Positions 1-64,000 of a DNA stretch of 64,000 nucleotides are shown here, in pieces. The stretch's first letter is position 1, and every line of letters begins with the position of its first letter. The DNA is taken from IMG/VR virus record IMGVR_UViG_3300047563_000187, positions 111,262 through 175,261 of that record; one strand, 5' to 3'. A model generated the notes under the pieces. That model saw only the letters and a list, made by a program, of their open reading frames with translations, ran no database searches and was not told the DNA's origin. A program made the position numbers and the translations under genes. The DNA is from a virus.

Positions 1-2
1 AG

Positions 3-680
3 GTCTCACAGATCACCAACGGATTCCTGTACGTTTACGACGAGGTGAAAGATGAAGATGACTATCTGGCAGACCTATTTGGCCTTCAAGACGATGCCAA
101 ACCCAAGACTAAGGGCCCGCGGGAAACGCTGTACTTCGGGCAGCAGCCGAAGCTTCAGAGTCTTATCGATCTGGTTACGGGCCCTCTCCGTCAGCGAAAA
201 GCCATCGTATGGTATAACTGCACGGCTGAGTTCGATCTGTTGTCTCAAACGTTCAAGCGACTGGGTATCAAGTTCCTATCCATCCGTGGCGGCAGTAAGA
301 CGACAGGTGAAGTGGTCCGGATGTTCAACCAAAGCGATGAGTACCAGTTCCTTATCTGCCAAGCCAAGGCGGTTAACTATGGGATCACGGTACTCGGGAA
401 GAACCCTGAGGCGTTAGAGGGTGACATCGATGGCTTGATGCCTGAGATTGACACTCGGGTTTACACCCACATCTTCTACAGCCTCAACTACAGTCTGGAG
501 GTTTTCCTACAGCAACAGGACCGATCTCACCGTATCGGTCAGACCATGCCTGTGGATTACTACATCCTACTCTCTGACTGCTATGCCGATCAGGCCATCT
601 ACAACGCCCTGTCTACCAAGATGGAGGTGCGAGAGGCGACTCTGATCGACATCTCAAGAAGATTGAAGGAACTGGTATAA
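3..680 (+). CDS. SNF2-family helicase, C-terminal part (truncated at window edge)
   Basis: The reading frame is open from the first full codon of the window, so the gene begins to the left of it. The visible part is the second RecA-like lobe of an SNF2-type (superfamily 2) ATPase. It contains LICQAKAVNYGITV (motif V region) and QQQDRSHRIGQ, the classic SNF2 motif VI with its arginine finger. Such proteins translocate on double-stranded DNA and are common in large phages, where they are linked to replication or recombination. A GTG at position 45 could be mistaken for a start, but the upstream in-frame residues (QITNGFLYVYDE) match the family and argue against it. Confidence 0.88.
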   Translation, partial: VSQITNGFLYVYDEVKDEDDYLADLFGLQDDAKPKTKGPRETLYFGQQPKLQSLIDLVTGPLRQRKAIVWYNCTAEFDLLSQTFKRLGIKFLSIRGGSKTTGEVVRMFNQSDEYQFLICQAKAVNYGITVLGKNPEALEGDIDGLMPEIDTRVYTHIFYSLNYSLEVFLQQQDRSHRIGQTMPVDYYILLSDCYADQAIYNALSTKMEVREATLIDISRRLKELV

Positions 681-683
681 CCA
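674..683 (+). promoter_or_regulatory. possible GGTATAA-type promoter at the helicase stop codon
   Basis: GGTATAACCA matches the phage promoter element seen elsewhere. However, the TAA is also the stop codon of the helicase and the expected start of transcription falls inside the next hairpin, so this may be chance. Confidence 0.3.
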
Positions 684-687
684 CTAA

Positions 688-710
688 GGGGCACCATCAC
701 GGTGCCCTTT
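688..710 (+). terminator. Rho-independent terminator
   Basis: The stem GGGCACC/GGTGCCC with a five-base loop is followed by TTTGT. It lies directly behind the SNF2 helicase gene. Confidence 0.65.
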
Positions 711-726
711 GTCTAAGGAGGTTTTG

Positions 727-2319
727 ATGATCAACATTCAAAACGTCTTCCCCTTTGCAGAACCGCGAGATACTCAAATAGATGTCATTGAGCAGATCGA
801 CTATCACTTCTCGAGGGGGAAGCGTTTCATCGTCTTGCAGAGTCCAGTTGGCTCGGGTAAGAGTGCGATTGCTTTAGCTGTGGCTCGCCACTTCCAGAGC
901 TCGTACATCCTGACGCCGAGGAAGTCCCTGCAAGACCAGTACTATGAGGACTTCGGGCAATACGTCACCCTGCTGAAGGGTCGTGCAGCCTATCCATGTC
1001 CTCGTATCTGTACGGTCACGCAGGAGGATTACGCCATTGTGCAGTCTGGCGGGTCACCTATGACGCCGGCAGTTCTGTCCTGTGCACGAGGCCCATGTGT
1101 ATCGGAGACAGATGTGCCTCGGGAGGACCGGGAGTATGGTCCAGAAGAGTGTGCTCGGGAAGGGTACCCATGCCCCTACCAGATGGCCCTAGATCGAGCT
1201 CTGAGCCATCCGCACGTAGTCTGTAACCTCCACTCCTTCATCTTCCAGGCGGCGTTCCTAGGACGCTTCCAGAGGCGTCCTGTGCTGATTATCGATGAGG
1301 CCCATGACGTGGAGGGGATCATCCGGGATTTCCTGGACAAGACCTTCTTCTGCTACGGGCAGTTCTTCGATAACCAGCTAGTAGATGACTTCCCCAACGC
1401 GGCATCCATCCGCACTTATCTGCTTAGGCATGCTAAACCGCCGCTCGAGTATGGACGTTCTCGTGACGACCCTGCTTACCGGGCTAAGGTGGAGGCCTTC
1501 GAGGCGAACGTAGCGACCATCACTGACGATTCTTTACGTTACATGGTGGCCACTACGGAAGAGGACCGCAATGGTACTCGTATCCGCTTCAAGCAGAAGA
1601 ACATCGGGATGAAGGCTCATGAGTACATGTTCGATATGGCCGATCGAGTGCTCTTGATGTCCGGCACTATCTATGACCATCGCGAGTACTGTCAGCGTCT
1701 TGGCATTAACCCCAACGTTACTGCCTTCATTGACGTCGATAGTGAGTTCCCGTTAGAGACCAGACCAATCGTCATTGACCGAAACCTCACGGTCAATACG
1801 AGCTTTTCTGACTGGTATAAGAATAATGGGAAGGAAGATGCAATACTTTCACTGCGTGAGGTGATGAGGGGCAACCCAGATAAGGGGCTCATACACGCAT
1901 CTTCCTATGCGATGGCACGCGAACTAGCGGAAGGCCTAGCTGACACTGGACGGGTAATTACACACGAACCCCATGACTTCCAGAGTCAGCTAGAGCTCTT
2001 CCGCAACTCGCGTAACGGAGCCGTTTTTATCTCCCCCGTATGTTCCCAAGGCGTAGACTTCAAATATGACTACGCAAGATGGCAAGCCATCGTCAGAGTA
2101 CCGCACCCGAATTACGGGGATCGCCTAGTTTCGTCCATGAGTTTCAACTGGAAAAACTGGGTGGCATTGGTCACGTTCGGTCAGCAGATCGGACGGATCA
2201 ACCGTGCTCCTGATGATTTCGGTGTGACTTATCTAATCGACGCTAGATTTGATTCCTGGATTCGTTCCAACAGAGTCAGACTTCCACGATGGCTACGAGA
2301 GGCCATCGAGATTAGATAA
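727..2319 (+). CDS. Rad3/XPD (DinG)-like superfamily 2 DNA helicase
   Basis: The protein has 530 residues. Walker A is GSGKS at about 42-46 and Walker B is DEAH at 190-193. Between them lie cysteines 91, 95, 119, 124, 142 and 149, the position where XPD, DinG and Rad3 helicases hold a 4Fe-4S cluster. The C-terminal half carries VLLMSGTIYD and QQIGRINR, the latter a motif VI. Enzymes of this family unwind DNA 5'-3'. An open TTG lies at 709, but ATG 727 has TAAGGAGG six bases upstream and is the better start. It lies between the SNF2 helicase and a tiny gene, and probably acts in phage DNA repair or replication. Confidence 0.85.
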   Translation: MINIQNVFPFAEPRDTQIDVIEQIDYHFSRGKRFIVLQSPVGSGKSAIALAVARHFQSSYILTPRKSLQDQYYEDFGQYVTLLKGRAAYPCPRICTVTQEDYAIVQSGGSPMTPAVLSCARGPCVSETDVPREDREYGPEECAREGYPCPYQMALDRALSHPHVVCNLHSFIFQAAFLGRFQRRPVLIIDEAHDVEGIIRDFLDKTFFCYGQFFDNQLVDDFPNAASIRTYLLRHAKPPLEYGRSRDDPAYRAKVEAFEANVATITDDSLRYMVATTEEDRNGTRIRFKQKNIGMKAHEYMFDMADRVLLMSGTIYDHREYCQRLGINPNVTAFIDVDSEFPLETRPIVIDRNLTVNTSFSDWYKNNGKEDAILSLREVMRGNPDKGLIHASSYAMARELAEGLADTGRVITHEPHDFQSQLELFRNSRNGAVFISPVCSQGVDFKYDYARWQAIVRVPHPNYGDRLVSSMSFNWKNWVALVTFGQQIGRINRAPDDFGVTYLIDARFDSWIRSNRVRLPRWLREAIEIR

Positions 2320-2331
2320 GGAGAAATGCAC

Positions 2332-2445
2332 ATGTCTACTACTTCCATCTGGAATTGGGGCTTCATGCCCAATGGTGGCGGCAATGGTAATCAACATCAA
2401 CCAAAACCCACTTCCGGAGGTAGTAGACCGCGACCGAAGAAGTAA
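2332..2445 (+). CDS. small Gly/Asn/Pro-rich protein, 37 aa
   Basis: A short open frame begins MSTTSIWNWGF and ends in a basic tail (RPRPKK). The ribosome binding site AAGGAG sits eight bases before ATG 2332; an in-frame ATG at 2326 is too close to it. The middle is low complexity (glycine, asparagine, glutamine and proline). No family is recognised. It is coupled to the helicase gene 12 bases upstream and closed by the following terminator. Confidence 0.6.
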   Translation: MSTTSIWNWGFMPNGGGNGNQHQPKPTSGGSRPRPKK

Positions 2446-2450
2446 TAGAG

Positions 2451-2473
2451 AGGCCTCCGCTTGGAGGCCTTTT
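2451..2473. terminator. bidirectional terminator between convergent genes
   Basis: AGGCCTCC/GGAGGCCT with a four-base loop and TTTT on the plus-strand side lies between the plus-strand helicase operon and the convergent minus-strand sigma-like gene. Confidence 0.75.
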
Positions 2474-2482
2474 ACTCTTGGG

Positions 2483-3271
2483 TTACTCTTTTAGGTTTGG
2501 GTCTGATTCGAGGATTTGGTAGACACGTTTACGTACATCCCGTACGTACTCAGCGGTCACTTCTGGATCGTTAAGGATCTCGACGATCTCGAGAGGTCTT
2601 TTCTCCACGCCGTCTTCAATACCGAACAGCATGATGGCAATGTGGCAATCTCGCGGAGGAAGCTCCTTCAGCTTGCCCATAATGTATGCCTCCATATTGT
2701 CTTGCTCTACAAGCTCAAATGGATTGTCTTCAGGCATATCAGTCGGGTTCATCTCTTCGAAGTAGAAGGTCAGATATTGGGTTTGACTGAGTTCATTGAG
2801 ATCCTTCACCGGTACGTTAGGGAACTCCTTCTGCAGATCTCGCAGCGGTGGATGGCGTTCGCACGAATCCATGTAGCGTTTGATCTTGGCGGCCAGTTGC
2901 TGTTTCTGCGTGGGCAGTGACACAAGACGCCATCTCGACATCTCCTTGAGCTGACGCTGCATGACCCACCATCCAGAGTACGTCAAAAGTCTGACGCCTG
3001 AGTTCGGATCATACTTATCCAGACCGACAATGAGCCCTTCGTTTCCCACTGCGATCAGCTCTTCGAGTTGGTCTGCATTACCTTTGGCGTACTTCTTTGC
3101 CTTCTTAAAGACGTAGCGTAGGTTGGCGTTGATCAGGCGATCTCGGACAACCTTCTTCCTGGTAGGGGAAACATCGGGGTCAAAGTACTCGCCTAGTAGA
3201 ACTTGCTCCTCCTCCTTACTTAGAGGGGGATGCTTTCGATAAATCTCTTCGTAATATTGTGATAATTCCAT
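2483..3271 (-). CDS. sigma-70-like RNA polymerase sigma factor
   Basis: The protein has 262 residues. The central part (LRYVFKKAKKYAKGNADQLEEL, then GNEGLIVGLDKYDPNSG and TYSGWWVMQRQL) is a clear sigma region 2, which binds the polymerase core and melts the -10 region. The second half is helical, with LKELPPRD and VRDVRKRVYQIL resembling region 4, although degenerate. The frame is open up to 3328, but that stretch holds the promoter, so ATG 3271 is chosen; GGAG lies 11 bases upstream of it. Inference: this factor may recognise the GGTATAAGTA elements found throughout the window, as T4 gp55 does for TATAAATA. Confidence 0.85.
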   Translation of the reverse strand: MELSQYYEEIYRKHPPLSKEEEQVLLGEYFDPDVSPTRKKVVRDRLINANLRYVFKKAKKYAKGNADQLEELIAVGNEGLIVGLDKYDPNSGVRLLTYSGWWVMQRQLKEMSRWRLVSLPTQKQQLAAKIKRYMDSCERHPPLRDLQKEFPNVPVKDLNELSQTQYLTFYFEEMNPTDMPEDNPFELVEQDNMEAYIMGKLKELPPRDCHIAIMLFGIEDGVEKRPLEIVEILNDPEVTAEYVRDVRKRVYQILESDPNLKE

Positions 3272-3277
3272 GGTGGC

Positions 3278-3306
3278 TTGATCTCCGATGACCAAGCGTA
3301 TAGTAT
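3278..3306 (+). promoter_or_regulatory. possible sigma70 promoter for the 73-aa gene
   Basis: TTGATC, 17 bases, TAGTAT. It overlaps the divergent promoter of the sigma-like gene on the other strand, and the two -10 boxes share the same bases. Confidence 0.4.
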
Positions 3307-3328
3307 CTACCCGGACATGTTTAGTCAA
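3300..3328 (-). promoter_or_regulatory. sigma70-type promoter of the sigma-like gene
   Basis: On the minus strand: TTGACT (3328-3323), a 17-base spacer, TACTAT (3305-3300). It would place the start of transcription about 20 bases before ATG 3271, so the sigma-like gene would be read early by host RNA polymerase. Confidence 0.65.
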
Positions 3329-3342
3329 ACAAAGGAGTTTAC

Positions 3343-3564
3343 ATGATCAAGGTAACTGCACGCCAACTAGATAACGGAATTGTCCGTTTGACCTTCCAAA
3401 GCAACTCTCCTGAGGCTGATAAAGATCAGCTGGATCTTATCGGAGCATCAGTCGTCAATGCCGAATACGTTCGTCGTGGTGGCTTTTCCATCTCTACACC
3501 TGGTACGCTAACTATCGAAGCCCTCGATACGACCTTTTCAACAAAAACGCATACGGAGGTATAA
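3343..3564 (+). CDS. hypothetical protein, 73 aa
   Basis: It starts at ATG 3343 after AAAGGAG (spacing five). The sequence is soluble and beta-rich with alternating hydrophobic residues (MIKVTARQLDNGIVRLTFQS). It has no recognised domain. It begins a plus-strand series that continues through a 57-aa protein into the single-stranded DNA-binding protein, so a role near replication is possible but unproven. Confidence 0.75.
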   Translation: MIKVTARQLDNGIVRLTFQSNSPEADKDQLDLIGASVVNAEYVRRGGFSISTPGTLTIEALDTTFSTKTHTEV

Positions 3565-3567
3565 CTA
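3558..3567 (+). promoter_or_regulatory. GGTATAACTA element overlapping a ribosome binding site
   Basis: GGTATAACTA overlaps both the GGAGG ribosome binding site of the next gene and the stop codon of the previous one. Its function as a promoter is doubtful, because the transcript would start at or beyond ATG 3570. Confidence 0.2.
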
Positions 3568-3569
3568 CT

Positions 3570-3743
3570 ATGGAGAAATCGGGATCTGTCACGCTGACGA
3601 TGACTCCGGAGGACTGGTCTTATTTCGAAAAAGGCCTAGTATCTCCGCGAATTCACCGTGATTGGGGATTGACTTTTAGTGAGCTTCGAGCTATGATCCA
3701 AGCACAATCTGACAACACGAAACCTCAAGAGGTAAATATCTAA
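3570..3743 (+). CDS. hypothetical protein, 57 aa
   Basis: ATG 3570 follows ACGGAGG by ten bases and the stop TAA abuts the ATG of the SSB gene, so translation is coupled. The product (begins MEKSGSVTLTMTPEDWSYFE) has a short helix-rich middle (LTFSELRAMIQAQ) and no recognised domain. Confidence 0.65.
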   Translation: MEKSGSVTLTMTPEDWSYFEKGLVSPRIHRDWGLTFSELRAMIQAQSDNTKPQEVNI

Positions 3744-4409
3744 ATGGCTGAACAACAGAAGTACCCCCGCGTTAAGCTGCCGAAGTCTACTCTGTCCTGG
3801 GCTTACCTGGTAAACCCTGACACCAAGTTCAACGAACTGGGTGACTTCAAGGCTAACGCCACCGTGCCTGGTGAAATCGGTAAAGCTTTCATTGCTGAAG
3901 TCCTGCAGCCTCTGCTGGATGCCGCTCTGGTGGAAGCTCAAGAAGAAGCCAAGTCCAAAGCTACCGGCGGCCGCAAGCCGAAGGAAGTTCGCATCTCCGA
4001 GTTCCTCCCTTGGGAAGAGCTGGAAAACGGCGACATCATGTTCAAGGTCAAGCGTAAGGCCAAGATCGTGAAAGACGACGGCTCCGTTCAGGAGTTCCGC
4101 GTTGATCTGATCAAGCCGGATCGCAAGATCTTCACCGAAGAAGAAAAGGCTGCACTGAACATCGGCAACGGTACCATCGGTATCCCGCTTGTCACTGTTG
4201 TTCCGTACAACATGCCGACTCAAGGTGTTGGTCTGACTCTGCGTCTCGAGAAGATGCAGCTGCTGGAAATCAAGGAATACAGCCGTGACTCCGATAACGA
4301 GTTCGACGACGAATCCGGTGAGTACGAAGTGCCCGTAGTGGCAACTGGTGCTCCGGCCGGTGATTCCGAGTTCCAGGATGAAGAAGCCGGTCAAGGCTAC
4401 ACCGTCTAA
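3744..4409 (+). CDS. single-stranded DNA-binding protein (T7 gp2.5-like, DUF2815 type)
   Basis: The protein has 221 residues. It starts MAEQQKYPRVKLPKSTLSWAY and contains the FNELGDFKANA and GIPLVTVVPYNM stretches typical of DUF2815 phage proteins, which have an OB fold. The C-terminal 50 residues are strongly acidic (DSDNEFDDESGEYE, EFQDEEAG) and end in an aromatic-hydrophobic tip, as in T7 gp2.5 and other SSBs, where this tail contacts polymerase and helicase. Its role is coating single-stranded DNA during replication. It is closed by a strong terminator. The assignment rests on motif recall, not on a search. Confidence 0.75.
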   Translation: MAEQQKYPRVKLPKSTLSWAYLVNPDTKFNELGDFKANATVPGEIGKAFIAEVLQPLLDAALVEAQEEAKSKATGGRKPKEVRISEFLPWEELENGDIMFKVKRKAKIVKDDGSVQEFRVDLIKPDRKIFTEEEKAALNIGNGTIGIPLVTVVPYNMPTQGVGLTLRLEKMQLLEIKEYSRDSDNEFDDESGEYEVPVVATGAPAGDSEFQDEEAGQGYTV

Positions 4410-4430
4410 CTTTAGGTTAGGCTGTGAGAA

Positions 4431-4455
4431 GGGGGCGATGAGCCCCCTTTGTTTT
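4431..4455 (+). terminator. Rho-independent terminator after SSB
   Basis: GGGGGC/GCCCCC with a five-base loop is followed by TTTGTTTT. Confidence 0.85.
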
Positions 4456-4465
4456 AGGAGTAAAC

Positions 4466-5365
4466 ATGGACCTATCCTACCTTGCGGACGCACCGGTACT
4501 TGCTGAGATTACGCCGGAAGCCCTAGGGCCCTGGTCTCCATCTCGGATGAAGTGCCTTGAGAAATGTCCACTTCAGTTCTACCTCAAGTACATCGCTAAA
4601 GTAAGCATCCCGGATGAAGAAATGGGCGATGTGGATACGCTTAACCGAGACATCGGTACAGCAGCCCACCTGGTCATTGAGTTGATGATCCAGAAGAACC
4701 TCACCGCTAATGACGCATTCGATATGGTGAAGCACATCTATCGGACTCGCTTTAACGAGGAGGAAATGGAGTACTTCGAAGGTCTACGGCAGACCATCCG
4801 TGAGTTCAAGTATTGGCTGTTCCAACTTGAAGAGTCCAGACCAGAAGGTCGAATCAAGGATGCCATTGCAGAGCTGGAGTTAGCGGTCGACAAGAACTTC
4901 TTGCCGGTGCCTTATGATTCTCCCAAAGCATTCCTGCGTGGCAGTATCGACTTGAAGCTGGATTTCTTCGATGGTGGTCGCATTCTGCTTGACCATAAGC
5001 ACGGGGGGAACCCTGCCTTCGGCATCAAGTACCACATGCCTCAACTCAACATCTACACGCTGCTTGCTCACTTCGGCCATGAAGCTTGCAAGTACTCATC
5101 TTCCGGGATCAACTTCCTCCGTCAAGCAGGCCGTACTATCAGCCCTACAGCTCACCGCGACGAGATTGAGAAGGTTCTGACCGTGTGGTTCCATAACCGC
5201 ATGAAGAAGATGTTCGACGCCATCTATGATGCCGGCGAGATGTTCTACAAGCGTAGCAGTATGTGTCAGTATTGTGAGTTCCAGGCGATGTGTACTAACG
5301 GTAAACGAGGGACCTCTGGTGAACTGCATAACCTGCAGATCGCTACGAGAGTACTCTTCAGCTAA
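4466..5365 (+). CDS. PD-(D/E)XK nuclease with predicted 4Fe-4S cluster (Cas4/AddB-like)
   Basis: The protein has 299 residues. An N-terminal cysteine pair (30 and 34, in RMKCLEKCP) and a C-terminal CxxCx5C (267, 270, 276) match the four-cysteine iron-sulphur arrangement of Cas4 and RecB-type nucleases. The RDIGTAAH helix, GSIDLKLDFF and ILLDHKHG supply the H-D-(D/E)XK catalytic set. Such enzymes resect DNA ends. Its neighbours are SSB and helicases, which fits recombination-dependent replication. ATG 4466 follows TTAGGAG. Confidence 0.8.
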   Translation: MDLSYLADAPVLAEITPEALGPWSPSRMKCLEKCPLQFYLKYIAKVSIPDEEMGDVDTLNRDIGTAAHLVIELMIQKNLTANDAFDMVKHIYRTRFNEEEMEYFEGLRQTIREFKYWLFQLEESRPEGRIKDAIAELELAVDKNFLPVPYDSPKAFLRGSIDLKLDFFDGGRILLDHKHGGNPAFGIKYHMPQLNIYTLLAHFGHEACKYSSSGINFLRQAGRTISPTAHRDEIEKVLTVWFHNRMKKMFDAIYDAGEMFYKRSSMCQYCEFQAMCTNGKRGTSGELHNLQIATRVLFS

Positions 5366-5368
5366 AAC

Positions 5369-5392
5369 AAAGGAGGCCTAGGCCTCCTTTTT
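5369..5392. terminator. bidirectional terminator between convergent operons
   Basis: AAAGGAGGCC/GGCCTCCTTT has T-runs readable on both strands. The stop codon of the minus-strand glycosyltransferase gene lies inside it. Confidence 0.85.
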
Positions 5393-6334
5393 AGCTTCCA
5401 AGATGCAATCTAAGCACTTATGACTGATAACCCCTACTTTGAGATAGAATTCATCCACCGCTGATAGGAATTCTGGCTCTAGAAGTTCTGCATACTGATG
5501 ACACTTATCTCGATACATAAAGTACGGCATGCTGATAACTCTATGGGCCACAGCTTCTATGTGTAGAGCAACCTTAGGTTTAGACCAAGGCTTCAATCCT
5601 CCAGCGAAATGAACGACGCCAACATCTCCATTAACCGCTTTGAAAAGCATGAGAAGGGAGTAGTTGATGTGATTAGCTGCCCTAGATCTTGGGTCGCCGA
5701 AGTAGTTGTATCTACTGCTCAGAAGTGTGACGTCTTCTTTTAGCTTACGGAACAGATACTCTTGATCCGGCAGTAGGAATTCCTTGAATCCATATCGATC
5801 TGGAGTTAACCCCTCTGGATACTTCCTTCTAACCTGCTCGAGATCTACTAGCATCAATCCGCTGTTGAAGGTGGCGAAAGGATCTTTGTACACATACATA
5901 TAGGCGGAGTCTGCCGCATACATAGAGTTGCTGGCTGGACCGATATCTCTAACGGCCCCTAGCGTACGGCCTTGAAGATCTACGTTCCAAATGTCTAGAA
6001 GAGATGGGCGTAGAACCATATCTGCATCAAGATATAGCACCTTATCCACACCTCTAGCTGCCAACTCATCTATAGCCAAGATCCTCATGACTAATGGGTT
6101 GGGGTCGCCGTAGATTATAGGCACATCCGCATGGAACTCGAAATCCCGATACTCTATGTGCATAGTCTCAATGCAACTCTTGCCGAATTTATCCCGCACA
6201 TAGGACTCTAAGTCGTCACTGGATGTGGCCAAGTAGATGTAGGCAGAGGGGTCCACCTCCATGATATTGGCCATTAGAAGAACTACTTGGTTTCTCCAAT
6301 TCCAGTCTGATGTGACCAGGTACCGTCTAGTCAT
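5378..6334 (-). CDS. glycosyltransferase, GT8 family
   Basis: The protein has 318 residues. The GT-A nucleotide-sugar and metal-binding motif DxD is seen in VLYLDADMVLRPS, with TFNSGLMLVDLEQ and DQEYL following as in GT8 (LgtC/glycogenin) enzymes, and the C-terminal HFAGGLKPW characteristic of this family. It transfers a sugar from a nucleotide sugar to an unknown acceptor in the cytoplasm. It is the last gene of the minus-strand series, and its ATG overlaps the stop of the radical SAM gene by ATGA. It is similar to the GT8 genes at 7410 and 8370. Confidence 0.88.
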   Translation of the reverse strand: MTRRYLVTSDWNWRNQVVLLMANIMEVDPSAYIYLATSSDDLESYVRDKFGKSCIETMHIEYRDFEFHADVPIIYGDPNPLVMRILAIDELAARGVDKVLYLDADMVLRPSLLDIWNVDLQGRTLGAVRDIGPASNSMYAADSAYMYVYKDPFATFNSGLMLVDLEQVRRKYPEGLTPDRYGFKEFLLPDQEYLFRKLKEDVTLLSSRYNYFGDPRSRAANHINYSLLMLFKAVNGDVGVVHFAGGLKPWSKPKVALHIEAVAHRVISMPYFMYRDKCHQYAELLEPEFLSAVDEFYLKVGVISHKCLDCILEAKKEA

Positions 6335-7413
6335 ACCTGGGCATCCATGTAGGTCGTAACGTCTTCAAACTTCTTCATTACCCTTAGGTCTCTGGGATGA
6401 GTCATCTTGTGGATGGCCGACAAGACTGACTTATTGACGTCCGCAGTCATCTCACCCTTCATCATCTTATTCCAGTAGTACTTGAGGTACGTCAGACGCA
6501 CATCATCGATGTCATCCCGTAGCTGCGGTACGAAGTGTACCGGATACTCCAAGGAGGCGATGTTGAAGCGGAACTGCTTGCCAAACTCAGAGTACAGGAA
6601 CTCGATGTAGTCAGGCAGGTCGTGGGCGTTCATATTGCTCATCGTGAAGTGCGATTCGCAGTAGATACCCAGACGCTGGCAGAGGGCTACGTTCTTGGCG
6701 ATCAGGTCGTTCTTCACCTTTACACGGATCTTCTCGTTCACCTCAGGAGAGCCATCAATGGAGAACGTGATGGTAATACGGCAGGCGTTGTCCCTCAAGA
6801 TGGGGAACACACGATGCTTCTCAATGTCCACAGAACCGTTGCTCAGGAAGGAGACAGTAGCGTTGGTGCGGGTAATCACCTGCTCGACGATGTCATAGAT
6901 GTCACGAGTCATGAACGGCTCACCTCCATACAGGATTACCTGCTTGGGGTTCGACTTGATGATATGCTCGAGGTCACTACGGTGTTGCTTGTACGGCTCA
7001 TAGTCTTGACGTACCGGGATGATGAGCTCAGGGAAGATCTTCTCGAACATGTCGCTGTACGAGTTATCGCAGGTACGGCACGCCAAGTTGCACTTGTTGC
7101 CTAGGAAGTAGAAGATCTGGCCAGGCTGAGCTGCAACTTCACCAGTCTCAGGGTTGTAGCCGACTTCCTTCACGACGTTCATAGTCGGAGAGTAGGTGTG
7201 GTCACCAGTATCACCAGACGCCATGCACTTCTTGCAGTCATCTGGCACATCGCCTGACAGCATCTGTTTGCGGAAGTTCTTCAGGTACTCTGAGTTCCAC
7301 CATTCGTCTACGCTATCCATAGACTGAGGGGTCGCCCGGCGAGAGCAGCATGGACGGAAACCATCCGGCTTCACCGAGAAGACGTAAAACGGGGCACTGC
7401 ATAGTGGGATCAT
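6331..7413 (-). CDS. radical SAM protein (twitch-type) within a glycosyltransferase cassette
   Basis: The protein has 360 residues. The radical SAM cluster motif CNLACRTC (CxxxCxxC) is followed by ILYGGEPF and later VSFLSNGS. The N-terminal 70 residues hold another cysteine set (PLCSAPF, RPCCSRR, DDCKKCMASGD), a possible auxiliary cluster. It would cleave S-adenosylmethionine to abstract hydrogen from a substrate. It is translationally coupled to GT8 genes on both sides (ATGA overlaps), so it probably acts on the same substrate. That substrate is unknown; the tail proteins upstream in the operon are candidates. Confidence 0.85.
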   Translation of the reverse strand: MIPLCSAPFYVFSVKPDGFRPCCSRRATPQSMDSVDEWWNSEYLKNFRKQMLSGDVPDDCKKCMASGDTGDHTYSPTMNVVKEVGYNPETGEVAAQPGQIFYFLGNKCNLACRTCDNSYSDMFEKIFPELIIPVRQDYEPYKQHRSDLEHIIKSNPKQVILYGGEPFMTRDIYDIVEQVITRTNATVSFLSNGSVDIEKHRVFPILRDNACRITITFSIDGSPEVNEKIRVKVKNDLIAKNVALCQRLGIYCESHFTMSNMNAHDLPDYIEFLYSEFGKQFRFNIASLEYPVHFVPQLRDDIDDVRLTYLKYYWNKMMKGEMTADVNKSVLSAIHKMTHPRDLRVMKKFEDVTTYMDAQV

Positions 7414-8366
7414 TCTAATAAGTCTCCTACGATACGCCCGATAAAGGCGTAGTTATCATGATTGTCACGGCAAGCGTACAGGAACCTAGTGTCGATACAG
7501 CCTACCTCTTCGACAGCCTCGTTGCATGCCTTATAGTACACATCGTATCGGATGTGGGCAAATACCTCTCTCGGGATGGCTCCTGTGAATGCCACCCAAG
7601 GCTTAAGCTTACCTGCAAAGTGCATCACCCGGGCGGTGTGATAGGCAGCCACTCGGTCCTGCAGTAGGGTCACTGCACTCATAGCCTCTGCGACCAACAG
7701 CTCTGGCATCCAGTTGAACACTCTGGGCAGGATCACTGTAGGCTTCCTGGACAAGATCTTGTTCAGATAGTCTTGATCTGGAAGGATCCAGCGACCGTCA
7801 TACGACTCGATGAACCCATTGGCAATTCCCTGTGGGAAATCCTGCCGGATGAGGTCTAAGTTGAGCATCATTACGCCACTATTGAAGTAGTTACGATTGA
7901 GGCTCATACGGCGGTTCCAGTCGAAATGCTTGCGGTACAGATTCGGCATCTCTTGGACTCTCTGGTAATCCAGAGCAGCAGCCACATACGAGTTGTCTAA
8001 CGGGGCATTCCAGATTCCAGCCAGGCTCGTTCTGACAACGATATCACTATCTAAATAGAATAGCCGAGAGACGTCTGGTCTATGCTCGGCTAGGTAATCG
8101 ATAGCCTTGAGTCTCAAGCACATTCCTTCCACTTCAATCGGGCAGAAGTAACTATTTGGGAACCAAGAGGTATCGTTGGGTTCCAACAGGACGACTGACA
8201 CCTTGTACTTGCTGAGTACTTCCTTGTACTTAAGGGCATTCTGCGTGGCGGTGGTAGCGAATACCATCACCTCATCATCGGGGTTGTGCCGCAGGTAACT
8301 GTTGATAGTCACCACGCCTTGATTCAGATACGCACCGTTGATGGTAAAGATTGTCAGACGTCCCAT
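7410..8366 (-). CDS. glycosyltransferase, GT8 family
   Basis: The protein has 318 residues. It contains RLFYLDSDIVVRTSLAGIW (DxD), YFNSGVMMLNLD, LPDQDYLN and MHFAGKLKPW. It is clearly paralogous to the GT8 proteins at 8370 and 5378, with the same order of motifs. The start follows GGAG and lies just after the stop of the upstream GT8. The three paralogues point to sequential or alternative sugar additions to one acceptor. Confidence 0.88.
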   Translation of the reverse strand: MGRLTIFTINGAYLNQGVVTINSYLRHNPDDEVMVFATTATQNALKYKEVLSKYKVSVVLLEPNDTSWFPNSYFCPIEVEGMCLRLKAIDYLAEHRPDVSRLFYLDSDIVVRTSLAGIWNAPLDNSYVAAALDYQRVQEMPNLYRKHFDWNRRMSLNRNYFNSGVMMLNLDLIRQDFPQGIANGFIESYDGRWILPDQDYLNKILSRKPTVILPRVFNWMPELLVAEAMSAVTLLQDRVAAYHTARVMHFAGKLKPWVAFTGAIPREVFAHIRYDVYYKACNEAVEEVGCIDTRFLYACRDNHDNYAFIGRIVGDLLE

Positions 8367-8369
8367 TGC

Positions 8370-9317
8370 TTACTCCATGTAATCTCTCAAGAACTTGCCT
8401 ACGAAAGAGTTCAGATCTGCGTTCACTTGGACTTGGCCTACGAATGTGTTGCACAGCTTCACATCAGAGACCAGCAGGCGCTTGACGATAGCGTAGTACA
8501 CGTCATAGCGGATGGTTCCTGCCCGCTCATCTGGGATGAGACGAGGTTGAGACCATGGCTTCAGTCTGCCTGCATAGTGATACAGGAGAGCGTTAGAGCC
8601 CAAGTCTCGCTGACCAATCAGCATGGAGCTCGACATCTGGCGGAACATCTGGATCTCCGGCATGAAGTTGAAGATCCGCGGCATGATCAGAGTCGGAGTG
8701 TTCTCCGAGAACACCATGTTCAGGTAATCCTGGTCATCTTGCTTCCAGCTTGGGTCGTAGCGATCCTTGAAGCCTTGCTCAAGTTTGCCTTTGAACACTT
8801 CGCGGATACGCGGCATGTTCAGCAGCATGACTCCACTGTTGAAGTAGTTGTCATTGATATCCAATCTGCGGTCCCAATCCGGGTGCAACTTGTACAGGTG
8901 CTCCAGTTCAGGCAGAGCTGGGTAGTCCAGAGCAGCAGCCACAAGGGAATTCCGCAGAGGTGCTGCCCATACGCTTGCCATGGGACGCATACAGACGGTA
9001 TCGGAATCCAGATACAACGCCAGACGTACGTCAGGCATCTGAGTGTCGATGTAGTCGATAGCAGCCAGGCGTAGCAGGGCTCCATTGACCTCGTCCGGTG
9101 CGAAGACCGAACTCTTATGCCAAGAGCTGTCCATAGGGGTGAGCACTTGGGTTTCAATCTCAATCTTTCCGAGATCTGCTTTGAACTTCTCGGCATCCAC
9201 ATCGGGCGTGTGGAACACCATTACTGGGATACTTGGATTGACCTTCTTAAAGGAGGCCACTGCGACTTTGGCAGGTTCCAAGTACAGATTGTTAATGCAG
9301 AAGAAGGTTAAGTTCAT
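8370..9317 (-). CDS. glycosyltransferase, GT8 family
   Basis: The protein has 315 residues. It contains ALYLDSDTVCMRPMASVW (DxD), YFNSGVMLLNMP, DDQDYLN and HYAGRLKPW. It overlaps the GT2 stop by four bases (ATGA). It is a close paralogue of the 7410 gene (compare SVWAAPLRNSLVAAALDY with GIWNAPLDNSYVAAALDY), indicating local duplication. Confidence 0.88.
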   Translation of the reverse strand: MNLTFFCINNLYLEPAKVAVASFKKVNPSIPVMVFHTPDVDAEKFKADLGKIEIETQVLTPMDSSWHKSSVFAPDEVNGALLRLAAIDYIDTQMPDVRLALYLDSDTVCMRPMASVWAAPLRNSLVAAALDYPALPELEHLYKLHPDWDRRLDINDNYFNSGVMLLNMPRIREVFKGKLEQGFKDRYDPSWKQDDQDYLNMVFSENTPTLIMPRIFNFMPEIQMFRQMSSSMLIGQRDLGSNALLYHYAGRLKPWSQPRLIPDERAGTIRYDVYYAIVKRLLVSDVKLCNTFVGQVQVNADLNSFVGKFLRDYME

Positions 9318-10018
9318 CGTAAGACTTTCCTTAAGTGGTTCGAACGGTCATTAAAGTATCGGTACACATGATAATCCAATACTCCTCGAAAATCTTGTGA
9401 TAATAGCTGTCTGACCCTTCTTTTTAGCCCCTCCGGCAGCGGGACGTCCTTGAACATCTCTCCGGAGATCATCAATCGCTGTACCGAAGAGTCGTGGTGC
9501 ACGAAGTCCCGGTAACCCAACGCAAAGGCTTGCAGCATAAAGAAGAAGCACTCGTTGTAGTTATGGCGGCCTACCGTGAACGACTCCATGACTTCCCGTG
9601 CCATTTTGGTACGGAAGATCTGGCAGCTACAGGCCGTCAGGAAGGCCCTTGAGAGCTCGTCTACGACGACGCTGCCGTTGAAGACTCTAGGTATCAGCTG
9701 GTACATGTCGTGGCCTCCTGGAGCGTCGTAGGCGTCCTCAGAGAGGTAATCGTCCGCATCCAGGAAGTGTACGTACTCGGTGTCGACATGTGCCAACCCT
9801 TCACGTCTAGTCTCCCACTGCCCTAAGTTCTGCTCCCGATAGATCAGCTTCTTGACGTTGCTTTGATCGATCAATGGGAGCAGGTCAGGATCTCCACTAT
9901 CAACAATGACAATGTTATTGCCAGATGGAATTCGAGATAGTGTTTCGTTAAGAGCGTAGAGACGGTCTTGCTGAAGGAGAACCGGTACGATAGTCGTGAT
10001 AGAATCTTTGATAAGCAT
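9314..10018 (-). CDS. glycosyltransferase, GT2 family
   Basis: The protein has 234 residues. The N-terminal GT-A fold runs TTIVPVLLQQDRLYALNETL, then NIVIVDSGDPDLL and EYVHFLDADDYLS, the last giving the GT2 DxD. The start overlaps the upstream gene by 71 bases but has GGAGG ten bases before ATG 10018, so the overlap is probably real. The C-terminal part is helical and basic and may bind the acceptor. It belongs to the glycosyltransferase/radical SAM cassette. Confidence 0.82.
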   Translation of the reverse strand: MLIKDSITTIVPVLLQQDRLYALNETLSRIPSGNNIVIVDSGDPDLLPLIDQSNVKKLIYREQNLGQWETRREGLAHVDTEYVHFLDADDYLSEDAYDAPGGHDMYQLIPRVFNGSVVVDELSRAFLTACSCQIFRTKMAREVMESFTVGRHNYNECFFFMLQAFALGYRDFVHHDSSVQRLMISGEMFKDVPLPEGLKRRVRQLLSQDFRGVLDYHVYRYFNDRSNHLRKVLR

Positions 10019-10808
10019 CCAGATATTCCTCCATTCTCTCCTCTACTCCTGGGACATCCAGGAACAGCCCGGACTCCGGGAACTCGATCATATCCCATAG
10101 ATATCCTCTAAACAACGCATGATAGAAGGCATAGTAGGGGCCTGTGTGCTCACGAGAAGGGATAATGTGCACGTTCTTCTCTAAGATGCCTGCAGTAAGG
10201 CCTACCTCAGAGCACTTCAAGGTGTACACGTTCTGACTACGCTCAACCAGATACATGCCGGAGAACTGAGGTGCCATTACATATGCTCCAGTCCCTCTCA
10301 AGAACCCCTCCAGCTGAGCATAATCCTGAGCTAGGATCAGAGGATGCGGCTTGAAGATAGCCCCGGGGTGGCGAAGAGCAATGTCGATAAGGTCTTGCTG
10401 GGCGATTGTCTTAATGATATTCGAACCTGGCAGGATCACTACGGTGTCCGAGTGATACAGAGGAAGCAGCTGATTGCTGTACTTGTCACCTACATGGTCT
10501 GCAATGAGATTGCGGTAAGAGAGGCCGATACAGCCACGCTCTTTAAGCGAGTCCACCATGTTCAACGTGAAGGCGTTATCGCACGGACGAACATATAGTC
10601 CGCCGAGGTTGACGAACATCTCGGTGTACGTGAGGTTTTCAGGACGTCCAGGGTAGGACATATCGTATTCGATGAAGATGCCGCGGGCTCTAGCCTTGGC
10701 AACGAAGATATCCGCTAGCTTCTTACTGCTAGCGAATCCATCTTTAGGTGCGGTAAAACCGCAGCGGCCCATAAGGACCGCTGGGGAGTTGTGATCATTT
10801 AGTAGCAT
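9948..10808 (-). CDS. GT-B-like glycosyltransferase (tentative)
   Basis: The protein has 286 residues from ATG 10808; the frame is open to a TTG at 10826. The second half has GAIFKPHPLI and LKCSEVGLTAGILEKNVHII, the pattern seen in polysaccharide GT-B enzymes such as capsule or teichoic acid transferases (KPHP and a conserved Ser/Glu loop). The first half does not match anything I recognise. It overlaps the coiled-coil gene upstream by 14 bases and the GT2 gene downstream by 71. The cassette context supports a sugar-transfer role. Confidence 0.55.
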   Translation of the reverse strand: MLLNDHNSPAVLMGRCGFTAPKDGFASSKKLADIFVAKARARGIFIEYDMSYPGRPENLTYTEMFVNLGGLYVRPCDNAFTLNMVDSLKERGCIGLSYRNLIADHVGDKYSNQLLPLYHSDTVVILPGSNIIKTIAQQDLIDIALRHPGAIFKPHPLILAQDYAQLEGFLRGTGAYVMAPQFSGMYLVERSQNVYTLKCSEVGLTAGILEKNVHIIPSREHTGPYYAFYHALFRGYLWDMIEFPESGLFLDVPGVEERMEEYLDAYQRFYHDYRTGSPSARPSLRS

Positions 10809-10974
10809 TGGCCAGCACCAACTCAACTTGCTTTCTGTAGTGAGACAGCACGTCGTTCATGCGGGTTTCGTACTTCAAAATGAACTCGAGGAATGCAGCT
10901 GCTTGAGCATCCTGAGAGCGGATGACTTCGTTCAGCTTGGCTTCCAATTCTGCAACTTTAGCTTCAAGACTCAT
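10795..10974 (-). CDS. short coiled-coil protein, 59 aa
   Basis: ATG 10974 follows AAGGAG. The product is one amphipathic helix, with MSLEAKVAELEAKLNEVI at the start and MNDVLSHYRKQVELVL near the end, so a small coiled-coil oligomer is likely. It separates the virion-protein genes from the glycosyltransferases and its stop overlaps the next gene. It may be an adaptor or chaperone; no family is recognised. Confidence 0.65.
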   Translation of the reverse strand: MSLEAKVAELEAKLNEVIRSQDAQAAAFLEFILKYETRMNDVLSHYRKQVELVLANATK

Positions 10975-11008
10975 GGTAATCTCCTTATGTCGGTGCGGTA
11001 ACTATACA

Positions 11009-11428
11009 TCAACGCCAGAAGGTTGACCAGTACGAAGTCCATGCTGTTGTGGTTGGTCTGCTCTTCCAAGCTGACTTGGCCAAGGATTTACCGATAGCGG
11101 TCCCTCGAGAAACCTGCCAACTAGTCGTAGTAGTACTATTACTACACCCACCAGAGGCAGTTTGCTGAGAGGTAGTCCAATAGGTCGTCCAGTACGAGGT
11201 CCAGTAGGAAGTCCAGTATGAAGTCCAACCAGTGGTCGTAGATCTGCTTACTGCTAAGCTAGTCGTGTGGTAAGCACTCTTGCTGTAGAAGTGAGAAAGA
11301 CTGATCGAGCCACTTGCGGGGATTCCAGGAGCTGCTCCGTAGTATTCATTAAGGGAGATCGGGTTTGTACCCCCGAACTCCGCTTGAACTTGAGCCATTG
11401 TGATGGCCCCACTCGCTTGCATAACCAT
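11009..11428 (-). CDS. Trp/Thr/Ser-repeat virion protein (copy 2)
   Basis: The protein has 139 residues. Residues about 7-50 form a module (VQAEFGGTNPISLNEYYG, then SGSISLSHFYSKSAYHTTS) that I know from many phage virion proteins. The rest is low complexity, with WTSYWTSYWTSYWTTYW at its core and WTSYWSTFWR at the end, giving tryptophans every four residues set in Ser/Thr. It is paralogous to the protein at 11432. Its position directly before the glycosyltransferase genes suggests the Ser/Thr or Trp side chains could be modified. The start ATG 11428 follows GGAG. Confidence 0.75.
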   Translation of the reverse strand: MVMQASGAITMAQVQAEFGGTNPISLNEYYGAAPGIPASGSISLSHFYSKSAYHTTSLAVSRSTTTGWTSYWTSYWTSYWTTYWTTSQQTASGGCSNSTTTTSWQVSRGTAIGKSLAKSAWKSRPTTTAWTSYWSTFWR

Positions 11429-11431
11429 GAT

Positions 11432-11833
11432 TTATCTCCAGAATGTTGCCCAGGAGGTCCACCACGCAGTGCTTGTACTCATGCTCTTAGGGATCGACGT
11501 AGATTGGGAAGTCGTACGGGAAACCTGCCAGGTTGTCGTGTAGTAGATGGTGGAACCACAGCTACCAGACATTGTGGTTTGACGGCTTGTATTCCAAGTC
11601 GTTACCCATGCAGTCGTCCAGAAAGACACCCAAGAGGTTGTGGTATTCTGGCTGGTTACGCGGCTGGTCGTGTGATACGCACTCTTACCGTAGAACTGGG
11701 AGATGCTGATGGTACCGCTGCCAGGGATCCCAGCAGCAGCTCCGTAGTACTCGCCAAGATCGATAGGGGCAGTTCCTCCGAATTCGTTTTGAATGTCGAG
11801 GAATCCAATTAAGCCACTAGATGGAAGTGTCAT
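11432..11833 (-). CDS. Trp/Thr/Ser-repeat virion protein (copy 1)
   Basis: The protein has 133 residues with the same layout as its neighbour: IQNEFGGTAPIDLGEYYG, SGTISISQFYGKSAYHTTS, then a repeat part with WVSFWTTAWVTTWNTS and a C-terminus WWTSWATFWR. The repeat again spaces Trp by four. The conserved ends and variable middle suggest duplication followed by repeat drift. The start has GGAG eight bases upstream. It is likely a small virion or tail-tip decoration protein; this is inference from the N-terminal module and operon position. Confidence 0.75.
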   Translation of the reverse strand: MTLPSSGLIGFLDIQNEFGGTAPIDLGEYYGAAAGIPGSGTISISQFYGKSAYHTTSRVTSQNTTTSWVSFWTTAWVTTWNTSRQTTMSGSCGSTIYYTTTWQVSRTTSQSTSIPKSMSTSTAWWTSWATFWR

Positions 11834-11844
11834 AGATTGCTCCG

Positions 11845-12459
11845 TTAGTTGTACTGCCAGATATCGTCGGGGATCTGGCTGGAAATGTCAGAGTAATCAA
11901 CGGTGATAGCCTGAACATCGTCTAGCGTCTTAGCCTTCTGAAGTCTATCCTCCAGGCCTTGACGGCGTCCGAAGGTGGCACCGGAGATTTGTGCGAACAG
12001 ATTTGCCTTCTCGATGATCCGATCGACCAGAATCTCCTTGTCGATGCCGCGGTAAAGGGCGATAGCATCAGTCATAGGAGTCGGGTAGTTCGGGTCTCTG
12101 CGATAGTGCAAAGCTTCGATCTCTTGCTTGTACCATGAGACGATCTCCATCACAGGATAGATGGAGGTCACCTTGGATAAGGCCTCATCGGCCTTCAAAT
12201 TGATCTCATTGAGTTTAGATCTTTTGGCCAAATCAAGAGTGTTGTAGATGGTATCACGGAATTCTAACCGGCCACTAACAACATACACGACTTTCCCTTT
12301 GTTTTGCTGACGGATGGCCGTGTCATAGACGTCATAGCTCACCTCTAGCGATGGGTACGGGACTGTCGGAGAGGTGTTGGTGTCATAGAACCCCTTCACC
12401 TTGCCTGTACCTACGTCGTAGTGGATGTAATAGTAGATTACACCTTGAGAATCAGACAT
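11845..12459 (-). CDS. tail fibre assembly-like protein
   Basis: The protein has 204 residues. It begins MSDSQGVIYYYIHYDVGTGKVKGFYD and ends in a helical part (MEIVSWYKQEIEALHYRRDP...). This resembles the DUF4376/Tfa-type proteins that follow tail-fibre genes and help the fibre fold or trimerise. It overlaps the stop of the S74 fibre gene by eight bases, as expected for a fibre and its chaperone. Confidence 0.6.
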   Translation of the reverse strand: MSDSQGVIYYYIHYDVGTGKVKGFYDTNTSPTVPYPSLEVSYDVYDTAIRQQNKGKVVYVVSGRLEFRDTIYNTLDLAKRSKLNEINLKADEALSKVTSIYPVMEIVSWYKQEIEALHYRRDPNYPTPMTDAIALYRGIDKEILVDRIIEKANLFAQISGATFGRRQGLEDRLQKAKTLDDVQAITVDYSDISSQIPDDIWQYN

Positions 12460-13834
12460 TTTGCTTACCCTCCAGCTTTTCCAGACGACGAGTCAGAGCA
12501 GTAATCGCAGCAGCTTGTACAGCAACGACACGCTCGTAAGTCATAGTCTTGTAGTTCTCCCCAGATTTAGAGACGATGGAGCCATCTTCTAAGGTTTCGT
12601 AATCGAACGGGGCGAGCGGAGTCAGCTCTGGGAAGTCCTTATTGACCTCGCCGGCCAACAGGCCTACTTCCAGCTTCCTAGGGTCATATCCGTACTTAGC
12701 ACCTAGATCGTTAGCGTGGTAGCGAACTTTACGCCAGCGGTTCACAGCATCCAGGCAGAACTCCGGATCTAGCTCTTCGATAACCTCTTTGAGGCGCTCA
12801 TCGGAGTAGTACGCAGTTACGTTGCTACCGAAAGCCCCTTCGCCTGCCGTGTAGAAGTTCTTACCGTTGTACACACGGACCCAGGTGGTGTCGGTCATGT
12901 GCATGCCGCCACCGTAGGTTTCACTGTACCAACCGGAACCACCAATAGATCTGAACCAGTTATTCGTGTACACGGTTCCGTAAGATCCGCCGTCTGCCAT
13001 AGCACCGATTTCTGCCGGAGTAGGTTTTTGGTTACCGTTGTAGTTGACTACCCAGGCAGTCCAAGCCCCAGCGTTTACCTTGTAGCGGTAAGCGTGGCGT
13101 CCACTGGTATCCATGTAGTCCTGCCAGATCCAGTTGTTAGTGTTGTTGTGCGTGCCACCATCTGAAACCATGACCATAAGACGACCATAGATACCGCCGG
13201 CCCATGGGGCGTTAGGGACGTTAGCAGCTGATCCGAAGGTGTAGAAACCGTCAGAAAGTGCTGCGTTGAAGTCAGTCAGACTACCTCTATTTGTGTTGAA
13301 GTAGAGGGCATCGTGGTTGTGACTTGCAGACGCCGCACCGAGCCACGTCATCACCGCGGCAGGGTTGCTGCAGTATCGGGTGTAGTTATCCGTGCTGCTA
13401 TTGGTGCGAAAAGCAATAGCACCATTCATAGTAGTCTGATCCGCGTAGCTAGCCCGCAGTAGACGCACACTAATATCAGCACTGCCGTCGCGAAGGGCTA
13501 GTGTATTAGCAGTTGCGGCAGATGACTGATTGTTCAGGTCAGTGATATCAGCAGCAGTATGCGTGTGGGCAGTAGCTGGGAAAGTAGATGGCTTACCAGT
13601 GATACTCCCCCAGGCCGGAGACCCGAGGCCTGCAATGGCCGCCATGGCAGCGTCATAGGCTGCCTTTACGGCAGCACTTGTTGCGTACGTAGTAGAAGAC
13701 GCAGTCGTGTAGCTATCAGACGCACCCCAGTTGTTAACACTGCCAAGACCGACAGTGGTTTTATCCGGGAAGTAGTTCCCTGCGTGGTACGCAGCGAACC
13801 CCCCGATAGTTGTTCCAATTGATAAATCAGCCAT
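12452..13834 (-). CDS. tail fibre protein with C-terminal S74 intramolecular chaperone
   Basis: The protein has 460 residues. The N-terminal part carries fibre repeats (AAYHAGNYFPDKTTVGLGSV, AHTHTAADITDLNNQSS). From about residue 345 it carries the endosialidase-type chaperone domain (Peptidase S74), starting at the self-cleavage motif AYYSDERLKE and ending in a coiled coil (AAITALTRRLEKLEG). The domain assembles the trimer and then cuts itself off. The N-terminal repeat is shared with the large fibre at 15642, so the two may attach to the same baseplate site or have exchanged segments. Confidence 0.85.
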   Translation of the reverse strand: MADLSIGTTIGGFAAYHAGNYFPDKTTVGLGSVNNWGASDSYTTASSTTYATSAAVKAAYDAAMAAIAGLGSPAWGSITGKPSTFPATAHTHTAADITDLNNQSSAATANTLALRDGSADISVRLLRASYADQTTMNGAIAFRTNSSTDNYTRYCSNPAAVMTWLGAASASHNHDALYFNTNRGSLTDFNAALSDGFYTFGSAANVPNAPWAGGIYGRLMVMVSDGGTHNNTNNWIWQDYMDTSGRHAYRYKVNAGAWTAWVVNYNGNQKPTPAEIGAMADGGSYGTVYTNNWFRSIGGSGWYSETYGGGMHMTDTTWVRVYNGKNFYTAGEGAFGSNVTAYYSDERLKEVIEELDPEFCLDAVNRWRKVRYHANDLGAKYGYDPRKLEVGLLAGEVNKDFPELTPLAPFDYETLEDGSIVSKSGENYKTMTYERVVAVQAAAITALTRRLEKLEGKQNV

Positions 13835-13863
13835 GAAAATGTCCTCTTAGGTCTACGTCTAGT

Positions 13864-15630
13864 TTAGATTTCCTTCAGACGGAATGCGTTCACACCATCG
13901 CGTTTACTCATACGCAAAGTGTTGAGTGGGATAAGCATTGGCATCGCCCACTGAGATTTAGCTACTGCGTTTCCGTTGTAGTAATCCAAGAAGCGAAGTC
14001 TCAGCTTAGCGGTCGAGTTGGCCAGCTTAAAGAAGCCTTGACCTCCTGCGTTCGGAGCCACGATCATACTGGCAAACATGCGGTCACTGGAGATGTCAGC
14101 TTTGACAAACTCTGTGACTTGAGCAGCCGTCCAAGATTCCGGCAGGATCAATCCTACCATAAGTCTCCACTCAGATAACCCGTTGTTAGCAACCTCAGCT
14201 GCACTATGGATGTTGAAGTACTGGTTGCTATCTACTGCCGCGGTAGCCCGCTGTAAAGACCCTACTTGCGTATCTTTGACGTCATACGTATACATGCCGA
14301 AATAGAGAGATCCAGCAGTCTTAATCTCCGACTTAACCCAGATAGCTGCTAAATACGGAGTATCAGGCTTGATACTTACGATAGGTAGAAGGAACTGAGT
14401 ATCTGCGTTAGAGGTATCAGTTGCCAGCTTGCTGTAGCGAGTACAATCAGCATTCGCCAAGGTTCTCGTGAAGATCTTTACCGGCTCAGCTGTGGCGCCG
14501 CCGTTGAGCATATCTGCAGGCATCACACCTGTGTAGAGGTTCTGGGCACTGCTGTAGATCTCCCAGTAGCTATCACGATTGAACAAATCAAACGGAAGCC
14601 CTTCGTGGAATCCTCTGGCTGAAAGGATATGGTCACTTGTGATCACGCGGTTCACAAAAGAAGATGCTGTAGGAGATACTCCAGAGCGGACAACTGTTAG
14701 GTTGCGGAACTCCGACTTACCTACGGAGATGTTGCTGGGGGAGTGATATGCGGCAGCCGTGAAGTTGAGCTCAGGCTTACCGGAAGTACCGTGACGCCAT
14801 GCAGGATCCCTCTTCAGGAACAGGTTGACGTCTGTCCACTCAGTATCTCCGATAGAGATAGATGCAGAACGCCCCCACTCACCAGCATCAGTTGTCGCAT
14901 AGATATACATTGCGATCTTACCGTTAGCTGCCGCACGATCAGGGCTTACACGAGCCTGACACTTGAGCCAGATGTAGTCATCTTCCCAAATATCATTAGG
15001 TCCCGTGCCAGCCACCCCTAGATGCTTCTGGTAGAAGCTGTATCCGCTTGTGGCGAAGATCGGATCCGAAGTGTTAGCTAAAAGAGGGCCATAGCCAGTG
15101 CGACCTAGCGAGTTGATAGACTCGAACGAGGTTTCGAACATGGCGAATGGATAGATAGCCTCTTGAGGATAGCAGATCTCTTTCACAATGCCATGTTTGG
15201 ACGAACCAAATGCAGCATAAGGGAATCTTCCGATGCCGGTGACGTATCGGATAAATTCGGTAGATCGTGCATTGGTCATTGCAGTGGTCAGGTTAGCATT
15301 CGTACCGATAGCATCATAGGATGTCAAAACGAATAGTACATTAGGAGTTGCCATGACTTCGTTCAGCTTGGTAGCCAAAGCAGTCTTTGCCGCGTCCTTA
15401 AGGTAGACATCGTAGACGAGATCAAACGTGACAGCCATATTGTAGTCCAGCACGGTCAGCCGTAAGCCTCTACCGCCTGTAGCATCGTATTTGGCTACGC
15501 CATTGACATACAACTGACGTGGCCCATCATTATTCAGCCCAGTCCCCTGGACTTTGATCTTGAAGCGTCCAGCAGACCCTTCAGAGAAAAGAGGGGCCTC
15601 CAGGGCCCCATTCTTGTTTACATTTAGCAT
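13864..15630 (-). CDS. virion/tail fibre protein with ILEI/PANDER-like N-terminal domain (tentative)
   Basis: The protein has 588 residues. Residues about 20-130 (GRFKIKVQGTG, RGLRLTVLDYNM, NVLFVLTSYDAIGTN) resemble the ILEI/PANDER lectin-like fold found in several phage tail proteins. The middle (WLKCQARVSPDRAAANGK, IYATTDAGEWGRSASISIGD) is beta-rich and similar to carbohydrate-binding modules. It lies between two fibre genes and probably is a receptor-binding or fibre-associated protein. Domain names are from recall and need a profile search. Confidence 0.6.
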   Translation of the reverse strand: MLNVNKNGALEAPLFSEGSAGRFKIKVQGTGLNNDGPRQLYVNGVAKYDATGGRGLRLTVLDYNMAVTFDLVYDVYLKDAAKTALATKLNEVMATPNVLFVLTSYDAIGTNANLTTAMTNARSTEFIRYVTGIGRFPYAAFGSSKHGIVKEICYPQEAIYPFAMFETSFESINSLGRTGYGPLLANTSDPIFATSGYSFYQKHLGVAGTGPNDIWEDDYIWLKCQARVSPDRAAANGKIAMYIYATTDAGEWGRSASISIGDTEWTDVNLFLKRDPAWRHGTSGKPELNFTAAAYHSPSNISVGKSEFRNLTVVRSGVSPTASSFVNRVITSDHILSARGFHEGLPFDLFNRDSYWEIYSSAQNLYTGVMPADMLNGGATAEPVKIFTRTLANADCTRYSKLATDTSNADTQFLLPIVSIKPDTPYLAAIWVKSEIKTAGSLYFGMYTYDVKDTQVGSLQRATAAVDSNQYFNIHSAAEVANNGLSEWRLMVGLILPESWTAAQVTEFVKADISSDRMFASMIVAPNAGGQGFFKLANSTAKLRLRFLDYYNGNAVAKSQWAMPMLIPLNTLRMSKRDGVNAFRLKEI

Positions 15631-15641
15631 TACCTACTCCA

Positions 15642-18600
15642 TTACGCGAAGGTGATCTCAAGGCATCCGGTGGTGCTATTGTACGCCATAGTTGGCCCGC
15701 CGATAAGCGTTAACGCATCGGTGACCAGACCAGTGCTGTTCACACGAGCTCTGGTAGTACCGCCGATACGCAACTGAATGTCTCTTGCTGCGTCTGCACT
15801 CAGATACAAGTTGTCGCCCGATTGGTGGATCTCGTTGGTATCGATACCTAGACCGTTGGCAGCAGTGCCGAACAGAGCCCAAGCTTTAGTCAGATCACCT
15901 CCACCGCCGATAGTGTTAGTACCGTTGGAGAAGATCATCTGGGCAGTAAAGGTGTCGCCACCCTTAGATGCCTTGCTTGTGTTCAATGCGTTGTACGCAT
16001 CTGTCACCGCCTTCTCTGTAGCGTACTTGGAGGCAGAGCCGCCAGTGTAGCTGTTAGAGTACGTCCAGTTCTGCACGGAACCTAGGCCAACTTGAGCCGC
16101 GGTAGGAGCATTCCCCGTATGGAATACGGTACCAGATGCACCTGGGTTGATAGTCACTACACCGTTGTTAACACCCGCATCGCTACGAGTGATAATGTTA
16201 AGGGCACCGCTCGGGTTCATCTCAAAGATGGTGCGACGAACGTTATCCGCGTTACCGGTAGCTCTTAGTTCAAAGCCTGGGTAACTAGGGGTTTCCACTT
16301 TAACACCACTTGCTGAAGCACCTAATGCTACAGTTAGTGCACCAGACAAGATACCGCCGTTGGACGGCAGAGCTCCTACCTGAGCAGCTGTAGGTAGGTA
16401 ATTAGCGTGGAAGATGCGAGAGGTTGCACCGATACGCCAATCATCCGGGCCGTAGTAGCGAAGAGCTTGAGCCCACACCGGAATAGTGTCTGCGTTGAGT
16501 AGAGGAGCAATCTCTGCGTATCCATCTCCACCACCGATATGGATACCGCCAGAGGTAGTCCCTGCAACCTTACTGCGAATCACGCCAGTATCCGAGAAGA
16601 TAGAGCCGTTAGCTACGATTCCTCCAGAGAAGATGCCGCCAGTCTTAGGCATTGCTGCCGCAGCCAGGTCATAGGCAGTCTTCACAGCACCAGCAGTTGC
16701 GTACTTGGTGTTGCTCGCATCATTTACCGCTGAGGTTGCACCCCAGTTGTTCACAGAACCAAGACCTACGTCCGTAGCAGTAGGTTTGTTGCCAGCATGA
16801 TACGCAAGGTTGCCCCTGATCTTCAGACCGGTATTGTCGATGCGAACCCATTCAACGCTAGCCCCACTCCCATCCATCCCAGTAGTGTAATGGCGGAATA
16901 CGAAAGGCTCTACGTCATCATCGGTACTGTAGAACTCTAGTTCACCAGTATTAGTGTCCGGGTTAACACAGCGAATACCGAAGGCATCATTAGTCCCAGT
17001 AGGTAGGAATCGTAACCCTGAAGATAGACCGTTGCCAGTGAACAGAATTTCTCCAGAGATGTTACCCCCAGTGCTGCTAAGGGCTCCTACTTCAGAGGCT
17101 GTTGGTTTGAATCCTTGGTGATATACGGTATATTCACTGTAGGTCTTATCGCCAACTCCTGAGTCCATACGGAATCTCATCTGACTAGCATTGTTGATGC
17201 TGATGAATTCGTCAGACTTGGTAGTGCTTCCGTTTCTTCTCCACAGCATGACATGACCGCCTTCTGCAGAAATACCTGCATAAGAACCATCTGCCTGTGT
17301 AGTGGTACGGAAACCGTTAGCAGCAAGACCGGTCAGAACACCAGTAAGGGTTGCTCCGCTCTTAGGTACGGCGGCGGCTGCTAGATCATACGCAGTTTTC
17401 ACGGCAGCTGAAGTTGCGGCCATAGTTGCACTGGTGCTGTTTGTCGCACTGCTCAGCTGAACGATACCCGCTGCAGACACAGAAGCTACCGGTACGCCGG
17501 TAATCTGAGCCCATGGGTGCGTGTGAGCAGCCGGAGTGAACGTAGTAGGAACGTTCAGAAGCTCGGTGTAATCAACACGATCCAGCTTGGTATAAACCTG
17601 AGTCCAATCAGTCCAAGATCCGCCAGCAGCTTTAGCACGCAGCATAAGCTTGTTGGCATCGCTCAACATGATTTGACCGCTTACGTCACCATGCAGGTTC
17701 AGCACGTTACCGTAATCAAGCGGATATCCGTTAGCAAACGCCTGGACCATAGACAGACCTGTATAGGTCGGATCTGTAGTACCTGCCCATGCAGTTTGAC
17801 GTCCTTGACTGATCACGTTGTAGTGGTTGTGAGCACTTGGCGTGAAGGTAGCTGGCTTATCGGTGATCTCACCCCAGATGTGGGTGTGAGCACTTGGAGC
17901 AAACTCAGTCGGCTTGTCAGTAATGTGAGCCCAAAGGTGAGTGTGGGCAGTCGGGGTGAATTCGGTTGGTTTACCGGTCACCTCAGCATAAGTCGGCCAG
18001 CGAGTAGCTTCAGCCGGCTTGTTAGTCACGTTAGCCCAATCTGGCAGGTTACCAAGGGAGAATACGCGGTTTGCACCGTCGAATACGCCTTGAGCCAGGA
18101 TAGTCCCACGGAACTCCCAGTTGTTGCTGTTGTTGGCGTTACGAGCAGTCCACTCACGAACACCTGCCGCAGTCTGACGGTATAGGATCAGGTTGTTCAC
18201 ACCGCCGCCAGCAAGGGCTACCCCTGCTGTGGATGCATCTGCAACCCCGCCGAATACCATACCGCCACCGATGGCGTTGCTTTTACCAACGTAGACTTCA
18301 CCGGCACCAGTACCGTTACTGTAGGCGTTCAGGGAGCCTTTAACAGTAGATCCGTTACCTTGTACGTTCACAGCTCGGCTGCTAGTGCTCGAGATGGTGA
18401 TGTTGCCGGCCCCAGAGGAGTCAGCATCTGCACGATAGTAGCGACCATCGTGGTTGTGCGTAGTCAAAGAACGGTTGGTGATGTCAGTACGAATAGTCGT
18501 GATGACAGCCTGAGTGTTCAGCTTGGTGTTGAAGTTACCATCGTGGACGAAGTAGCCGATAGCCTGACCGTTGAACAGAGTGGAATCTACGGCCTTACCA

Positions 18601-20321
18601 TTGATAGCCAGCTTGCCGTCAAGAGCCGCTTGTAGGCCTGCGATGTTGGCAATACCTAGGTTTTCCAAGTCGTGACGGTTCTGCTCGATGAAGTCTACGA
18701 TCTCCTGAAGGCTGTTCAGGCTTTCGTTATCGACAGACATCAAGTTCTTCAGAGCGGCAATCTCGCCGCGAACAGTAGCAATGCCAGTAGAGGCATCCAG
18801 CTTCTCTTCGAAGTTACCATTGTGAGCGAAGTAGCCGATCTCTTTACCCATGAATAGGGCAGTATCGGCAGCACGCTCAAGCTTACGCAGGTACTCTGTA
18901 TCCAGCTGGGTGACACGCAGGTCAACGTATTCACGTTGTTCATCTACGTGCTGAGCGATACCGATGATCTGAACGGTCTTGTTGCTGACGTCCAGAGACA
19001 ACGCTTGCACTTCGTTACGAAGGCTACGAGTATCGTTGTTCAGCACCAGAGCTTCTGCCTTAGTATCTGCAAGAACCTTGTTGGTACTTACTACTTTGGC
19101 ATCTAGATCAGCCTTGGCGACAACCAGATCATCGTTAAGATGCTGGATGTTTTGGTTCGCTTGGTTAGCCTGGTTGGTGTACTCCACCATCTGAGCTGTC
19201 AGAGTGGACACTTGAGACGCCAAGGACTCCGCAGAGGTGTTGGCAGTCTTAGCTGCACTGGTAGCTGCAGAGATTTGGTTGCGAACGTCTACGCTCAGAG
19301 TCTGGTAGTCCAGATTCAGCGTTGCGATGTTGGCATCTAGCTGAGTTAACAGCGAGTTAGCCTGGTCCAGCTTGATACCGGCAGCCTGAAGATCACTCTC
19401 CATGGCAGCTAAGCGGTTGGTCAGCTGGGTAGTAGTCGTGTTCACACTGGTAATCAGGTTGTTCACATCGCCGTTCACCTTGTTGACGTTAGCCTCAGCA
19501 TCAGCAAGAGATGCGTTCAGCTGGTTGTAGGTGTTGGTGATCTGATCAAGCCGAGTAGAAAGCACGTTAACGTCCACGACCAAAGAGTTGACCGTAGCGT
19601 ACGCAGTGTTGGCAAGAGCCAGGGCATCCTTACTCTTGATGTCGCTTTCGTTAATGCGTTGGTTGATGGTGTTGATGTCAGCTACGCACTTAGCGATTTG
19701 ATCGCTGATGGAGCTGATATTCGTGGCCGCAGTGACTACTTTCTGCTCCAGCACGCTCATACGAGACTCAAAGTCAGCTACGGATAGCTGGCTCTGTTGC
19801 AGATCAGTTGCTAGAGAAGTCAGTTGAGCACGCAGACCAGTAATGTCAGTTTCGGCCTGAGCGATACGCCCCTGGATGTCACGTACCTTGATATTGGACG
19901 TGTTGATATCCGCCTCGATGGCTTTTGCAAGCACACCAAGGTTAGTGTAGAGGGTTTCCAGGTCTCGTTGAGCACCCTCAAGGGTGTCAAGTCGTCTGTC
20001 TAAGTCGTCTGCCTGAGTGTACATTCCGGCAAGGTCGTTACGAAGCTTCTGCGATTCTTGCATGAACACTTCGTAAACGCCGGAGATGTCTTCTTGGGCT
20101 TGGTGGATGTCCTGTAAAGTCTTGTCTCTGACCTCTTCAAGGTCCGCTACCCCAGCATCAATCTTGTCGGTAGCGGCCTTGAGTTGAACGATCAGCGAAT
20201 CCACATCGACGGAGACAGAATCGAGTAACGAGATCACGTACTTCGTCAGCTCGTTCGTAGAGAGAACAAGCTCGGACACTACTGTACGAGTCGGATCGTT
20301 GTACTTATTCTGGTCTGTCAT
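15642..20321 (-). CDS. giant tail fibre protein, 1559 aa
   Basis: The first 500 residues form a long coiled coil (repeats such as LSTRLDQITNTYNQLNASLA). Next comes a duplicated module (FMGKEIGYFAHNGNF and LFNGQAIGYFVHDGNF), a HNHDGRYYRAD motif, then three tandem AHTHxWxxITDKPT repeats and several GLGSVNNWG/TAYDLAAAA fibre repeats shared with the genes at 12452 and 20331. The C-terminus (TGCLEITFA) lacks an S74 domain. It is a long trimeric fibre used in host recognition. The start follows AAGGTG. Confidence 0.88.
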   Translation of the reverse strand: MTDQNKYNDPTRTVVSELVLSTNELTKYVISLLDSVSVDVDSLIVQLKAATDKIDAGVADLEEVRDKTLQDIHQAQEDISGVYEVFMQESQKLRNDLAGMYTQADDLDRRLDTLEGAQRDLETLYTNLGVLAKAIEADINTSNIKVRDIQGRIAQAETDITGLRAQLTSLATDLQQSQLSVADFESRMSVLEQKVVTAATNISSISDQIAKCVADINTINQRINESDIKSKDALALANTAYATVNSLVVDVNVLSTRLDQITNTYNQLNASLADAEANVNKVNGDVNNLITSVNTTTTQLTNRLAAMESDLQAAGIKLDQANSLLTQLDANIATLNLDYQTLSVDVRNQISAATSAAKTANTSAESLASQVSTLTAQMVEYTNQANQANQNIQHLNDDLVVAKADLDAKVVSTNKVLADTKAEALVLNNDTRSLRNEVQALSLDVSNKTVQIIGIAQHVDEQREYVDLRVTQLDTEYLRKLERAADTALFMGKEIGYFAHNGNFEEKLDASTGIATVRGEIAALKNLMSVDNESLNSLQEIVDFIEQNRHDLENLGIANIAGLQAALDGKLAINGKAVDSTLFNGQAIGYFVHDGNFNTKLNTQAVITTIRTDITNRSLTTHNHDGRYYRADADSSGAGNITISSTSSRAVNVQGNGSTVKGSLNAYSNGTGAGEVYVGKSNAIGGGMVFGGVADASTAGVALAGGGVNNLILYRQTAAGVREWTARNANNSNNWEFRGTILAQGVFDGANRVFSLGNLPDWANVTNKPAEATRWPTYAEVTGKPTEFTPTAHTHLWAHITDKPTEFAPSAHTHIWGEITDKPATFTPSAHNHYNVISQGRQTAWAGTTDPTYTGLSMVQAFANGYPLDYGNVLNLHGDVSGQIMLSDANKLMLRAKAAGGSWTDWTQVYTKLDRVDYTELLNVPTTFTPAAHTHPWAQITGVPVASVSAAGIVQLSSATNSTSATMAATSAAVKTAYDLAAAAVPKSGATLTGVLTGLAANGFRTTTQADGSYAGISAEGGHVMLWRRNGSTTKSDEFISINNASQMRFRMDSGVGDKTYSEYTVYHQGFKPTASEVGALSSTGGNISGEILFTGNGLSSGLRFLPTGTNDAFGIRCVNPDTNTGELEFYSTDDDVEPFVFRHYTTGMDGSGASVEWVRIDNTGLKIRGNLAYHAGNKPTATDVGLGSVNNWGATSAVNDASNTKYATAGAVKTAYDLAAAAMPKTGGIFSGGIVANGSIFSDTGVIRSKVAGTTSGGIHIGGGDGYAEIAPLLNADTIPVWAQALRYYGPDDWRIGATSRIFHANYLPTAAQVGALPSNGGILSGALTVALGASASGVKVETPSYPGFELRATGNADNVRRTIFEMNPSGALNIITRSDAGVNNGVVTINPGASGTVFHTGNAPTAAQVGLGSVQNWTYSNSYTGGSASKYATEKAVTDAYNALNTSKASKGGDTFTAQMIFSNGTNTIGGGGDLTKAWALFGTAANGLGIDTNEIHQSGDNLYLSADAARDIQLRIGGTTRARVNSTGLVTDALTLIGGPTMAYNSTTGCLEITFA

Positions 20322-20330
20322 TGGTTCACC

Positions 20331-21371
20331 TTATTTGGCGTCGATTTGTGCCTTCAGATCCTTGACTGCTTCAATCAGCAGAGCAGCCAGCAGACCATAG
20401 TCTACCGTCAGATCCCCGTCGATTTCCACAACTAGTTCTGGCAGAACTGCTTGTACTTCCTGGGCGATAACACCAATGGACGGACGTCCACTGTTCTTCC
20501 AGTTGAAGCTGTAGCCGTTAAGCCCATCAAGCTTGTCCCAAACCCCTGCCAGCTTCTGGATGTTGTCCTTCAGACGGCGGTCGGAGTAAGCAGTGATGTT
20601 GCTACCTGCAGAGATGGTGGACGAAACGGTCAGGATACCGTTAACGTTGATACCTGCAGAAGTGGCCTGAGCACGGCTGGTAGAGCCGTAGTACAGGTCA
20701 GATTCCAGCTTGTCGTACGCAGTCTTGACAGCCTTAGAGGTTGCCAGAGTGGTAGAGCTGGTGCTGCTTACGGAGTCTGAGCGGTTGTTGAACAGAGCAT
20801 CTGCATAGGAGCGAGCAGCTGCGGCATCAGAGATACCCTTAGCAGCTTGCTGAGAAGCAACCAGAGCTGCGTCGTAAGTCACCTTCACCGCCTTGGAAGT
20901 TGCCAGAGAGGCAGAGCTATCAAAGGTTGTGGAGTCTGACTTGGCGTTAGGCAGGTTAGCCCAACGGTCGTACGCAGCATCCGCCTTAGTCTGAGCGTTG
21001 ATAGCACGAGTACGGGCGTCTTCAGCACGGTCGTAAGTGGTCTTGACCGCCATAGAGGTAGCCAAAGTGTTGCTGTCAGCCAGAGACACGGAGTCAGACT
21101 TGCTGTTAGGCAAGTTAGTCGTCGCGTTAGCAGCATCTTGAGCCAGTGTGTAAGCGGCATTCGCACGGGACAGAGCTTCTACACCCTTATCGTACGCCAC
21201 TTTGACAGCGGAGCTAGAACCAACAGTAGTGGTTGAAGTGCTGTTTACGGCGTTGGAAATGCTCGTCTTGGCAACTTTAGCGTCAAGAGCAGCCATTAAG
21301 CCTGGGATGTTTTCAACCTGCAGGACCCCCAGACGGTCACGTAGCAGATCTTGAAGTCTTACTTGAGACAT
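20331..21371 (-). CDS. tail fibre protein with S74 chaperone domain
   Basis: The protein has 346 residues. It has four near-identical internal repeats (NLPNSKSDSVSLADSNTLA, NLPNAKSDSTTFDSSASLA and related, each followed by TSKAVKxxYD), a short shaft, then ITAYSDRRLKDNIQKL, the S74 cleavage-site motif, and a terminal coiled coil. ATG 21371 overlaps the upstream stop (TAATG), so it is preferred over the ATG at 21383. It is the second self-processing fibre of the block. Confidence 0.85.
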   Translation of the reverse strand: MSQVRLQDLLRDRLGVLQVENIPGLMAALDAKVAKTSISNAVNSTSTTTVGSSSAVKVAYDKGVEALSRANAAYTLAQDAANATTNLPNSKSDSVSLADSNTLATSMAVKTTYDRAEDARTRAINAQTKADAAYDRWANLPNAKSDSTTFDSSASLATSKAVKVTYDAALVASQQAAKGISDAAAARSYADALFNNRSDSVSSTSSTTLATSKAVKTAYDKLESDLYYGSTSRAQATSAGINVNGILTVSSTISAGSNITAYSDRRLKDNIQKLAGVWDKLDGLNGYSFNWKNSGRPSIGVIAQEVQAVLPELVVEIDGDLTVDYGLLAALLIEAVKDLKAQIDAK

Positions 21372-22081
21372 TACAGTACCCACTCAAAGTTGTTCCAGAT
21401 CAGACGTACTTCTTCGCCAGGAACATCGACGAGGATAGAAGTAGCTTCACCACGAGCAGTGTTGATCTTCGTGGTAGACGCATGAGTGTTAACTACCGGT
21501 ACCGCGGCACGAGTAGCTTCCAGCACGACACTGTCACCACGAGCCAGACCGGTCGGGTTAGGCAGGTAGAAGTTACCGTTGGCGTTCAGCATGTACTTCT
21601 TACCGCCAGCAACAAGGCTACCGGTAGCGTCACGATACTCAACAGAGCCGGATTCCACACGGGAAGCGTTGGACTGGTCGATCCAGTTAACGCCGTCGGA
21701 AACGAACTCGTACTCACCCTTGTTCTTGATGTCCAGGTTACTAACTTGGCCACCACCACGGGTAAGGATCACACCGGACAGGGCTTTTACTTTAACGACG
21801 CGGTCAGACAGAAGGATCTGTACCTTACGGCCGATTGCGTGACCTGGCAGAGTGATCGTGATGTTTGCTGTCGGATACAGCTTTTGCACTGGTGCATCTG
21901 GGCAAGTGTAGTTGGTTCCAATCTGTTTCCAGTCCCAACTCTCCACGTTACCAAGAGCTTCTTCCAGGGCGATGATGCGACGTTGGTTGTCTACGATGGT
22001 TGCAGACAGTGCGTCCAGGTCGCTGTCAGTTGCAATTTGAGTAGAGGCTCCCGCCTCTTGCAACAGAGTTAATCCAGCCAT
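21371..22081 (-). CDS. virion structural protein, 236 aa
   Basis: The N-terminus is helical (DSDLDALSATIVDNQRRIIALEEALG). The rest is beta-rich with fibre-like stretches (KLYPTANITITLPGHAIGR, FYLPNPTGLARGDSVVLEA). It is the first gene of the minus-strand tail-fibre operon and is coupled to the next by TAATG. It is probably a fibre connector or short fibre. No exact family is recognised. Confidence 0.7.
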   Translation of the reverse strand: MAGLTLLQEAGASTQIATDSDLDALSATIVDNQRRIIALEEALGNVESWDWKQIGTNYTCPDAPVQKLYPTANITITLPGHAIGRKVQILLSDRVVKVKALSGVILTRGGGQVSNLDIKNKGEYEFVSDGVNWIDQSNASRVESGSVEYRDATGSLVAGGKKYMLNANGNFYLPNPTGLARGDSVVLEATRAAVPVVNTHASTTKINTARGEATSILVDVPGEEVRLIWNNFEWVL

Positions 22082-22132
22082 GATTTACCTCTCTTAGGGG
22101 TGTTTACAGGAATCCACATATGAGGATTTTAA

Positions 22133-22142
22133 GGTATAACTA
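22133..22142 (+). promoter_or_regulatory. GGTATAACTA phage promoter
   Basis: The element is followed by CCATGTAAC, matching the TGTA patch found after other copies, and precedes the RNase H/primase operon by 29 bases. Confidence 0.65.
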
Positions 22143-22170
22143 CCATGTAACCCTTTACTAAGGAGGTTGT

Positions 22171-22644
22171 ATGGCACCAACGCTAAATCTGAATAACGTC
22201 CACATGTACACGGACGGCTCTTGTAAGAACAACCCAGGCCCGGCAGGCTGGGGTCTGTATGTCCAATTTCCCGATGGCGGCGAGGAAAGACTCTGTGGTC
22301 CAGCTGGCATGCGTTCAACCAATAATCGTGGTGAACTCATGGCGATGATTGAGGCGCTGCGGAAAGTTGAGTTTTTAGAGTCCTCTGGGTACCTAGACGA
22401 CCGCCAAGTCGATGTGTATACTGACTCGACTTACGTGAAGAATGGGCTCTTGGAGTGGGGACCCGGCTGGGCCCGCACTGCATTCCGAGGGGTGAAGAAC
22501 AGTGACCTCTGGGAGGTTGCCTACCCGCTCTTCCTCTCTATCCGTCATACTATGAACATCTACTGGGTCAAAGGTCACGCCGGCACCCCGGGCAACGTCA
22601 TAGCTGACGAATTGGCAAATCAAGGGGTACTAATGAATGTTTAA
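22171..22644 (+). CDS. rnhA: ribonuclease HI
   Basis: The protein has 157 residues, the usual length. All catalytic residues are visible: D15 in MYTDGSCKNNPGP, E55 in NNRGELMAMIEAL, D85 in VYTDSTYVK, and H136 and D146 in VKGHAGTPGNVIADELAN. It removes RNA from RNA-DNA hybrids such as lagging-strand primers. ATG 22171 follows AAGGAGG. Its stop overlaps the start of the primase gene, so the two are coupled, in line with primer making and primer removal. Confidence 0.96.
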   Translation: MAPTLNLNNVHMYTDGSCKNNPGPAGWGLYVQFPDGGEERLCGPAGMRSTNNRGELMAMIEALRKVEFLESSGYLDDRQVDVYTDSTYVKNGLLEWGPGWARTAFRGVKNSDLWEVAYPLFLSIRHTMNIYWVKGHAGTPGNVIADELANQGVLMNV

Positions 22645-25510
22645 GGAAATCAAAGAGCAGGTCGACTTTCTCGAGCTGTACAACTTCTATCTGGGCGACG
22701 AATTCCCACTGAAACAAGCCACATCTGACACCATCATGACAGAAGATGACGTGTGTCCGTGGCATGGCGGTCATGGAAGCTTCCGCATCAAGTATGTAGA
22801 AGATGACCGTGAGCAGCAGTATGCGAACTGCTTTGGCCATTGCCACTTCGATGGTCCGGCAGACCACATCGAGTTCGTACGTCGTACTCTCGGTCTGGAC
22901 TCCGCACGTGAAGCGGCAGAGCGTATCATTGCAGACTTCAAGCTGGACATCCAAAGCGGCATGTCTGTAAGCCAGAAGATCTTCTTCGCAGCAGCTGAGT
23001 ATTACCGGGATGCCTTCCTGCTGACTAATCGTCCACAGCCGAACTTGCAGGGTAAGACTCCTGTTCAGTATCAAATCGAAAACCGAGGCCACCTCGAGAG
23101 TACGCTTAACCGCATCAACATCGGCTGGACCGATGGTGGTCTGTGTGCTCACCTGTTGTCTTTAGGTTTCAGTCAGGACTCCATCATCAACTCCGGCTTG
23201 GGCCATATGGTCAAAGTTCGTGGACAACAGACGGAAATCTTGATCGACTACTTCATGGCCGGATGCTTTATCTATCCGCACTATGTACAAGGACGCCCGT
23301 CGGACTTCACCATCAAGCACATGCCATTGCCTGGTAAAGAGCGGAAGGAGTATCGCCTCAAGAACTCCTATCGCCTGAACAACCCAGTGTTCTACGGGAT
23401 GGAAGACCTCAACAGTGGCAAGATCGCTATCGTTGAAGGTGAGAACGACCGGGCGTCTCTGCTTGATGCCAAGTGGGACGGCTGCGTGCTGTGCTGCAAC
23501 GGTCAGCTGAAGAACGAACAGCTCAAGTACATCCAGGATAAGCTCGCTGACCGTGAAATCTTCACGTTCTTCGATGCTGACGAAGCCGGTACCAAGTACA
23601 TCGAGAAGATGTGGAAGGTAGCCGCAGCAGGCCGTATCCCGAACCTCTATCAGTTCGGTGTGCCGGAAGAGAAGTACAAGGATATCGACGACTTCATCAA
23701 GAATGAAGGACGTGGTGCCTTTATCCGCATGATTGAGAGTGGTGAGTTCCTTCTGGAACGTCCGTCTGATGAAGAGGTAGTTGAGGTGTCCGTAGAGAAC
23801 CGCGGCTCCAAGTCTATCCTCGTCAAGAACGGTCGCTACTACGCAGTCAAGGTGGACAACGAAGGCGGTGAGCGTCACATCGAAATCTCCAACTTCATCA
23901 TCAAGCCGCGTAACACCTACGACTATGTCGAACAGGGTATGCTGCTGCGTGAGGTTGTGGTGGTTCGCTATGATGGCCGTAGCTCTCGCCCGATGACCAT
24001 CGACTCAGCCCAGAAGACCAGCCTTCGTCTGTTCAAACAGAAGATGGCGGACATCATGGACTGTGCGTTCAAGGGTACCGAGCAAGACCTCGCCAACATG
24101 TGGGACTTCATCCAAGAGACCAGCAAGGAGCGGAACGTGCAAATCGTTCATGGTATCGGGCATATCCCGTCCATGAAGGGTTGGCTGTTCGGTAACGTGT
24201 ACGTCTCCGAAGAGGGTGCCATCATGACTCCTGATAATGAAGGGGTTATCTGGGTTCAGCAGGACACCGGCATCATGGCTAGGTCTCCGTCTGGTTCCAG
24301 TATTGGTGTGGACGTACCGTGCCTCAAGACAGATATCGGCCCGCACGATGTAGAGGGCTTCCTCGACTATCAAGGCAAAGTCCTGCGAGCTTTCGTAGGT
24401 GCTGCCGGTAGTATCGGTGCAGGTTTGACTATGCTGGCTTGGAGCCGAATGCAGGCAGAGTCGGATGCCATTCACGCTTCCTTTAACTTCGTGCCGTTCC
24501 TGCACTACTGGGGTAAGCACGGTAAGGGTAAATCCACTATGGCAGGCTGGCTGACCGGCATGTGGGACATGCACAACAAGGGTGTGTTCACCGTGGGCAA
24601 CCTGCGTTCCACCGTAGGCTTCGAGCGTCTGGCGGGCTACTATCGTAGTCTTCCGATGGCGATTGATGAACTGCGGGCTGACGAGCAGGCCTTGAAGTAC
24701 TCGGATATCTGGCGTGGTTACTACAACCGCTACAGCCGTGTGATGGCTAGCCGTGAACTGGAAGGTGGTGTGAAGGTCAATCCTATCCACTCCAACTTCA
24801 TCTTCTGCGGCCAGGATACCTTCGCTGACCCGGCTATGGCTAAGCGTTGTGTGACCTTGAAGATGCCTGAGATGGGTGGTGACGCCCCTGCGTTTAACTT
24901 CCTGACCAATGAGCACGATGTGGGGAACTTCTCCCGTCTGGGCTTCCATTGGATTCTGGAAGCAGCTCGCGACGGTACTCCTAACAACCTCAACGGGATT
25001 CGTGAGTATGAGGCTACCTTGGAAATCGAGGACAACCGGGCACGTCTGAACTGGTCTGTGGTCGGCTTCTATGCCGAGCGTCTGGCCAAGCTCTACTATC
25101 CGGACTTCGACTTCAAGAAGTTCATCTACTCCTGCCTGAACGAGACCATGGAAGACGTGGCGTTGACTGACCTGTCCAAGACCTTTTGGCAGGCCGTAGC
25201 AGTACTGATGCAAGACGAGATGAAGAACCCGTTTACCGACGGTGACTTCAAGATCTTCAACAACCAACTGCGGATGTGGTCCACTTCGGTAATCCCGAAG
25301 GTGCTGGCCAACCATGTAGTTCCTATGAAGGGGTTCTCTGCGTCGTCTGTACGCAGTGCTCTTGCAGAGGAGCCGTACTACGCCGGCAAGATCAAGTGCC
25401 GGATGCACAGCTCTACTAGCCCAGTCTCGACTGACATCTTCGAACCTTCGAAGGTAGAGGATGAGAACTTCAAGCTGGTAATGTCTATGTTCGCAGGCGG
25501 TACAGCTTAA
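22637..25510 (+). CDS. DNA primase with fused P-loop helicase-like domain
   Basis: The protein has 957 residues. A CHC2-type zinc finger is formed by C40, H43, C65 and C69. The TOPRIM catalytic core spans about 265-330, with E267 in IVEGENDRASLL and D313/D315 in FFDADEAGTKY. The C-terminal half has Walker A GKHGKGKST at 626-634 and MAIDELRADEQ as Walker B, in a context like DUF927 or SF3-type helicases. It therefore combines primer synthesis and ATP-driven DNA movement, as in T7 gp4, but with a different motor. Codon use is highly regular, which suggests strong expression. Confidence 0.88.
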   Translation: MFKEIKEQVDFLELYNFYLGDEFPLKQATSDTIMTEDDVCPWHGGHGSFRIKYVEDDREQQYANCFGHCHFDGPADHIEFVRRTLGLDSAREAAERIIADFKLDIQSGMSVSQKIFFAAAEYYRDAFLLTNRPQPNLQGKTPVQYQIENRGHLESTLNRINIGWTDGGLCAHLLSLGFSQDSIINSGLGHMVKVRGQQTEILIDYFMAGCFIYPHYVQGRPSDFTIKHMPLPGKERKEYRLKNSYRLNNPVFYGMEDLNSGKIAIVEGENDRASLLDAKWDGCVLCCNGQLKNEQLKYIQDKLADREIFTFFDADEAGTKYIEKMWKVAAAGRIPNLYQFGVPEEKYKDIDDFIKNEGRGAFIRMIESGEFLLERPSDEEVVEVSVENRGSKSILVKNGRYYAVKVDNEGGERHIEISNFIIKPRNTYDYVEQGMLLREVVVVRYDGRSSRPMTIDSAQKTSLRLFKQKMADIMDCAFKGTEQDLANMWDFIQETSKERNVQIVHGIGHIPSMKGWLFGNVYVSEEGAIMTPDNEGVIWVQQDTGIMARSPSGSSIGVDVPCLKTDIGPHDVEGFLDYQGKVLRAFVGAAGSIGAGLTMLAWSRMQAESDAIHASFNFVPFLHYWGKHGKGKSTMAGWLTGMWDMHNKGVFTVGNLRSTVGFERLAGYYRSLPMAIDELRADEQALKYSDIWRGYYNRYSRVMASRELEGGVKVNPIHSNFIFCGQDTFADPAMAKRCVTLKMPEMGGDAPAFNFLTNEHDVGNFSRLGFHWILEAARDGTPNNLNGIREYEATLEIEDNRARLNWSVVGFYAERLAKLYYPDFDFKKFIYSCLNETMEDVALTDLSKTFWQAVAVLMQDEMKNPFTDGDFKIFNNQLRMWSTSVIPKVLANHVVPMKGFSASSVRSALAEEPYYAGKIKCRMHSSTSPVSTDIFEPSKVEDENFKLVMSMFAGGTA

Positions 25511-25518
25511 GGTGCATT

Positions 25519-25740
25519 ATGATCTCCTCATGGGTCTTAAAAGTCTCTCATAGTGAAGTGTTCGTTAAAGGCTATCTGGCTAGACGACGCTTGATTATTC
25601 AGGGGCGCGTGGATGGAGACCCCGATTGGGGTCTCATATTCGATCAACTTGTGCAATACTATCACGTAGATGATGTAAGCATGGGTGGAACAATCATGAA
25701 GGCGTTCAACGCCGTACAGACACTTAAGGAGAAACGCTAA
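25519..25740 (+). CDS. hypothetical protein, 73 aa
   Basis: It starts eight bases after the primase stop, with a weak AAGGTG ribosome binding site. The product contains a basic N-terminal beta hairpin and a short helical part ending MKAFNAVQTLKEKR. No domain is recognised. Its stop overlaps the next start as TAATG, so it belongs to the primase operon. Confidence 0.7.
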   Translation: MISSWVLKVSHSEVFVKGYLARRRLIIQGRVDGDPDWGLIFDQLVQYYHVDDVSMGGTIMKAFNAVQTLKEKR

Positions 25741-25985
25741 TGGCACTATGGATGAAGGTTGATTTCAGAACGGCACTTCCTGTTGACGGCAATGAGGATG
25801 CGCTTCAGCTGCAGAAGTATCAACTGAAGTTCAAACTGACCACTAAAGATCTTCATGACACCCGTCATGAGACTTGGAAAGCCAGGGTTCAGGAGGTCCT
25901 CCATCAATGGGAAGGGCGTCCAGAGAACTGGCCGGTAATGGTCCTTGGGACCGAGATCATTGAACAGGAGGACGAAGAACAATGA
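25740..25985 (+). CDS. hypothetical protein, 81 aa
   Basis: ATG 25740 overlaps the upstream stop and its own stop overlaps the next gene (ATGA). The protein has a conserved-looking middle (LQKYQLKFKLTTKDLHDTRHETW) and an acidic end (EQEDEEQ). Function unknown; the tight coupling to the DexA-like exonuclease suggests co-expression. Confidence 0.7.
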   Translation: MALWMKVDFRTALPVDGNEDALQLQKYQLKFKLTTKDLHDTRHETWKARVQEVLHQWEGRPENWPVMVLGTEIIEQEDEEQ

Positions 25986-26644
25986 TCGATTTAGAAGCAG
26001 CCCGCAAGGCGATTCACTTTGTAATGCCCGACTCTATCTTTATGTGTGACCTGGAGACTGTGGCCCTGACTGAGGATGCGTACATCCTCTCTATCGGCGG
26101 CCTGGTGTTCAAGCCATCTGAAGGTATCGGCGGGATCATCGATGCTGACGGTAAGTTGATCTGCCCTAGCTTTGAGATCTTCATCTCTGGCGAAGGCCAA
26201 GAAGGCCGCTTCCAGGACCCCAACACGGTTAAGTGGTGGGATGGTCAGCCGGCATCTAGCCGGGAGCTGATGTTTGGTCCTGATACTCCTCGCATGAGCC
26301 TGGAGCAGGGGATCGACTTCATGCTGGCGTTCCTGGACAAGACCAAGCCTACCCACGGCTCGGCCAACTCCCCGTCGTTCGACTTCAACATCCTGAAGCA
26401 CGCGATGCGTCCGTACACCAAGAAGTTCAACTTCCCCTTCTGGAACGAGATCGACTACCGCTCCATCGAGAGCTTCGTATTCGGTACCAACGTCCGTAAA
26501 GAAGGCATGCCGTTCCACTTCGGGACCAAGCATACTGCCCTGGATGACTCCATCTCCCAGGCAATCGCCCTGTGCTACATGTATCAGTGGCGTCGTGAGA
26601 TCGATCAGGCTTACGGCGGTGGTGCCCGCACTCGCGGCGGCTGA
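25982..26644 (+). CDS. dexA: DEDDh 3'-5' exonuclease (T4 DexA / Rv2179c-like)
   Basis: The protein has 220 residues. The DEDD set is D23 and E25 in FMCDLETVAL, D134 in SFDFNILKHAM, and H184 with D189 in KHTALDDS. WWDGQP and SANSPSFDFNIL match DexA and the RNase AS family, which are compact DnaQ-fold exonucleases. T4 DexA degrades single-stranded DNA 3'-5'; Rv2179c acts on RNA, so the substrate is open. It is the last gene of the primase operon. Confidence 0.8.
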   Translation: MIDLEAARKAIHFVMPDSIFMCDLETVALTEDAYILSIGGLVFKPSEGIGGIIDADGKLICPSFEIFISGEGQEGRFQDPNTVKWWDGQPASSRELMFGPDTPRMSLEQGIDFMLAFLDKTKPTHGSANSPSFDFNILKHAMRPYTKKFNFPFWNEIDYRSIESFVFGTNVRKEGMPFHFGTKHTALDDSISQAIALCYMYQWRREIDQAYGGGARTRGG

Positions 26645-26670
26645 CCTGCTCACTACATATGTACCATGCA

Positions 26671-26680
26671 GGTATAAGTG
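26671..26680 (+). promoter_or_regulatory. GGTATAAGTG phage promoter with upstream palindrome
   Basis: The element lies 18 bases before the ATG 26699 gene region and is followed by ATGTAGGAGG. The upstream TACATATGTA palindrome is also found near 51950, so it may be an operator. Confidence 0.7.
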
Positions 26681-26698
26681 ATGTAGGAGGGCAACACT

Positions 26699-26971
26699 AT
26701 GCTTACTACATTACTTCTCACAGTGGCAGTTTCGGCTGCCACTCCTCAAGAATCTTGCCAGCTGGAAGCCAACAAAGTCTTCGTTCACGAAGTCGTGCAG
26801 GTAACCAACGGCAAACCCCTGATGCTCACCCGTGTTGGAACTTGTGACAAAGGCGATCCAATTAACATCGTGGAAAAAGAAGTGGTGGTATATCGATTAC
26901 CTCCGCAGAAGCCTCTCGTCCCCAAAACCGGTGGTGACTACGAATACACAGCAGTCTTGGAGATTAACTAA
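26699..26971 (+). CDS. small secreted/periplasmic protein, 90 aa
   Basis: The first 15 residues (MLTTLLLTVAVSAAT) look like a short signal peptide. The remainder is soluble with two cysteines (SCQLEANK, GTCDKGDP) that could form a disulphide in the periplasm. TAGGAGG precedes ATG 26699. The stop overlaps the thyA start (TAATG). The function is unknown. Confidence 0.65.
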   Translation: MLTTLLLTVAVSAATPQESCQLEANKVFVHEVVQVTNGKPLMLTRVGTCDKGDPINIVEKEVVVYRLPPQKPLVPKTGGDYEYTAVLEIN

Positions 26972-27957
26972 TGCACGAACTACATGATGCGTATGAGGAA
27001 GTAACATTTGGCGGTCATCACAAGAGTGACCGCACTGGAACCGGGACGATCTCCCGGTTCGGTAACTTCAAAAGTTATGACCTCTTCCCCAACCGTCTTC
27101 CTTTAGCTACCGGCAAGAAGACGAATATCAAAGCCATTGTTCGTGAGCTTGAATGGTTCTTCCGCGGCGAGACCAACATCAAGACTCTCGACTCAAAGAT
27201 CTGGGATGAGTGGGCCGATGAGAACGGCGAGCTAGGCCCGATCTACGGCAAGCAATGGCGTCGTTGGGAAGACATCAAACTGTGTGATGCCGGTGTCGAA
27301 TCCATGTGGGAAGCTGCAGGTTACAGTGCTATTGGCACTACTGAAGATGGCCAATTCGTCATGCGTCGTGAGATCGACCAGATTGCCAAGGTCATCGAGC
27401 AGCTGAAGACCGATCCAGACTCTCGCCGCATTCTCCTGTCTGCCTGGAACGTAGGTGATCTCGAGCAGATGGCTCTGAACCCCTGCCATGTACTGGTCCA
27501 GTTCTACACTCACGAAGCTACTCTCACTGAGCGTCGTATCTACCTGCGTGAAGTTGTCTCCACAGAGAAGCTGAACTACATGGATACCGCCAGCCTCACT
27601 CATGAGCAACTAGATGAGCTGAAGATCCCTCGCCGTATGCTGAGCAGCATGCTGTATCAGCGTTCCGGTGACATGTTCCTTGGGGTTCCTTTTAACATCG
27701 CCAGTTACTCCATCCTGACCCACCTGCTGGCCAAGGAATGTGGTATGATTGCCTATGAATTCAAGCATATCATCGGCGATGCTCACGTGTACTCTAACCA
27801 CCGCGAGCAGATCGATCAGTATCTGGAGCTGCCAATATATAAGTGCCCATCGATCACTTTCGACGCCGATACTACTGTCGAGAACTTCTGCTTCGAGAAG
27901 ATGCACGTTCACGACTATATCCACGGCCCCGTCATTAAAGCACCAGTGGCCGTCTGA
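26971..27957 (+). CDS. thyA: thymidylate synthase (ThyA type)
   Basis: The protein has 328 residues against about 264 in E. coli; the extra length is in two insertions around 100-130 and 190-220. The catalytic cysteine is C172 in LNPCHVLVQFY. N242 in GVPFNIASYSIL is the residue that distinguishes dUMP synthases from dCMP hydroxymethylases, so the substrate is dUMP. RTGTGT, GPIYGKQWR and DAHVYSNH are all present. The QRSC position is glycine here (YQRSGDMF). It makes dTMP for phage DNA with methylene-tetrahydrofolate. Confidence 0.94.
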   Translation: MHELHDAYEEVTFGGHHKSDRTGTGTISRFGNFKSYDLFPNRLPLATGKKTNIKAIVRELEWFFRGETNIKTLDSKIWDEWADENGELGPIYGKQWRRWEDIKLCDAGVESMWEAAGYSAIGTTEDGQFVMRREIDQIAKVIEQLKTDPDSRRILLSAWNVGDLEQMALNPCHVLVQFYTHEATLTERRIYLREVVSTEKLNYMDTASLTHEQLDELKIPRRMLSSMLYQRSGDMFLGVPFNIASYSILTHLLAKECGMIAYEFKHIIGDAHVYSNHREQIDQYLELPIYKCPSITFDADTTVENFCFEKMHVHDYIHGPVIKAPVAV

Positions 27958-27960
27958 TCA

Positions 27961-27970
27961 GGTATAAGTA
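27961..27970 (+). promoter_or_regulatory. GGTATAAGTA phage promoter of the ligase gene
   Basis: A perfect element three bases after the thyA stop, followed by ACGTAGGAGG and the ligase ATG at 27986, so the leader would be very short. Confidence 0.75.
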
Positions 27971-27985
27971 ACGTAGGAGGAATTT

Positions 27986-29074
27986 ATGGCTCAATATCCA
28001 GTGTTGTATAAGAAGGATCGAAAAGGTCGTGTCCGAACCTGGACTGCATACGTCAGCCCGATGCCCGATGGATCTGCTGTATTGGGCACTTCTTCAGGGT
28101 TGCTCGGAGGTAAGATGGTGGTCCAAGAGATCGCCATCACTGAAGGGAAGAACATTGGGCGTTCCAATGAGACTACTCCACTCGAGCAGGCTCATAAGGA
28201 GGCGGCAGCTCTCGTTCAGTTCAAGATCAACCGTGATCGTATGGCTGAAACCTTGATTGACGACGACGAGATTCACCCTGCACAAGCCCAGTACTACAAC
28301 AAGTATGCATACAAGTTGCCTGAGATCGTCATCGCTCAGCCAAAGCTGAACGGTATCCGAGCCTTCATCCGCAAGATTGAAGGTGAGATCCTGGTATTCT
28401 CCAAGCGTGGCGTCCGCTACCCAGTAATGGAAGCCAAGTTCGGAGCATACCTGAAGGTGATGATGCGGGATGGTGAGATTCTGGATGGGGAGTTCTACAT
28501 CCATGGCGTTGCTCTTCGTCTCATCGGGTCTGCAGTTAAGAAGCAAGGTCCTCTTACCCCTCAGGTGGAGTTCCATGTCTTCGATATGCCATCCCTACGG
28601 GTACGAGCAGAAGACCGTCTTCGTGCGGTTCATGAGCGGTTCCATAACACGGCCACTCGTGGTGCACAGATCATGGTCGTACCATCAGAGAAGATCAACA
28701 AGGCTGACTGCCCGGTGTACCGTCGCCGCCAGGAAGACTTGGGCTTCGAGGGTGCGATGTACCGCGATCCTGATGGTGAATACGAAGGCGGTGTTCGTGG
28801 TTACACCATCATGAAGGATAAGGATGAGTTCGATAGCGAGTTCCTCTGCATCGACACAACTATTGACCGAGAAGGTCAAGGTCTCCTAGTCTGCGTGATG
28901 GATAATGGCGGTACCTTTGAGGTCCGTATGACCGGTCCGGATGCTGTCCGTACCGATATCGTTCAACATCCTGAGAACTGGAAAGGTAAGATGATCACCG
29001 TCAAGTACAACGATGTGCTCGATAGTGGGATTCCCCAATTCGCTCGAGGGATTGCCGCAAGGGATTATGAGTAA
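27986..29074 (+). CDS. ATP-dependent DNA ligase
   Basis: The protein has 362 residues, similar to T7 ligase. The adenylated lysine is K120 in QPKLNGIRA (motif I with Asn in place of the usual Asp). LDGEFY is motif III, FEGAMYR motif IV, and YTIMKDKDEFDSEFL motif V. The C-terminal OB fold ends VKYNDVLDSGIPQFARGI. It seals nicks in replicated DNA. The stop TAA overlaps the start of the zinc-binding protein. It has its own promoter. Confidence 0.92.
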   Translation: MAQYPVLYKKDRKGRVRTWTAYVSPMPDGSAVLGTSSGLLGGKMVVQEIAITEGKNIGRSNETTPLEQAHKEAAALVQFKINRDRMAETLIDDDEIHPAQAQYYNKYAYKLPEIVIAQPKLNGIRAFIRKIEGEILVFSKRGVRYPVMEAKFGAYLKVMMRDGEILDGEFYIHGVALRLIGSAVKKQGPLTPQVEFHVFDMPSLRVRAEDRLRAVHERFHNTATRGAQIMVVPSEKINKADCPVYRRRQEDLGFEGAMYRDPDGEYEGGVRGYTIMKDKDEFDSEFLCIDTTIDREGQGLLVCVMDNGGTFEVRMTGPDAVRTDIVQHPENWKGKMITVKYNDVLDSGIPQFARGIAARDYE

Positions 29075-29283
29075 TGCAATGTAGCTGTGGTGGTACTGCA
29101 AAGGGTGTCGATCAGGAACGCACCAAGAAAGGTGTTGTTCTTGCTAGACTGACTTACAACGAGTGCACCTCCTGCGGGAGAGTGTCGGATGCAGATCTGT
29201 TCAAACTCAATGAGAAGTCGGGGGAACTCGAGTACGTAACATCTGGAAGGCCGGGTCCGCATTGGGCGGATCACGGTTTCTAA
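29074..29283 (+). CDS. small zinc-ribbon protein, 69 aa
   Basis: A CSCGG knuckle at the N-terminus and CTSCGR in the middle give two cysteine pairs for one zinc ion. The remainder is short and charged. The start overlaps the ligase stop (TAATG). Such ribbons often bind nucleic acid or RNA polymerase. Its role is unknown and its substrate cannot be inferred from sequence. Confidence 0.7.
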   Translation: MQCSCGGTAKGVDQERTKKGVVLARLTYNECTSCGRVSDADLFKLNEKSGELEYVTSGRPGPHWADHGF

Positions 29284-29285
29284 CA

Positions 29286-29306
29286 AAGGGCCTTCGGGCC
29301 CTTTTT
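29286..29306 (+). terminator. Rho-independent terminator
   Basis: AAAGGGCC, TTCG tetraloop, GGCCCTTTTT, after the ligase/zinc-ribbon pair. Confidence 0.9.
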
Positions 29307-29330
29307 AGTCAATAATGGGGATTTCGCCCT

Positions 29331-29340
29331 GGTATAAGTA
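29331..29340 (+). promoter_or_regulatory. GGTATAAGTA phage promoter with hairpin leader
   Basis: A perfect element, followed by AAGTACAGGAG. The leader contains an imperfect hairpin (AGGAGAGATAACC pairing with GGTGATCTATCCT) before the first gene. Confidence 0.7.
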
Positions 29341-29389
29341 AAGTACAGGAGAGATAACCACAAAGGTGATCTATCCTTTAACCACTATA

Positions 29390-29431
29390 ATGAGATTCAA
29401 AAAGAAACACTTTAAGGGAAAACGCAAATGA
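29390..29431 (+). CDS. possible 13-aa basic leader peptide
   Basis: ATG 29390 opens a frame of 13 residues, MRFKKKHFKGKRK, nine of them basic. It ends in ATGA overlapping the start of the next gene. No clear ribosome binding site is present, so it may be incidental. Confidence 0.25.
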   Translation: MRFKKKHFKGKRK

Positions 29432-29565
29432 AAAGATACGTAGCTATTCTGTTGATCGTCGCATTCGGTGTAGCCGGCAACATAGACTACCAAGATCAAC
29501 TCTATCGTCAGTGCAAAGCTAGTCAACCTGACGACATCAAGGCCTGTGTGGAGAATTCAAAATGA
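29428..29565 (+). CDS. small membrane-anchored or secreted protein, 45 aa
   Basis: The N-terminus MKRYVAILLIVAFGVAGN is a signal anchor or signal peptide. The remaining residues (QLYRQCKASQPDDIKACVEN) carry two cysteines that could pair in the periplasm. AAGGG lies nine bases before ATG 29428. The stop overlaps the next gene (ATGA). Function unknown. Confidence 0.6.
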   Translation: MKRYVAILLIVAFGVAGNIDYQDQLYRQCKASQPDDIKACVENSK

Positions 29566-29873
29566 TCCAACAGATCCTTGCAGACCGAAAAATTCCCACG
29601 TTGCCGTGTGATCTTCAGTATCTCGACGCGGCAACTATAAGTATCCTGTTCCACAACCCATCTGATTCTCTGGATGCGTGGGCAGTTAGACTTCGCAGTG
29701 GCGAGGTCGTACTATTGATTCCTGACACAGAGGATAAGGCGTGGTTGTTCGTAGAGGAAGAGGGTCAGATCTGGATCTTAGGCGATGACGGCATACGTGT
29801 CCGAATGACTAGAGCTCAAATCGAATCCCGGATAGATGAACCTCTGAGACGCTGCCGACATCGTCTGCGTTGA
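29562..29873 (+). CDS. hypothetical protein, 103 aa
   Basis: It starts inside the stop of the previous gene. Beta-rich stretches (AWAVRLRSGEVVLLIPDTED, AWLFVEEEGQIWILGDDG) and a basic end (RRCRHRLR) are visible. No domain is recognised; the basic tail could contact nucleic acid. Confidence 0.65.
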   Translation: MIQQILADRKIPTLPCDLQYLDAATISILFHNPSDSLDAWAVRLRSGEVVLLIPDTEDKAWLFVEEEGQIWILGDDGIRVRMTRAQIESRIDEPLRRCRHRLR

Positions 29874-29880
29874 GTGGTGT

Positions 29881-29890
29881 GGTGTAACTA
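29881..29890 (+). promoter_or_regulatory. variant GGTGTAACTA element
   Basis: It differs from the consensus by one base in the TATAA core and lies 55 bases before ATG 29945. Weak candidate. Confidence 0.3.
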
Positions 29891-29944
29891 AGAGAGGTCA
29901 ACTCTCTTTTTTACCTAAAATCACCCCAACGATAGGAGATTTGT

Positions 29945-30568
29945 ATGGACTGGACTGAACTAGACATCGACCAAGCTGCAGAAGAAGTTTGGAAAAGAAA
30001 CCACACACGCACAAAACTTGATACAATCAAGGCGATGATGCGTGGAGAAAAGGAGACACCACATGCCCTTACAGGTTATAGACGAGATGCTGATTTCAAA
30101 CAGCAACAGATCGCTCTCGGACAGGTTGCTGAACGACTGGCTGCTGCCCGCCTTGACAAGCTTGACCCTACTGCACGTCATTTGCTCGCTCCCGATAACA
30201 ACAACAGCCGTGATATCTACGTTGCTCGGGGTGGGAATCTGGCACCTGATCAAGGCTATCAGGTTAAAGTGGGTGACCCGAACGAACACATCTACTATAC
30301 GCTACGTGACAGACTCCGATCAGGAAATAACGATTCAATCATCCTCGACGGGAGTCTCTATCACTCAGGGTCGCTACAAGGGTTCACTCCATATAAAGGT
30401 GAAACCTTAAAGCAGCTGCTGGATGAGACTGGTACAGAGGTGATCGGGATGCCTGGGCTGACCTCGTTGGCCAAAACTATCCGGGATCGAGAGGCTTCTA
30501 ACAGTACTCTGGAACGTGGAATGCTAAAGATCGTTGAGATTGCAAAAAAACTTCGATATGGCTATTGA
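29945..30568 (+). CDS. hypothetical protein, 207 aa
   Basis: The start ATG 29945 follows ATAGGAG. The N-terminal half is helical and charged (VAERLAAARLDKLDPTARHLL). The middle (DIYVARGGNLAPDQGYQVKVGD, IYYTLRDRLRSGNNDSI) has a pattern of short strands, and the end is basic (IVEIAKKLRYGY). No family recognised. It is the last gene before a host-type promoter. Confidence 0.7.
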   Translation: MDWTELDIDQAAEEVWKRNHTRTKLDTIKAMMRGEKETPHALTGYRRDADFKQQQIALGQVAERLAAARLDKLDPTARHLLAPDNNNSRDIYVARGGNLAPDQGYQVKVGDPNEHIYYTLRDRLRSGNNDSIILDGSLYHSGSLQGFTPYKGETLKQLLDETGTEVIGMPGLTSLAKTIRDREASNSTLERGMLKIVEIAKKLRYGY

Positions 30569-30592
30569 CACAACGATCCTATGAGCTATTAT
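30565..30592 (+). promoter_or_regulatory. sigma70-type promoter
   Basis: TTGACA (30565-30570), 16 bases, TATTAT (30587-30592), placed 25-35 bases before the 71-aa gene. This points to early expression by host polymerase. Confidence 0.65.
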
Positions 30593-30628
30593 GAGCATAC
30601 TTCCTCAACAACCTAAATGGTGAATGAC

Positions 30629-30844
30629 ATGAACGCTCGTAAAGCTCGCTTTGTAAAACCTTCTGGCTCTACCTACGAAGTACGTCCTGTAATGCCCAAG
30701 GGCAAAACCGGCCGTTACGGTAAAGCTCCGGAGAGCATCCGCCTCCAGGCCGCATCCTCTGAAGATGCAATCCGCCGGGCCGTAGTTTCTGGGTTCATCC
30801 CCAGCAACACCGTGATGCAGTACTACGAAGCTGCCCTGATTTAA
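30629..30844 (+). CDS. small basic protein, 71 aa
   Basis: The product begins MNARKARFVKPSGSTYEVRP and ends VMQYYEAALI, with GGTGA five bases before ATG 30629; an ATG at 30617 is an alternative. A basic N-terminal half and a helical middle (ASSEDAIRRAVVSGFIP) are seen. It stands alone between a sigma70 promoter and a terminator and next to the non-coding repeat, so it may be an early host-takeover protein. Its function is not recognised. Confidence 0.7.
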   Translation: MNARKARFVKPSGSTYEVRPVMPKGKTGRYGKAPESIRLQAASSEDAIRRAVVSGFIPSNTVMQYYEAALI

Positions 30845-30878
30845 GATTTGCCCGTTTTGATGACATAGCTCCCCAGCT

Positions 30879-30916
30879 TCCCCCGGTGGTCCTCCTCAGC
30901 CCCGGGGGCTTTTTCT
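30879..30916 (+). terminator. Rho-independent terminator
   Basis: CCCCCGG/CCGGGGG with a long loop, followed by CTTTTTCTTT. Confidence 0.75.
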
Positions 30917-30922
30917 TTGTGC

Positions 30923-31240
30923 GATCGACACATGTGTCTGGTCACTTTGAGTCCTCACCACACCGCATATCGTTGATTCCATAGGCTTTTTAAGGCCGAT
31001 GTGTCGGTTGTGTCGATTGTTCCACCCCAAAATACATACTCCTTTCCTTAGAACACCCAATGTGTCTTATTCTATATATCTCTCTATCTCTCGTAAGGAA
31101 AATAAAAATAAATAAATAAGAGGGGCGGTTAGGGATTTTCATGTACGGGGTGTTTTTGGGCCCTGGAACACCGACACATCGCACACATCCGACCGGTTTT
31201 CATTGAGATACTCAAGAACTCCTAATCGACACATCGAAAA
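30923..31240. repeat. non-coding direct repeat with CGACACAT iterons, copy 1
   Basis: There is no gene here. The core 30997-31188 is nearly identical to 56279-56471, about 25 kb away. It carries ATGTGTCG/CGACACAT units at 30926 (in the perfect palindrome GACACATGTGTC), 30998, 31009, 31063, 31171 and 31228, an AT-rich middle with TATATATCTCTCTATCTCTC and tandem AAATA units, and ends that are inverted relative to each other (TGTTCCA ... TGGAACA). It resembles an iteron-type origin, a partition site or a multi-operator control region. Minus-strand reading frames across it are not conserved between copies. Confidence 0.85.
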
Positions 31241-31279
31241 GTGCCTGGAACACATACGTGCACATTTAGGCAGATCCTT

Positions 31280-31289
31280 GGTATAATAA
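31280..31289 (+). promoter_or_regulatory. GGTATAATAA promoter
   Basis: The element with a perfect TATAAT core is followed by CTATGTAGCG and AGGGAGG before ATG 31320, driving the polymerase-half operon. Confidence 0.65.
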
Positions 31290-31319
31290 CTATGTAGCGA
31301 TCTTACTAAGGGAGGACGC

Positions 31320-32681
31320 ATGGCAGTCGTCAAAAAGCTCAAGCCAATTGATATGACTCTTGAGCAACTATATGCTCATGAGAAATTCACACCTACTATC
31401 CGTAAAGCAATTCTCCTCAAGGAGGACTTCAGCAAGATCCAAGTGGACTATTGCGACAAGGTCTGTACTGTACCCAGTCGTATGAAGTGCCCGGACAACG
31501 TGTATCTGCAAACGTTCGATGAGCCGGTAGATATCCTGATTCTCCAAGAGCAAGTCCCTCTTGATGAGAAGTGGAAAACCGGTCAGCAGGTCAACCGTAT
31601 TCACCGCAAGATCATGGGCTACATGATGAACCAGGTGAATGACACCAACTTGTCTGTGGCATACCTAGATCTCGTTAAGTGTCCGAACAAGTTCAACCCT
31701 GTGAAGGGTAAGCACAAGAATGCTACTGCTACGCAGATGGCGTCCTGTGCACCTTATCTTTACGAGCAAATCCGGCAGGCTCGTCCAAAGGTAATCGTCA
31801 GTACCTCATCTGTGGCAACGAAGGTGCTGGGCTTGAAGAAGTCCAACTACAACAACCGTGGAGAGTTCCATCTGACAGACATCCCAGGCCTGGACTACCA
31901 GGTACCTGTGGTTCTGACTCTACACGCTTCTGTTTTAGTCATGATCCGGCAGAACGCCTCAGGCAAGATGTACGGTCCTGACTTCTTCTCAGTCATCCGT
32001 CGCGACTTCCAGAAGGCATGCGATCTGGCCAACCAGAAGTATGCAGCTGGTGATGTCCGCCTAGCTATTCAGCAGCTGAAAGCCAGGGGTGCAATCCAGT
32101 ACTGCAAGAACATGGATGACGTTAAGAAGTACTATAACGAAATCATGGCCTTGCCTGAGAACGCAGTGTTCTCCTGGGATACGGAAACGACATCTCTCGA
32201 CCCATGGTCAGACGATGCTCGACTCCTCTGCTCGCAGTTCGGATGGCGCCGGCCAGATGGCTCTCTCATTGGGGTATCCTTCCCGCTTTGGCACAAGGAC
32301 AACCCGATGAATCCAGATATCATCTGGGACTATGTAGTGGACATCTTGATGCGGCCTAACCCGAAGGTTGGCCACAACGTCAAGTTTGATATCGTGTTCA
32401 CTGAGGTGACCACAGGTATCCGTCCGGTCAACGTCTGCTTCGATACTCTGCTATGTGCTCACAGCATCAACAGTGGTATTCAGCAGAACTATAGCCTGAA
32501 GACTGTCATCTGGGATTGGACTCCGGAGACTGGCCTGGGCGGCTATGAAGACCTTCTGGATGAAAGTCTGACCGAGGAGCAGGTTGCCCTCATCAAGGCG
32601 GAGCTCAAGAAGGAACGTGACGCCAAGAAGGCGTTGGGATTAACCGACTCCGACGACGAAGAAGAGGAGTCAGAAGAATGA
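31320..32681 (+). CDS. DNA polymerase subunit: UDG-like domain plus 3'-5' exonuclease motifs I-II
   Basis: The protein has 453 residues. Residues about 70-220 resemble a family 4/5 uracil-DNA glycosylase (VDILILQEQVP, YLDLVKCPNKFNP, CAPYLYEQIRQARPKVIV, TLHASVL), but the catalytic GEAPG loop is replaced. From about 280 a DnaQ-like exonuclease begins: D287/E289 in SWDTETTSLDP (exo I) and D357 in GHNVKFDIVF (exo II). It stops before exo III and ends in an acidic tail (DSDDEEEESEE). Exo III is on the gene at 37944. SPO1-like phages have a UDG-exo-Pol fusion; here it is split. Confidence 0.82.
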   Translation: MAVVKKLKPIDMTLEQLYAHEKFTPTIRKAILLKEDFSKIQVDYCDKVCTVPSRMKCPDNVYLQTFDEPVDILILQEQVPLDEKWKTGQQVNRIHRKIMGYMMNQVNDTNLSVAYLDLVKCPNKFNPVKGKHKNATATQMASCAPYLYEQIRQARPKVIVSTSSVATKVLGLKKSNYNNRGEFHLTDIPGLDYQVPVVLTLHASVLVMIRQNASGKMYGPDFFSVIRRDFQKACDLANQKYAAGDVRLAIQQLKARGAIQYCKNMDDVKKYYNEIMALPENAVFSWDTETTSLDPWSDDARLLCSQFGWRRPDGSLIGVSFPLWHKDNPMNPDIIWDYVVDILMRPNPKVGHNVKFDIVFTEVTTGIRPVNVCFDTLLCAHSINSGIQQNYSLKTVIWDWTPETGLGGYEDLLDESLTEEQVALIKAELKKERDAKKALGLTDSDDEEEESEE

Positions 32682-33043
32682 GGATGTTCTTGATGGTTTT
32701 TCTACTGTTCGCCCTGTACTGCGGTGTCCTGTACCTGATCTGGTACAAGTTCAAGCAGCCAAGCTACGTGGGTATGTTGGATAGGCTCTATAAGGAGTTC
32801 CCGAACTGTGAGTTCGTGATCCTTTATGGGGCCAAGTCGAAAAAGCCTTACGGCTTTACATTCGAGCCCAAACTGAGTATGCTCCTTATCGTTGACATGG
32901 AATCTCTCAATCGCTTCCACAGGCCTCCAGAGCCTATGATAGCTTCTCCATTGGGGACTGATGAGATTCATGAGTTCGAGCTGATCGACTACATAAAGGA
33001 GAAACTCAATGTCCCTCAATCGCGACATCCAAATTCTGGTTGA
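32678..33043 (+). CDS. small membrane-anchored protein, 121 aa
   Basis: One N-terminal membrane segment (MFLMVFLLFALYCGVLYLIW) is followed by a soluble domain with beta strands (FVILYGAKSKKPYGFTFEP). It overlaps the previous stop (ATGA) and the next start by 35 bases. No family is recognised. The placement between the two polymerase genes is probably incidental. Confidence 0.7.
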   Translation: MRMFLMVFLLFALYCGVLYLIWYKFKQPSYVGMLDRLYKEFPNCEFVILYGAKSKKPYGFTFEPKLSMLLIVDMESLNRFHRPPEPMIASPLGTDEIHEFELIDYIKEKLNVPQSRHPNSG

Positions 33044-33305
33044 CGATATCGGTGCCGTACTGGACCAAGCCGGCGTACCTACTACTGACCAGCAAGGCCG
33101 CGGTATGAACACCTTCGCTCGTGTGAACCTGGTTCTGCAGTTCAATGCGAATCTGCAACAAGGTCTGAACGATGCCAACGCAGGTCTCGGCCTGCTGGGT
33201 GAGATCCTCGAGAAGCACGGTCTGAACCGTGAAGAAGAGCTGGCAATCCTCTTGGAAGACAAGAAGGCTGCCGAAGCTGCCAAGGCAGAAAAACCCGCTG
33301 AGTAA
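33009..33305 (+). CDS. helical Ala/Glu-rich protein, 98 aa
   Basis: It is predicted to be almost all helix (MSLNRDIQILVDDIGAVLDQ, ANLQQGLNDANAGLGLLGEI) with a charged tail rich in Lys, Ala and Glu (EDKKAAEAAKAEKPAE). It starts after AAGGAG inside the upstream gene and is closed by a terminator. Function unknown. Confidence 0.7.
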   Translation: MSLNRDIQILVDDIGAVLDQAGVPTTDQQGRGMNTFARVNLVLQFNANLQQGLNDANAGLGLLGEILEKHGLNREEELAILLEDKKAAEAAKAEKPAE

Positions 33306-33320
33306 TCAGCAAACCACCAT

Positions 33321-33345
33321 AAGGCCCTTCGGGGCCTTTTCTTTT
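33321..33345 (+). terminator. Rho-independent terminator
   Basis: AAGGCCC/GGGGCCTT with a short loop and TTCTTTT. Confidence 0.85.
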
Positions 33346-33356
33346 GGAGAGTAAAA

Positions 33357-33647
33357 ATGGAAAACGTTGCAATGCCCCGTACTGCAGAGCCTATCGCTCC
33401 GGCTCTGGATAAGATCAAAACCCATCCCAACAACTGCCTGTTGGTAATCGACTTCGAAGCTTCCGGCCAAGGCACCATCGGACGCATCGTTAAGAGTGAC
33501 GTAGGTGAGTATGCCGTCGGCACTAAAGTAGCGTTTCGTCGCAGCCCCTCTCAAGCCCTTCTGGGATTCGTAGAGGGTCAGCAAGAACCGCGTGTACTTC
33601 GCATCATCGTACACGCCCGTCAAATCATGGCAGTTATCGAGGAGTAA
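33357..33647 (+). CDS. GroES-like co-chaperonin (tentative)
   Basis: The protein has 96 residues, the length of GroES. The order of elements fits the GroES beta barrel: KTHPNNCLLVIDFE, then GTIGRIVKSDVGEYAVGTKVAFRR (compare GEVLAVG..VGDIVIF), and the end RIIVHARQIMAVIEE (compare SESDILAIVE). The mobile loop is not obvious. If correct, it would work with host GroEL to fold phage proteins, as T4 gp31 does. This is a pattern judgement only. A ribosome binding site (TTGGAG) precedes ATG 33357. Confidence 0.5.
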   Translation: MENVAMPRTAEPIAPALDKIKTHPNNCLLVIDFEASGQGTIGRIVKSDVGEYAVGTKVAFRRSPSQALLGFVEGQQEPRVLRIIVHARQIMAVIEE

Positions 33648-33649
33648 TC

Positions 33650-34144
33650 ATGCAAGGTCGTGACTATCTCTTGGGCGTACAGCCCATCTCTCAAGTAATC
33701 GGTGAGATTATTCATCCAACCGATCCCCTGTTCTCTCAGATCCCCGGCATGTATGCCGTCAAGGTTCTGTCCCTGCCGATTCTCCCAAGCATGTACGAGG
33801 ATATCTCTCGTAGTGCTGCGAGTGTTCTCTCGGTAGGTGACATCATCCTGGTCAGCGGATTCACTACTGTGTACACCGATGAGCAGCTGCGTTCTGACGC
33901 AGCAGAGAACTCCTGGAACAGCGTTATAACTAGCGAGCTTCGCTACACGCAACGTCTGATAGAGGAGACTCGAGACGGTGGGGCTGAAGTTGGACATCCC
34001 GTGGCTGTAGATGATTCTCCAGTGCTTAACGGAGATCTGGCTCAAGCTACCATCCGTCGTTCTATCGAAGACGATGTAACCCTGTACGCATCTATTAACC
34101 CGAGCAATATCTTCGGGAAGGTGTTGCAAGGTTGTGCTCGTTGA
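33650..34144 (+). CDS. hypothetical protein, 164 aa, possibly GroES-related
   Basis: It is coupled to the GroES-like gene (stop TAA, then ATG two bases on). The part SVGDIILVSGFTTVYTDEQL and the end LYASINPSNIFGKVL have the strand pattern of the GroES barrel, with a long insertion between. The resemblance is weak. It may be a partner or capsid-folding factor; otherwise unknown. Confidence 0.45.
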   Translation: MQGRDYLLGVQPISQVIGEIIHPTDPLFSQIPGMYAVKVLSLPILPSMYEDISRSAASVLSVGDIILVSGFTTVYTDEQLRSDAAENSWNSVITSELRYTQRLIEETRDGGAEVGHPVAVDDSPVLNGDLAQATIRRSIEDDVTLYASINPSNIFGKVLQGCAR

Positions 34145-34211
34145 ACTATATTATCCCAAGTGCGGAGTTGACCGCCTAACTACAACTTACCCTCATCTAG
34201 GAGTTGACCTT

Positions 34212-35462
34212 ATGAGTAAGAAAGCCACCCTTGCCGTGATCTTTGGTCGCTGGCAGCCCCTCCACAACGGCCACCTGACCCTGTTTCAGGAAGCCGTTAA
34301 AAGTGCCAAGCATGTTCTCGTGTTCGTTGGCTCTTCCAATAAACCCCGTACCCCACAGAACCCGTTCTCAGCTGAAGAACGTATCGACATGATCTACAAG
34401 GTCTTCGAGAGCGGTCTCGAAGAGCAGCTTGAAGGCATGTACGACGTCGTCCCTTTGCCTGACTCTTACATGGATTCCGTGTGGAGTACTGACGTTCGCC
34501 GCCTGGTTAACTCCTTTGCGTGTGACGTCGTTGCTGATTACGGTGATGAGATCCTCGATTCGGATATCCTCGTCGTAGGTCACGAGAAGGATGACTCCAG
34601 CTACTATCTGAACATCTTCCCTGAGTGGAACGTGAAGAAAGTGCCGAACTTCAATGGCTTGAACGCCACTGATATTCGTAACGAGCTGTTCAATCGTAAG
34701 CGTCCGGTAGACCCAGGATTCACTAACCGCATCGCCAAGTACTTGGCAGTGTGGTGCGGTAAGTCTGAGACTGAAGTCCAGATGTTCATGGACACTCGTC
34801 TGCGGAAGGACCTGCCTGCCCAAGTCGATCCTAAGGCCTCTGAGGAGCTCTCTAAGCAACTCCGACCGCTGGACCTAACCTACCTATCCATCAACGTGCC
34901 GGAAGGCGTACGCGAGTTCCTACGCGGTTACATGACTACAGACTCATACTTGGACATGATCGAGGAGACCTTCTCTTATGCATGCAACAAGATGACCTGG
35001 GGTCTGGCTCCGTACGCTCCTACCTTCGTGACTGTCGATGCGGTAGTGACCATGAAGGGTCACGTACTGTTGATCCGTCGCAAGCAGTCTCCTGGCCGCG
35101 GCCTGTGGGCTCTGCCTGGCGGGTTCATCGATCAGGAAAATCCCCTGGTCGACAACGTGATTCGCGAGCTTCGTGAGGAGACTCGCATCTCCATCCCGAA
35201 CAACAAGCTCAAGGACTGCATCACCAAGATGATTACTGTGGATGATCCGTACCGCAGTAAGCGTGGCCGCACTATCACCCATGCTGCTCACATCGATCTG
35301 GACAAACTCCCTGATAGTGACATTCAACAGCTCCCGACCGTACGCGGTTGTGACGATGCCGAGAAGGCACGCTGGTTCACCTTCAGTGAAGTTCTGGATT
35401 TCGGCTCTACCCTGTTCGAAGACCATGCAGAAATCATCAAACGTCTCGTATTCAGCAAGTAA
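34212..35462 (+). CDS. nadM: bifunctional NMN adenylyltransferase/Nudix hydrolase
   Basis: The protein has 416 residues. The N-terminal nucleotidyltransferase domain shows GRWQPLHNGHL (the HxGH motif) and the C-terminal half shows LPGGFIDQENPLVDNVIRELREET, a Nudix box in which the first conserved Glu is Asn. Bacterial and phage NadM-Nudix proteins make NAD+ from NMN and ATP. ATG 34212 follows AGGAG; an in-frame ATG at 34134 lies inside the upstream gene and is rejected. It sits beside nicotinamide phosphoribosyltransferase, giving a two-step NAD+ salvage path. Confidence 0.93.
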   Translation: MSKKATLAVIFGRWQPLHNGHLTLFQEAVKSAKHVLVFVGSSNKPRTPQNPFSAEERIDMIYKVFESGLEEQLEGMYDVVPLPDSYMDSVWSTDVRRLVNSFACDVVADYGDEILDSDILVVGHEKDDSSYYLNIFPEWNVKKVPNFNGLNATDIRNELFNRKRPVDPGFTNRIAKYLAVWCGKSETEVQMFMDTRLRKDLPAQVDPKASEELSKQLRPLDLTYLSINVPEGVREFLRGYMTTDSYLDMIEETFSYACNKMTWGLAPYAPTFVTVDAVVTMKGHVLLIRRKQSPGRGLWALPGGFIDQENPLVDNVIRELREETRISIPNNKLKDCITKMITVDDPYRSKRGRTITHAAHIDLDKLPDSDIQQLPTVRGCDDAEKARWFTFSEVLDFGSTLFEDHAEIIKRLVFSK

Positions 35463-35472
35463 GGAAACTGCT

Positions 35473-36999
35473 ATGAACACTATGCAAAACTCTCTCGTTA
35501 ACCTGTACCGCTCCCACATCCAGGCCGGCCACGTGCGTGTCGAAATGAACGGCATCGCCCGGGAATTCGAACGCATGTTCAGTCCGAACCGTAACGTTCT
35601 GACCAATGCCGACGGCTACAAGTACAGCCAGTACCTGCAATACCCTGAAGGTACCACCTACGTTGCTTCCTACATCGAAGCTCGTGTCGGTGCCAAGCAC
35701 AGTCGCATCCTCTGGTGTGGTCTGCAGGCTTTCCTGAAGGAAACTCTGACCGTCCGTATCACCAAGAAGATGGTCGACAAGATGGCCAAGATCGCCAAGT
35801 CTGCAGGTGCTCCGTTCAACTACGATGGCTTCATGCGTATCGTGAACGAGTTCGACGGCCGTTGGCCGCTGCGTATCCGTGCTCTGCCGGAAGGTGCAGT
35901 AGTCAAGCCTGGCACCGTACTGGCTCTGGTGGAGAATACCCACCCGGACTTCTTCTGGTGCACCTCCTTCATCGAGACTATGCTGCTGCGTGCGGCCTGG
36001 TACATGACTACCGTAGCTACTGTCTCCAAAGACATCTACGACCTGTGCCTGGGTACTCTGGTCGAGTTCACTGACCTGAAGGGCGAAGCTCTGAAGATGG
36101 TTCTGAAGTTCATGCTGAACGACTTCGGTGCACGCGGTGCTTCCTGCCACGAAGCTGCGGTACTGGGCGGCATGGGTCACCTGATGACTGGTTTCCGTGG
36201 TTCTGACACTACTGAAGCCTCTGAGGGTGCCGAGCTGTACTACAACCACAACATCGAGGAAGATGCTCCGACCAAGACCGTACCGGCCTCTGAGCACTCC
36301 ACCGCTGCGTCCGAAGGTGAAAAGGGTGAACATATCTTCAACTCCCGCATGATCAAGGCGTTCGGGGATGGCTTCATCTTCGCCTCTGTATGTGACAGCT
36401 TCGACCACTTCAAGAACGTGGCTGAGAACTGGCTTGGCAAGAATGCAGTAGAAGTCATGAACATGAATGCCCGTCTGGTTATCCGTCCGGACTCTGGTGA
36501 TCCTGTAGACATGGCTCTGGCTACTGTGGAGCTGCTGGATGAGAAGGTGGGTTCCACCCCGAACTCCAAAGGCCTGAAGGTCCTGCATCCGAAGTTCCGT
36601 GTGATCTACGGTGACGGTATCGACTACAGCACTATCCTGGCCATCTTCACCGCTCTCATCGAGAACGGTTACTCCCCGGAGAACATCTGCTTCGGTATGG
36701 GTGGGGCTCTGCTTCAGAAGTGCGACCGTGACTGGGAACGCTTCGCTATGAAGGCCTGTGAGCTGGAAGTCATGGGCGTCAAGCGTCACGTCGGTAAGAA
36801 GCCGAAGACTGATCCTTCCAAGACCTCCAAGTTCGGCATCTACACGCCGCACCTGGTAGACGCGGAGATTGTCAACGTGGCTGCAGATGGTCCGGTTCCG
36901 GAGGGTGCCGTGGAAGTCTTCCCGGTAGTATTCGAGAACGGCTTCCTTCTGAAGGACTGGAGCCTGGACGAGATCTCCTCGTTCTCTGCCATGCAGTAA
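35473..36999 (+). CDS. nadV: nicotinamide phosphoribosyltransferase (NadV/NAMPT)
   Basis: The protein has 508 residues, close to the family's 490. Diagnostic stretches include ADGYKYSQYLQYPEG, the DFGARGASCHEAAVLGGMGHL region, VPASEHSTAASEGEKGE, ARLVIRPDSGDPVDM (PRPP-binding part) and FGMGGALLQKCDRD. It converts nicotinamide and PRPP to NMN, which the neighbouring NadM turns into NAD+. The long frame starts at 35242, but ATG 35473 after AAGGAA is consistent with the family's N-terminus. In phages, this pair counters NAD+-depleting defence systems (the NARP2-type pathway). Confidence 0.95.
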   Translation: MNTMQNSLVNLYRSHIQAGHVRVEMNGIAREFERMFSPNRNVLTNADGYKYSQYLQYPEGTTYVASYIEARVGAKHSRILWCGLQAFLKETLTVRITKKMVDKMAKIAKSAGAPFNYDGFMRIVNEFDGRWPLRIRALPEGAVVKPGTVLALVENTHPDFFWCTSFIETMLLRAAWYMTTVATVSKDIYDLCLGTLVEFTDLKGEALKMVLKFMLNDFGARGASCHEAAVLGGMGHLMTGFRGSDTTEASEGAELYYNHNIEEDAPTKTVPASEHSTAASEGEKGEHIFNSRMIKAFGDGFIFASVCDSFDHFKNVAENWLGKNAVEVMNMNARLVIRPDSGDPVDMALATVELLDEKVGSTPNSKGLKVLHPKFRVIYGDGIDYSTILAIFTALIENGYSPENICFGMGGALLQKCDRDWERFAMKACELEVMGVKRHVGKKPKTDPSKTSKFGIYTPHLVDAEIVNVAADGPVPEGAVEVFPVVFENGFLLKDWSLDEISSFSAMQ

Positions 37000-37004
37000 A
37001 CCTC

Positions 37005-37032
37005 AAAGGGCCCTACGGGGCCCTTTATTTTT
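37005..37032 (+). terminator. Rho-independent terminator
   Basis: AAAGGGCCC/GGGGCCCTTT with a three-base loop and TATTTTT. Confidence 0.88.
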
Positions 37033-37057
37033 ACCCACCAACTATGCCTCATTTCTC

Positions 37058-37067
37058 GGTATAAGTA
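37058..37067 (+). promoter_or_regulatory. GGTATAAGTA phage promoter
   Basis: A perfect element followed by CTCTGAGGAGG, 18 bases before ATG 37086. Confidence 0.75.
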
Positions 37068-37085
37068 CTCTGAGGAGGGCCACAT

Positions 37086-37913
37086 ATGACAGCCTTAGAT
37101 ATCGTAATGGGATTGGATCCCGAGTTCCACATACGTGATGTAGTGGACAAACTGAAAATAGTGAGGACTTTCCAGGGCAAACTGAATGGTTACAACCTGG
37201 ACCTCATGATCCCCATCGAGGACCGTGACGGAGAAATCAGTCACATGTCAGCTGCTCAGATCTCTGGGCGTACTCGCCAGGTGATCAATGAGGAGTTAAC
37301 CGCAAGAGAGAACTACCTGCTCCAGGAGACGGGCATTCTTACCTCTCTTCGCACCTATCTCTCAGTCTCTCCAGAGCTCGATCGTCACCACGTAGATGAT
37401 CTGTTCGAAGAGCTGCGAGAGTATGCCACTCCGGCATTGGCAATAGCAGACGAAATGACTGGTCCGATGATAGTCGGTCTCATCTTCTCACGGCTGAAGA
37501 TGCGTCACTTCATTGAGAATGGTCAGTTCGAAGACCCTTACTTCCTGACGCAGATCGACTTCCCGATGTACGAACGTCGGCAGTTGGTCCATGCGGTACT
37601 GCGAAGTGGCGGTATGGGTTTTGTAGTTGAGAGCTACAAGAACCGCTTGATGAAGTACGATTTGGACTCCCTATCTGTGATAGATCGGCGTGTTAATCAC
37701 TATCTCACACGGATGTTTTCTGAGATAATGGAAATCCGTAAAGGTGGTGAATCCTATCTCGAGATGCGTGACATCAACATCTCTCGGGATGACGAGAGTC
37801 GCATCCTGCGACTGCTCGAGCAGATGGAAGCCGAGACTCCCTTGCATGGCGATGAAGTCATATTCGGGCTGATCTCTGATTGCTATCTGCAGGGGTTCAA
37901 CCTGTTCAAATAG
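37086..37913 (+). CDS. hypothetical protein, 275 aa
   Basis: A mostly helical soluble protein (for example MFSEIMEIRKGGESYLEMRD and RILRLLEQMEAETP). It has no recognised motif. It has its own GGTATAAGTA promoter and is separated from the polymerase gene by a hairpin (37914-37930) without a T-run, so read-through into the polymerase half is likely. Confidence 0.75.
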   Translation: MTALDIVMGLDPEFHIRDVVDKLKIVRTFQGKLNGYNLDLMIPIEDRDGEISHMSAAQISGRTRQVINEELTARENYLLQETGILTSLRTYLSVSPELDRHHVDDLFEELREYATPALAIADEMTGPMIVGLIFSRLKMRHFIENGQFEDPYFLTQIDFPMYERRQLVHAVLRSGGMGFVVESYKNRLMKYDLDSLSVIDRRVNHYLTRMFSEIMEIRKGGESYLEMRDINISRDDESRILRLLEQMEAETPLHGDEVIFGLISDCYLQGFNLFK

Positions 37914-37943
37914 GGCCCTACGGGGCCCTCAACAGGAGGAAAT

Positions 37944-39506
37944 GTGAGAAAACATAAAGGGTTCACGTATGAGTGGTACGACTACGACGCTCTGATGACG
38001 TATGCGGCTATCGATAACTACGTGACAAGTGCCATTCTGGCGGCCATGTGGCCAACGCTCAATGAGCGACGAGACTACACTTTCTTTAAGCGTGGTCAGG
38101 CTCAAGTCGTGAAGACTCCGTCTATTCGTAATGAACAGTTGGAGGTCAAAAAGCTGGCGTTAGACTTCGTGTGCGATATGGAAGTGGCAGGTATGGCTTA
38201 CGACATCCCTGCTAACCGACGTATGCATCAAGCCATGTTGGAAGACTTGGCGATTACTGAGGATCAGATCTTCACCGCCATCGGTAAGCGGATTGATCTG
38301 AACTCCGGTGCTGCTCTGGGTGATTTTCTTTACCGTGAACGCGGTTTTGACGTCCCTCTGCAGACGAAGAGTGGTGGCGATTCAACATCTGGTGATGCTC
38401 TGAAGGCTCTGCACAAGATCCACGAGCATGACTGGCTGAAGGACATCATCAAGCGTAACGACGTGCACGCTATGCATGGCAACTTCATCAAGACCTATGT
38501 AGAGGACTGGGTGAAGAGCGACGGTCGGATCCATCCTCAGTACAACCTGTTCGGCACCAGTTCGCACCGTATCAGCTCCAGTGAGCCGAACCTGCTGAAC
38601 CTGCCGCGTGGCTATTACGGCTACAACATCCGGGAACTCTACATCACTGTCCCGCCGATGGCCTTCCTGACCTTCGACTTCTCCTCGTGTGAAGTGAAGA
38701 TCTTGGCGGCCCTCTGTAAGGATGAGGCAATGATGGATGCCTGTGCGAAGGGTTGGGACTTCCACTCCTTCACCGCATCGATGATTGCAGGCGTACCGTA
38801 CGAGGACTTCGTTAAGATTGCTAAGGATGAAGACCATCCGGAGCACAAGAAGTACAAGGGAATCCGTCAGGATGCCAAGGCGACCACCTTCGGTCTGCTG
38901 TATGGCTCCACTGTAAACGGTATCGCCATGAACCTTGGCAAGTCCCTGGAAGAGACCCAGAAGATCGTGGATACCTACTTCCGCTTGTTCCCGAAGGTAA
39001 AAGACTTCATCGAAGACTGCCACAAGATGGCTCTGGCCAACCAGTTCGTCTTCTCGCCATTCGGTCAGAGAAAGATGGAGTACGGTGCTCAGGACGTCTT
39101 CCGTGGCACTGCCGTGTACAACGCTGCTCTGCGGAACAGCCAGAACGTATCCATCCAAGGTCCGGCTTCTACTTTAGGTCTGATTGTGTTCGCCAAGCTG
39201 AACGAAGAGCTCAAGAAGATTGGTGGCCGGGCAATCTGTACGGTATACGACTCGGTGGAAATCGAAGTCCCGATGAATCGCATGGCAGAAGCCATCGAGC
39301 TCGGCTTCTACATGATGGATGACTGGCCTGTCGAGAACTTCGACTGGTTGGACTTCAAGATCGGTGCGGATGCTGAAATCGGTTGGGATTGGGGTAATGT
39401 ACACGGCGTCAAACGTGGCATCACCCAAGAGAAGTGTGAAGAAATCCTCTCTGCAGCCAATGAAGAGAAGTATGTGACCTCCCGTCTGGTACTGGCGGCG
39501 GCGTAA
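37944..39506 (+). CDS. DNA polymerase family A, exo III motif plus polymerase domain
   Basis: The protein has 520 residues from GTG 37944 (GGAGGAA just upstream; no ATG is possible). Residues 20-24 (YAAID) are exo III (YxxxD) of the DEDDy exonuclease whose motifs I and II lie on the 31320 gene. Then come LNLPRGYYGYNIREL, motif A (LTFDFSSCEVKIL), motif B (RQDAKATTFGLLYGS) and motif C (VYDSVEIEV). It is therefore the catalytic subunit of the replicative polymerase and must pair with the first product to have a complete proofreading site. Confidence 0.92.
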   Translation: MRKHKGFTYEWYDYDALMTYAAIDNYVTSAILAAMWPTLNERRDYTFFKRGQAQVVKTPSIRNEQLEVKKLALDFVCDMEVAGMAYDIPANRRMHQAMLEDLAITEDQIFTAIGKRIDLNSGAALGDFLYRERGFDVPLQTKSGGDSTSGDALKALHKIHEHDWLKDIIKRNDVHAMHGNFIKTYVEDWVKSDGRIHPQYNLFGTSSHRISSSEPNLLNLPRGYYGYNIRELYITVPPMAFLTFDFSSCEVKILAALCKDEAMMDACAKGWDFHSFTASMIAGVPYEDFVKIAKDEDHPEHKKYKGIRQDAKATTFGLLYGSTVNGIAMNLGKSLEETQKIVDTYFRLFPKVKDFIEDCHKMALANQFVFSPFGQRKMEYGAQDVFRGTAVYNAALRNSQNVSIQGPASTLGLIVFAKLNEELKKIGGRAICTVYDSVEIEVPMNRMAEAIELGFYMMDDWPVENFDWLDFKIGADAEIGWDWGNVHGVKRGITQEKCEEILSAANEEKYVTSRLVLAAA

Positions 39507-39570
39507 AATATAGATGTAAGTCTCCGCACCTGTTGTCCCGACAGGTCACTTCTCTTCACGTAAGATCCAC

Positions 39571-39597
39571 AAGGCCCCGCAAGGGGCCTTTTACTTT
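39571..39597 (+). terminator. Rho-independent terminator
   Basis: AAGGCCCC/GGGGCCTT with a short loop and TTACTTT, after the polymerase gene. Confidence 0.85.
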
Positions 39598-39604
39598 GGC
39601 CTAA

Positions 39605-39614
39605 AATATAAGCG
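39605..39614 (+). promoter_or_regulatory. degenerate TATAAG promoter element
   Basis: AATATAAGCG, lacking the leading GG, stands 23 bases before the lipoprotein ATG. Weak candidate. Confidence 0.3.
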
Positions 39615-39636
39615 ATGACTTATTCGGAGGATAACT

Positions 39637-39807
39637 ATGAAGAAGATGATCATCGCTATGATGCTGTCTGCATCCGTGGTCCTGATGGGCTGTGGTGCTT
39701 CCGAGCCGACTGTTCTTGACCAGAAATGCGTCGAGATCCAGAAGGCCCGTGGTACTGCTGAATCCCAGATCAAGTCCATGTGCACCCGTCCTGCTTCCGC
39801 ACAGTAA
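39637..39807 (+). CDS. small lipoprotein, 56 aa
   Basis: The signal peptide MKKMIIAMMLSASVVLMGC ends in a lipobox (LMGC) at cysteine 19, so it should be anchored in a membrane. The mature part has two more cysteines and a helical middle. CGGAGG precedes ATG 39637. It is bounded by terminators on both sides. Small phage lipoproteins often act in superinfection exclusion or lysis; the role here is not shown. Confidence 0.75.
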   Translation: MKKMIIAMMLSASVVLMGCGASEPTVLDQKCVEIQKARGTAESQIKSMCTRPASAQ

Positions 39808-39821
39808 GCAGGTCTACCCTC

Positions 39822-39850
39822 AAGGGCTCCTTCGGGAGCCCTTTTCTTTT
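39822..39850 (+). terminator. Rho-independent terminator
   Basis: AAGGGCTCC/GGGAGCCC with a three-base loop and TTTTCTTTT. Confidence 0.9.
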
Positions 39851-39860
39851 GGAGAAACAA

Positions 39861-41312
39861 ATGGAAATTGTACAAGTCCGTGCAGGTCATGCTACTAACA
39901 GCTCTTCCTGTCACTCAATCATCTATCTTCCTGGTGGCGCTAGCGATGATGAAGCGGGGTGCGATCAGGATTTCGGATGGGAATGGTTCACTCTCGGCAG
40001 TCGTGAAGCCAAAGCCCGCTATGCAGCCCAGTCCTTTAGGAACTTGCTGAGCGATGAGATCTTGGAGAAGCACCTCGGTGTAGCTCCTGATCCTGAAGGT
40101 TACATCGATCATGAATCTGCAGGCCTGCTCGGCTGGGTTCGTGATGAAGAGGATCTGATCAAGTTCGTCCGTCTGTACCTGGATAATGAGAGCATTGTGA
40201 TCACCGGCGGTAACGATAACGATGATAGTGGTCCGGTGCCTGTTGGTCAGAGCGTTCCGAGCTACAGTTCTCTTAACAAGTGGCGGGATGGTGATAATTA
40301 CTTGATTATCTACGATCCGGTGACTGGCAACAAAACCCACTTCGCCAAGGGTGACTATCAGATCGGGGATGTGCCGGCAGATTTCCCCGAACTTGTTGAC
40401 CTTAAGATCTCCGACTACTGCGATCTCGGTTGCTCGTTCTGCTATCAGAACAGTACCCGCCGCGGCAAGCATGGTGATCTACAGGTGATCAAAGATGTCA
40501 TCTCCAAGCTGGGTCATCTCGGTACCTTTGAGATTGCCATTGGCGGCGGAGAGCCTCTGCAGTATCCGCATCTGGAAGAAGTTATCCACCATGCCAATGC
40601 ATGTGGGATAACCGCCAACTTCACCACCAAAGACTACAAAGCTCTGGCCAAACGTAGCGATCTGATCCACTACATAGGCGGCGTAGCTGTATCGGTCGCT
40701 ACCCCAGAGGAAGCCAGAGAAGCTATTAAGTGGTTGGCCGATCTGACCACGGAAGAACGGTCACGAGTCAGCTTCCAAGTACCGGTAGGGGCACAGACTT
40801 ACGAGCAATTCGTTGAACTCATGGCTACCATCGCCTGCTACTCTGTCAACCGGGTGACTCTGCTGGGTTACAAGCAAGTGGGTCGTGGCACTGCCAGCAA
40901 GTACCACAGCTTTGAGGATAAGCTTGGGGATATCTTCTTCAAGCAAGAACCTTATAGCTGGGATGAGACTCGCTTCTACACCGCGGCCGTGTACCCAAGG
41001 CTGAGCGTTGGGATTGATACTCAGTTGGCCGTGAAGGCTCCTGGGTTCATCGCCAAGCTGCCCAGCCAGGTAGTAAACAAGGTCGTCATGTACAAGGAAG
41101 GCCTGCACAGCTGCTACATCGATGCCGTTCGCCAAGAGATTGCACCGAGCAGCTACTGTGACAAAGAACTCTATCAAACCCTCGTAATCGATCAAATCGG
41201 AGATATTTTCAATGAAATCTCTTCTGCAGCTTGTGAAGACGCCCTTCGTAACAACGCTAGCGGTAGCACTGTCGTACCCAGTAGTGATTCAGATAGCGGC
41301 GAAGCTGTGTAA
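39861..41312 (+). CDS. radical SAM protein, unknown substrate
   Basis: The protein has 483 residues. The N-terminus MEIVQVRAGHATNSSSCHS resembles the 'TNSSS' start that I recall in many uncharacterised phage and bacterial proteins. The radical SAM motif CDLGCSFC (CxxxCxxC) comes at about residue 195, followed by AIGGGEPLQYPH. The C-terminal part is poorly characterised. ATG 39861 follows GGAGAA. It overlaps the first of three membrane protein genes by 101 bases, suggesting the four form one unit. Substrate and role are not recognised. Confidence 0.8.
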   Translation: MEIVQVRAGHATNSSSCHSIIYLPGGASDDEAGCDQDFGWEWFTLGSREAKARYAAQSFRNLLSDEILEKHLGVAPDPEGYIDHESAGLLGWVRDEEDLIKFVRLYLDNESIVITGGNDNDDSGPVPVGQSVPSYSSLNKWRDGDNYLIIYDPVTGNKTHFAKGDYQIGDVPADFPELVDLKISDYCDLGCSFCYQNSTRRGKHGDLQVIKDVISKLGHLGTFEIAIGGGEPLQYPHLEEVIHHANACGITANFTTKDYKALAKRSDLIHYIGGVAVSVATPEEAREAIKWLADLTTEERSRVSFQVPVGAQTYEQFVELMATIACYSVNRVTLLGYKQVGRGTASKYHSFEDKLGDIFFKQEPYSWDETRFYTAAVYPRLSVGIDTQLAVKAPGFIAKLPSQVVNKVVMYKEGLHSCYIDAVRQEIAPSSYCDKELYQTLVIDQIGDIFNEISSAACEDALRNNASGSTVVPSSDSDSGEAV

Positions 41313-41835
41313 CCATAGCATCAACGCCTTCATGGCCTTCTGGTTATCCGTCAGTGTGGTCGCATTCTTCATGATAGATTGCCGTAAGTCCCTGAAGGAA
41401 ACCCGGTTCTATCGAGATCACTGCAATCGCAGCCTCCTTAAGTCTTACATTCCGCCAGAGGATTACAGCCGCGGCTTGGTGATGACTGCCATACAGTCCT
41501 TCATCTATAGCATGCCTATGTTGGCTCTGGGATTCATCACACCATTTGACGACAACGGATTGAGAGTCTTCTGGGGTTTGATGGTCATCCTGGCAGTCAT
41601 CTACGGCAACATAGGTGCCTGGTACAGCTCCAAGCGCTGGGAGATAGCTACTTGGAAGCAGTTCGGGCTGACCTGCTGGGTACCTCTGCCGATGCTGCTT
41701 GTAGTTATCATGTGGCTGATGATCTTCAACGTTAACGTTAACAATGAGATCACCATCATCTTTGCGAACATGATATCTAGCGGGCTGTCGGTCCTGGCAA
41801 TCCTTTACTTCCGCAGTGGCATGAGGAAAAGCTGA
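41212..41835 (+). CDS. membrane protein, 207 aa
   Basis: At least five hydrophobic segments are visible (FVTTLAVALSYPVVIQIAA, FMAFWLSVSVVAFFMI, MVILAVIYGNIGAWY, WVPLPMLLVVIMWLMIF and one at the end). It begins in the C-terminal part of the radical SAM gene with GGAG upstream. Its stop overlaps the next start (TGATG). It is the first of three consecutive integral membrane proteins of similar size; function unknown. Confidence 0.75.
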   Translation: MKSLLQLVKTPFVTTLAVALSYPVVIQIAAKLCNHSINAFMAFWLSVSVVAFFMIDCRKSLKETRFYRDHCNRSLLKSYIPPEDYSRGLVMTAIQSFIYSMPMLALGFITPFDDNGLRVFWGLMVILAVIYGNIGAWYSSKRWEIATWKQFGLTCWVPLPMLLVVIMWLMIFNVNVNNEITIIFANMISSGLSVLAILYFRSGMRKS

Positions 41836-42416
41836 TGGATAAGTTCTTTATGATCAAGAGGTCCTGGTGGACCCCTTTCATTGTAATGATTAACGTTACC
41901 CTCACCCGGATGGGTTTTCATACTCATATTGCTGGCCCGGAATTCGTAGTGATTCCAGCATTGGCCCTTATCCTAGTATTCCTCCCGGGCATAATTCAGT
42001 ATGCATTCGTGGGGGCATACGCGGTGGGAGGCTTTGCTTCGGCGTCTGGATGGGCTCCGGAGGGGTATTTGATAGCCATCATCTTGGGTAGCGGAATCTT
42101 GTGCTTGGCCGGCTGGTTTAAGTGCAAGGAGATCTTGTTCAACCCGGAAGGTCTCAATGCTAAGTCCATCAAGCATGTGCAGGATACCTCCGATACGCTA
42201 CGCCTAGCTCTTCTAGTGTTTCCCCTCGCCGGATGGGCTGCCCTAGGAGGCTGGTATCTGGACTTCGAGTTCACATACCGCATGGCCATAAGCATAGCCG
42301 CGGTGTATCTGTTCGTAATCATGGTGCTCGGGCTGAGTCTCCTGTCCGACGTATACACTTTCTCAACTGGTAAAACAAAGGAGTACGTAGAAAATGTCGA
42401 TAGCTGTTGTTACTAA
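41835..42416 (+). CDS. membrane protein, 193 aa
   Basis: Hydrophobic segments include VVIPALALILVFLPGIIQYA, LIAIILGSGILCLAGW, ALLVFPLAGWAALGG and SIAAVYLFVIMVLGLSLL. The start overlaps the previous gene and the end overlaps the next by 23 bases. Probably part of a membrane complex with its neighbours. Confidence 0.75.
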   Translation: MDKFFMIKRSWWTPFIVMINVTLTRMGFHTHIAGPEFVVIPALALILVFLPGIIQYAFVGAYAVGGFASASGWAPEGYLIAIILGSGILCLAGWFKCKEILFNPEGLNAKSIKHVQDTSDTLRLALLVFPLAGWAALGGWYLDFEFTYRMAISIAAVYLFVIMVLGLSLLSDVYTFSTGKTKEYVENVDSCCY

Positions 42417-43068
42417 CCTCAAAGCAATGCCCTACAAGGCCGAGCGTATCGCTGCAGCATCTCTTATGCTGACGGTACTGATCCTCCCTCAGTACTTCCT
42501 CCATGGGTTCGACTACATGGGCTGGTTCCTGAAGGTCGGTATGGTCCTCTGGTACATCTACCTCCCGCTGGCTATCGATCACGATATGATTGATAACGAC
42601 GGAATGAAGAACATCTGGGTGGCCCCTCTGATCACCGGTCTGTTCATGCTGCCGATATCCTTCGCCCAGCAGTACACAGTCGGGTTCCACGTCGTAGCCT
42701 CATTGGCATTCGTGGTGTCTACCATTCTGATCGAAGGCTGGTGCAACATCCAGGTTAACCGCAAGGTTCTCTTCGAGCTGAACCCGAAGGTTAGTCTGTA
42801 TGAGTACGAAGATACCAAGTACGGAGTCCTCGGGTTGGTTGTAATAGGAGGGGTTCTCAGCTTCGTATCCGGTATGGAACCTATGATCGTAGCGTCATTC
42901 TCTCTGGGCACCTTGATCTTCATCGCGGTAGAGACCGTCAAGATCAACGACACTTTCAAATCCTACATCAACTCCGAACGCAACCGCATCGAGCGAGAAG
43001 AGCGAGAAGCTCAGGCGAAGGAGTTGGAAAAATTCATGAACATAGATGACGAGGAATACTATGACTGA
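42394..43068 (+). CDS. membrane protein, 224 aa
   Basis: About six hydrophobic segments (for example SLMLTVLILPQYFLHG, PLITGLFMLPISFA, GLVVIGGVLSFVSG) are followed by a charged C-terminal tail (RNRIEREEREAQAKELEKFM) likely to face the cytoplasm. AAGGAG precedes ATG 42394. It is the third membrane protein after the radical SAM gene. Confidence 0.75.
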   Translation: MSIAVVTNLKAMPYKAERIAAASLMLTVLILPQYFLHGFDYMGWFLKVGMVLWYIYLPLAIDHDMIDNDGMKNIWVAPLITGLFMLPISFAQQYTVGFHVVASLAFVVSTILIEGWCNIQVNRKVLFELNPKVSLYEYEDTKYGVLGLVVIGGVLSFVSGMEPMIVASFSLGTLIFIAVETVKINDTFKSYINSERNRIEREEREAQAKELEKFMNIDDEEYYD

Positions 43069-43357
43069 TACCGTATTGGCCGTATGCGAAGTGTACGACC
43101 GTGAGAATGAGCCGGATTGGGGTGTGCGGCACGACCCTTGTGGCATTCTGATCGGCGTCTCTAGTGAGGCTTTGGAAGCTCAGAAGAGGGAGATGGCTAA
43201 GCGTGATACTGCTAACTTCTCCTACGAGTACAATCCGATCAAAGTGTTCCGCACTTCGAACATGGAGATTGCCCGAGAGGTAATCGAGAACCAGGTGCTG
43301 CACGTGGTCAACAACGATCGCGTGAAGTGGATCATGTCCGAGCTCAAACCGTTCTGA
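43061..43357 (+). CDS. hypothetical protein, 98 aa
   Basis: ATG 43061 has GAGGAA upstream and overlaps the previous stop by eight bases; an earlier ATG at 43046 is less well placed. The product (MTDTVLAVCEVYDRENEPDW...) is soluble with a basic helical middle. No domain is recognised. Confidence 0.65.
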   Translation: MTDTVLAVCEVYDRENEPDWGVRHDPCGILIGVSSEALEAQKREMAKRDTANFSYEYNPIKVFRTSNMEIAREVIENQVLHVVNNDRVKWIMSELKPF

Positions 43358-43359
43358 CC

Positions 43360-43500
43360 ATGATCTTTATCATCCAGTCCTTACTCAAGAGCATCCTAGT
43401 GATGCTCTTTTCACTTCTACTCGCGACCTACGGCATGGTCTACGCGATCGTAGAGGATGATCCAATCACTCAAATCAAGGAGGTCATTCATGTGGAATGA
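43360..43500 (+). CDS. small membrane peptide, 46 aa
   Basis: ATG 43360 opens two bases after the previous stop. The product is almost wholly a membrane helix (SLLKSILVMLFSLLLATYGM) with a short charged tail, and its stop overlaps the RlmN-like gene, suggesting coupling. No ribosome binding site stands out, so expression depends on the upstream gene. Function unknown. Confidence 0.5.
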   Translation: MIFIIQSLLKSILVMLFSLLLATYGMVYAIVEDDPITQIKEVIHVE

Positions 43501-44446
43501 CGTAGAAGTACTCACCTCTTCCAATGAGAGCGTCAAGAAGTTCATCTTCAAGAAGCCCAACGCTATCGCCGAATCGGTACTGTACAAGTACCCAACCTAC
43601 GGTGAGCGTACCGTCATGTGCATCTCTGTGATGTCCGGATGCCCGGTAGGCTGCACCTTCTGCGGTACTGGCAAGTTCTATGGTCGCAACCTGACTGACC
43701 TGGAGATCGTCTCCCAGGTTCGTGAGATGCTGTCCGTGATCGAGCAGGAAGAGCCGGATCTCGACATCACCGATATCAAGCGCTTCCAGATCATGTTCAT
43801 GTCTATGGGCGAGCCGCTGCTGAACATGCATAACCTCGAGCGTGCGATCAATGTGCTGAACGACATGACTGAAGGTAAGGCCGCACTGCTGGTCTCCACC
43901 ATCGGCCCGTCTGCCGGCGACTGGTTCGTCTTCAACGGTCTTTCCAAGAAGTTCCCGCAGATCGGCCTGCAGTTCTCTATCCACGAGAGCACCGACGAGG
44001 CCCGTAACAAGCTCATTCCGTTCCGCCACAAGTTCACCTTGGAGCAAATCGCTAACCACGGTGAGGCCTGGCACAACCTTACTGGCCGCAAGCCGTTCTT
44101 TAACTACTGCGTCCATGAAGGTAACTGCTCGGATGCCGATGTCACCCGTCTGACCTTGTTGTTTGATCCGAAGGTCTGGGAGTGCACCTTGTCGGTTGTG
44201 TGTGAGGCTGATTCCAATATGGCCGATGCTGTGAACCATAACCTCGACATGATCAATGAGTTCTCCGGTAAGTTGGTTGCACGGGGCTTCAATACCCGAG
44301 TCTTCAACCCTGCCGGCCAGGACGACATTGGTGGTGGCTGCGGTCAGCTGTGGCAAGTCCAGAAGTTTGCTGAAGAAAACCCTAAGGCCATGCGTCGGTC
44401 TGCAGGTTGCCTCCACGCTGAACGCGATGGAAATTCAGTATCCTGA
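43490..44446 (+). CDS. RlmN/Cfr-like radical SAM adenosine C2-methyltransferase
   Basis: The protein has 318 residues. The radical SAM motif is GCPVGCTFCGTGKF (CxxxCxxC), with a further Cys seven residues before it, as in RlmN, where a methylated cysteine is formed. MSMGEPLLNMHNL is the RlmN GEP motif. Near the end, QDDIGGGCGQL matches the RlmN segment DDIDAACGQL that holds the second catalytic cysteine. RlmN methylates C2 of 23S rRNA A2503 and of A37 in some tRNAs. ATG 43490 follows AAGGAGG. Adjacent tRNA and RNA-repair genes make an RNA substrate plausible. Confidence 0.85.
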   Translation: MWNDVEVLTSSNESVKKFIFKKPNAIAESVLYKYPTYGERTVMCISVMSGCPVGCTFCGTGKFYGRNLTDLEIVSQVREMLSVIEQEEPDLDITDIKRFQIMFMSMGEPLLNMHNLERAINVLNDMTEGKAALLVSTIGPSAGDWFVFNGLSKKFPQIGLQFSIHESTDEARNKLIPFRHKFTLEQIANHGEAWHNLTGRKPFFNYCVHEGNCSDADVTRLTLLFDPKVWECTLSVVCEADSNMADAVNHNLDMINEFSGKLVARGFNTRVFNPAGQDDIGGGCGQLWQVQKFAEENPKAMRRSAGCLHAERDGNSVS

Positions 44447-44810
44447 GGAGTTTGGGATTGATCGAGATGGTGAGCCGAAGTTACGCATCAAGTGTAAATG
44501 TGGTGAGTATGCTTACCAACGCAACCGATGGCGCAAGACAGGACATCTTTACTACTACTCCTGTACTGGTTGTGCTGCACGTGTGTCCTTCGACCCATTA
44601 GATGGAATCCCAAGAGGTACGCTGGCCGATACGGAGACGAGGAACCTGAGACGAAAGCTGTCGATGGGGATCTCTAAGCTCAAGCGTTTCGGCCTGTATG
44701 AGCAGTTCCGCGAGAAGACCAAAAAGCGTTTCATCATGATCGGCTACCTAGGTAAAAAGGAGCTGACCAAGCTGAATGCTTTGGTTGAAGGGTTAATCGA
44801 GGGGTCATAA
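44427..44810 (+). CDS. zinc-finger protein (DUF3268-like), 127 aa
   Basis: A CxC and CxxC pair (IKCKCGEY, SCTGCAARVSF) form a zinc site. The following GTLADTETRNLRRKL and IGYLGKKELTKL match the pattern of the DUF3268 zinc-finger-containing domain known from phages. It begins 20 bases inside the RlmN-like gene, so it may be a partner or nucleic acid-binding factor. The terminator overlaps its stop codon. The start site is not certain because no good ribosome binding site is visible. Confidence 0.65.
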   Translation: MEIQYPEEFGIDRDGEPKLRIKCKCGEYAYQRNRWRKTGHLYYYSCTGCAARVSFDPLDGIPRGTLADTETRNLRRKLSMGISKLKRFGLYEQFREKTKKRFIMIGYLGKKELTKLNALVEGLIEGS

Positions 44811-44823
44811 TGACCCCTTTTTT
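44801..44823 (+). terminator. Rho-independent terminator
   Basis: GGGGTCAT/ATGACCCC with TTTTTTT; the stem includes the stop codon of the zinc-finger gene. Confidence 0.9.
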
Positions 44824-44824
44824 A

Positions 44825-44834
44825 GGTATAAGTA
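44825..44834 (+). promoter_or_regulatory. GGTATAAGTA phage promoter
   Basis: A perfect element directly after a terminator, followed by GTGTGAGGATG. It precedes the lipoprotein gene at 44866. Confidence 0.75.
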
Positions 44835-44865
44835 GTGTGAGGATGATTAACTAGAGGAAGTGATC

Positions 44866-45468
44866 ATGGACCAGTATGTACCTGTACCTGAAGGCTGGGC
44901 CTTCAAGATTTTCAAGTGGGTTTGCATCTTGCTGACATTGGCATGGTGTGGCTTTATGCTTACCGGCTGCTCCAGTAAACCGGTTATCCCGCAGACGCAG
45001 GAGGAGAAGTATGCGTACACTGTTGAGAAGAGCGAGGAGGCTCTGGACGATGAAAGATGTCGATATCCAGATGGAAGCTACAATCTCGCACCAGATTGGG
45101 TTTGTGAGGATAAGGGCGGCCTGGAATCGGTCAGCAGCTTCCCTAAAGGTGTCGCCGGTGTTCAACACGCCAAGAACCTTGCGATCGCCCATGGGCTTCG
45201 GGAGATTGCCCTTCGCACGCAAGCGAAGATCCAGTCATCTCTTAAAGCGTATACGTCTGGCGGTAACCACCTGGATGAAGACGTTATCAAGATGACTGTG
45301 AACAAGACTATCCAAGGTGCCAGGGTGACCAACATGATCACCAGCCCTGACGGAGATGTTTATGTTCGTATCGTGGCCAAAGGGGTTTCCGACTACATCT
45401 CTGACAAGGGACAGCGGGAAGCCATTGAGAAAGCATTCGAAGAACTGAAGGAGGAGAGTGGTGGTTGA
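44866..45468 (+). CDS. lipoprotein, LPP20-like, 200 aa
   Basis: A cytoplasmic start is followed by a hydrophobic segment (IFKWVCILLTLAWCGFMLTGC) ending in a lipobox-like LTGC. The mature part (LAPDWV, HAKNLAIAHGLREIALRTQ, DGDVYVRIVAKG) resembles LPP20/FlgP-type lipoproteins. ATG 44866 follows GAGGAAG; a GTG at 44860 is less likely. It would sit in the cell envelope. A role in exclusion or lysis is only a guess. Confidence 0.65.
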   Translation: MDQYVPVPEGWAFKIFKWVCILLTLAWCGFMLTGCSSKPVIPQTQEEKYAYTVEKSEEALDDERCRYPDGSYNLAPDWVCEDKGGLESVSSFPKGVAGVQHAKNLAIAHGLREIALRTQAKIQSSLKAYTSGGNHLDEDVIKMTVNKTIQGARVTNMITSPDGDVYVRIVAKGVSDYISDKGQREAIEKAFEELKEESGG

Positions 45469-46177
45469 TACCATTAAGGAACTGTGCGTGAAGTTCCAGG
45501 ACTACCACGCTGTAACCCTACTGGACGAGCATGGTGACCGCTGGGTCACCGTGCCATCCATGGTCATCAGCTTGGGTATGGAGAGCTTTGAGACAGACTT
45601 CCCTGTGGAGATGCGTCTCTCGGCAAATGAGGCGGTACCGGTAATTCCAGTATCGATGATCTCCAAGCTTATCCCTACGAAAAAGGCGGCAGTGCTTCAG
45701 GGGAAACTGGAAGCTGAATGGCTGTTCTTCTTCGGCTATGTCAAAGGGCCTAAGGGTGAAGGGGCTAGCCGTAAGGCTAACCGTGAGAGCCTGCACATGC
45801 TCAAGAAGTCTATCCGCCTCGTAAGCCTGCTTCGTGAGAAGCATGGTTTGGACAAGATTGACATCGACAAGTACCTGGAGGACTCGCTATACCGAGAGTT
45901 GCTTGGTATCATGGGCTATGCTCAGCCTGTGGACTGGGAGGATCTATCTCAATGGGAGTTGCAGAATCTGACATTCGTTCAGAATGCGTTCTCCTCATCG
46001 ATCCTTCTCTACTTGAGCCAGGAAGAGATGCACGACCTGATCAAGCCTGAAGAGTGCCTGACGGTACTACTGCAGCGGCTCAGATGGGATATGAGCAAGA
46101 CTATGAACAGCATGTTCATGGCGCAAGAACTCTCTGTGAAGCTTGGCGAAGTCGCCGAGTTTCAAGGGGAATACTGA
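45461..46177 (+). CDS. possible antirepressor-like protein, 238 aa
   Basis: GTG 45461 has AAGGAGG six bases before it; GTG 45458 is closer. The N-terminus (YHAVTLLDEHGDRWVTVPSM) has the strand pattern of P22 antirepressor N-domains found at 52251 and 53206. The C-terminal part (NLTFVQNAFSSSILLYL) could match their helical C-domain. The similarity is weak. It is followed by a terminator. A DNA-binding or regulatory role is possible. Confidence 0.5.
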   Translation: MVDTIKELCVKFQDYHAVTLLDEHGDRWVTVPSMVISLGMESFETDFPVEMRLSANEAVPVIPVSMISKLIPTKKAAVLQGKLEAEWLFFFGYVKGPKGEGASRKANRESLHMLKKSIRLVSLLREKHGLDKIDIDKYLEDSLYRELLGIMGYAQPVDWEDLSQWELQNLTFVQNAFSSSILLYLSQEEMHDLIKPEECLTVLLQRLRWDMSKTMNSMFMAQELSVKLGEVAEFQGEY

Positions 46178-46197
46178 GGCCTTCGGGCCTCACTTTT
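46176..46197 (+). terminator. Rho-independent terminator
   Basis: GAGGCC, TTCG tetraloop, GGCCTC, then ACTTTT. Confidence 0.8.
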
Positions 46198-46210
46198 ATG
46201 TCCAAAAAGG

Positions 46211-46220
46211 GGTATAACCA
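46211..46220 (+). promoter_or_regulatory. GGTATAACCA element just upstream of ATG
   Basis: It lies three bases before ATG 46223, so a transcript would have little or no leader. Confidence 0.45.
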
Positions 46221-46222
46221 AT

Positions 46223-46435
46223 ATGAAGATCCACAAGATCACGCCTGATCGCATCTATTTTGTTATGGATTCCGGGGCGTATGGCTCGATCGCCCGCAAG
46301 GACCTCGTCAAACTTCGCATTGCGAACATGGCAGTAGAGCCTATGGAGATCGATGGGCGTCGAGGAGGATGTATTGTAGAGGGCCACATGAAAAACTATA
46401 TGGAGATGGCAAATGGAAGCAGCAGTCTTGAGTGA
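46223..46435 (+). CDS. small hypothetical protein, 70 aa
   Basis: ATG 46223 follows the GGTATAACCA element closely, without a visible ribosome binding site, so it may be translated from a leaderless message. The product (MKIHKITPDRIYFVMDSGAY...) is beta-rich and basic. It overlaps the phosphoesterase gene start by 23 bases. Function unknown. Confidence 0.5.
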   Translation: MKIHKITPDRIYFVMDSGAYGSIARKDLVKLRIANMAVEPMEIDGRRGGCIVEGHMKNYMEMANGSSSLE

Positions 46436-47195
46436 TCTTCACTCTGATCATTGGAGAGGTACTGGTAACATCCTTGATCTTTTACATTTTGATAAGGATA
46501 AGGTCGAGGCAGTATTCGTTGCAGGGGATGCTGGGGAGTGGATCGGCGGTATGGGCGAAGACAATCCTATGGTTGTCCGTGTGTTCGAACCTTTGAACCG
46601 CCTGGGAGTCCCAGTGTTCAGTGTAAGTGGTAACCACGAGTACTACTACACAGATCTCCTCCAGGTAGACAAAGAGATGGAGGAAGTAAGCCATCTGTTT
46701 GAGAACTGGCATCATCTGCAAGGTGGCCAAAGCCGGCTGCTGGGTGATGAATACGCTGTCATCGGGGCCACTTTGTGGACTCCATTGGCAGGTATGGGCA
46801 ACCCTATCCGCAGTAAGCGTGGCATGCGGGATATGAATGACCGCAAGTACATCAAGATTGGCGGGAAGAAGTTCGACTACAAGCAGGTAATTACCCTCCA
46901 CGAAGCCCATTTGAAGGGCATCCAGGAGGCTTTGGAACGCCACAAGGACCGCAAGTGCATCATTATGACGCACCACGCACCGTCCTATAAGCGTATCCCT
47001 AAGCGTTACATGTTCGATGCTTGCAACATCGCCTACGCTTCCGAGGTAGCTAACCAGATTCAGGCCCACGCCTGGATCTCAGGGCATATTCACGAAAGCT
47101 TTTACATGGAGATCAACAACACCCTCCATATCTCAAACCCACTTGGCTACCCTGGTGAGGGCCTGCCGGTATTTGAAGGAACTTACACGTTATGA
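46413..47195 (+). CDS. metallophosphoesterase (calcineurin-like)
   Basis: The protein has 260 residues. Two-metal site motifs appear in order: DLHSDH, VAGDAGEW, SVSGNHEYYY, IMTHHAPSYK and SGHIHESFY. It would hydrolyse phosphomonoesters, phosphodiesters or dinucleotides in the cytoplasm. Its stop overlaps the RtcB start (ATGA), so the two enzymes are probably made in equal amounts. A role in trimming RNA ends before RtcB ligation, or in removing cyclic phosphates, is an inference. Confidence 0.88.
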   Translation: MEAAVLSDLHSDHWRGTGNILDLLHFDKDKVEAVFVAGDAGEWIGGMGEDNPMVVRVFEPLNRLGVPVFSVSGNHEYYYTDLLQVDKEMEEVSHLFENWHHLQGGQSRLLGDEYAVIGATLWTPLAGMGNPIRSKRGMRDMNDRKYIKIGGKKFDYKQVITLHEAHLKGIQEALERHKDRKCIIMTHHAPSYKRIPKRYMFDACNIAYASEVANQIQAHAWISGHIHESFYMEINNTLHISNPLGYPGEGLPVFEGTYTL

Positions 47196-48337
47196 AACTC
47201 AAAAAGATCGATGTGCTAGACAAGCCGTATCAGATCTACGCAGAAGTGCTGGAATCTGGTGCAATTGACCAGTTTGTCGACGTAATGGGTCAGGCAGACG
47301 TCCGCCAGGGTGCCTTGATGGCGGATGCTCATTCTGGCTACGTACTGCCGATCGGCGGCGTAGTGGCTACTGAGGGGACCATCTACCCGTCTTTCGTAGG
47401 TTATGACATCGGCTGCGGCGTATGTGCAGTCAAGATGAACATCAAACGGGAACAGATCTGGGATAAGGCAGCCGAAATTCGCGACGCCATCTACAAGCAG
47501 ATCCCCGTCGGCTTTAACAAGAACCCTCTGGAGCGTCATGCTCGTGTCCGTAAGCTTCTCAAGGAGCTGAAAGGCAATCCTACCAAGGTCATCACTGAAG
47601 ACCTGTGGGGCGAAGCCGTTCTGGGCTGCGGCACCCTAGGTGGCGGTAACCACTTCATCGAGATCGGTTATGACGAGAACGATGACATCTGGGTAATCGT
47701 ACACTCCGGCTCTCGTAGCCTGGGCTTTGGCGTAGGCGAGCACTACATGAAGCTGGCTGCCGGTCGCGATCGCAAGTTCGAAGGTCTCTACAGCCTGCAT
47801 GAGCACTCTGATGTCGGTAAAGACTACATCAACGATCTGGATTACTGCCTGGCATACGCCCTGCTGTCCCGCAAGATCATGGTTAGCCATACCTGCAACA
47901 TCCTCAAGGACTTCGTTGAGGGTGCCGAGGCGATTGCCGACACCTGGATTAACCGCAACCACAATCATGCGGAGAAGAAGGGTGATGTGTGGATCCACCG
48001 TAAGGGTGCGACCCATGCTGAACTCGGTATGATGGGCGTTATCCCTGGTAACATGCGGGATGGCTGCTTCATTACCCGTGGTAAAGGTAATCCGGCGTCC
48101 CTGTACTCCAGCTCTCACGGTGCCGGGCGCGTAATGTCCCGGGCGAAAGCCAAGGAAGCAGTCAATCTGGAGCAGCTGGCGGAGATGATGAAAGATGTAC
48201 CTGGTGCGTCCGTACGTCCCGGCGTCATCGACGAGGCCCCGGCTGCGTACAAGAACATCTTCGAAGTCATGGAGCTTCAGAAGGACCTCCTGGAAGTGGT
48301 TCACCACGTCAAACCTATTGTCAACGTGAAGGGCTAA
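47192..48337 (+). CDS. rtcB: RtcB RNA ligase
   Basis: The protein has 381 residues against 408 in E. coli. Diagnostic stretches are GYDIGCGVCAVKM (metal-binding Cys), GTLGGGNHFIEI, VHSGSRSLGFGV, and the C-terminal YSSSHGAGRVMSRAKA, whose His takes GMP. RtcB joins 3'-phosphate or 2',3'-cyclic phosphate ends to 5'-OH ends, so it repairs tRNAs cut by anticodon nucleases. The tRNA clusters at 60.5-64 kb and a nucleotidyltransferase at 55437 fit the same repair theme. Confidence 0.96.
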   Translation: MKLKKIDVLDKPYQIYAEVLESGAIDQFVDVMGQADVRQGALMADAHSGYVLPIGGVVATEGTIYPSFVGYDIGCGVCAVKMNIKREQIWDKAAEIRDAIYKQIPVGFNKNPLERHARVRKLLKELKGNPTKVITEDLWGEAVLGCGTLGGGNHFIEIGYDENDDIWVIVHSGSRSLGFGVGEHYMKLAAGRDRKFEGLYSLHEHSDVGKDYINDLDYCLAYALLSRKIMVSHTCNILKDFVEGAEAIADTWINRNHNHAEKKGDVWIHRKGATHAELGMMGVIPGNMRDGCFITRGKGNPASLYSSSHGAGRVMSRAKAKEAVNLEQLAEMMKDVPGASVRPGVIDEAPAAYKNIFEVMELQKDLLEVVHHVKPIVNVKG

Positions 48338-48370
48338 TTGTAGAATTCCTCTAGAAATGGAGGAAATCTC

Positions 48371-48523
48371 ATGGCTACACTCACTAAGGCAGACAAAGAA
48401 CGCGAAATCCCGGATAAAAAGTGGAGCGATGACAAGATCATCGCCTACCTGAAGCAGGTAAAAGGTATGCCGGAGGACCGGGCGTACTCTTTCTTGCGGG
48501 GATGGAAGCAAGTATCAGCATAG
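48371..48523 (+). CDS. small charged protein, 50 aa
   Basis: ATG 48371 follows GGAGGAA. The product (MATLTKADKEREIPDKKWSD...) is basic and helical and ends LRGWKQVSA. No family is recognised. It is closed by the following terminator and may be read together with RtcB. Confidence 0.6.
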   Translation: MATLTKADKEREIPDKKWSDDKIIAYLKQVKGMPEDRAYSFLRGWKQVSA

Positions 48524-48547
48524 CGACCTTCGGGTCGCTTTTCTTTT
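48522..48547 (+). terminator. Rho-independent terminator
   Basis: AGCGACC/GGGTCGCT with a three-base loop and TTTCTTTT. Confidence 0.9.
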
Positions 48548-48557
48548 GGAGAGAACT

Positions 48558-49070
48558 ATGAATCCCTCACTTTTGTCCTACTTTAAGCACCTGATGGGCT
48601 TCGATGTCAGCATGGCAAAGAGCTTCTACGAGACCTGTCTGGCAGCCACCAAGCAGTACTACTGCATGGATATAGATTGCCTCAAGTCAGTAATCGTGAA
48701 AGATGGTAAAGGCATCAACGAATCCAACAACTACGACGACATCCTGGCTGTAGTCGATCGCATGCTGGCGGATAACCCTGAATCTGATGACCCGAATAAG
48801 CCTTACAAGCTCATTCAGGAGTTCAAAGCAGGCATCAAGGCCTGGGTCGAGTCTGATTCCATCCGTAAATCCTTCATGGCCGCCGAAGAAGGCCAGCATA
48901 CCTACGATCAAGTATTCGTATGGGGTGACTGGAGCTTCGACATCTGGTATTGGCCGGTCGAGAAGGTCATCAAGCTGCACGGCAAAGACATCCCGCTGAT
49001 CGCAGAAGACGTAGCCAAAATGGCTGATATCCTCAAAGAACTCGTAGGAGATGAAAATGGATCTGTTTGA
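48558..49070 (+). CDS. hypothetical protein, 170 aa (paralogue of the next)
   Basis: A soluble, acidic, helical protein starting MNPSLLSYFKHLMGFDV. A stretch VFVWGDWSFDIWYWPVEKVI followed by LHGKD is shared in pattern with the next protein, so the two are diverged duplicates. ATG 48558 has GGAGAG upstream. Function unknown. Confidence 0.7.
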   Translation: MNPSLLSYFKHLMGFDVSMAKSFYETCLAATKQYYCMDIDCLKSVIVKDGKGINESNNYDDILAVVDRMLADNPESDDPNKPYKLIQEFKAGIKAWVESDSIRKSFMAAEEGQHTYDQVFVWGDWSFDIWYWPVEKVIKLHGKDIPLIAEDVAKMADILKELVGDENGSV

Positions 49071-49566
49071 ACTGTATCGTGCCATCCGTCGCCATAATCC
49101 CAACATGGCAATCCGTATGCACCAAGACCTCTTAGCACTCCGTGAACGCGGGATTGCTATCGAGATCGATACGGACGATGACTTCTATGTGGAGTTCCAG
49201 AACGAGGATGAGGAGGAGATGGGTGGCTTCACCATCAAGTCCTTCTCTGAGTTGCGTGATGCGTTGAACCTCCGAGTGCCAGAAGAGAAGGTGTACGACT
49301 CTCGCAAAGAGGCCGTGGCCAGGTTCTTCAAGGAAGCCATCGATGACTTCACGACTCAAGAGGTCCACCTCCTCAAATATGCGGAAACTCATGGGGTATA
49401 CACCCATCGTTTCGATTGGGGTAACTGGTCCATGACTGCAGATATCAAGCTGCCCATCAAAACCTACCGCCTCTTCGGCCAGGATTATGAAGTCACCGAT
49501 GAGGTAATGGCTCGTATCAAGGAGGATGTGGAATGCCTACCTACACCGGAAGAGTCCGCTCAATAG
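49057..49566 (+). CDS. hypothetical protein, 169 aa (paralogue of the previous)
   Basis: ATG 49057, six bases after TAGGAG, is preferred over the ATG at 49051. The protein shows acidic stretches (DTDDDFYVEFQNEDEEEMG) and the RFDWGNWS...IKTYRLFGQDYE segment that mirrors the upstream paralogue. It overlaps its neighbours. Function unknown. Confidence 0.7.
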   Translation: MDLFELYRAIRRHNPNMAIRMHQDLLALRERGIAIEIDTDDDFYVEFQNEDEEEMGGFTIKSFSELRDALNLRVPEEKVYDSRKEAVARFFKEAIDDFTTQEVHLLKYAETHGVYTHRFDWGNWSMTADIKLPIKTYRLFGQDYEVTDEVMARIKEDVECLPTPEESAQ

Positions 49567-49889
49567 TTCTCCCCGTCGAGAGCTATGAGAAGCACAAAGA
49601 GGTCGTCGACAAGTACCTGGATGGCTACAAGGTGGAAACCTACATTGGCCACAGTACGAGATGGCTTCACGTCATCAACCCCAACTTCGACTGGGAGTCC
49701 GAGTACCGCATCGCCGATGATGCTACCCGGATCCTCCCAGGACAGAAATGGCGGCACAAGAAGGTCGCCAACTTTTGGGTTACCGTCACAGGGATAGGTC
49801 TTGGAGTTGTGCACTACCAGGACCTGCACCAGTATCTTCATTACTGCAGTTTCGAGGAATTCTATGCCAGATACGTTCGTATTCCCTAG
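49533..49889 (+). CDS. hypothetical protein, 118 aa
   Basis: It starts at ATG 49533 after AAGGAGG, inside the end of the upstream gene. The protein is rich in aromatic and His residues (WRHKKVANFWVTVTGIG, HYQDLHQYLHYCSF). No domain is recognised. Confidence 0.65.
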   Translation: MPTYTGRVRSIVLPVESYEKHKEVVDKYLDGYKVETYIGHSTRWLHVINPNFDWESEYRIADDATRILPGQKWRHKKVANFWVTVTGIGLGVVHYQDLHQYLHYCSFEEFYARYVRIP

Positions 49890-50352
49890 AGACTTGATCG
49901 AGGTAGATTCGGTATTAGCCACCAGCGTCCTTGCGGACGCTGTCTACAAGGAAATCCGCAGCCGCGGAGGCTTGTTCTGCTTTGAAATCCACCTGACCGG
50001 TTTCAGCAGACTACCTGCAAGTGCCAAGGTTACCCGCTTCTACAGCGATAACCAGAACTTCGAAAGCTTCCTCAATGGTATTGCCGTCGCATATGACGAT
50101 GGCTTCCTCCTGGATACGTATCAGCCGCTCTCGGAAGTGATGCGTAACATGATGACTACCCTCACTGGATCATCCATCGGCCGTGTCATGATGTCTATCA
50201 CGACACCTCACGGATTGATCGAGCTGAAGGCAGTGTATCGAGGAGATCTATTCGTCACCTTAGGTACTGGTGGTAAAGCCTCTGGTACCAGGGTGACTGT
50301 TAAGTCAGAAGACGCCCACAAATGGTTCAAGGATAACGGTTATGAATGCTAA
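49864..50352 (+). CDS. hypothetical protein, 162 aa
   Basis: ATG 49864 follows GAGGAA and lies 26 bases before the end of the previous gene. Mixed alpha/beta composition; nothing recognisable. The end overlaps the next gene by 11 bases. Confidence 0.65.
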   Translation: MPDTFVFPRDLIEVDSVLATSVLADAVYKEIRSRGGLFCFEIHLTGFSRLPASAKVTRFYSDNQNFESFLNGIAVAYDDGFLLDTYQPLSEVMRNMMTTLTGSSIGRVMMSITTPHGLIELKAVYRGDLFVTLGTGGKASGTRVTVKSEDAHKWFKDNGYEC

Positions 50353-50788
50353 GAATTTTCTGGAAGTATGGTCCGCCCTCCCGTTTGAAGAGCTGAAGAA
50401 GAGCTTGGCGGTCGAGGCCGCCCGGGCTTTCCGCAAGACTCTTCATGTGGCCATCCTCAATAAGCACGAGCTGGCTCGCTACAACGGTGATGAAGATGAG
50501 GCGATCATTACTGACCTTACCACTCCGGATATCATCATAAACAAAGGGAACATCCTGAAGGATATCTTCTCGCACCACCTCAGTGATGACGAGATGATCC
50601 TGCTCAACAACATCTGTCAGGAGCTGATGAGCTCTCTGCTGCGTGTAACCTCCCGGGCTGAGTGTCGGGTAGATCTGAGCGATAGCATCGTGGCGGACAT
50701 TGCCGTCGTGGTAGAAGATCAGGCGCTCATCACCTGGAACAACATGAATATTCGCATCAACCGTAGCGATCTGGAGCAAATTGCATGA
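50342..50788 (+). CDS. hypothetical protein, 148 aa
   Basis: A helical acidic protein (for example SHHLSDDEMILLNNICQELM) starting at ATG 50342 with AAGGATA upstream. Its stop overlaps the next start (ATGA). No family recognised. Confidence 0.65.
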   Translation: MNAKNFLEVWSALPFEELKKSLAVEAARAFRKTLHVAILNKHELARYNGDEDEAIITDLTTPDIIINKGNILKDIFSHHLSDDEMILLNNICQELMSSLLRVTSRAECRVDLSDSIVADIAVVVEDQALITWNNMNIRINRSDLEQIA

Positions 50789-51207
50789 AGAACATTTCCC
50801 TGACAGAAGCCGAGAAGCTGTACGCAGATGGCCTGGATGCTCTGTACGAGGAGCTGCTGGATGGTGTTTCGTTCAACCACTATGTGAAGGTTGAATGTGG
50901 CCTCCTGCAGTCGTTCAACCCGATCGACGTATCGTCTACAGATACCTGTGATCTGTACGACGCCATCCGTGAACGCAAGGACTTGCCTCCGATCGTCCGT
51001 ACCATCGCCATGGAGCTCATCAGCCTGGCCGAGTCTCTGGACATCAACGTGTGGCCGGTAGACCTGACCGGCAGCAATGGCACCTATGTGGTCAAGGTCC
51101 ACAAGTCCAGCGAACCGAGCCACACTGTGGTGTTGGATAGCGGAGAGTCCGTCACGTTCACTCTGCAGGAAATGTCCATCCGCGGTGTTTACGCTCACGC
51201 CAACTAA
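50785..51207 (+). CDS. hypothetical protein, 140 aa
   Basis: It is coupled to the previous gene by ATGA. The N-terminal 80 residues are helical (EAEKLYADGLDALYEELL) and the end is beta-rich. Function unknown. It closes a run of six overlapping small genes. Confidence 0.65.
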   Translation: MKNISLTEAEKLYADGLDALYEELLDGVSFNHYVKVECGLLQSFNPIDVSSTDTCDLYDAIRERKDLPPIVRTIAMELISLAESLDINVWPVDLTGSNGTYVVKVHKSSEPSHTVVLDSGESVTFTLQEMSIRGVYAHAN

Positions 51208-51229
51208 AGTAGATTCCTTGGTATAAGAA

Positions 51230-51239
51230 CTGTGTAATC
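51230..51239 (+). promoter_or_regulatory. GGTATAAGAA phage promoter
   Basis: The element is followed by CTGTGTAATC, 20 bases before ATG 51259. Confidence 0.65.
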
Positions 51240-51258
51240 GAATAACATGAGGTCTAGC

Positions 51259-51948
51259 ATGGATACCCATAAGGTTGAAGTTGTGGACGTCATGGGATTG
51301 AAGGTGGCGACCTTCCGTTGTGAGACCGGGGAAATCCTGGTCTCCCTTCGCGACATCTTAGAGGCTAGCCTTTCTGATGTCGCCGAAGAGATCGCCTTCC
51401 TCCGGTCTCCTGACGGTCTAAGTGTACTCAAAGCGATGAACATCTACCCATCTCACTGCTACCACAATGGGATGTATGAAGAGGGTTTGTTCATTCCGCA
51501 CGAGTATGTGAACCACTATATGTTCTCCATCCAGAAGCCTGGAGAGGAGATCGACACTCTGCGGATGTACCTGTCCGCGGAGATTGCAAGACACTGGGCG
51601 AAGATCAGCAACTCGGCTGCTGGATATACGCCTCAACAACTGCGTACCTACGTGATGCATGCGTCAGACGAGAAGCTGGGGATGGCCCTGAGTGGGTTCA
51701 ACCTGGACAATCATGACGAGGTCATGCAGACGCTGCGTCAGTTCGCTCTGAAGGAGCTCGGCTACCCGTACCTGTGGGATAAGCTGTCGCCTATCGAGAT
51801 GGACATCTACAACGCGGTGCTCTCAACGATGGGCTCACTGCTCTTCAAGTGTCAGCAAGAGATGTTGAGCGTCGAGGAATCCATGGAGATGATGTACCAA
51901 GAGGTGCAGAAAGTCATCACTGGGTTCAAGTCGATTGGACCTGCATAG
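51259..51948 (+). CDS. antirepressor-like protein, 229 aa (divergent)
   Basis: ATG 51259 has GAGG eight bases upstream and is preferred over 51247. The N-terminus (VEVVDVMGLKVATFRCETGE...VSLRDILEA) and HYMFSIQKPGEEIDTLRMYL follow the order of P22-type antirepressor N-domains (compare LFSINPMKV in the next two genes) but are diverged. The end is a helical domain. It probably belongs to the same regulatory family; its target is unknown. Confidence 0.55.
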   Translation: MDTHKVEVVDVMGLKVATFRCETGEILVSLRDILEASLSDVAEEIAFLRSPDGLSVLKAMNIYPSHCYHNGMYEEGLFIPHEYVNHYMFSIQKPGEEIDTLRMYLSAEIARHWAKISNSAAGYTPQQLRTYVMHASDEKLGMALSGFNLDNHDEVMQTLRQFALKELGYPYLWDKLSPIEMDIYNAVLSTMGSLLFKCQQEMLSVEESMEMMYQEVQKVITGFKSIGPA

Positions 51949-51949
51949 T

Positions 51950-52078
51950 ACATATGTATGGTGCAGGTCTGGATATACGTATGTACACTCAGATGAATCC
52001 ACATATGTACATTCACGAATCACGATATCATGATTAGCCAAATTGGCTGGATCTGCGTCATGGTATCGTGATTCAGAC
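51950..52078. promoter_or_regulatory. palindrome-rich intergenic region, possible operators and cruciform
   Basis: No gene. It holds TACATATGTA, ATACGTAT and CACATATGTAC, then a 17-base inverted repeat with one mismatch (GAATCACGATATCATGA pairing with TCATGGTATCGTGATTC) that itself encloses AGCCAA/TTGGCT. It lies just upstream of the promoter at 52103 and has no T-run, so it looks like protein-binding sites rather than a terminator. Confidence 0.65.
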
Positions 52079-52102
52079 CTGTTCAACATTTTTGCATATG
52101 CA

Positions 52103-52112
52103 GGTATAACTA
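52103..52112 (+). promoter_or_regulatory. GGTATAACTA phage promoter of the antirepressor gene
   Basis: Preceded by the palindrome TGCATATGCA and followed by CAGTGTAGAG. The leader to ATG 52251 is about 130 nt. Confidence 0.7.
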
Positions 52113-52130
52113 CAGTGTAGAGACGTCTAC

Positions 52131-52166
52131 GCCGGTCACGACTCCGGCGACCGGCTTCTTGTTTTT
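52131..52166 (+). terminator. leader terminator/attenuator
   Basis: GCCGGTC/GACCGGC followed by TTCTTGTTTTT, only about 15 bases after the expected start of transcription, hence probably an attenuator or the end of a short RNA. Confidence 0.65.
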
Positions 52167-52173
52167 CCCAATC

Positions 52174-52241
52174 GGCGGATGGTGATACCACCATTCGCCA
52201 AATCAGTAGTTTCGTGAATGGTGATAAGACCATTCGCCAAA
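52174..52241 (+). repeat. two tandem hairpin repeats in the antirepressor leader
   Basis: Two copies of ATGGTGATA-NN-ACCATTCGCCAAA, 39 bases apart. The first forms GGCGGATGGTG/CACCATTCGCC, the second GAATGGT/ACCATTC just before the AGGAG ribosome binding site. They may bind a regulator on RNA or DNA. Confidence 0.65.
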
Positions 52242-52250
52242 GGAGAGATC

Positions 52251-53147
52251 ATGATCAACCCTATCAAAGTATATCGTCAAGATGTGACTGTCGTTAACTT
52301 CTACGGCCAAGAGATTGTGACCGTAATGCTGGAAGAGCTTGGCACTCCGGCGATCTTCGCCAAGCCTCTTGTTGAGAACCTCGGTATTGACTGGAAGAAC
52401 CAGTATACCAAACTCATGGAATCTCCGCGGTTCCAAGCTATCGTCGTCAGTGTGAAAGCCCCGGATGATGACCGTGTACGTGAGCATCTGGTACTGCCCA
52501 TCCGTACACTGAACGCCTTCCTGTTCAGCATCAACCCGATGAAAGTGCCGGAAGACAAGTTCATGCAGATCGAAGGCGAAGACATCTCTGTGCGTGACAA
52601 CCTGATCAAGTACCAGTCTGAGTGCACCGTAGCTCTGCACGACTACTGGATGCATGGCATGGCGATCAACACCCGCGTCAATCCGTCTGACATCCGCACT
52701 GAACGCAAGCTGGGCCCGGTAACCTACAGCCGGGGTCGCATTGAGCGTGTCCTACCGAAGTTCATGGACTACGCGGCCAGCATCGGTCAGCCGCTTGAGC
52801 GTGGCATCCTGATGCAGGGCCTGTGCGTAGCCATCGCCGAGTATGTAGGTGCCATTGCCTACAACCCGGAAAACATGACCGTTGTACGTCTGGAGCCTCT
52901 GGGCGCCCAAGGCATGCAGCGTGTCGAGTCCAAGCTGTCCGGTCGCGATCAGTGGCTGGTAGCGATCATCGAGAACGTGTTCTGCAACGCAATGACCGAA
53001 GCCATGCACCAGCAGGCAGATGTCACGCAGTTCCTGACCACGCTCGACGTGATGATCCTGGACACTGTGACCAACCTGGGTCACCACTTCGTAACCTGCA
53101 GCTCTACCTTCAACAAGGGCAACGGGTTTCTTTCTGCAATGGTTTAA
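52251..53147 (+). CDS. phage antirepressor (P22_AR_N domain), 298 aa
   Basis: The N-terminal 130 residues match P22 antirepressor-type proteins: NFYGQEIVTVML, LGIDWKNQYTKLMESPRF, LPIRTLNAFLFSINPMKVP, YQSECTVALHDYWMHGMA. The C-terminal half is helical and rich in Asn, Met and Gln. Proteins of this type bind and disable repressors or act as phage gene regulators. ATG 52251 has AGGAG upstream; a GTG at 52218 is rejected. It is 60% or more similar by eye to the next gene in the N-domain. Confidence 0.85.
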   Translation: MINPIKVYRQDVTVVNFYGQEIVTVMLEELGTPAIFAKPLVENLGIDWKNQYTKLMESPRFQAIVVSVKAPDDDRVREHLVLPIRTLNAFLFSINPMKVPEDKFMQIEGEDISVRDNLIKYQSECTVALHDYWMHGMAINTRVNPSDIRTERKLGPVTYSRGRIERVLPKFMDYAASIGQPLERGILMQGLCVAIAEYVGAIAYNPENMTVVRLEPLGAQGMQRVESKLSGRDQWLVAIIENVFCNAMTEAMHQQADVTQFLTTLDVMILDTVTNLGHHFVTCSSTFNKGNGFLSAMV

Positions 53148-53155
53148 TCCACCCT

Positions 53156-53177
53156 GGGAGGCCTAAGGGCCTCCCTC
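53156..53177 (+). terminator. hairpin between antirepressor genes (weak terminator)
   Basis: GGGAGGCC/GGGCCTCCC without a proper T-run; partial read-through is likely. Confidence 0.5.
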
Positions 53178-53205
53178 TCTAATATCGTAAAACTGAGGAA
53201 TCGAT

Positions 53206-54051
53206 ATGACTACTGAATACATCCGCCACAGCAATGTACGTGCCGTTAACTTTTACGGGGATATCCTCCCGACTGTTGACTTTATCAACCCGGATGGGCA
53301 GCGTGAGATTGGCGTAATCGGTGCCGCTTTGGCCCGTGGCCTGGGTCTGGAGTGGAACCGCCAGCTGCAGAAGCTGACTTCCGGTGACCCTCGCTTCATG
53401 GCCTTCACCGTTAAGGTGCAGACTGAGAAGCAAGTGCGTGACATGGCGGTCATCCCGCTGCGTTTCCTAAACGCCTACCTGTTCTCCATCAACCCGATGA
53501 AGGTTGCGGAAGACCAGATGGTTGAGCTGTCGAACGGCGAGAAGGTTTCTGTACGGGAGAAACTGATCCGCTACCAGTCTGAGTGCACCGTTGCACTGCA
53601 TGACTACTGGATGCACGGTACCGCACTGAACCTGCGTCCGGTTCCGCATGACGTTACCTATCCGTTCCGTGATGCCCGCATCTCCAGCCGTCCGCAGCTG
53701 GTAGAAGCCGTGAAGAAGTACGCCAAGTTCCACAAAGCGTGCCTGCGTCTGGATATCGACGATAGCGACCTGGCCGAGAGCCTGTATCAGCCGATGCTGA
53801 GCATGATCCACCAGGTGAACTGCGTTGCTCTGGAACATGAAGAAGCTGCCCTGTCCGGCCGGGATGCAGCTATCGTCGCGTTCTCTGAACTGACCGTAGC
53901 GACCATCCTGAACCATCTGGTTGCACACGACATCCTTGAAGAGGGTGACATCGTGGGCTTCTGTGAAGGTCACCTGGTCAAACACCTGCAGGAAGTGGGT
54001 GACAAGTTCCTGGTTATGGGTGATACCCTGCCGGCGGACCTGACCAAGTAA
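53206..54051 (+). CDS. phage antirepressor paralogue (P22_AR_N domain), 281 aa
   Basis: The same motifs as the upstream gene are present: NFYGDILPTVDFINP, LGLEWNRQLQKLTSGDPRF, LPLRFLNAYLFSINPMKVAE-like text (here IPLRFLNAYLFSINPMKV) and YQSECTVALHDYWMHGTA. The C-terminal domain is different, so the pair may recognise different partners. ATG 53206 follows TGAGGAAT. Confidence 0.85.
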   Translation: MTTEYIRHSNVRAVNFYGDILPTVDFINPDGQREIGVIGAALARGLGLEWNRQLQKLTSGDPRFMAFTVKVQTEKQVRDMAVIPLRFLNAYLFSINPMKVAEDQMVELSNGEKVSVREKLIRYQSECTVALHDYWMHGTALNLRPVPHDVTYPFRDARISSRPQLVEAVKKYAKFHKACLRLDIDDSDLAESLYQPMLSMIHQVNCVALEHEEAALSGRDAAIVAFSELTVATILNHLVAHDILEEGDIVGFCEGHLVKHLQEVGDKFLVMGDTLPADLTK

Positions 54052-54057
54052 CAGATT

Positions 54058-54082
54058 AGGGGGATTCGTCCCCCTTTCTTTT
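54058..54082 (+). terminator. Rho-independent terminator
   Basis: AGGGGGA, TTCG tetraloop, TCCCCCT followed by TTCTTTT. Confidence 0.9.
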
Positions 54083-54095
54083 AGGAGCGGTTGCT

Positions 54096-54851
54096 ATGAG
54101 TCTATTCGATGACATCCCTTTAACTCCACAGAGATTCCCTCCGCACGCCTTACGGATGCCAGAGTCCAACGTGATGTCGGATGATCGAAACTACCAGATG
54201 CGTAGATCGTCTATCATTGCGAACTGGCAGGCGGCATTTGATGCGTCCAGGAAGGAAAACAAGCCGCCCAAGTATGAGGTGCAGCAGGTAGAGGCCGTTA
54301 ACCTCGTGCTTGCAGGCATCTTGATGTACAACTCCATACCAGAACCTAATCCGACGCTCCGCATGCAGAGATTCCTGGATACGATGGATGTAGGCGGGTA
54401 TCGGATGGGTAGAACCAGGATGGGTACACCTTGGGCGTCTGTGTTCATCCGGAATATCCAGTACAGCATGGGTAAGTATGTGCCGAACAACGTACGCTTC
54501 CCCGAGTTAACCCTACTGGGATTGGCTATTCGGCCGAACATGCAGAAGTTCTACGAGTTCATGCATCGCGACATGCGTATGCCTACCTTCGTGGATAGGC
54601 TTGCTGCTAATGGTTGCCGTGTGAACTTCTTGCGGCAGCCTAATAGTAGCTTGATGATGCTGACGGATTACTTGCAGTTCACCCACTCGATCGAGCTAGG
54701 TGAGCTGGAGGCTTACTTCAACAGGCGTTTTGACAGGAACTTCTTGCAGTATCTAGAGGCTACTCGAAATGCACCCGGTAACGTACGTATGCCAAGTCCA
54801 TTCCCACCTCCAGATTTCGATGGGGATGTGATGGTGTTGATGGAAGAGTAA
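54096..54851 (+). CDS. hypothetical protein, 251 aa
   Basis: A basic, Met- and Arg-rich helical protein, starting MSLFDDIPLTPQRFPPH, with the Pro-rich end PSPFPPPDFDGD. AGGAGCGG precedes ATG 54096. No domain is recognised. It lies alone between two terminators. Confidence 0.7.
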   Translation: MSLFDDIPLTPQRFPPHALRMPESNVMSDDRNYQMRRSSIIANWQAAFDASRKENKPPKYEVQQVEAVNLVLAGILMYNSIPEPNPTLRMQRFLDTMDVGGYRMGRTRMGTPWASVFIRNIQYSMGKYVPNNVRFPELTLLGLAIRPNMQKFYEFMHRDMRMPTFVDRLAANGCRVNFLRQPNSSLMMLTDYLQFTHSIELGELEAYFNRRFDRNFLQYLEATRNAPGNVRMPSPFPPPDFDGDVMVLMEE

Positions 54852-54855
54852 AACA

Positions 54856-54883
54856 AAAAGGGTCCCGAAGGACCCTTTTCTTT
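54856..54883. terminator. bidirectional terminator
   Basis: AAAAGGGTCC/GGACCCTTTT with T-runs on both strands, between the 54096 gene and the convergent HU gene. Confidence 0.9.
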
Positions 54884-54892
54884 AACTACCGA

Positions 54893-55168
54893 TTAGGCGT
54901 TGACGGAACGCTTGAACTCGGTACCCGGCTTGAAGTGCGGGGCAGTGCGAGCTGCGATGTCCATGGCTTCGCCAGTCTGCGGGTTACGACCTTGACGGCC
55001 GGCACGAGCACGGCTGGAGAAGGTACCGAAACCTGCGATACCAACAGTTTCGCCCTGAGCAACGGTGTCAACGATGGTGTCGATAGCAGCGTTCAGGAAA
55101 CGAGCAGCTTGTACCTTCGGTACGGACAGATCTTCGGCCAGCTTGGTGATCAGATCACTCTTGTTCAT
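54893..55168 (-). CDS. HU-family DNA-binding protein
   Basis: The protein has 91 residues, the standard HU/IHF length. MNKSDLITKLAEDLSVPKVQA, GFGTFSSRARAGRQGRNPQTG and TAPHFKPGTEFKRSVNA are diagnostic of the HU fold, whose beta arms carry the NPQTG loop. It bends and compacts DNA. ATG 55168 follows AAGGATG. It is read from a near-perfect host sigma70 promoter, so it may act early in replication or on the repeat region, or on host DNA. Confidence 0.95.
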   Translation of the reverse strand: MNKSDLITKLAEDLSVPKVQAARFLNAAIDTIVDTVAQGETVGIAGFGTFSSRARAGRQGRNPQTGEAMDIAARTAPHFKPGTEFKRSVNA

Positions 55169-55220
55169 GATGTCATCCTTTAAGTTGTGGATCAGTGACG
55201 TTGTTTGGTTTACAGTATGG

Positions 55221-55249
55221 ATCATAGCTAGGTCCAAAAAGGTTGTCAA
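55221..55249 (-). promoter_or_regulatory. sigma70 promoter of the HU gene
   Basis: On the minus strand TTGACA (55249-55244), 17 bases, TATGAT (55226-55221). This is close to the sigma70 consensus. Confidence 0.85.
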
Positions 55250-55267
55250 CAGTGGAGTGTAAAAAAA

Positions 55268-55459
55268 TTGTCTAGAACAGAACGCTTTAAGCAGATGAAT
55301 GATATGTCCTTGATGTCTAAGAAGAAATTGGAGATTAAGGCCATGGCTCGTGCTAGAATGCCCCAGGTTTCGCAGCAGATCGATGAAACGCTGAGTCGAG
55401 TTGCTGCTCTTAAAGAGAAGATGAAAGGAGAAGAAGATGTTACGACTAGCGAGGATTAA
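55268..55459 (+). CDS. small Lys-rich helical protein, 63 aa
   Basis: TTG 55268 has GGAG ten bases upstream; in-frame ATGs at 55295 and 55304 are alternatives. The product is a charged helix (KKKLEIKAMARARMPQVSQQ, LKEKMKGEEDVT). It overlaps the next gene by 23 bases. Function unknown. Confidence 0.5.
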   Translation: MSRTERFKQMNDMSLMSKKKLEIKAMARARMPQVSQQIDETLSRVAALKEKMKGEEDVTTSED

Positions 55460-56213
55460 GGGTGGTAGCCACCTGTATGGGCTCAATAACGCTGACTCTG
55501 ACAATGATTTCTACGAGATTGTTGCTCTGAGTCCAGCTGAGCTCGCATTTGACATCATCAACCTTCGTCATGGGGAGGCTGTAGGCCCTGGTGAGGTGGA
55601 TGATCACGAGATCGATGTGGTGACTCTGTGTAATGGCTACTTGGACACCATGTGGGCCCTGGAGCTTCTGTTCGCAGAGCCAGAGGCTGACTACGAGGTG
55701 GCTCCTGAGTGGAACCGTCTGCGTGACATGCGTAAGAACCTGTGTACACCTGCACTGGTCCAGCAGACTTACTTCCGTCTGCAGAACTGCGTCAGCCAGT
55801 ATGCCTCCTATACTCGTCCGACAGCTGATCAAGAGGGTGTGTGGAAGGTAGCTGAGAACTTCAGTACCAAGCCGGTTAACGCTCGGAACCTTGCACACGC
55901 ATATCGCATGGCTGTCCAGCTGATGAACTACATCACTACTCGTGATCTGTTCGGCACAACCTTCACTCTGAACCGAGAGGCTTACCATCGCCTCAAGAGT
56001 AATGTGGTGACGGTAGAGGACGTCAAGGAGTGTCTGCAGACCCTGGTAGGTTTGGGTATGCTGAAATCCCAAGGTGTAGGCATCAGTAGTGAGTTCTATG
56101 AGAGCCCGGAGACCAAAGTAGTCCTCTGGGGAATCGTGAACACCACCACGGTGGCTGCTATCGGAACCGAGAGTCCAGCCATCGAGTACTTCCAATCGAC
56201 ACATGACGAGTAA
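55437..56213 (+). CDS. DNA polymerase beta-type nucleotidyltransferase (RlaP-like)
   Basis: The protein has 258 residues. GGSHLYGLNNADSDNDFYEI is the nucleotidyltransferase G-S and D-x-D motif, and HEIDVVTLCNGYLDTMWALE provides the third acidic residue. This is the arrangement of PF10127-type (RlaP) proteins, described as RNA-repair-associated polymerase beta family members. With RtcB and the tRNA clusters it fits an RNA-repair theme, though its substrate is unknown. AAAGGAG precedes ATG 55437. The stop region contains a CGACACAT iteron of the following repeat. Confidence 0.75.
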   Translation: MLRLARIKGGSHLYGLNNADSDNDFYEIVALSPAELAFDIINLRHGEAVGPGEVDDHEIDVVTLCNGYLDTMWALELLFAEPEADYEVAPEWNRLRDMRKNLCTPALVQQTYFRLQNCVSQYASYTRPTADQEGVWKVAENFSTKPVNARNLAHAYRMAVQLMNYITTRDLFGTTFTLNREAYHRLKSNVVTVEDVKECLQTLVGLGMLKSQGVGISSEFYESPETKVVLWGIVNTTTVAAIGTESPAIEYFQSTHDE

Positions 56214-56510
56214 ATGTGTCGGGTAACTTTGGGTCCCTAAGGGGACCCAACTTATTGATTCCATTAGCTTTTAGCTAGCGATGTGTCGGTTGTGTCGATT
56301 GTTCCACCCCAAAATACATACCCCTTTCCTTAGAACACCCAATGTGTCTTATTCTATATATCTCTCTATCTCTCGTAAGGAAAATATAAATAAATAAATA
56401 AGAAGGGGCAGTTGGGATTTTTCATGTACGGGATGTGTTTGGAGGGTGGAACACCGACACATCGCACACATGGATCCTCGGAATGGCTTGATTATGGACA
56501 AAGCGACTGG
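56197..56510. repeat. non-coding direct repeat with CGACACAT iterons, copy 2
   Basis: The core 56279-56471 matches copy 1 (30997-31188) with few changes. Homology extends left to an inverted pair CGACACAT...ATGTGTCG (56198-56222), where copy 1 has GACACATGTGTC, and includes GTGTCGGGTAACTTTGGGTCC. Further right a CGACACATC lies at 56541, before a sigma70 promoter. A hairpin GGGTCCC/GGGGACCC lies at about 56231-56248. No gene is present. Confidence 0.85.
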
Positions 56511-56577
56511 AACACTGCCTGGAACAGACTCATAGTTACCCGACACATCATCTTTTCGAAATTTCTTTGAAATAGTG

Positions 56578-56606
56578 TTGACGCCAGAAACGACCTACAG
56601 TATAGT
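56578..56606 (+). promoter_or_regulatory. sigma70-type promoter
   Basis: TTGACG (56578-56583), 17 bases, TATAGT (56601-56606). No gene follows within range; see the small RNA candidate. Confidence 0.65.
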
Positions 56607-56612
56607 GTTCCT

Positions 56613-56770
56613 AAGTGGACCGCTAGATAGAGGGTTATCCTTCAACTGTAATGAAACCCAATCTCCCTTTATCGCCTCTTTGTTCACCCTTGACTTCGGT
56701 CATTGAGTAAATTCAAGTCAACGAGTGGGTTTAACCCCAGAGATCGTGTAGGCCTCTGGGGTTTCCTTTT
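56613..56770 (+). ncRNA. candidate small RNA (about 155 nt) from promoter to terminator
   Basis: It runs from the sigma70 promoter to a terminator (AACCCCAGAG/CTCTGGGGTT then TCCTTTTT at 56733-56770). It contains an inner hairpin with TTGACTT (56690-56696) pairing with AAGTCAA (56715-56721). No gene of useful size is present; the longest frame is 18 codons without a ribosome binding site. Size and layout suit a regulatory RNA. Confidence 0.5.
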
Positions 56771-56784
56771 TGGGCTTCCGGCTG

Positions 56785-56794
56785 GGTATAAGTA
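56785..56794 (+). promoter_or_regulatory. GGTATAAGTA promoter of the tRNA-like RNA
   Basis: A perfect element followed by CTATGTAGCGG. The start of transcription would fall at or close to the first base of the tRNA-like RNA at 56800. Confidence 0.7.
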
Positions 56795-56799
56795 CTATG

Positions 56800-56871
56800 T
56801 AGCGGATAGCTCAGGTGGTGAGAGCACTGGACGTGTCCAGGGGTCGGGGGTTCGAGTCCCCCTCCGTTTTC
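56800..56871 (+). ncRNA. tRNA-like RNA with a four-base anticodon loop
   Basis: A full tRNA shape can be drawn: acceptor TAGCGGA/TCCGTTT (six of seven pairs, including G-U), D stem GCTC/GAGC with a GG-containing loop, anticodon stem CTGGA/TCCAG, variable GGGTC, T stem GGGGG/CCCCC with loop TTCGAGT. The anticodon loop is only CGTG, so no normal anticodon exists. There is no CCA; TTTTCTTTT follows the T arm like a terminator. It may be a pseudogene, a tRNA mimic or a processed leader. Confidence 0.6.
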
Positions 56872-56894
56872 TTTTAGTTTCCGCACATGTTCCT

Positions 56895-56904
56895 GGTATA
56901 AGTA
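56895..56904 (+). promoter_or_regulatory. GGTATAAGTA phage promoter
   Basis: A perfect element followed by CTTCGAGAAGG, 64 bases before ATG 56969. Confidence 0.7.
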
Positions 56905-56968
56905 CTTCGAGAAGGAAACAGCTTCGTTATAGCTGTTATCCCCCATTCTACCTACGAAGGAGTGTGCC

Positions 56969-58402
56969 ATGAAAACCAAACTGATACTCGCAACCATCCT
57001 GTCCATGGGCCTGACCGCATGTGGCGGTGGCGGCGGAAGCGACAACTCTACCCCAACCCCCAAGTCTGCCATCCAGGGCAAAGCCATTGATGGTTACATC
57101 AAAGGTGCCACTGTGTACCTGGACCTGAACTTCAACAAACAGCTCGACGCCGGCGAACCTAGCGTGATCACCACTGATCTTGGCGACTACCGCATGGAGC
57201 TCACCCAGGCACAAGAGCAGTGTGCCGAGTACGTACCTCTCGTGGTAGATGTACCGGTCGGTGCAGTAGACCTCGACACTGGTGTGGTCGAGCAAGCCTA
57301 CCAGATGGTTCTGCCGCCGAAGTTCACTCCGATCTCCGACGATGACCTCCTGCACGTCACCCCTCTGACCACTGTACTGTGGAGCTATGTGGAAAAGCAG
57401 CTGTCCAACGACGGCTCCCTGACCTGCCAATCTGTAATGGCCAACCAGCAGACCCGGGAGAAGATCGCATTCGAACTGCGTGAGTCTACCAACCGTGTGG
57501 TCAAGCACTACAACATCTCTGAGCAGAAGCTGTATGACGACTACATCGCCTCTGGTGACGCTGAAACCGCCACTCTGGCCATGGAGATCGTTCGTGGTCT
57601 GCAGGCTTCCTTCAAGGAAACCGATGAGCTGAAAAAGGCTAACCCGACTGCGTTCTATGCGTACGTCGAGTACCATATCGGTGACATCCGGGATAACGAT
57701 GGTGCCTACACAGATGCCTGGTACAAGGAGCAGGGTGTCTACTGGGATGACCGTGCTATCACCAAGCTGGACAAGGTCTCTGCAGACTTCACCCAGGTAG
57801 TGCGTCCGCTGATCTATAGCGAGCGTCTCTTCCGCAAGACCGGTGACTACAAGTACGTCAACGAGTACGTCCTTGAGTCCCGCAATGGGGATGACACTCC
57901 GTACAGCTGTGGCGTTCGTGAGTCTATCGAGCACGTCGTTGCCAACAAGGCTTACGAGATCTCCAACCTGGTGGCCTTCCAGGCCGACACCTTCGAGGAG
58001 TGTGTAATCGATAACTTGGGTGAAGCAGTAACCCAACGTATGGCATCCGTGACCGACACTGTAGATGGCGTCAAGAGCATTGCTGAGTTTCAATACGATC
58101 GTCAGGCCGGGTCCTTCCCGTTTCTGAATGATTGGATTGATATGGGTAACAGCCTGGCTTCCTTCAACATGTCTGATCTGGCCACTGCCCTGGAACAGCT
58201 GCCGTATGGCTTCGAGGATAACACCGTTGAGCCTAACGCTTCCCACTGGTCCAAGACTCAGGAGTCTACCGACGCAGCAGGCGTAACCACCCGTATTCAG
58301 TTCACTGATCTGAATGCATACACCAAAACCGTAACTCAAGCTGATGGTACCTACGTTGTCCAGTGTGGCACCGACGGCATCACTTGGGGTACTTGCAACT
58401 AA
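56969..58402 (+). CDS. large lipoprotein, 477 aa
   Basis: The signal peptide MKTKLILATILSMGLTAC ends in an LTAC lipobox, followed by a glycine-rich linker (GGGGGSDN) and a domain that begins AIDGYIKGATVYLDLNFNKQ, like carbohydrate-binding or repeat modules of bacterial surface lipoproteins. No other domain is recognised. Bacterial-type lipoproteins in phages can alter the host surface to block superinfection. The gene is in phage-like codons and has its own GGTATAAGTA promoter, so it is expressed during infection. AAGGAG precedes the ATG. Confidence 0.8.
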   Translation: MKTKLILATILSMGLTACGGGGGSDNSTPTPKSAIQGKAIDGYIKGATVYLDLNFNKQLDAGEPSVITTDLGDYRMELTQAQEQCAEYVPLVVDVPVGAVDLDTGVVEQAYQMVLPPKFTPISDDDLLHVTPLTTVLWSYVEKQLSNDGSLTCQSVMANQQTREKIAFELRESTNRVVKHYNISEQKLYDDYIASGDAETATLAMEIVRGLQASFKETDELKKANPTAFYAYVEYHIGDIRDNDGAYTDAWYKEQGVYWDDRAITKLDKVSADFTQVVRPLIYSERLFRKTGDYKYVNEYVLESRNGDDTPYSCGVRESIEHVVANKAYEISNLVAFQADTFEECVIDNLGEAVTQRMASVTDTVDGVKSIAEFQYDRQAGSFPFLNDWIDMGNSLASFNMSDLATALEQLPYGFEDNTVEPNASHWSKTQESTDAAGVTTRIQFTDLNAYTKTVTQADGTYVVQCGTDGITWGTCN

Positions 58403-58450
58403 TAGCAGGGGCCTTCGGGCCCCGTTCCACCTACTACAAGGCTCATTTCT

Positions 58451-58460
58451 GGTATAAGTA
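58451..58460 (+). promoter_or_regulatory. GGTATAAGTA phage promoter
   Basis: A perfect element followed by ATATGGGAACA, 33 bases before ATG 58493. Confidence 0.75.
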
Positions 58461-58492
58461 ATATGGGAACATGAGCTAAGGAGGATTACGTA

Positions 58493-58882
58493 ATGGCTAC
58501 AGTAAACCCAGAGGTGGTTACGGGTGCCCTCCTCAAAGAACTAATAAAGAAGAGTAACGTCAGCATTACCCGGATGGCTGGCAAGTTAGACAAAACCCGT
58601 AGCAGCCTTCTGGCTGCCCTTAAGTGCAGTAACTCAAAACCCTCTGATGACGAGGTTACTGCCATACTCAACATAATCGGAGTAACCAGAGAGGAGTTCG
58701 AGTTTCAGAAGAAGCTCATCCTCGATGGCCTTGAGAACCAGTTCGGTATCAAGGCTCAATTCAGCGGATCACTGGCAGACGGTGATCAGCGTCGTAAAGT
58801 GCGTGGCCTAGTGCAACACCTGTATGTAAACCGGAGCATAGGATATAGACCACAAGCTCTGAATTACAGGCCTGTGTGCTAG
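58493..58882 (+). CDS. small helix-turn-helix protein (XRE-like), 129 aa
   Basis: The stretch SITRMAGKLDKTRSSLLAAL and LNIIGVTREEFEF has the helix-turn-helix pattern of XRE/Cro-type repressors, with a long basic tail (SIGYRPQALNYRPVC). AAGGAGG precedes ATG 58493. It may control neighbouring genes. The following terminator is strong. Confidence 0.65.
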   Translation: MATVNPEVVTGALLKELIKKSNVSITRMAGKLDKTRSSLLAALKCSNSKPSDDEVTAILNIIGVTREEFEFQKKLILDGLENQFGIKAQFSGSLADGDQRRKVRGLVQHLYVNRSIGYRPQALNYRPVC

Positions 58883-58890
58883 AGAAAATA

Positions 58891-58917
58891 GAGGGGCAAA
58901 CATTGCCTCTCTTTTTT
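58891..58917 (+). terminator. Rho-independent terminator
   Basis: GAGG(GG)CAA/TTGCCTC with a bulge, then TCTTTTTT. Confidence 0.75.
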
Positions 58918-58975
58918 AGTTGACAGCAAGCCAATCTTTGAGCATAGTGTCTCCTGAAACCTTTAGGAGATCATT

Positions 58976-59851
58976 ATGATCGCGAAAATCACCTCTACCC
59001 CGGATTACCGTCCTGACCTGCGTGGCTGTATGGATCTGCGGGATTTCTTCGAGCAAAACACCATGACTGGTCGTTTCCGTGACTGGATCCGCCGTCGTGT
59101 AGTTCCGGCTTTCGAGCATACCGCTGGTGTTCTCTACCAGTACAACAAGTATGATGGCTGCCCGGAAGAACTGGCTGGCTCCGTACGTGAACTGAACTAC
59201 TACGTTCGCCCAGAGGGCATCCCGACCGTAGTCACCCTGGCTGGTCTGGATATGCCTGCTGCTGCAGCACCTGTTGAAGCTCCCGGCCAACCTGAGGCCG
59301 CTGGTGGCGTCAGTGGTGAGAGCATGCTGTCTCTTATCCTGGCTGCTAACAAAGAGCTGGCTGAGCGGATGGCGTCTCTGGAATCCCTTCTGGTTACGAA
59401 GGGAGACCGCAACATCTCTGAGAATGCCCCCGGTCTGCCGGCTCGCAAAGCTGAAGTAGTCGACACTGGTAACTCATTCGAGTTCCTGCTGAAGACTCAC
59501 GGTTTCTCGAACAACCACATGTACGAGTACCGTCGTAATGGCGTGAAGCGTAGCAAGCTGTACAACATCTGGCGTGCTACCGTGGACAAGACCTTCCCGA
59601 AGAAGCCTGCGTGGCTCGACGTCACCAAGCCGTTCGAAGTGCATCTGCAGTTCGGCTACCTGGAAGGGTTCGACGTTCACAACTTCGTGAAGAGCTCGAT
59701 CGATGCGTTGGCCACCGTCTGGGGCTTCAACGACAAGATCGTTCAGAAGGTCTCAGTGGAGGGTGCTTACGTAGCACCGACAGCGGCACTAGATGCTAGC
59801 TTCCATCTGAAATCGAAGAACGCCTTCATCAGATACGTAATCAAGCAGTAA
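58976..59851 (+). CDS. AntA-like N-domain fused to a RusA-like C-domain (tentative)
   Basis: The protein has 291 residues. The N-terminus (DLRDFFEQNTMTGRFRDWIRRRV) resembles the AntA antirepressor motif. A flexible Ala/Pro linker follows (APVEAPGQPEAAGG). The C-terminal part (KPFEVHLQFGYLEGFDVHNF...SSIDALATVWGFNDKIV) has the order of a RusA Holliday junction resolvase, but two of its acidic residues are replaced (DxxN and ND in place of DxDN and DD). TAGGAG precedes ATG 58976. Assignment tentative. Confidence 0.45.
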   Translation: MIAKITSTPDYRPDLRGCMDLRDFFEQNTMTGRFRDWIRRRVVPAFEHTAGVLYQYNKYDGCPEELAGSVRELNYYVRPEGIPTVVTLAGLDMPAAAAPVEAPGQPEAAGGVSGESMLSLILAANKELAERMASLESLLVTKGDRNISENAPGLPARKAEVVDTGNSFEFLLKTHGFSNNHMYEYRRNGVKRSKLYNIWRATVDKTFPKKPAWLDVTKPFEVHLQFGYLEGFDVHNFVKSSIDALATVWGFNDKIVQKVSVEGAYVAPTAALDASFHLKSKNAFIRYVIKQ

Positions 59852-59855
59852 GCCA

Positions 59856-59880
59856 AAAGGCCCTCCTCGGAGGGCCTTCT
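59856..59880 (+). terminator. hairpin terminator
   Basis: AAGGCCCTCC/GGAGGGCCTT followed by CTTCTTC-type pyrimidine run; a modest terminator. Confidence 0.65.
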
Positions 59881-59884
59881 TCAT

Positions 59885-59894
59885 GGTATAAGTA
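59885..59894 (+). promoter_or_regulatory. GGTATAAGTA phage promoter
   Basis: A perfect element followed by CTTCGTGGTG, 44 bases before ATG 59938. Confidence 0.7.
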
Positions 59895-59937
59895 CTTCGT
59901 GGTGAGTGGGTGACGTGGAGGTTGGAGGAAAAACTTA

Positions 59938-60315
59938 ATGAGCGTCTTTGAATACCTGCAGAAATACTATGAGTACCGCTGGAGCTCTCCCGAGTTCAAG
60001 TATGAAATCACTTTGATCCTGGGGTTGGTCTTCTTGAATAGTGCTATCTTGGCATTGATCATGAAGGTCAGACGGAATCTATCTGACGCCCCTATAGTCT
60101 TCGTTCCTATCATGCTGATCTTCATCTTCCTGTCTATGCCTATGGGCTTCGATATGTTCGTCGGCGTGCTGGCTATCTGTGCATCGTTCGTCTCGATCAC
60201 CGTATATGAGGCTCAGATGGCGGCAATTAGACGTATCGAAGAGGAGATGTTTATCCATGATCTAAAGGAAATCAGCTTAATGATGTGGAAAAAGCCTCTC
60301 TGGAGGTGTGATTAA
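59938..60315 (+). CDS. membrane protein, 125 aa
   Basis: Three hydrophobic segments (ITLILGLVFLNSAILALIM, IVFVPIMLIFIFLSM, FVGVLAICASFVSITVY) are followed by a charged helical tail (MAAIRRIEEEMFIHDLKE). GGAGGAA precedes ATG 59938. Size and topology suit a small phage membrane protein such as an exclusion factor, holin or antiholin; not identified. Confidence 0.65.
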   Translation: MSVFEYLQKYYEYRWSSPEFKYEITLILGLVFLNSAILALIMKVRRNLSDAPIVFVPIMLIFIFLSMPMGFDMFVGVLAICASFVSITVYEAQMAAIRRIEEEMFIHDLKEISLMMWKKPLWRCD

Positions 60316-60321
60316 AGAAAA

Positions 60322-60343
60322 GGGGTGTTGACACCCTTTTTTA
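60322..60343 (+). terminator. terminator overlapping the tRNA-operon -35 box
   Basis: GGGTG/CACCC with loop TTGA, then TTTTTT. The TTGACA -35 of the next promoter lies inside the hairpin. Confidence 0.7.
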
Positions 60344-60355
60344 GTATGCTATAGT
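60328..60355 (+). promoter_or_regulatory. sigma70-type promoter of the tRNA cluster
   Basis: TTGACA (60328-60333), 16 bases, TATAGT (60350-60355). It is the obvious start of the stable RNA operon. Confidence 0.75.
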
Positions 60356-60361
60356 GGCATC

Positions 60362-60540
60362 CTAGTTTCTCAAGTGGGTGGGCATATGATCCTCATCATG
60401 GATGTACAATACGGTGAAACGAATTGTGCGGCCGGATTACTGCAATAGGGATTGACAACCCTACTGAGATTGTGAGAAGCTTGCCTGGTAAACATCGGAA
60501 ACCCGATTGGGTTGTCGCTGTTGATCAGTTAGCACGAAAC
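60362..60540 (+). ncRNA. structured leader of the tRNA operon
   Basis: No gene is visible. It contains a long-range helix GTTTCTCA (60365-60372)/TGAGAAGC (60473-60480), the hairpins ATGAT/ATCAT, ACAAT/ATTGT and TAGGG/CCCTA, and AACCC/GGGTT (60500-60513). It may be a precursor leader that is removed by RNases, or part of a further RNA. Confidence 0.45.
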
Positions 60541-60617
60541 GGAGCTGTAGTTTAGATGGTGAAAATGCCTGCCTGTCACGCAGGAGACCGCGGGTTCGAG
60601 CCCCGTCAGTTCCGCCA
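60541..60617 (+). tRNA. tRNA-Asp (GTC)
   Basis: Full cloverleaf: acceptor GGAGCTG/CAGTTCC, T loop TTCGAGC, discriminator G, encoded CCA. Anticodon GTC at 60575-60577. Confidence 0.95.
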
Positions 60618-61045
60618 AAATCTTAAGATCAGTACCCAATCTCCCGCCAGCTAACGGGAGATTAGGATGACCGAGAAACCCTTCGTTGCGGGGTAAGGTT
60701 TTACAGTGGCACAGCCAAGCCTTCCTGTCTCTAATCCTGAGATGGTAAGAATCCCTGAGGTAGGGGACTGTAAGATCCTAGGACACTCATCATATTGGAT
60801 GATACTGAGCACAAACTCGTTGAGGGTATGCAAATTCCCTCTCTGGCCTTCGGGTCAGGTGGCCGAATAAAAGCCTAGCATGGGCGTTAAGGCAATCTAC
60901 TGGGGATGACCTCCCCTTGTCAGGCACCGTGAGGTGTGAGATCCGCCAGAGGGAATCTGGAGTAGAGATACGAGGTAGCAATACATGCACCTAGGTCGTC
61001 GGTAGCACAGGAATCCGACTCCTTTGGGTGCTGATCTTAAGGTTT
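60618..61045 (+). ncRNA. large ornate RNA closed by a 20-bp stem
   Basis: It begins right after the CCA of tRNA-Asp and ends 12 bases before tRNA-Pro. Bases 60618-60637 pair with 61026-61045 in 20 contiguous pairs, two of them G-U. Inner hairpins: AATCTCCCG/CGGGAGATT (60638-60663), CATCAT/ATGATG-type at about 60787, GAGGG/CCCTC (60822-60841), CTGGCC-TTCG-GGTCAG (60843-60858), GGGGA/TCCCC (60902-60916), CACC-GTGA-GGTG (GNRA loop), CCAGA/TCTGG and GTCGG/CCGAC. No plus-strand gene is present. Size and tRNA context recall giant phage RNAs such as GOLLD and ROOL, but I cannot assign a class. Confidence 0.7.
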
Positions 61046-61057
61046 TGAAAGTTTCAT

Positions 61058-61134
61058 CTGTCCGTAGCGCAGTCTGGTAGCGTGCTCGATTTGGATTCGA
61101 GGGGTCGAAGGTTCAAATCCTTCCGGGCAGACCA
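61058..61134 (+). tRNA. tRNA-Pro (TGG)
   Basis: Acceptor CTGTCCG/CGGGCAG, T arm GAAGG/CCTTC, discriminator A, encoded CCA. Anticodon TGG at 61092-61094. Confidence 0.93.
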
Positions 61135-61141
61135 ATTTAAT

Positions 61142-61333
61142 GTCCCATATGCACGGCTAGTCTCAAATGCTCTTCCATCCACGTGGGTTGAGTCAGTAAT
61201 GGTAAAAGGCGAGATAGGCTTGGAGTGCAGGTGAAAGGCAGAAGGGCCTACTAGTAAGCTAGACTACGTGGATTAGCTGAAGACAGGAAGATACGTTGAG
61301 TAGTCAAAGGTTCGACTCCTAAGTGGGACGCCA
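61142..61333 (+). ncRNA. 192-nt RNA with tRNA-like acceptor stem, T-loop and CCA
   Basis: The ends pair like an acceptor (GTCCCAT with GTGGGAC, one G-U) and are followed by G and CCA. A T-loop-like TTCGACT flanked by AGG/CCT lies 12 bases before. No anticodon or D arm can be drawn. The middle has a pseudoknot: ATCCACG (61177-61183) pairs with CGTGGAT (61267-61273), and GACTA (61262-61266) pairs with TAGTC (61301-61305). That order recalls the P3-P7 core of group I introns, but the RNA is very small for one. Unknown class. Confidence 0.55.
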
Positions 61334-61340
61334 ATTTGAT

Positions 61341-61416
61341 CGATGTGTAGCTTAACAGGTAGAGCATCTCCTTCATACGGAGCAGGTTGTAGGTTCAAGT
61401 CCTACCTCATCGACCA
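61341..61416 (+). tRNA. tRNA with CAT anticodon (elongator Met, or Ile2)
   Basis: Acceptor CGATGTG/CTCATCG has one U-U mismatch and a paired C1-G72. Anticodon CAT at 61374-61376. If lysidine is added it would read ATA as Ile. Confidence 0.88.
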
Positions 61417-61423
61417 GAACAGT

Positions 61424-61500
61424 TGGGATATCGCCTAGTTGGCCTAAGGCATCGGACTTTGACTCCGATATCGTTGGTTCGAATCCAACTATCCCTGCCA
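61424..61500 (+). tRNA. tRNA-Gln (TTG)
   Basis: Anticodon stem TCGGA/TCCGA, loop CTTTGAC, anticodon TTG at 61459-61461. T arm GTTGG/CCAAC, CCA encoded. The 1-72 pair is a T-T mismatch, as is usual for a weak 1-72 pair in tRNA-Gln. Confidence 0.92.
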
Positions 61501-61507
61501 GATTACT

Positions 61508-61583
61508 GGGGAAATAGCACAATTGGCAGTGCACCTGCTTTGCAAGCAGACGGTTGTGGGTTCGAATCCCATTTTCTCCACCA
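61508..61583 (+). tRNA. tRNA-Ala (TGC)
   Basis: Acceptor GGGGAAA/TTTCTCC, including a G3-T70 pair, the identity element for alanine. Anticodon TGC at 61541-61543, CCA encoded. Confidence 0.94.
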
Positions 61584-61589
61584 AACAAT

Positions 61590-61672
61590 GCGGATGTGAT
61601 GGAATGGCAGACATGCTACGCTTAGAACGTAGTGCCTAGTGCGTGTGAGTTCGAGTCTCACCATCCGTACCA
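61590..61672 (+). tRNA. tRNA-Leu (TAG)
   Basis: A class II tRNA with a long variable arm (TGCCTAGTGCG region). Anticodon TAG at 61623-61625. CCA encoded. Confidence 0.92.
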
Positions 61673-61674
61673 CA

Positions 61675-61740
61675 TTTGGTCCCGGGAGGGATAGCCCCGA
61701 TAGGCGAAGACGAGAGGACGGATCCTCTTGCACCAAACCA
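61675..61740 (+). ncRNA. 66-nt minimal tRNA-like RNA with CCA
   Basis: TTTGGT (61675-61680) pairs with ACCAAA (61732-61737), followed directly by CCA. Inside are two hairpins, CGGG/CCCG and GAGAGGA-CGGA-TCCTCTT. No anticodon or T loop can be recognised. It could be a CCA-ended small RNA, a remnant tRNA or a processing spacer. Confidence 0.5.
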
Positions 61741-61746
61741 ATCCTT

Positions 61747-61800
61747 AAGGCCTCCTTTGGTATAAGTCTTGTAGAGAAGACTTATGGCTTAGGAGGCCTT
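61747..61800 (+). promoter_or_regulatory. nested palindrome containing promoter and ribosome binding site
   Basis: AAGGCCTCCT (61747-61756) pairs with AGGAGGCCTT (61791-61800), and ATAAGTCTT (61762-61770) with AAGACTTAT (61777-61785). The promoter GGTATAAGTC (61759-61768) lies within the left arm and the AGGAGG ribosome binding site of the next gene within the right arm. Transcripts starting here lack the left arm. Confidence 0.8.
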
Positions 61801-61805
61801 GTCGT

Positions 61806-62222
61806 ATGTGCTATTCCAAAGAACTCATTGAGTACTGGAGTCAACATCTCGAGGCCTACTTCTTCAACGAAGAGGACTTGGTAGTCTATCAGGTAATCGA
61901 AGGGTTGGAGTCAGCCTTCCTATCAGAGGTCACGGTACTCGGCTACTTGTTGCCAAGGTTGATGATGTTGAATGCCGACCAGAGCGACTATCAATCCATA
62001 GTCGTGGTCACCAGCGTAGCTTCGAGCCTAGCTATGTCGATCTTGATAGGCATGAATCCAGTACAAGCACTATCCGATACTCTGACTGGAATGTCTCTGG
62101 CTATGCCGAGGGATTACTTAGATCAGGTAGTTGCAGATAACCAAGATATGATCAACCAATTGACTCGCCGGTTGATTTCTATCCGTCAAAACAATCCCCT
62201 TATTCTTGGAGGTGACCAGTGA
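61806..62222 (+). CDS. hypothetical protein, 138 aa
   Basis: A helical protein (for example TDTLTGMSLAMPRDYLDQV) starting at ATG 61806, nine bases after AGGAGG. The middle (SIVVVTSVASSLAMSILIGM) is hydrophobic. Translation is predicted to be blocked in read-through transcripts from the tRNA operon by the hairpin upstream. Its stop overlaps the next start (GTGA). Function unknown. Confidence 0.7.
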   Translation: MCYSKELIEYWSQHLEAYFFNEEDLVVYQVIEGLESAFLSEVTVLGYLLPRLMMLNADQSDYQSIVVVTSVASSLAMSILIGMNPVQALSDTLTGMSLAMPRDYLDQVVADNQDMINQLTRRLISIRQNNPLILGGDQ

Positions 62223-62821
62223 TCCACCAAACTTACTCCCGTATTGCCGCCATCCTGGACAGCGACATGGAACAAGCCGATAAGCTCGGCAAGCTCTGCT
62301 CGATGTTCATGGTTCACGACCTCTCGGAGATCTCTCTCCCAGAGCCTACCTCTCAGCTCGAAGAGGACACTCAGCGTAAATTCAACATGTTCCTTGCAGA
62401 TGTGGCTGTGGATACAGTCCGTACGGTGATCACCCCGCAAGTTGTAGAGGAACGGTTGGATTACGCCTATACTGTAATCAGCTCGTATGTCCACGATCCA
62501 CGTCTGTTCACTCCGCTTGTAATCCTCTGGGCGGCAGGACGGATGTCCCGCATGGGAATGGAGCCTGGACTATGCTTTACCCGCATCCTGGACGCTGTGT
62601 ACAACAGCGAACGTAAGGACTGCCGGTATGATTTGAGATATACTTTCCGGGACAAAGATGTCCTTCGGGCTCTCGAGTCTGTGAAGACCGCAACGCTTGT
62701 CGACCCAGTCGTCAAGTTGGACTTCCTGCTGGGCCTGAAGCAGATTCTGACGTACCTGAAAGATCGAGACCGGGACTTCCGTAAAGGACTGACCCTTAAC
62801 CTAGTGGAGAAAATGCTATGA
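62219..62821 (+). CDS. hypothetical protein, 200 aa
   Basis: It starts with GTG 62219 after GGAGGTGA. Mostly helical (VRTVITPQVVEERLDYAYTV and others). The stop overlaps the next start (ATGA). It is in a three-gene operon between the two tRNA groups; no domain is recognised. Confidence 0.65.
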   Translation: MIHQTYSRIAAILDSDMEQADKLGKLCSMFMVHDLSEISLPEPTSQLEEDTQRKFNMFLADVAVDTVRTVITPQVVEERLDYAYTVISSYVHDPRLFTPLVILWAAGRMSRMGMEPGLCFTRILDAVYNSERKDCRYDLRYTFRDKDVLRALESVKTATLVDPVVKLDFLLGLKQILTYLKDRDRDFRKGLTLNLVEKML

Positions 62822-63396
62822 CCTTAGATGATGCCGTAGAACTGATCAGTGAGAATCACCCCACTGTTCTGATGAACCGGCTTCACGAGGCGGAACTTGC
62901 GGACGGCTTTCGGGCCGCCCGCGATTCCATCGACGTGAACGCTTTCCTTTACCAGCTGATCCTGCGTGCTACCGGCAATAAGGTAGACGACGAGGTCCTG
63001 CTGGCCAAGCAAGAGACCTTCATGAACTTTTACGTATTCACTAACCCTGTGGATACTGAAGGTATGCCGACTGTGTACGACCTGAGCCAAGAGGCTGAAC
63101 TGGTAGAGGGCGAGAAGTACAACTTCCTATGGCCTCAGTCAGTTAAGCTGATGCTGGCCCTGTCTACTCTGACCAAGCTGGAGTCTGTTGCAGAACATCT
63201 CCTGGCCTGGTCCGTAGAAGTAGGTGCAAGCTTCAGCCAGATGGTTACCATCCTGACTGACGAAAAGGTCCGGGAAGTGGTTGCCAAAGTGCTTCCGGAA
63301 GACAAGCATGACTGGATCCTCAAAGCTGTAGTAGAGGAAACCGCCGGCAGCAAGAAGAAAATCACTGCTGCGAAAAAAGCTATTGGTGTAGCTTGA
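62818..63396 (+). CDS. hypothetical protein, 192 aa
   Basis: A soluble helical protein with a basic C-terminal stretch (AGSKKKITAAKKAIGVA) that could bind nucleic acid. It is coupled to the previous gene by ATGA. The sequence before the next tRNA cluster contains a perfect 10-bp hairpin. Function unknown. Confidence 0.65.
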   Translation: MTLDDAVELISENHPTVLMNRLHEAELADGFRAARDSIDVNAFLYQLILRATGNKVDDEVLLAKQETFMNFYVFTNPVDTEGMPTVYDLSQEAELVEGEKYNFLWPQSVKLMLALSTLTKLESVAEHLLAWSVEVGASFSQMVTILTDEKVREVVAKVLPEDKHDWILKAVVEETAGSKKKITAAKKAIGVA

Positions 63397-63402
63397 CAGA
63401 AG

Positions 63403-63426
63403 GGACTGCAGGAGCTATCCTGCAGT
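63403..63426 (+). promoter_or_regulatory. hairpin before the second tRNA cluster
   Basis: GACTGCAGGA/TCCTGCAGTC, a perfect 10-bp stem with a four-base loop and no T-run. It is likely an RNase cleavage or processing site separating mRNA from tRNAs. Confidence 0.55.
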
Positions 63427-63434
63427 CTCATAGT

Positions 63435-63509
<75 letters not shown>

Positions 63510-63515
63510 AATTGA

Positions 63516-63590
63516 CGCGGGTGGGAGGTAAGGTATCTTACTGTCCTCATAAGGCAGAACAAGCAGGTTCGATTCCTGCACCCGCTACCA
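63516..63590 (+). tRNA. tRNA-Met (CAT), initiator-like
   Basis: Anticodon CAT at 63548-63550. Acceptor CGCGGGT/ACCCGCT with a C1-U72 mismatch, the hallmark of bacterial initiator tRNA. The anticodon stem is CTGTC/GGCAG, lacking the three G-C pairs of a typical initiator. CCA encoded. Confidence 0.85.
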
Positions 63591-63595
63591 GTTCT

Positions 63596-63679
63596 GGATG
63601 CATAGGCAAACGGTTAAGCCAGCGGTCTGTAAAACCGTAGCCCTCGGGCTTCTTGGTTCAAATCCAAGTGTATCCACCA
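63596..63679 (+). tRNA. tRNA-Tyr (GTA)
   Basis: A class II tRNA with a long variable arm (GCCCTCGGGC). Anticodon GTA at 63629-63631. CCA encoded. Confidence 0.94.
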
Positions 63680-63683
63680 AATT

Positions 63684-63761
63684 GGGTTCTTAGCTTAAGA
63701 TGGTCTGAAGCGGTGGACTGAAAATCCACAGAACTCGGTTCGAGTCCGAGAGAACCCACCA
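63684..63761 (+). tRNA. tRNA-Phe (GAA)
   Basis: Acceptor GGGTTCT/AGAACCC, anticodon GAA at 63720-63722, CCA encoded. Confidence 0.94.
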
Positions 63762-63762
63762 T

Positions 63763-63840
63763 GTGTACGTAGCTCAGATGGTCCAGAGCTCCCGGATGTG
63801 ACCCGGAAGGTCGTGAGTTCAAATCTCACCGTACACCCCA
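63763..63840 (+). tRNA. tRNA-His (GTG)
   Basis: Acceptor GTGTACG/CGTACAC, C73 discriminator (histidine identity), anticodon GTG at 63798-63800, CCA encoded. Confidence 0.93.
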
Positions 63841-63846
63841 AATGAC

Positions 63847-63923
63847 AGGAGATTAACTCAGCTGGTCAGAGTGCTTTCCTTACAAGAAAGAAGTCGTCGG
63901 TTCGATCCCGACATCTCCTACCA
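63847..63923 (+). tRNA. tRNA-Val (TAC)
   Basis: Acceptor AGGAGAT/ATCTCCT, anticodon TAC at 63881-63883, CCA encoded. Confidence 0.94.
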
Positions 63924-63933
63924 ATCCCTCCAG

Positions 63934-63966
63934 GCCCTGTTCGGTTTACCGACAGGGTTTTTTCAT
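63934..63966 (+). terminator. terminator of the second tRNA cluster
   Basis: CCCTGTTCGG/CCGACAGGG followed by TTTTTT. Confidence 0.88.
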
Positions 63967-63981
63967 TTAAGGAGTTTCCAA

Positions 63982-64000
63982 ATGATCCAACATGTCCGCG
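63982..64000 (+). CDS. start of a gene cut by the window edge
   Basis: ATG 63982 follows AAGGAG by eight bases and opens MIQHVR. The few residues resemble the start of the radical SAM protein at 39861 (MEIVQVRAGHATNSSS), so it may be another member of the TNSSS group, but six residues are too few to judge. Confidence 0.5.

Follow-up and report, generated by a model that had tools for sequence, protein, structure and literature searches.

The window analysed here is a 64,000-nt stretch of a viral record from IMG/VR and contains a tRNA operon in which a large structured RNA is embedded between tRNA-Asp and tRNA-Pro (Table 1). The initial annotation placed the RNA between these two tRNAs, behind a promoter at 60328 and in an interval without a plus-strand gene. 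All three assignments are confirmed: both tRNAs were located, the promoter is a good sigma-70 match, and the interval contains no open reading frame (ORF) longer than 66 residues on either strand. Three ORFs from the interval were tested and gave no matches to Pfam or PHROGs. The first gene-sized plus-strand ORF 3' of the RNA begins at 61806, after five tRNAs (Pro, Met, Gln, Ala and Leu), and the only terminator detected in the region is on the minus strand (60323-60336), with none behind the RNA. A 180-nt leader of mild structure (60362-60540, z = -1.95) that matches no known family separates the promoter from tRNA-Asp. A further 180-nt stretch, between tRNA-Pro and tRNA-Met (61142-61333), has tRNA-like ends (GTCCCAT/GTGGGAC pairing, GGTTCGACTCC, GCCA) and lacks a normal tRNA body; ARAGORN does not call a tmRNA there.

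Table 1. Coordinates of the RNA, its structural elements and the flanking tRNA operon in the window.
Feature	Position	Strand	Remarks
Sigma-70 promoter of tRNA operon	60328..60355	+	TTGACA-16 nt-TATAGT, TG before -10; 11/12 consensus matches
tRNA-Asp(GTC), encoded CCA	60541..60617	+	3' end abuts the RNA
Closing helix, 5' strand	60616..60639	+	60618-60639 lie beyond the tRNA 3' end
5' domain	60640..60842	+	About 200 nt, several hairpins; no relative in covariance-model and blastn searches
manA-like core	60841..61027	+	RF01745 match 60843-61024
P1 hairpin, UUCG loop	60843..60858	+	Rfam alignment and fold
P2-P3	60862..60893	+	Conserved GAAUAA 60865-60870, UAAGG 60888-60892
P4 (UCUACU/AGUAGA) around P5, P6 (GUGA loop) and P7	60896..60966	+	Alignment and fold
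P8 and inner hairpin	60973..60992	+	Fold
P9 hairpin	60998..61019	+	Conserved loop motif ACAGGAAUCC at 61007-61016
Closing helix, 3' strand	61024..61047	+	Helix search and shuffles
tRNA-Pro(TGG)	61058..61134	+	Presumed RNase P cleavage at its 5' end, 3' of the RNA

The two ends of the RNA are joined by a long helix. The pairing originally described, 60618-60637 with 61026-61045 including two G-U pairs (T60621-G61042 and T60633-G61030), is exact and slightly understates the helix, which extends 2 bp further inward (60638-60639/61024-61025). With two outer pairs that borrow the CA of the tRNA-Asp CCA (60616-60617/61046-61047), the full helix has 24 bp, 22 of them past the CCA. It is the longest in the window on both strands for segments 100-700 nt apart (the runner-up has 16 bp), and the longest helix in 200 dinucleotide shuffles of 60318-61345 was 17 bp. 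The 5' strand of the helix contains the self-complementary sequence AUCUUAAGAU. The 428-nt RNA folds with a minimum free energy of -167.4 kcal/mol (z = -4.75), a value not reached in any of 100 shuffles. The UUCG-capped hairpin and the GUGA-capped hairpin (60925-60936) noted at the outset are both real, with modelled-pair probabilities of 0.97-1.0.

An Rfam scan at its own thresholds returned only tRNAs. A permissive cmscan produced a match of 42.3 bits to the full manA model (RF01745, positions 1-192), with an E-value of 1.1e-9 to 3.8e-9, or 1.1e-10 over the whole 175-kb record. This score falls short of the 55.2 bits that Rfam sets as its gathering cut-off, which is why the relationship was missed earlier; the published manA of the Bifidobacterium megaplasmid pMP7017 is likewise below it, at 41.5 bits. 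The permissive scan gave no credible match to a group I intron or a tmRNA, and a second, tandem manA suspected in the 5' domain (CCGAGAAA...GGGGUAAGG) was rejected at 1.8 bits.

Because of the low score, the match was checked independently with covariance models of our own, whose E-values (R1-R3) are rough. Model R1, built from 26 marine viral manA copies and the Rfam consensus with the window left out, scores the window at 21.3 bits, the sole match beyond classic marine manA in 266 kb; on 348 kb, mostly loci chosen for GAATAA...TAAGG...ACAGNAATCC, the window was the only match. Model R3, built from marine and Bifidobacterium manA, again with the window left out, scores it at 20.3 bits, the sole significant match in 266 kb. 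No manA was found at E <= 1e-4 in 764 gammaproteobacterial genomes. Compared with the marine consensus in the model-fitted alignment, closing stem excluded, 16 base pairs carry two-sided changes, 2 one-sided changes, 14 are the same, 2 are broken and 10 are gapped; the count of 16 rather than 17 leaves out one closing-stem pair that competes with P1. A free single-sequence fold, blind to manA, recovers P1-P9 with probabilities of 0.69-1.0, and imposing both P1-P9 and the closing helix raises the energy by 0.7 kcal/mol.

The 3' half of the RNA (60841-61027) is thus very probably a divergent relative of manA. It has P2-P3 with GAAUAA and UAAGG, the P4-P7 junction, P8, and P9 with ACAGNAAUCC. The marine GGGAG/CUCCC stem around P2-P9 is absent in the Rfam alignment, and in place of the 5' UTR position implied by the Rfam type (Cis-reg), tRNA-Pro comes next. 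The RNA is not filed as a full Rfam member, since neither the curated score nor the short closing stem is attained, and only the manA core has support from covariation. The suggestion in the initial annotation that this might be a new class is accordingly not upheld for the 3' half; its broader view of a structured, non-protein-coding phage RNA that forms a unit of the tRNA operon, with ends beside tRNA processing sites, stands.

The source phage is related to Salmonella phage Arash, and the record lies outside the cyanophages. Its relatives are Arash and five IMG/VR genomes located via the DNA polymerase, with 63-64% identity in this protein; IMG/VR searches with the neighbouring proteins and the primase returned no relatives. 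The RNA is absent from the five genomes, Arash and a Vibrio phage by Rfam, blastn and model R2, and all six related records (the five and Arash) carry long tRNA arrays without it. Covariance-model and blastn searches gave no homologues of the 5' domain and the closing helix, and a blastn comparison of the RNA with phage and plasmid sequences matched nothing except tRNAs. A 27-nt match adjoins a recombinase gene on a Dietzia plasmid. IMG/VR scans for non-marine manA yielded, among the matches listed, only classic marine manA or chance matches in coding DNA; since exact motifs were used to scan the collections, relatives that diverge further would escape. What is novel is the 5' domain, some 200 nt for which no relatives are known, together with the long helix that joins the two ends and a host that does not belong to the cyanophages.

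Several other features of the window are recorded here. In two intergenic copies of one element (56214-56549 and about 30990-31240), nested inverted repeats, CGATGTGTCGG...CCGACACATCG, flank an AT-rich core, TTATTTATTTATTT; this may be a mobile or replication element, and its minus strand (56205-56555) has a folding z-score of -7.4. A GAATAA...TAAGG repeat on the minus strand at 31046 and 56328, considered as manA, belongs to this unrelated element and was rejected. The DNA polymerase I gene is in two ORFs 5 kb apart (31320-32681 and 37944-39506), and the C-terminal part again ends just before the TFG|LLYG motif in both Arash and Vibrio phage D69. A phage NAD salvage pair, an NMN adenylyltransferase-Nudix fusion adjoining NAMPT, occupies 34134-36999, and an RtcB RNA ligase (47192-48337) lies behind a calcineurin-like phosphoesterase.

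The genomic context of manA was analysed in at least 95 distinct marine viral contexts, taken from the matches listed in the IMG/VR motif scan. A sigma-70 promoter (TTGACA-TATAAT) ends just before P1 in 88 of these 95 contexts, compared to 7% in shuffles, and sometimes overlaps the terminator of the preceding gene. In 12 of the 95 (0.1% in shuffles), manA is followed after 12-30 nt by an intrinsic terminator, which leaves no space for a gene. An ORF of at least 60 residues starts within 200 nt after manA in 69 of the 95, an arrangement compatible with a cis-regulatory leader but also with compact phage genomes. Some copies are packed against tRNAs. Two follow tRNA-Thr with a gap of 0-1 nt (loci L055 and L116), the former with a terminator behind manA; in a third locus (L080), manA (2322-2520) lies between two tRNAs (2253-2320 and 2519-2589) with at most one base between; and in a fourth (L065), tRNA-Asn begins 4 nt after manA. 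Several marine copies directly adjoin a tRNA and for that reason lack a dedicated promoter. On the Bifidobacterium megaplasmids (pMP7017 and relatives), manA lies between tRNA-Phe and tRNA-Arg in all four plasmids examined and is followed by a terminator-like hairpin. The tRNA array of these megaplasmids is transcribed, and the occurrence of manA beside tRNAs "in some cases" has already been noted (PMC10832533). These tRNA-linked copies have the manA core, rather than the whole RNA, in common with the window. A CUA-anticodon tRNA (amber suppressor; called Pyl by ARAGORN) was also seen in the arrays of related phages (L141-L145) and in two of the Bifidobacterium megaplasmids (L196-L197).

Copies of manA between tRNA genes or directly before a terminator cannot be leaders of a neighbouring gene. 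That manA occupies such positions both in this phage and elsewhere suggests that it can be produced alongside tRNAs as an RNA in its own right. To our knowledge, manA has been a riboswitch candidate since 2010, with neither a ligand nor a function assigned. The tRNA-packed and terminator-backed copies therefore suggest looking for its function in a free RNA co-produced with the phage tRNAs rather than in ligands and cis-regulation.

Our favoured explanation, to which we assign a probability of roughly 60% from the sequence evidence, is that the window encodes a free-standing RNA of about 430 nt, which tRNA-processing enzymes release from the tRNA precursor and which acts in trans. It draws on the fold, the relationship to manA, the gene-free interval and the manA copies elsewhere that abut tRNAs or are flanked by terminators; the score under the cut-off and the lack of the marine closing stem in its usual place count against it. 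The RNA would be co-transcribed with the tRNAs from the predicted promoter at 60328, and its two ends would be held together by the long helix. Processing of the tRNA-Asp 3' end would place the 5' end at or near 60618, and an RNase P cut at the 5' end of tRNA-Pro would place the 3' end at or before 61057, freeing an RNA of 428-440 nt; that tRNA enzymes perform this excision is inferred from general knowledge and the exact abutment of the tRNA. RNase III cuts rRNA processing stems; the blunt helix might protect the RNA, or RNase III might cut or trim it. Joining of the paired ends by the phage RtcB is a possible additional step. The freed RNA would then act in trans during infection, most plausibly in the tRNA and translation programme of the phage, a role suggested by the recurring tRNA linkage.

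Alternatively, the manA-like core could be a cis-acting switch (riboswitch or attenuator) governing how the tRNAs behind it (Pro, Met, Gln, Ala, Leu) and the ORFs that begin at 61806 are transcribed or processed. Such a role agrees with Rfam and with Weinberg et al. 2010, both of which place manA among cis-regulatory RNAs, often upstream of genes, and consider it a potential riboswitch (PMC2864571), and with the ORF-followed majority of the marine copies listed. A competing pairing (60666-60672/60994-61000) overlaps P9, and terminators follow manA in the 12 marine loci listed, as does the terminator-like hairpin in Bifidobacterium. However, at the present locus a gene-sized plus-strand ORF is reached only after five tRNAs and no terminator lies behind the RNA, while the marine terminators, 12-30 nt past manA, have no sequence in common with it, and where manA closes a tRNA unit (L055), no target for regulation lies between it and the terminator. 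We therefore regard a cis-acting switch as unlikely.

The long helix might instead be all that matters, as a processing stem or spacer, with the enclosed RNA a decaying passenger inserted in the tRNA operon. The six related records with long tRNA arrays and no such RNA fit this scenario, as does the loss of the marine closing stem; but decay would break pairs, whereas the core pairs are kept, 16 of them through two-sided changes, along with the unpaired motifs, which makes a passenger quite improbable. Very improbable, too, is a new class of large RNA with a chance or convergent resemblance to manA: half of the RNA has no relative and the score is under the curated cut-off, but the per-genome E-value is about 1e-10, two models built without the window match it, a motif-carrying decoy set gave no match, and compensatory pairs are present. 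Assembly as a homo-oligomer or cage like GOLLD and ROOL would be favoured by the tRNA neighbourhood and by the contrast between a conserved 3' half and a 5' half that is not conserved, as in GOLLD (PMC12286853), and by the self-complementary segment of the closing helix; it is highly improbable given the shorter length of the RNA and its lack of any sequence or model similarity to either family.

The window RNA extends the manA fold to phages beyond the cyanophages and indicates that this fold can double in size; its long helix renders the RNA ends testable. It shares with marine manA the P1-P9 architecture, with GAAUAA and UAAGG in the P2/P3 junction, the four-way P4-P7 domain and the P9 loop ACAGNAAUCC; it differs in score (42 bits, compared to about 170-190 for the marine copies scanned) and in its closure. 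In marine manA, a 5-bp GGGAG/CUCCC stem encloses P2-P9 and leaves P1 outside, whereas here it is replaced by a helix of 22-24 bp further out, which encloses P1-P9 and the 5' domain. Marine manA resides in cyanophages, and the window RNA in a tRNA-operon phage related to Arash. The Bifidobacterium manA is equally divergent and also lies inside a tRNA array without a gene of its own, but retains GGGAG/CUCCC and is followed by the terminator-like hairpin; the 327 nt around it have a weak fold (z = -1.54), without a comparable long end-to-end helix. Covariance models of GOLLD and ROOL gave no matches to the window RNA at E <= 10, and these RNAs have a different fold and are longer. GOLLD has a conserved 3' region, a variable 5' region and a tRNA neighbourhood (PMC12286853), and the window RNA, as a large structured phage RNA adjoining a tRNA island, resembles GOLLD and ROOL in setting. 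A tentative generalization, which we consider possible though doubtful, is that manA, rather than being a riboswitch, acts in trans within the tRNA programme of phages and plasmids, inserted in tRNA arrays and excised by tRNA enzymes; the enlarged, end-clamped form in this phage would then be a third large tRNA-island RNA beside GOLLD and ROOL.
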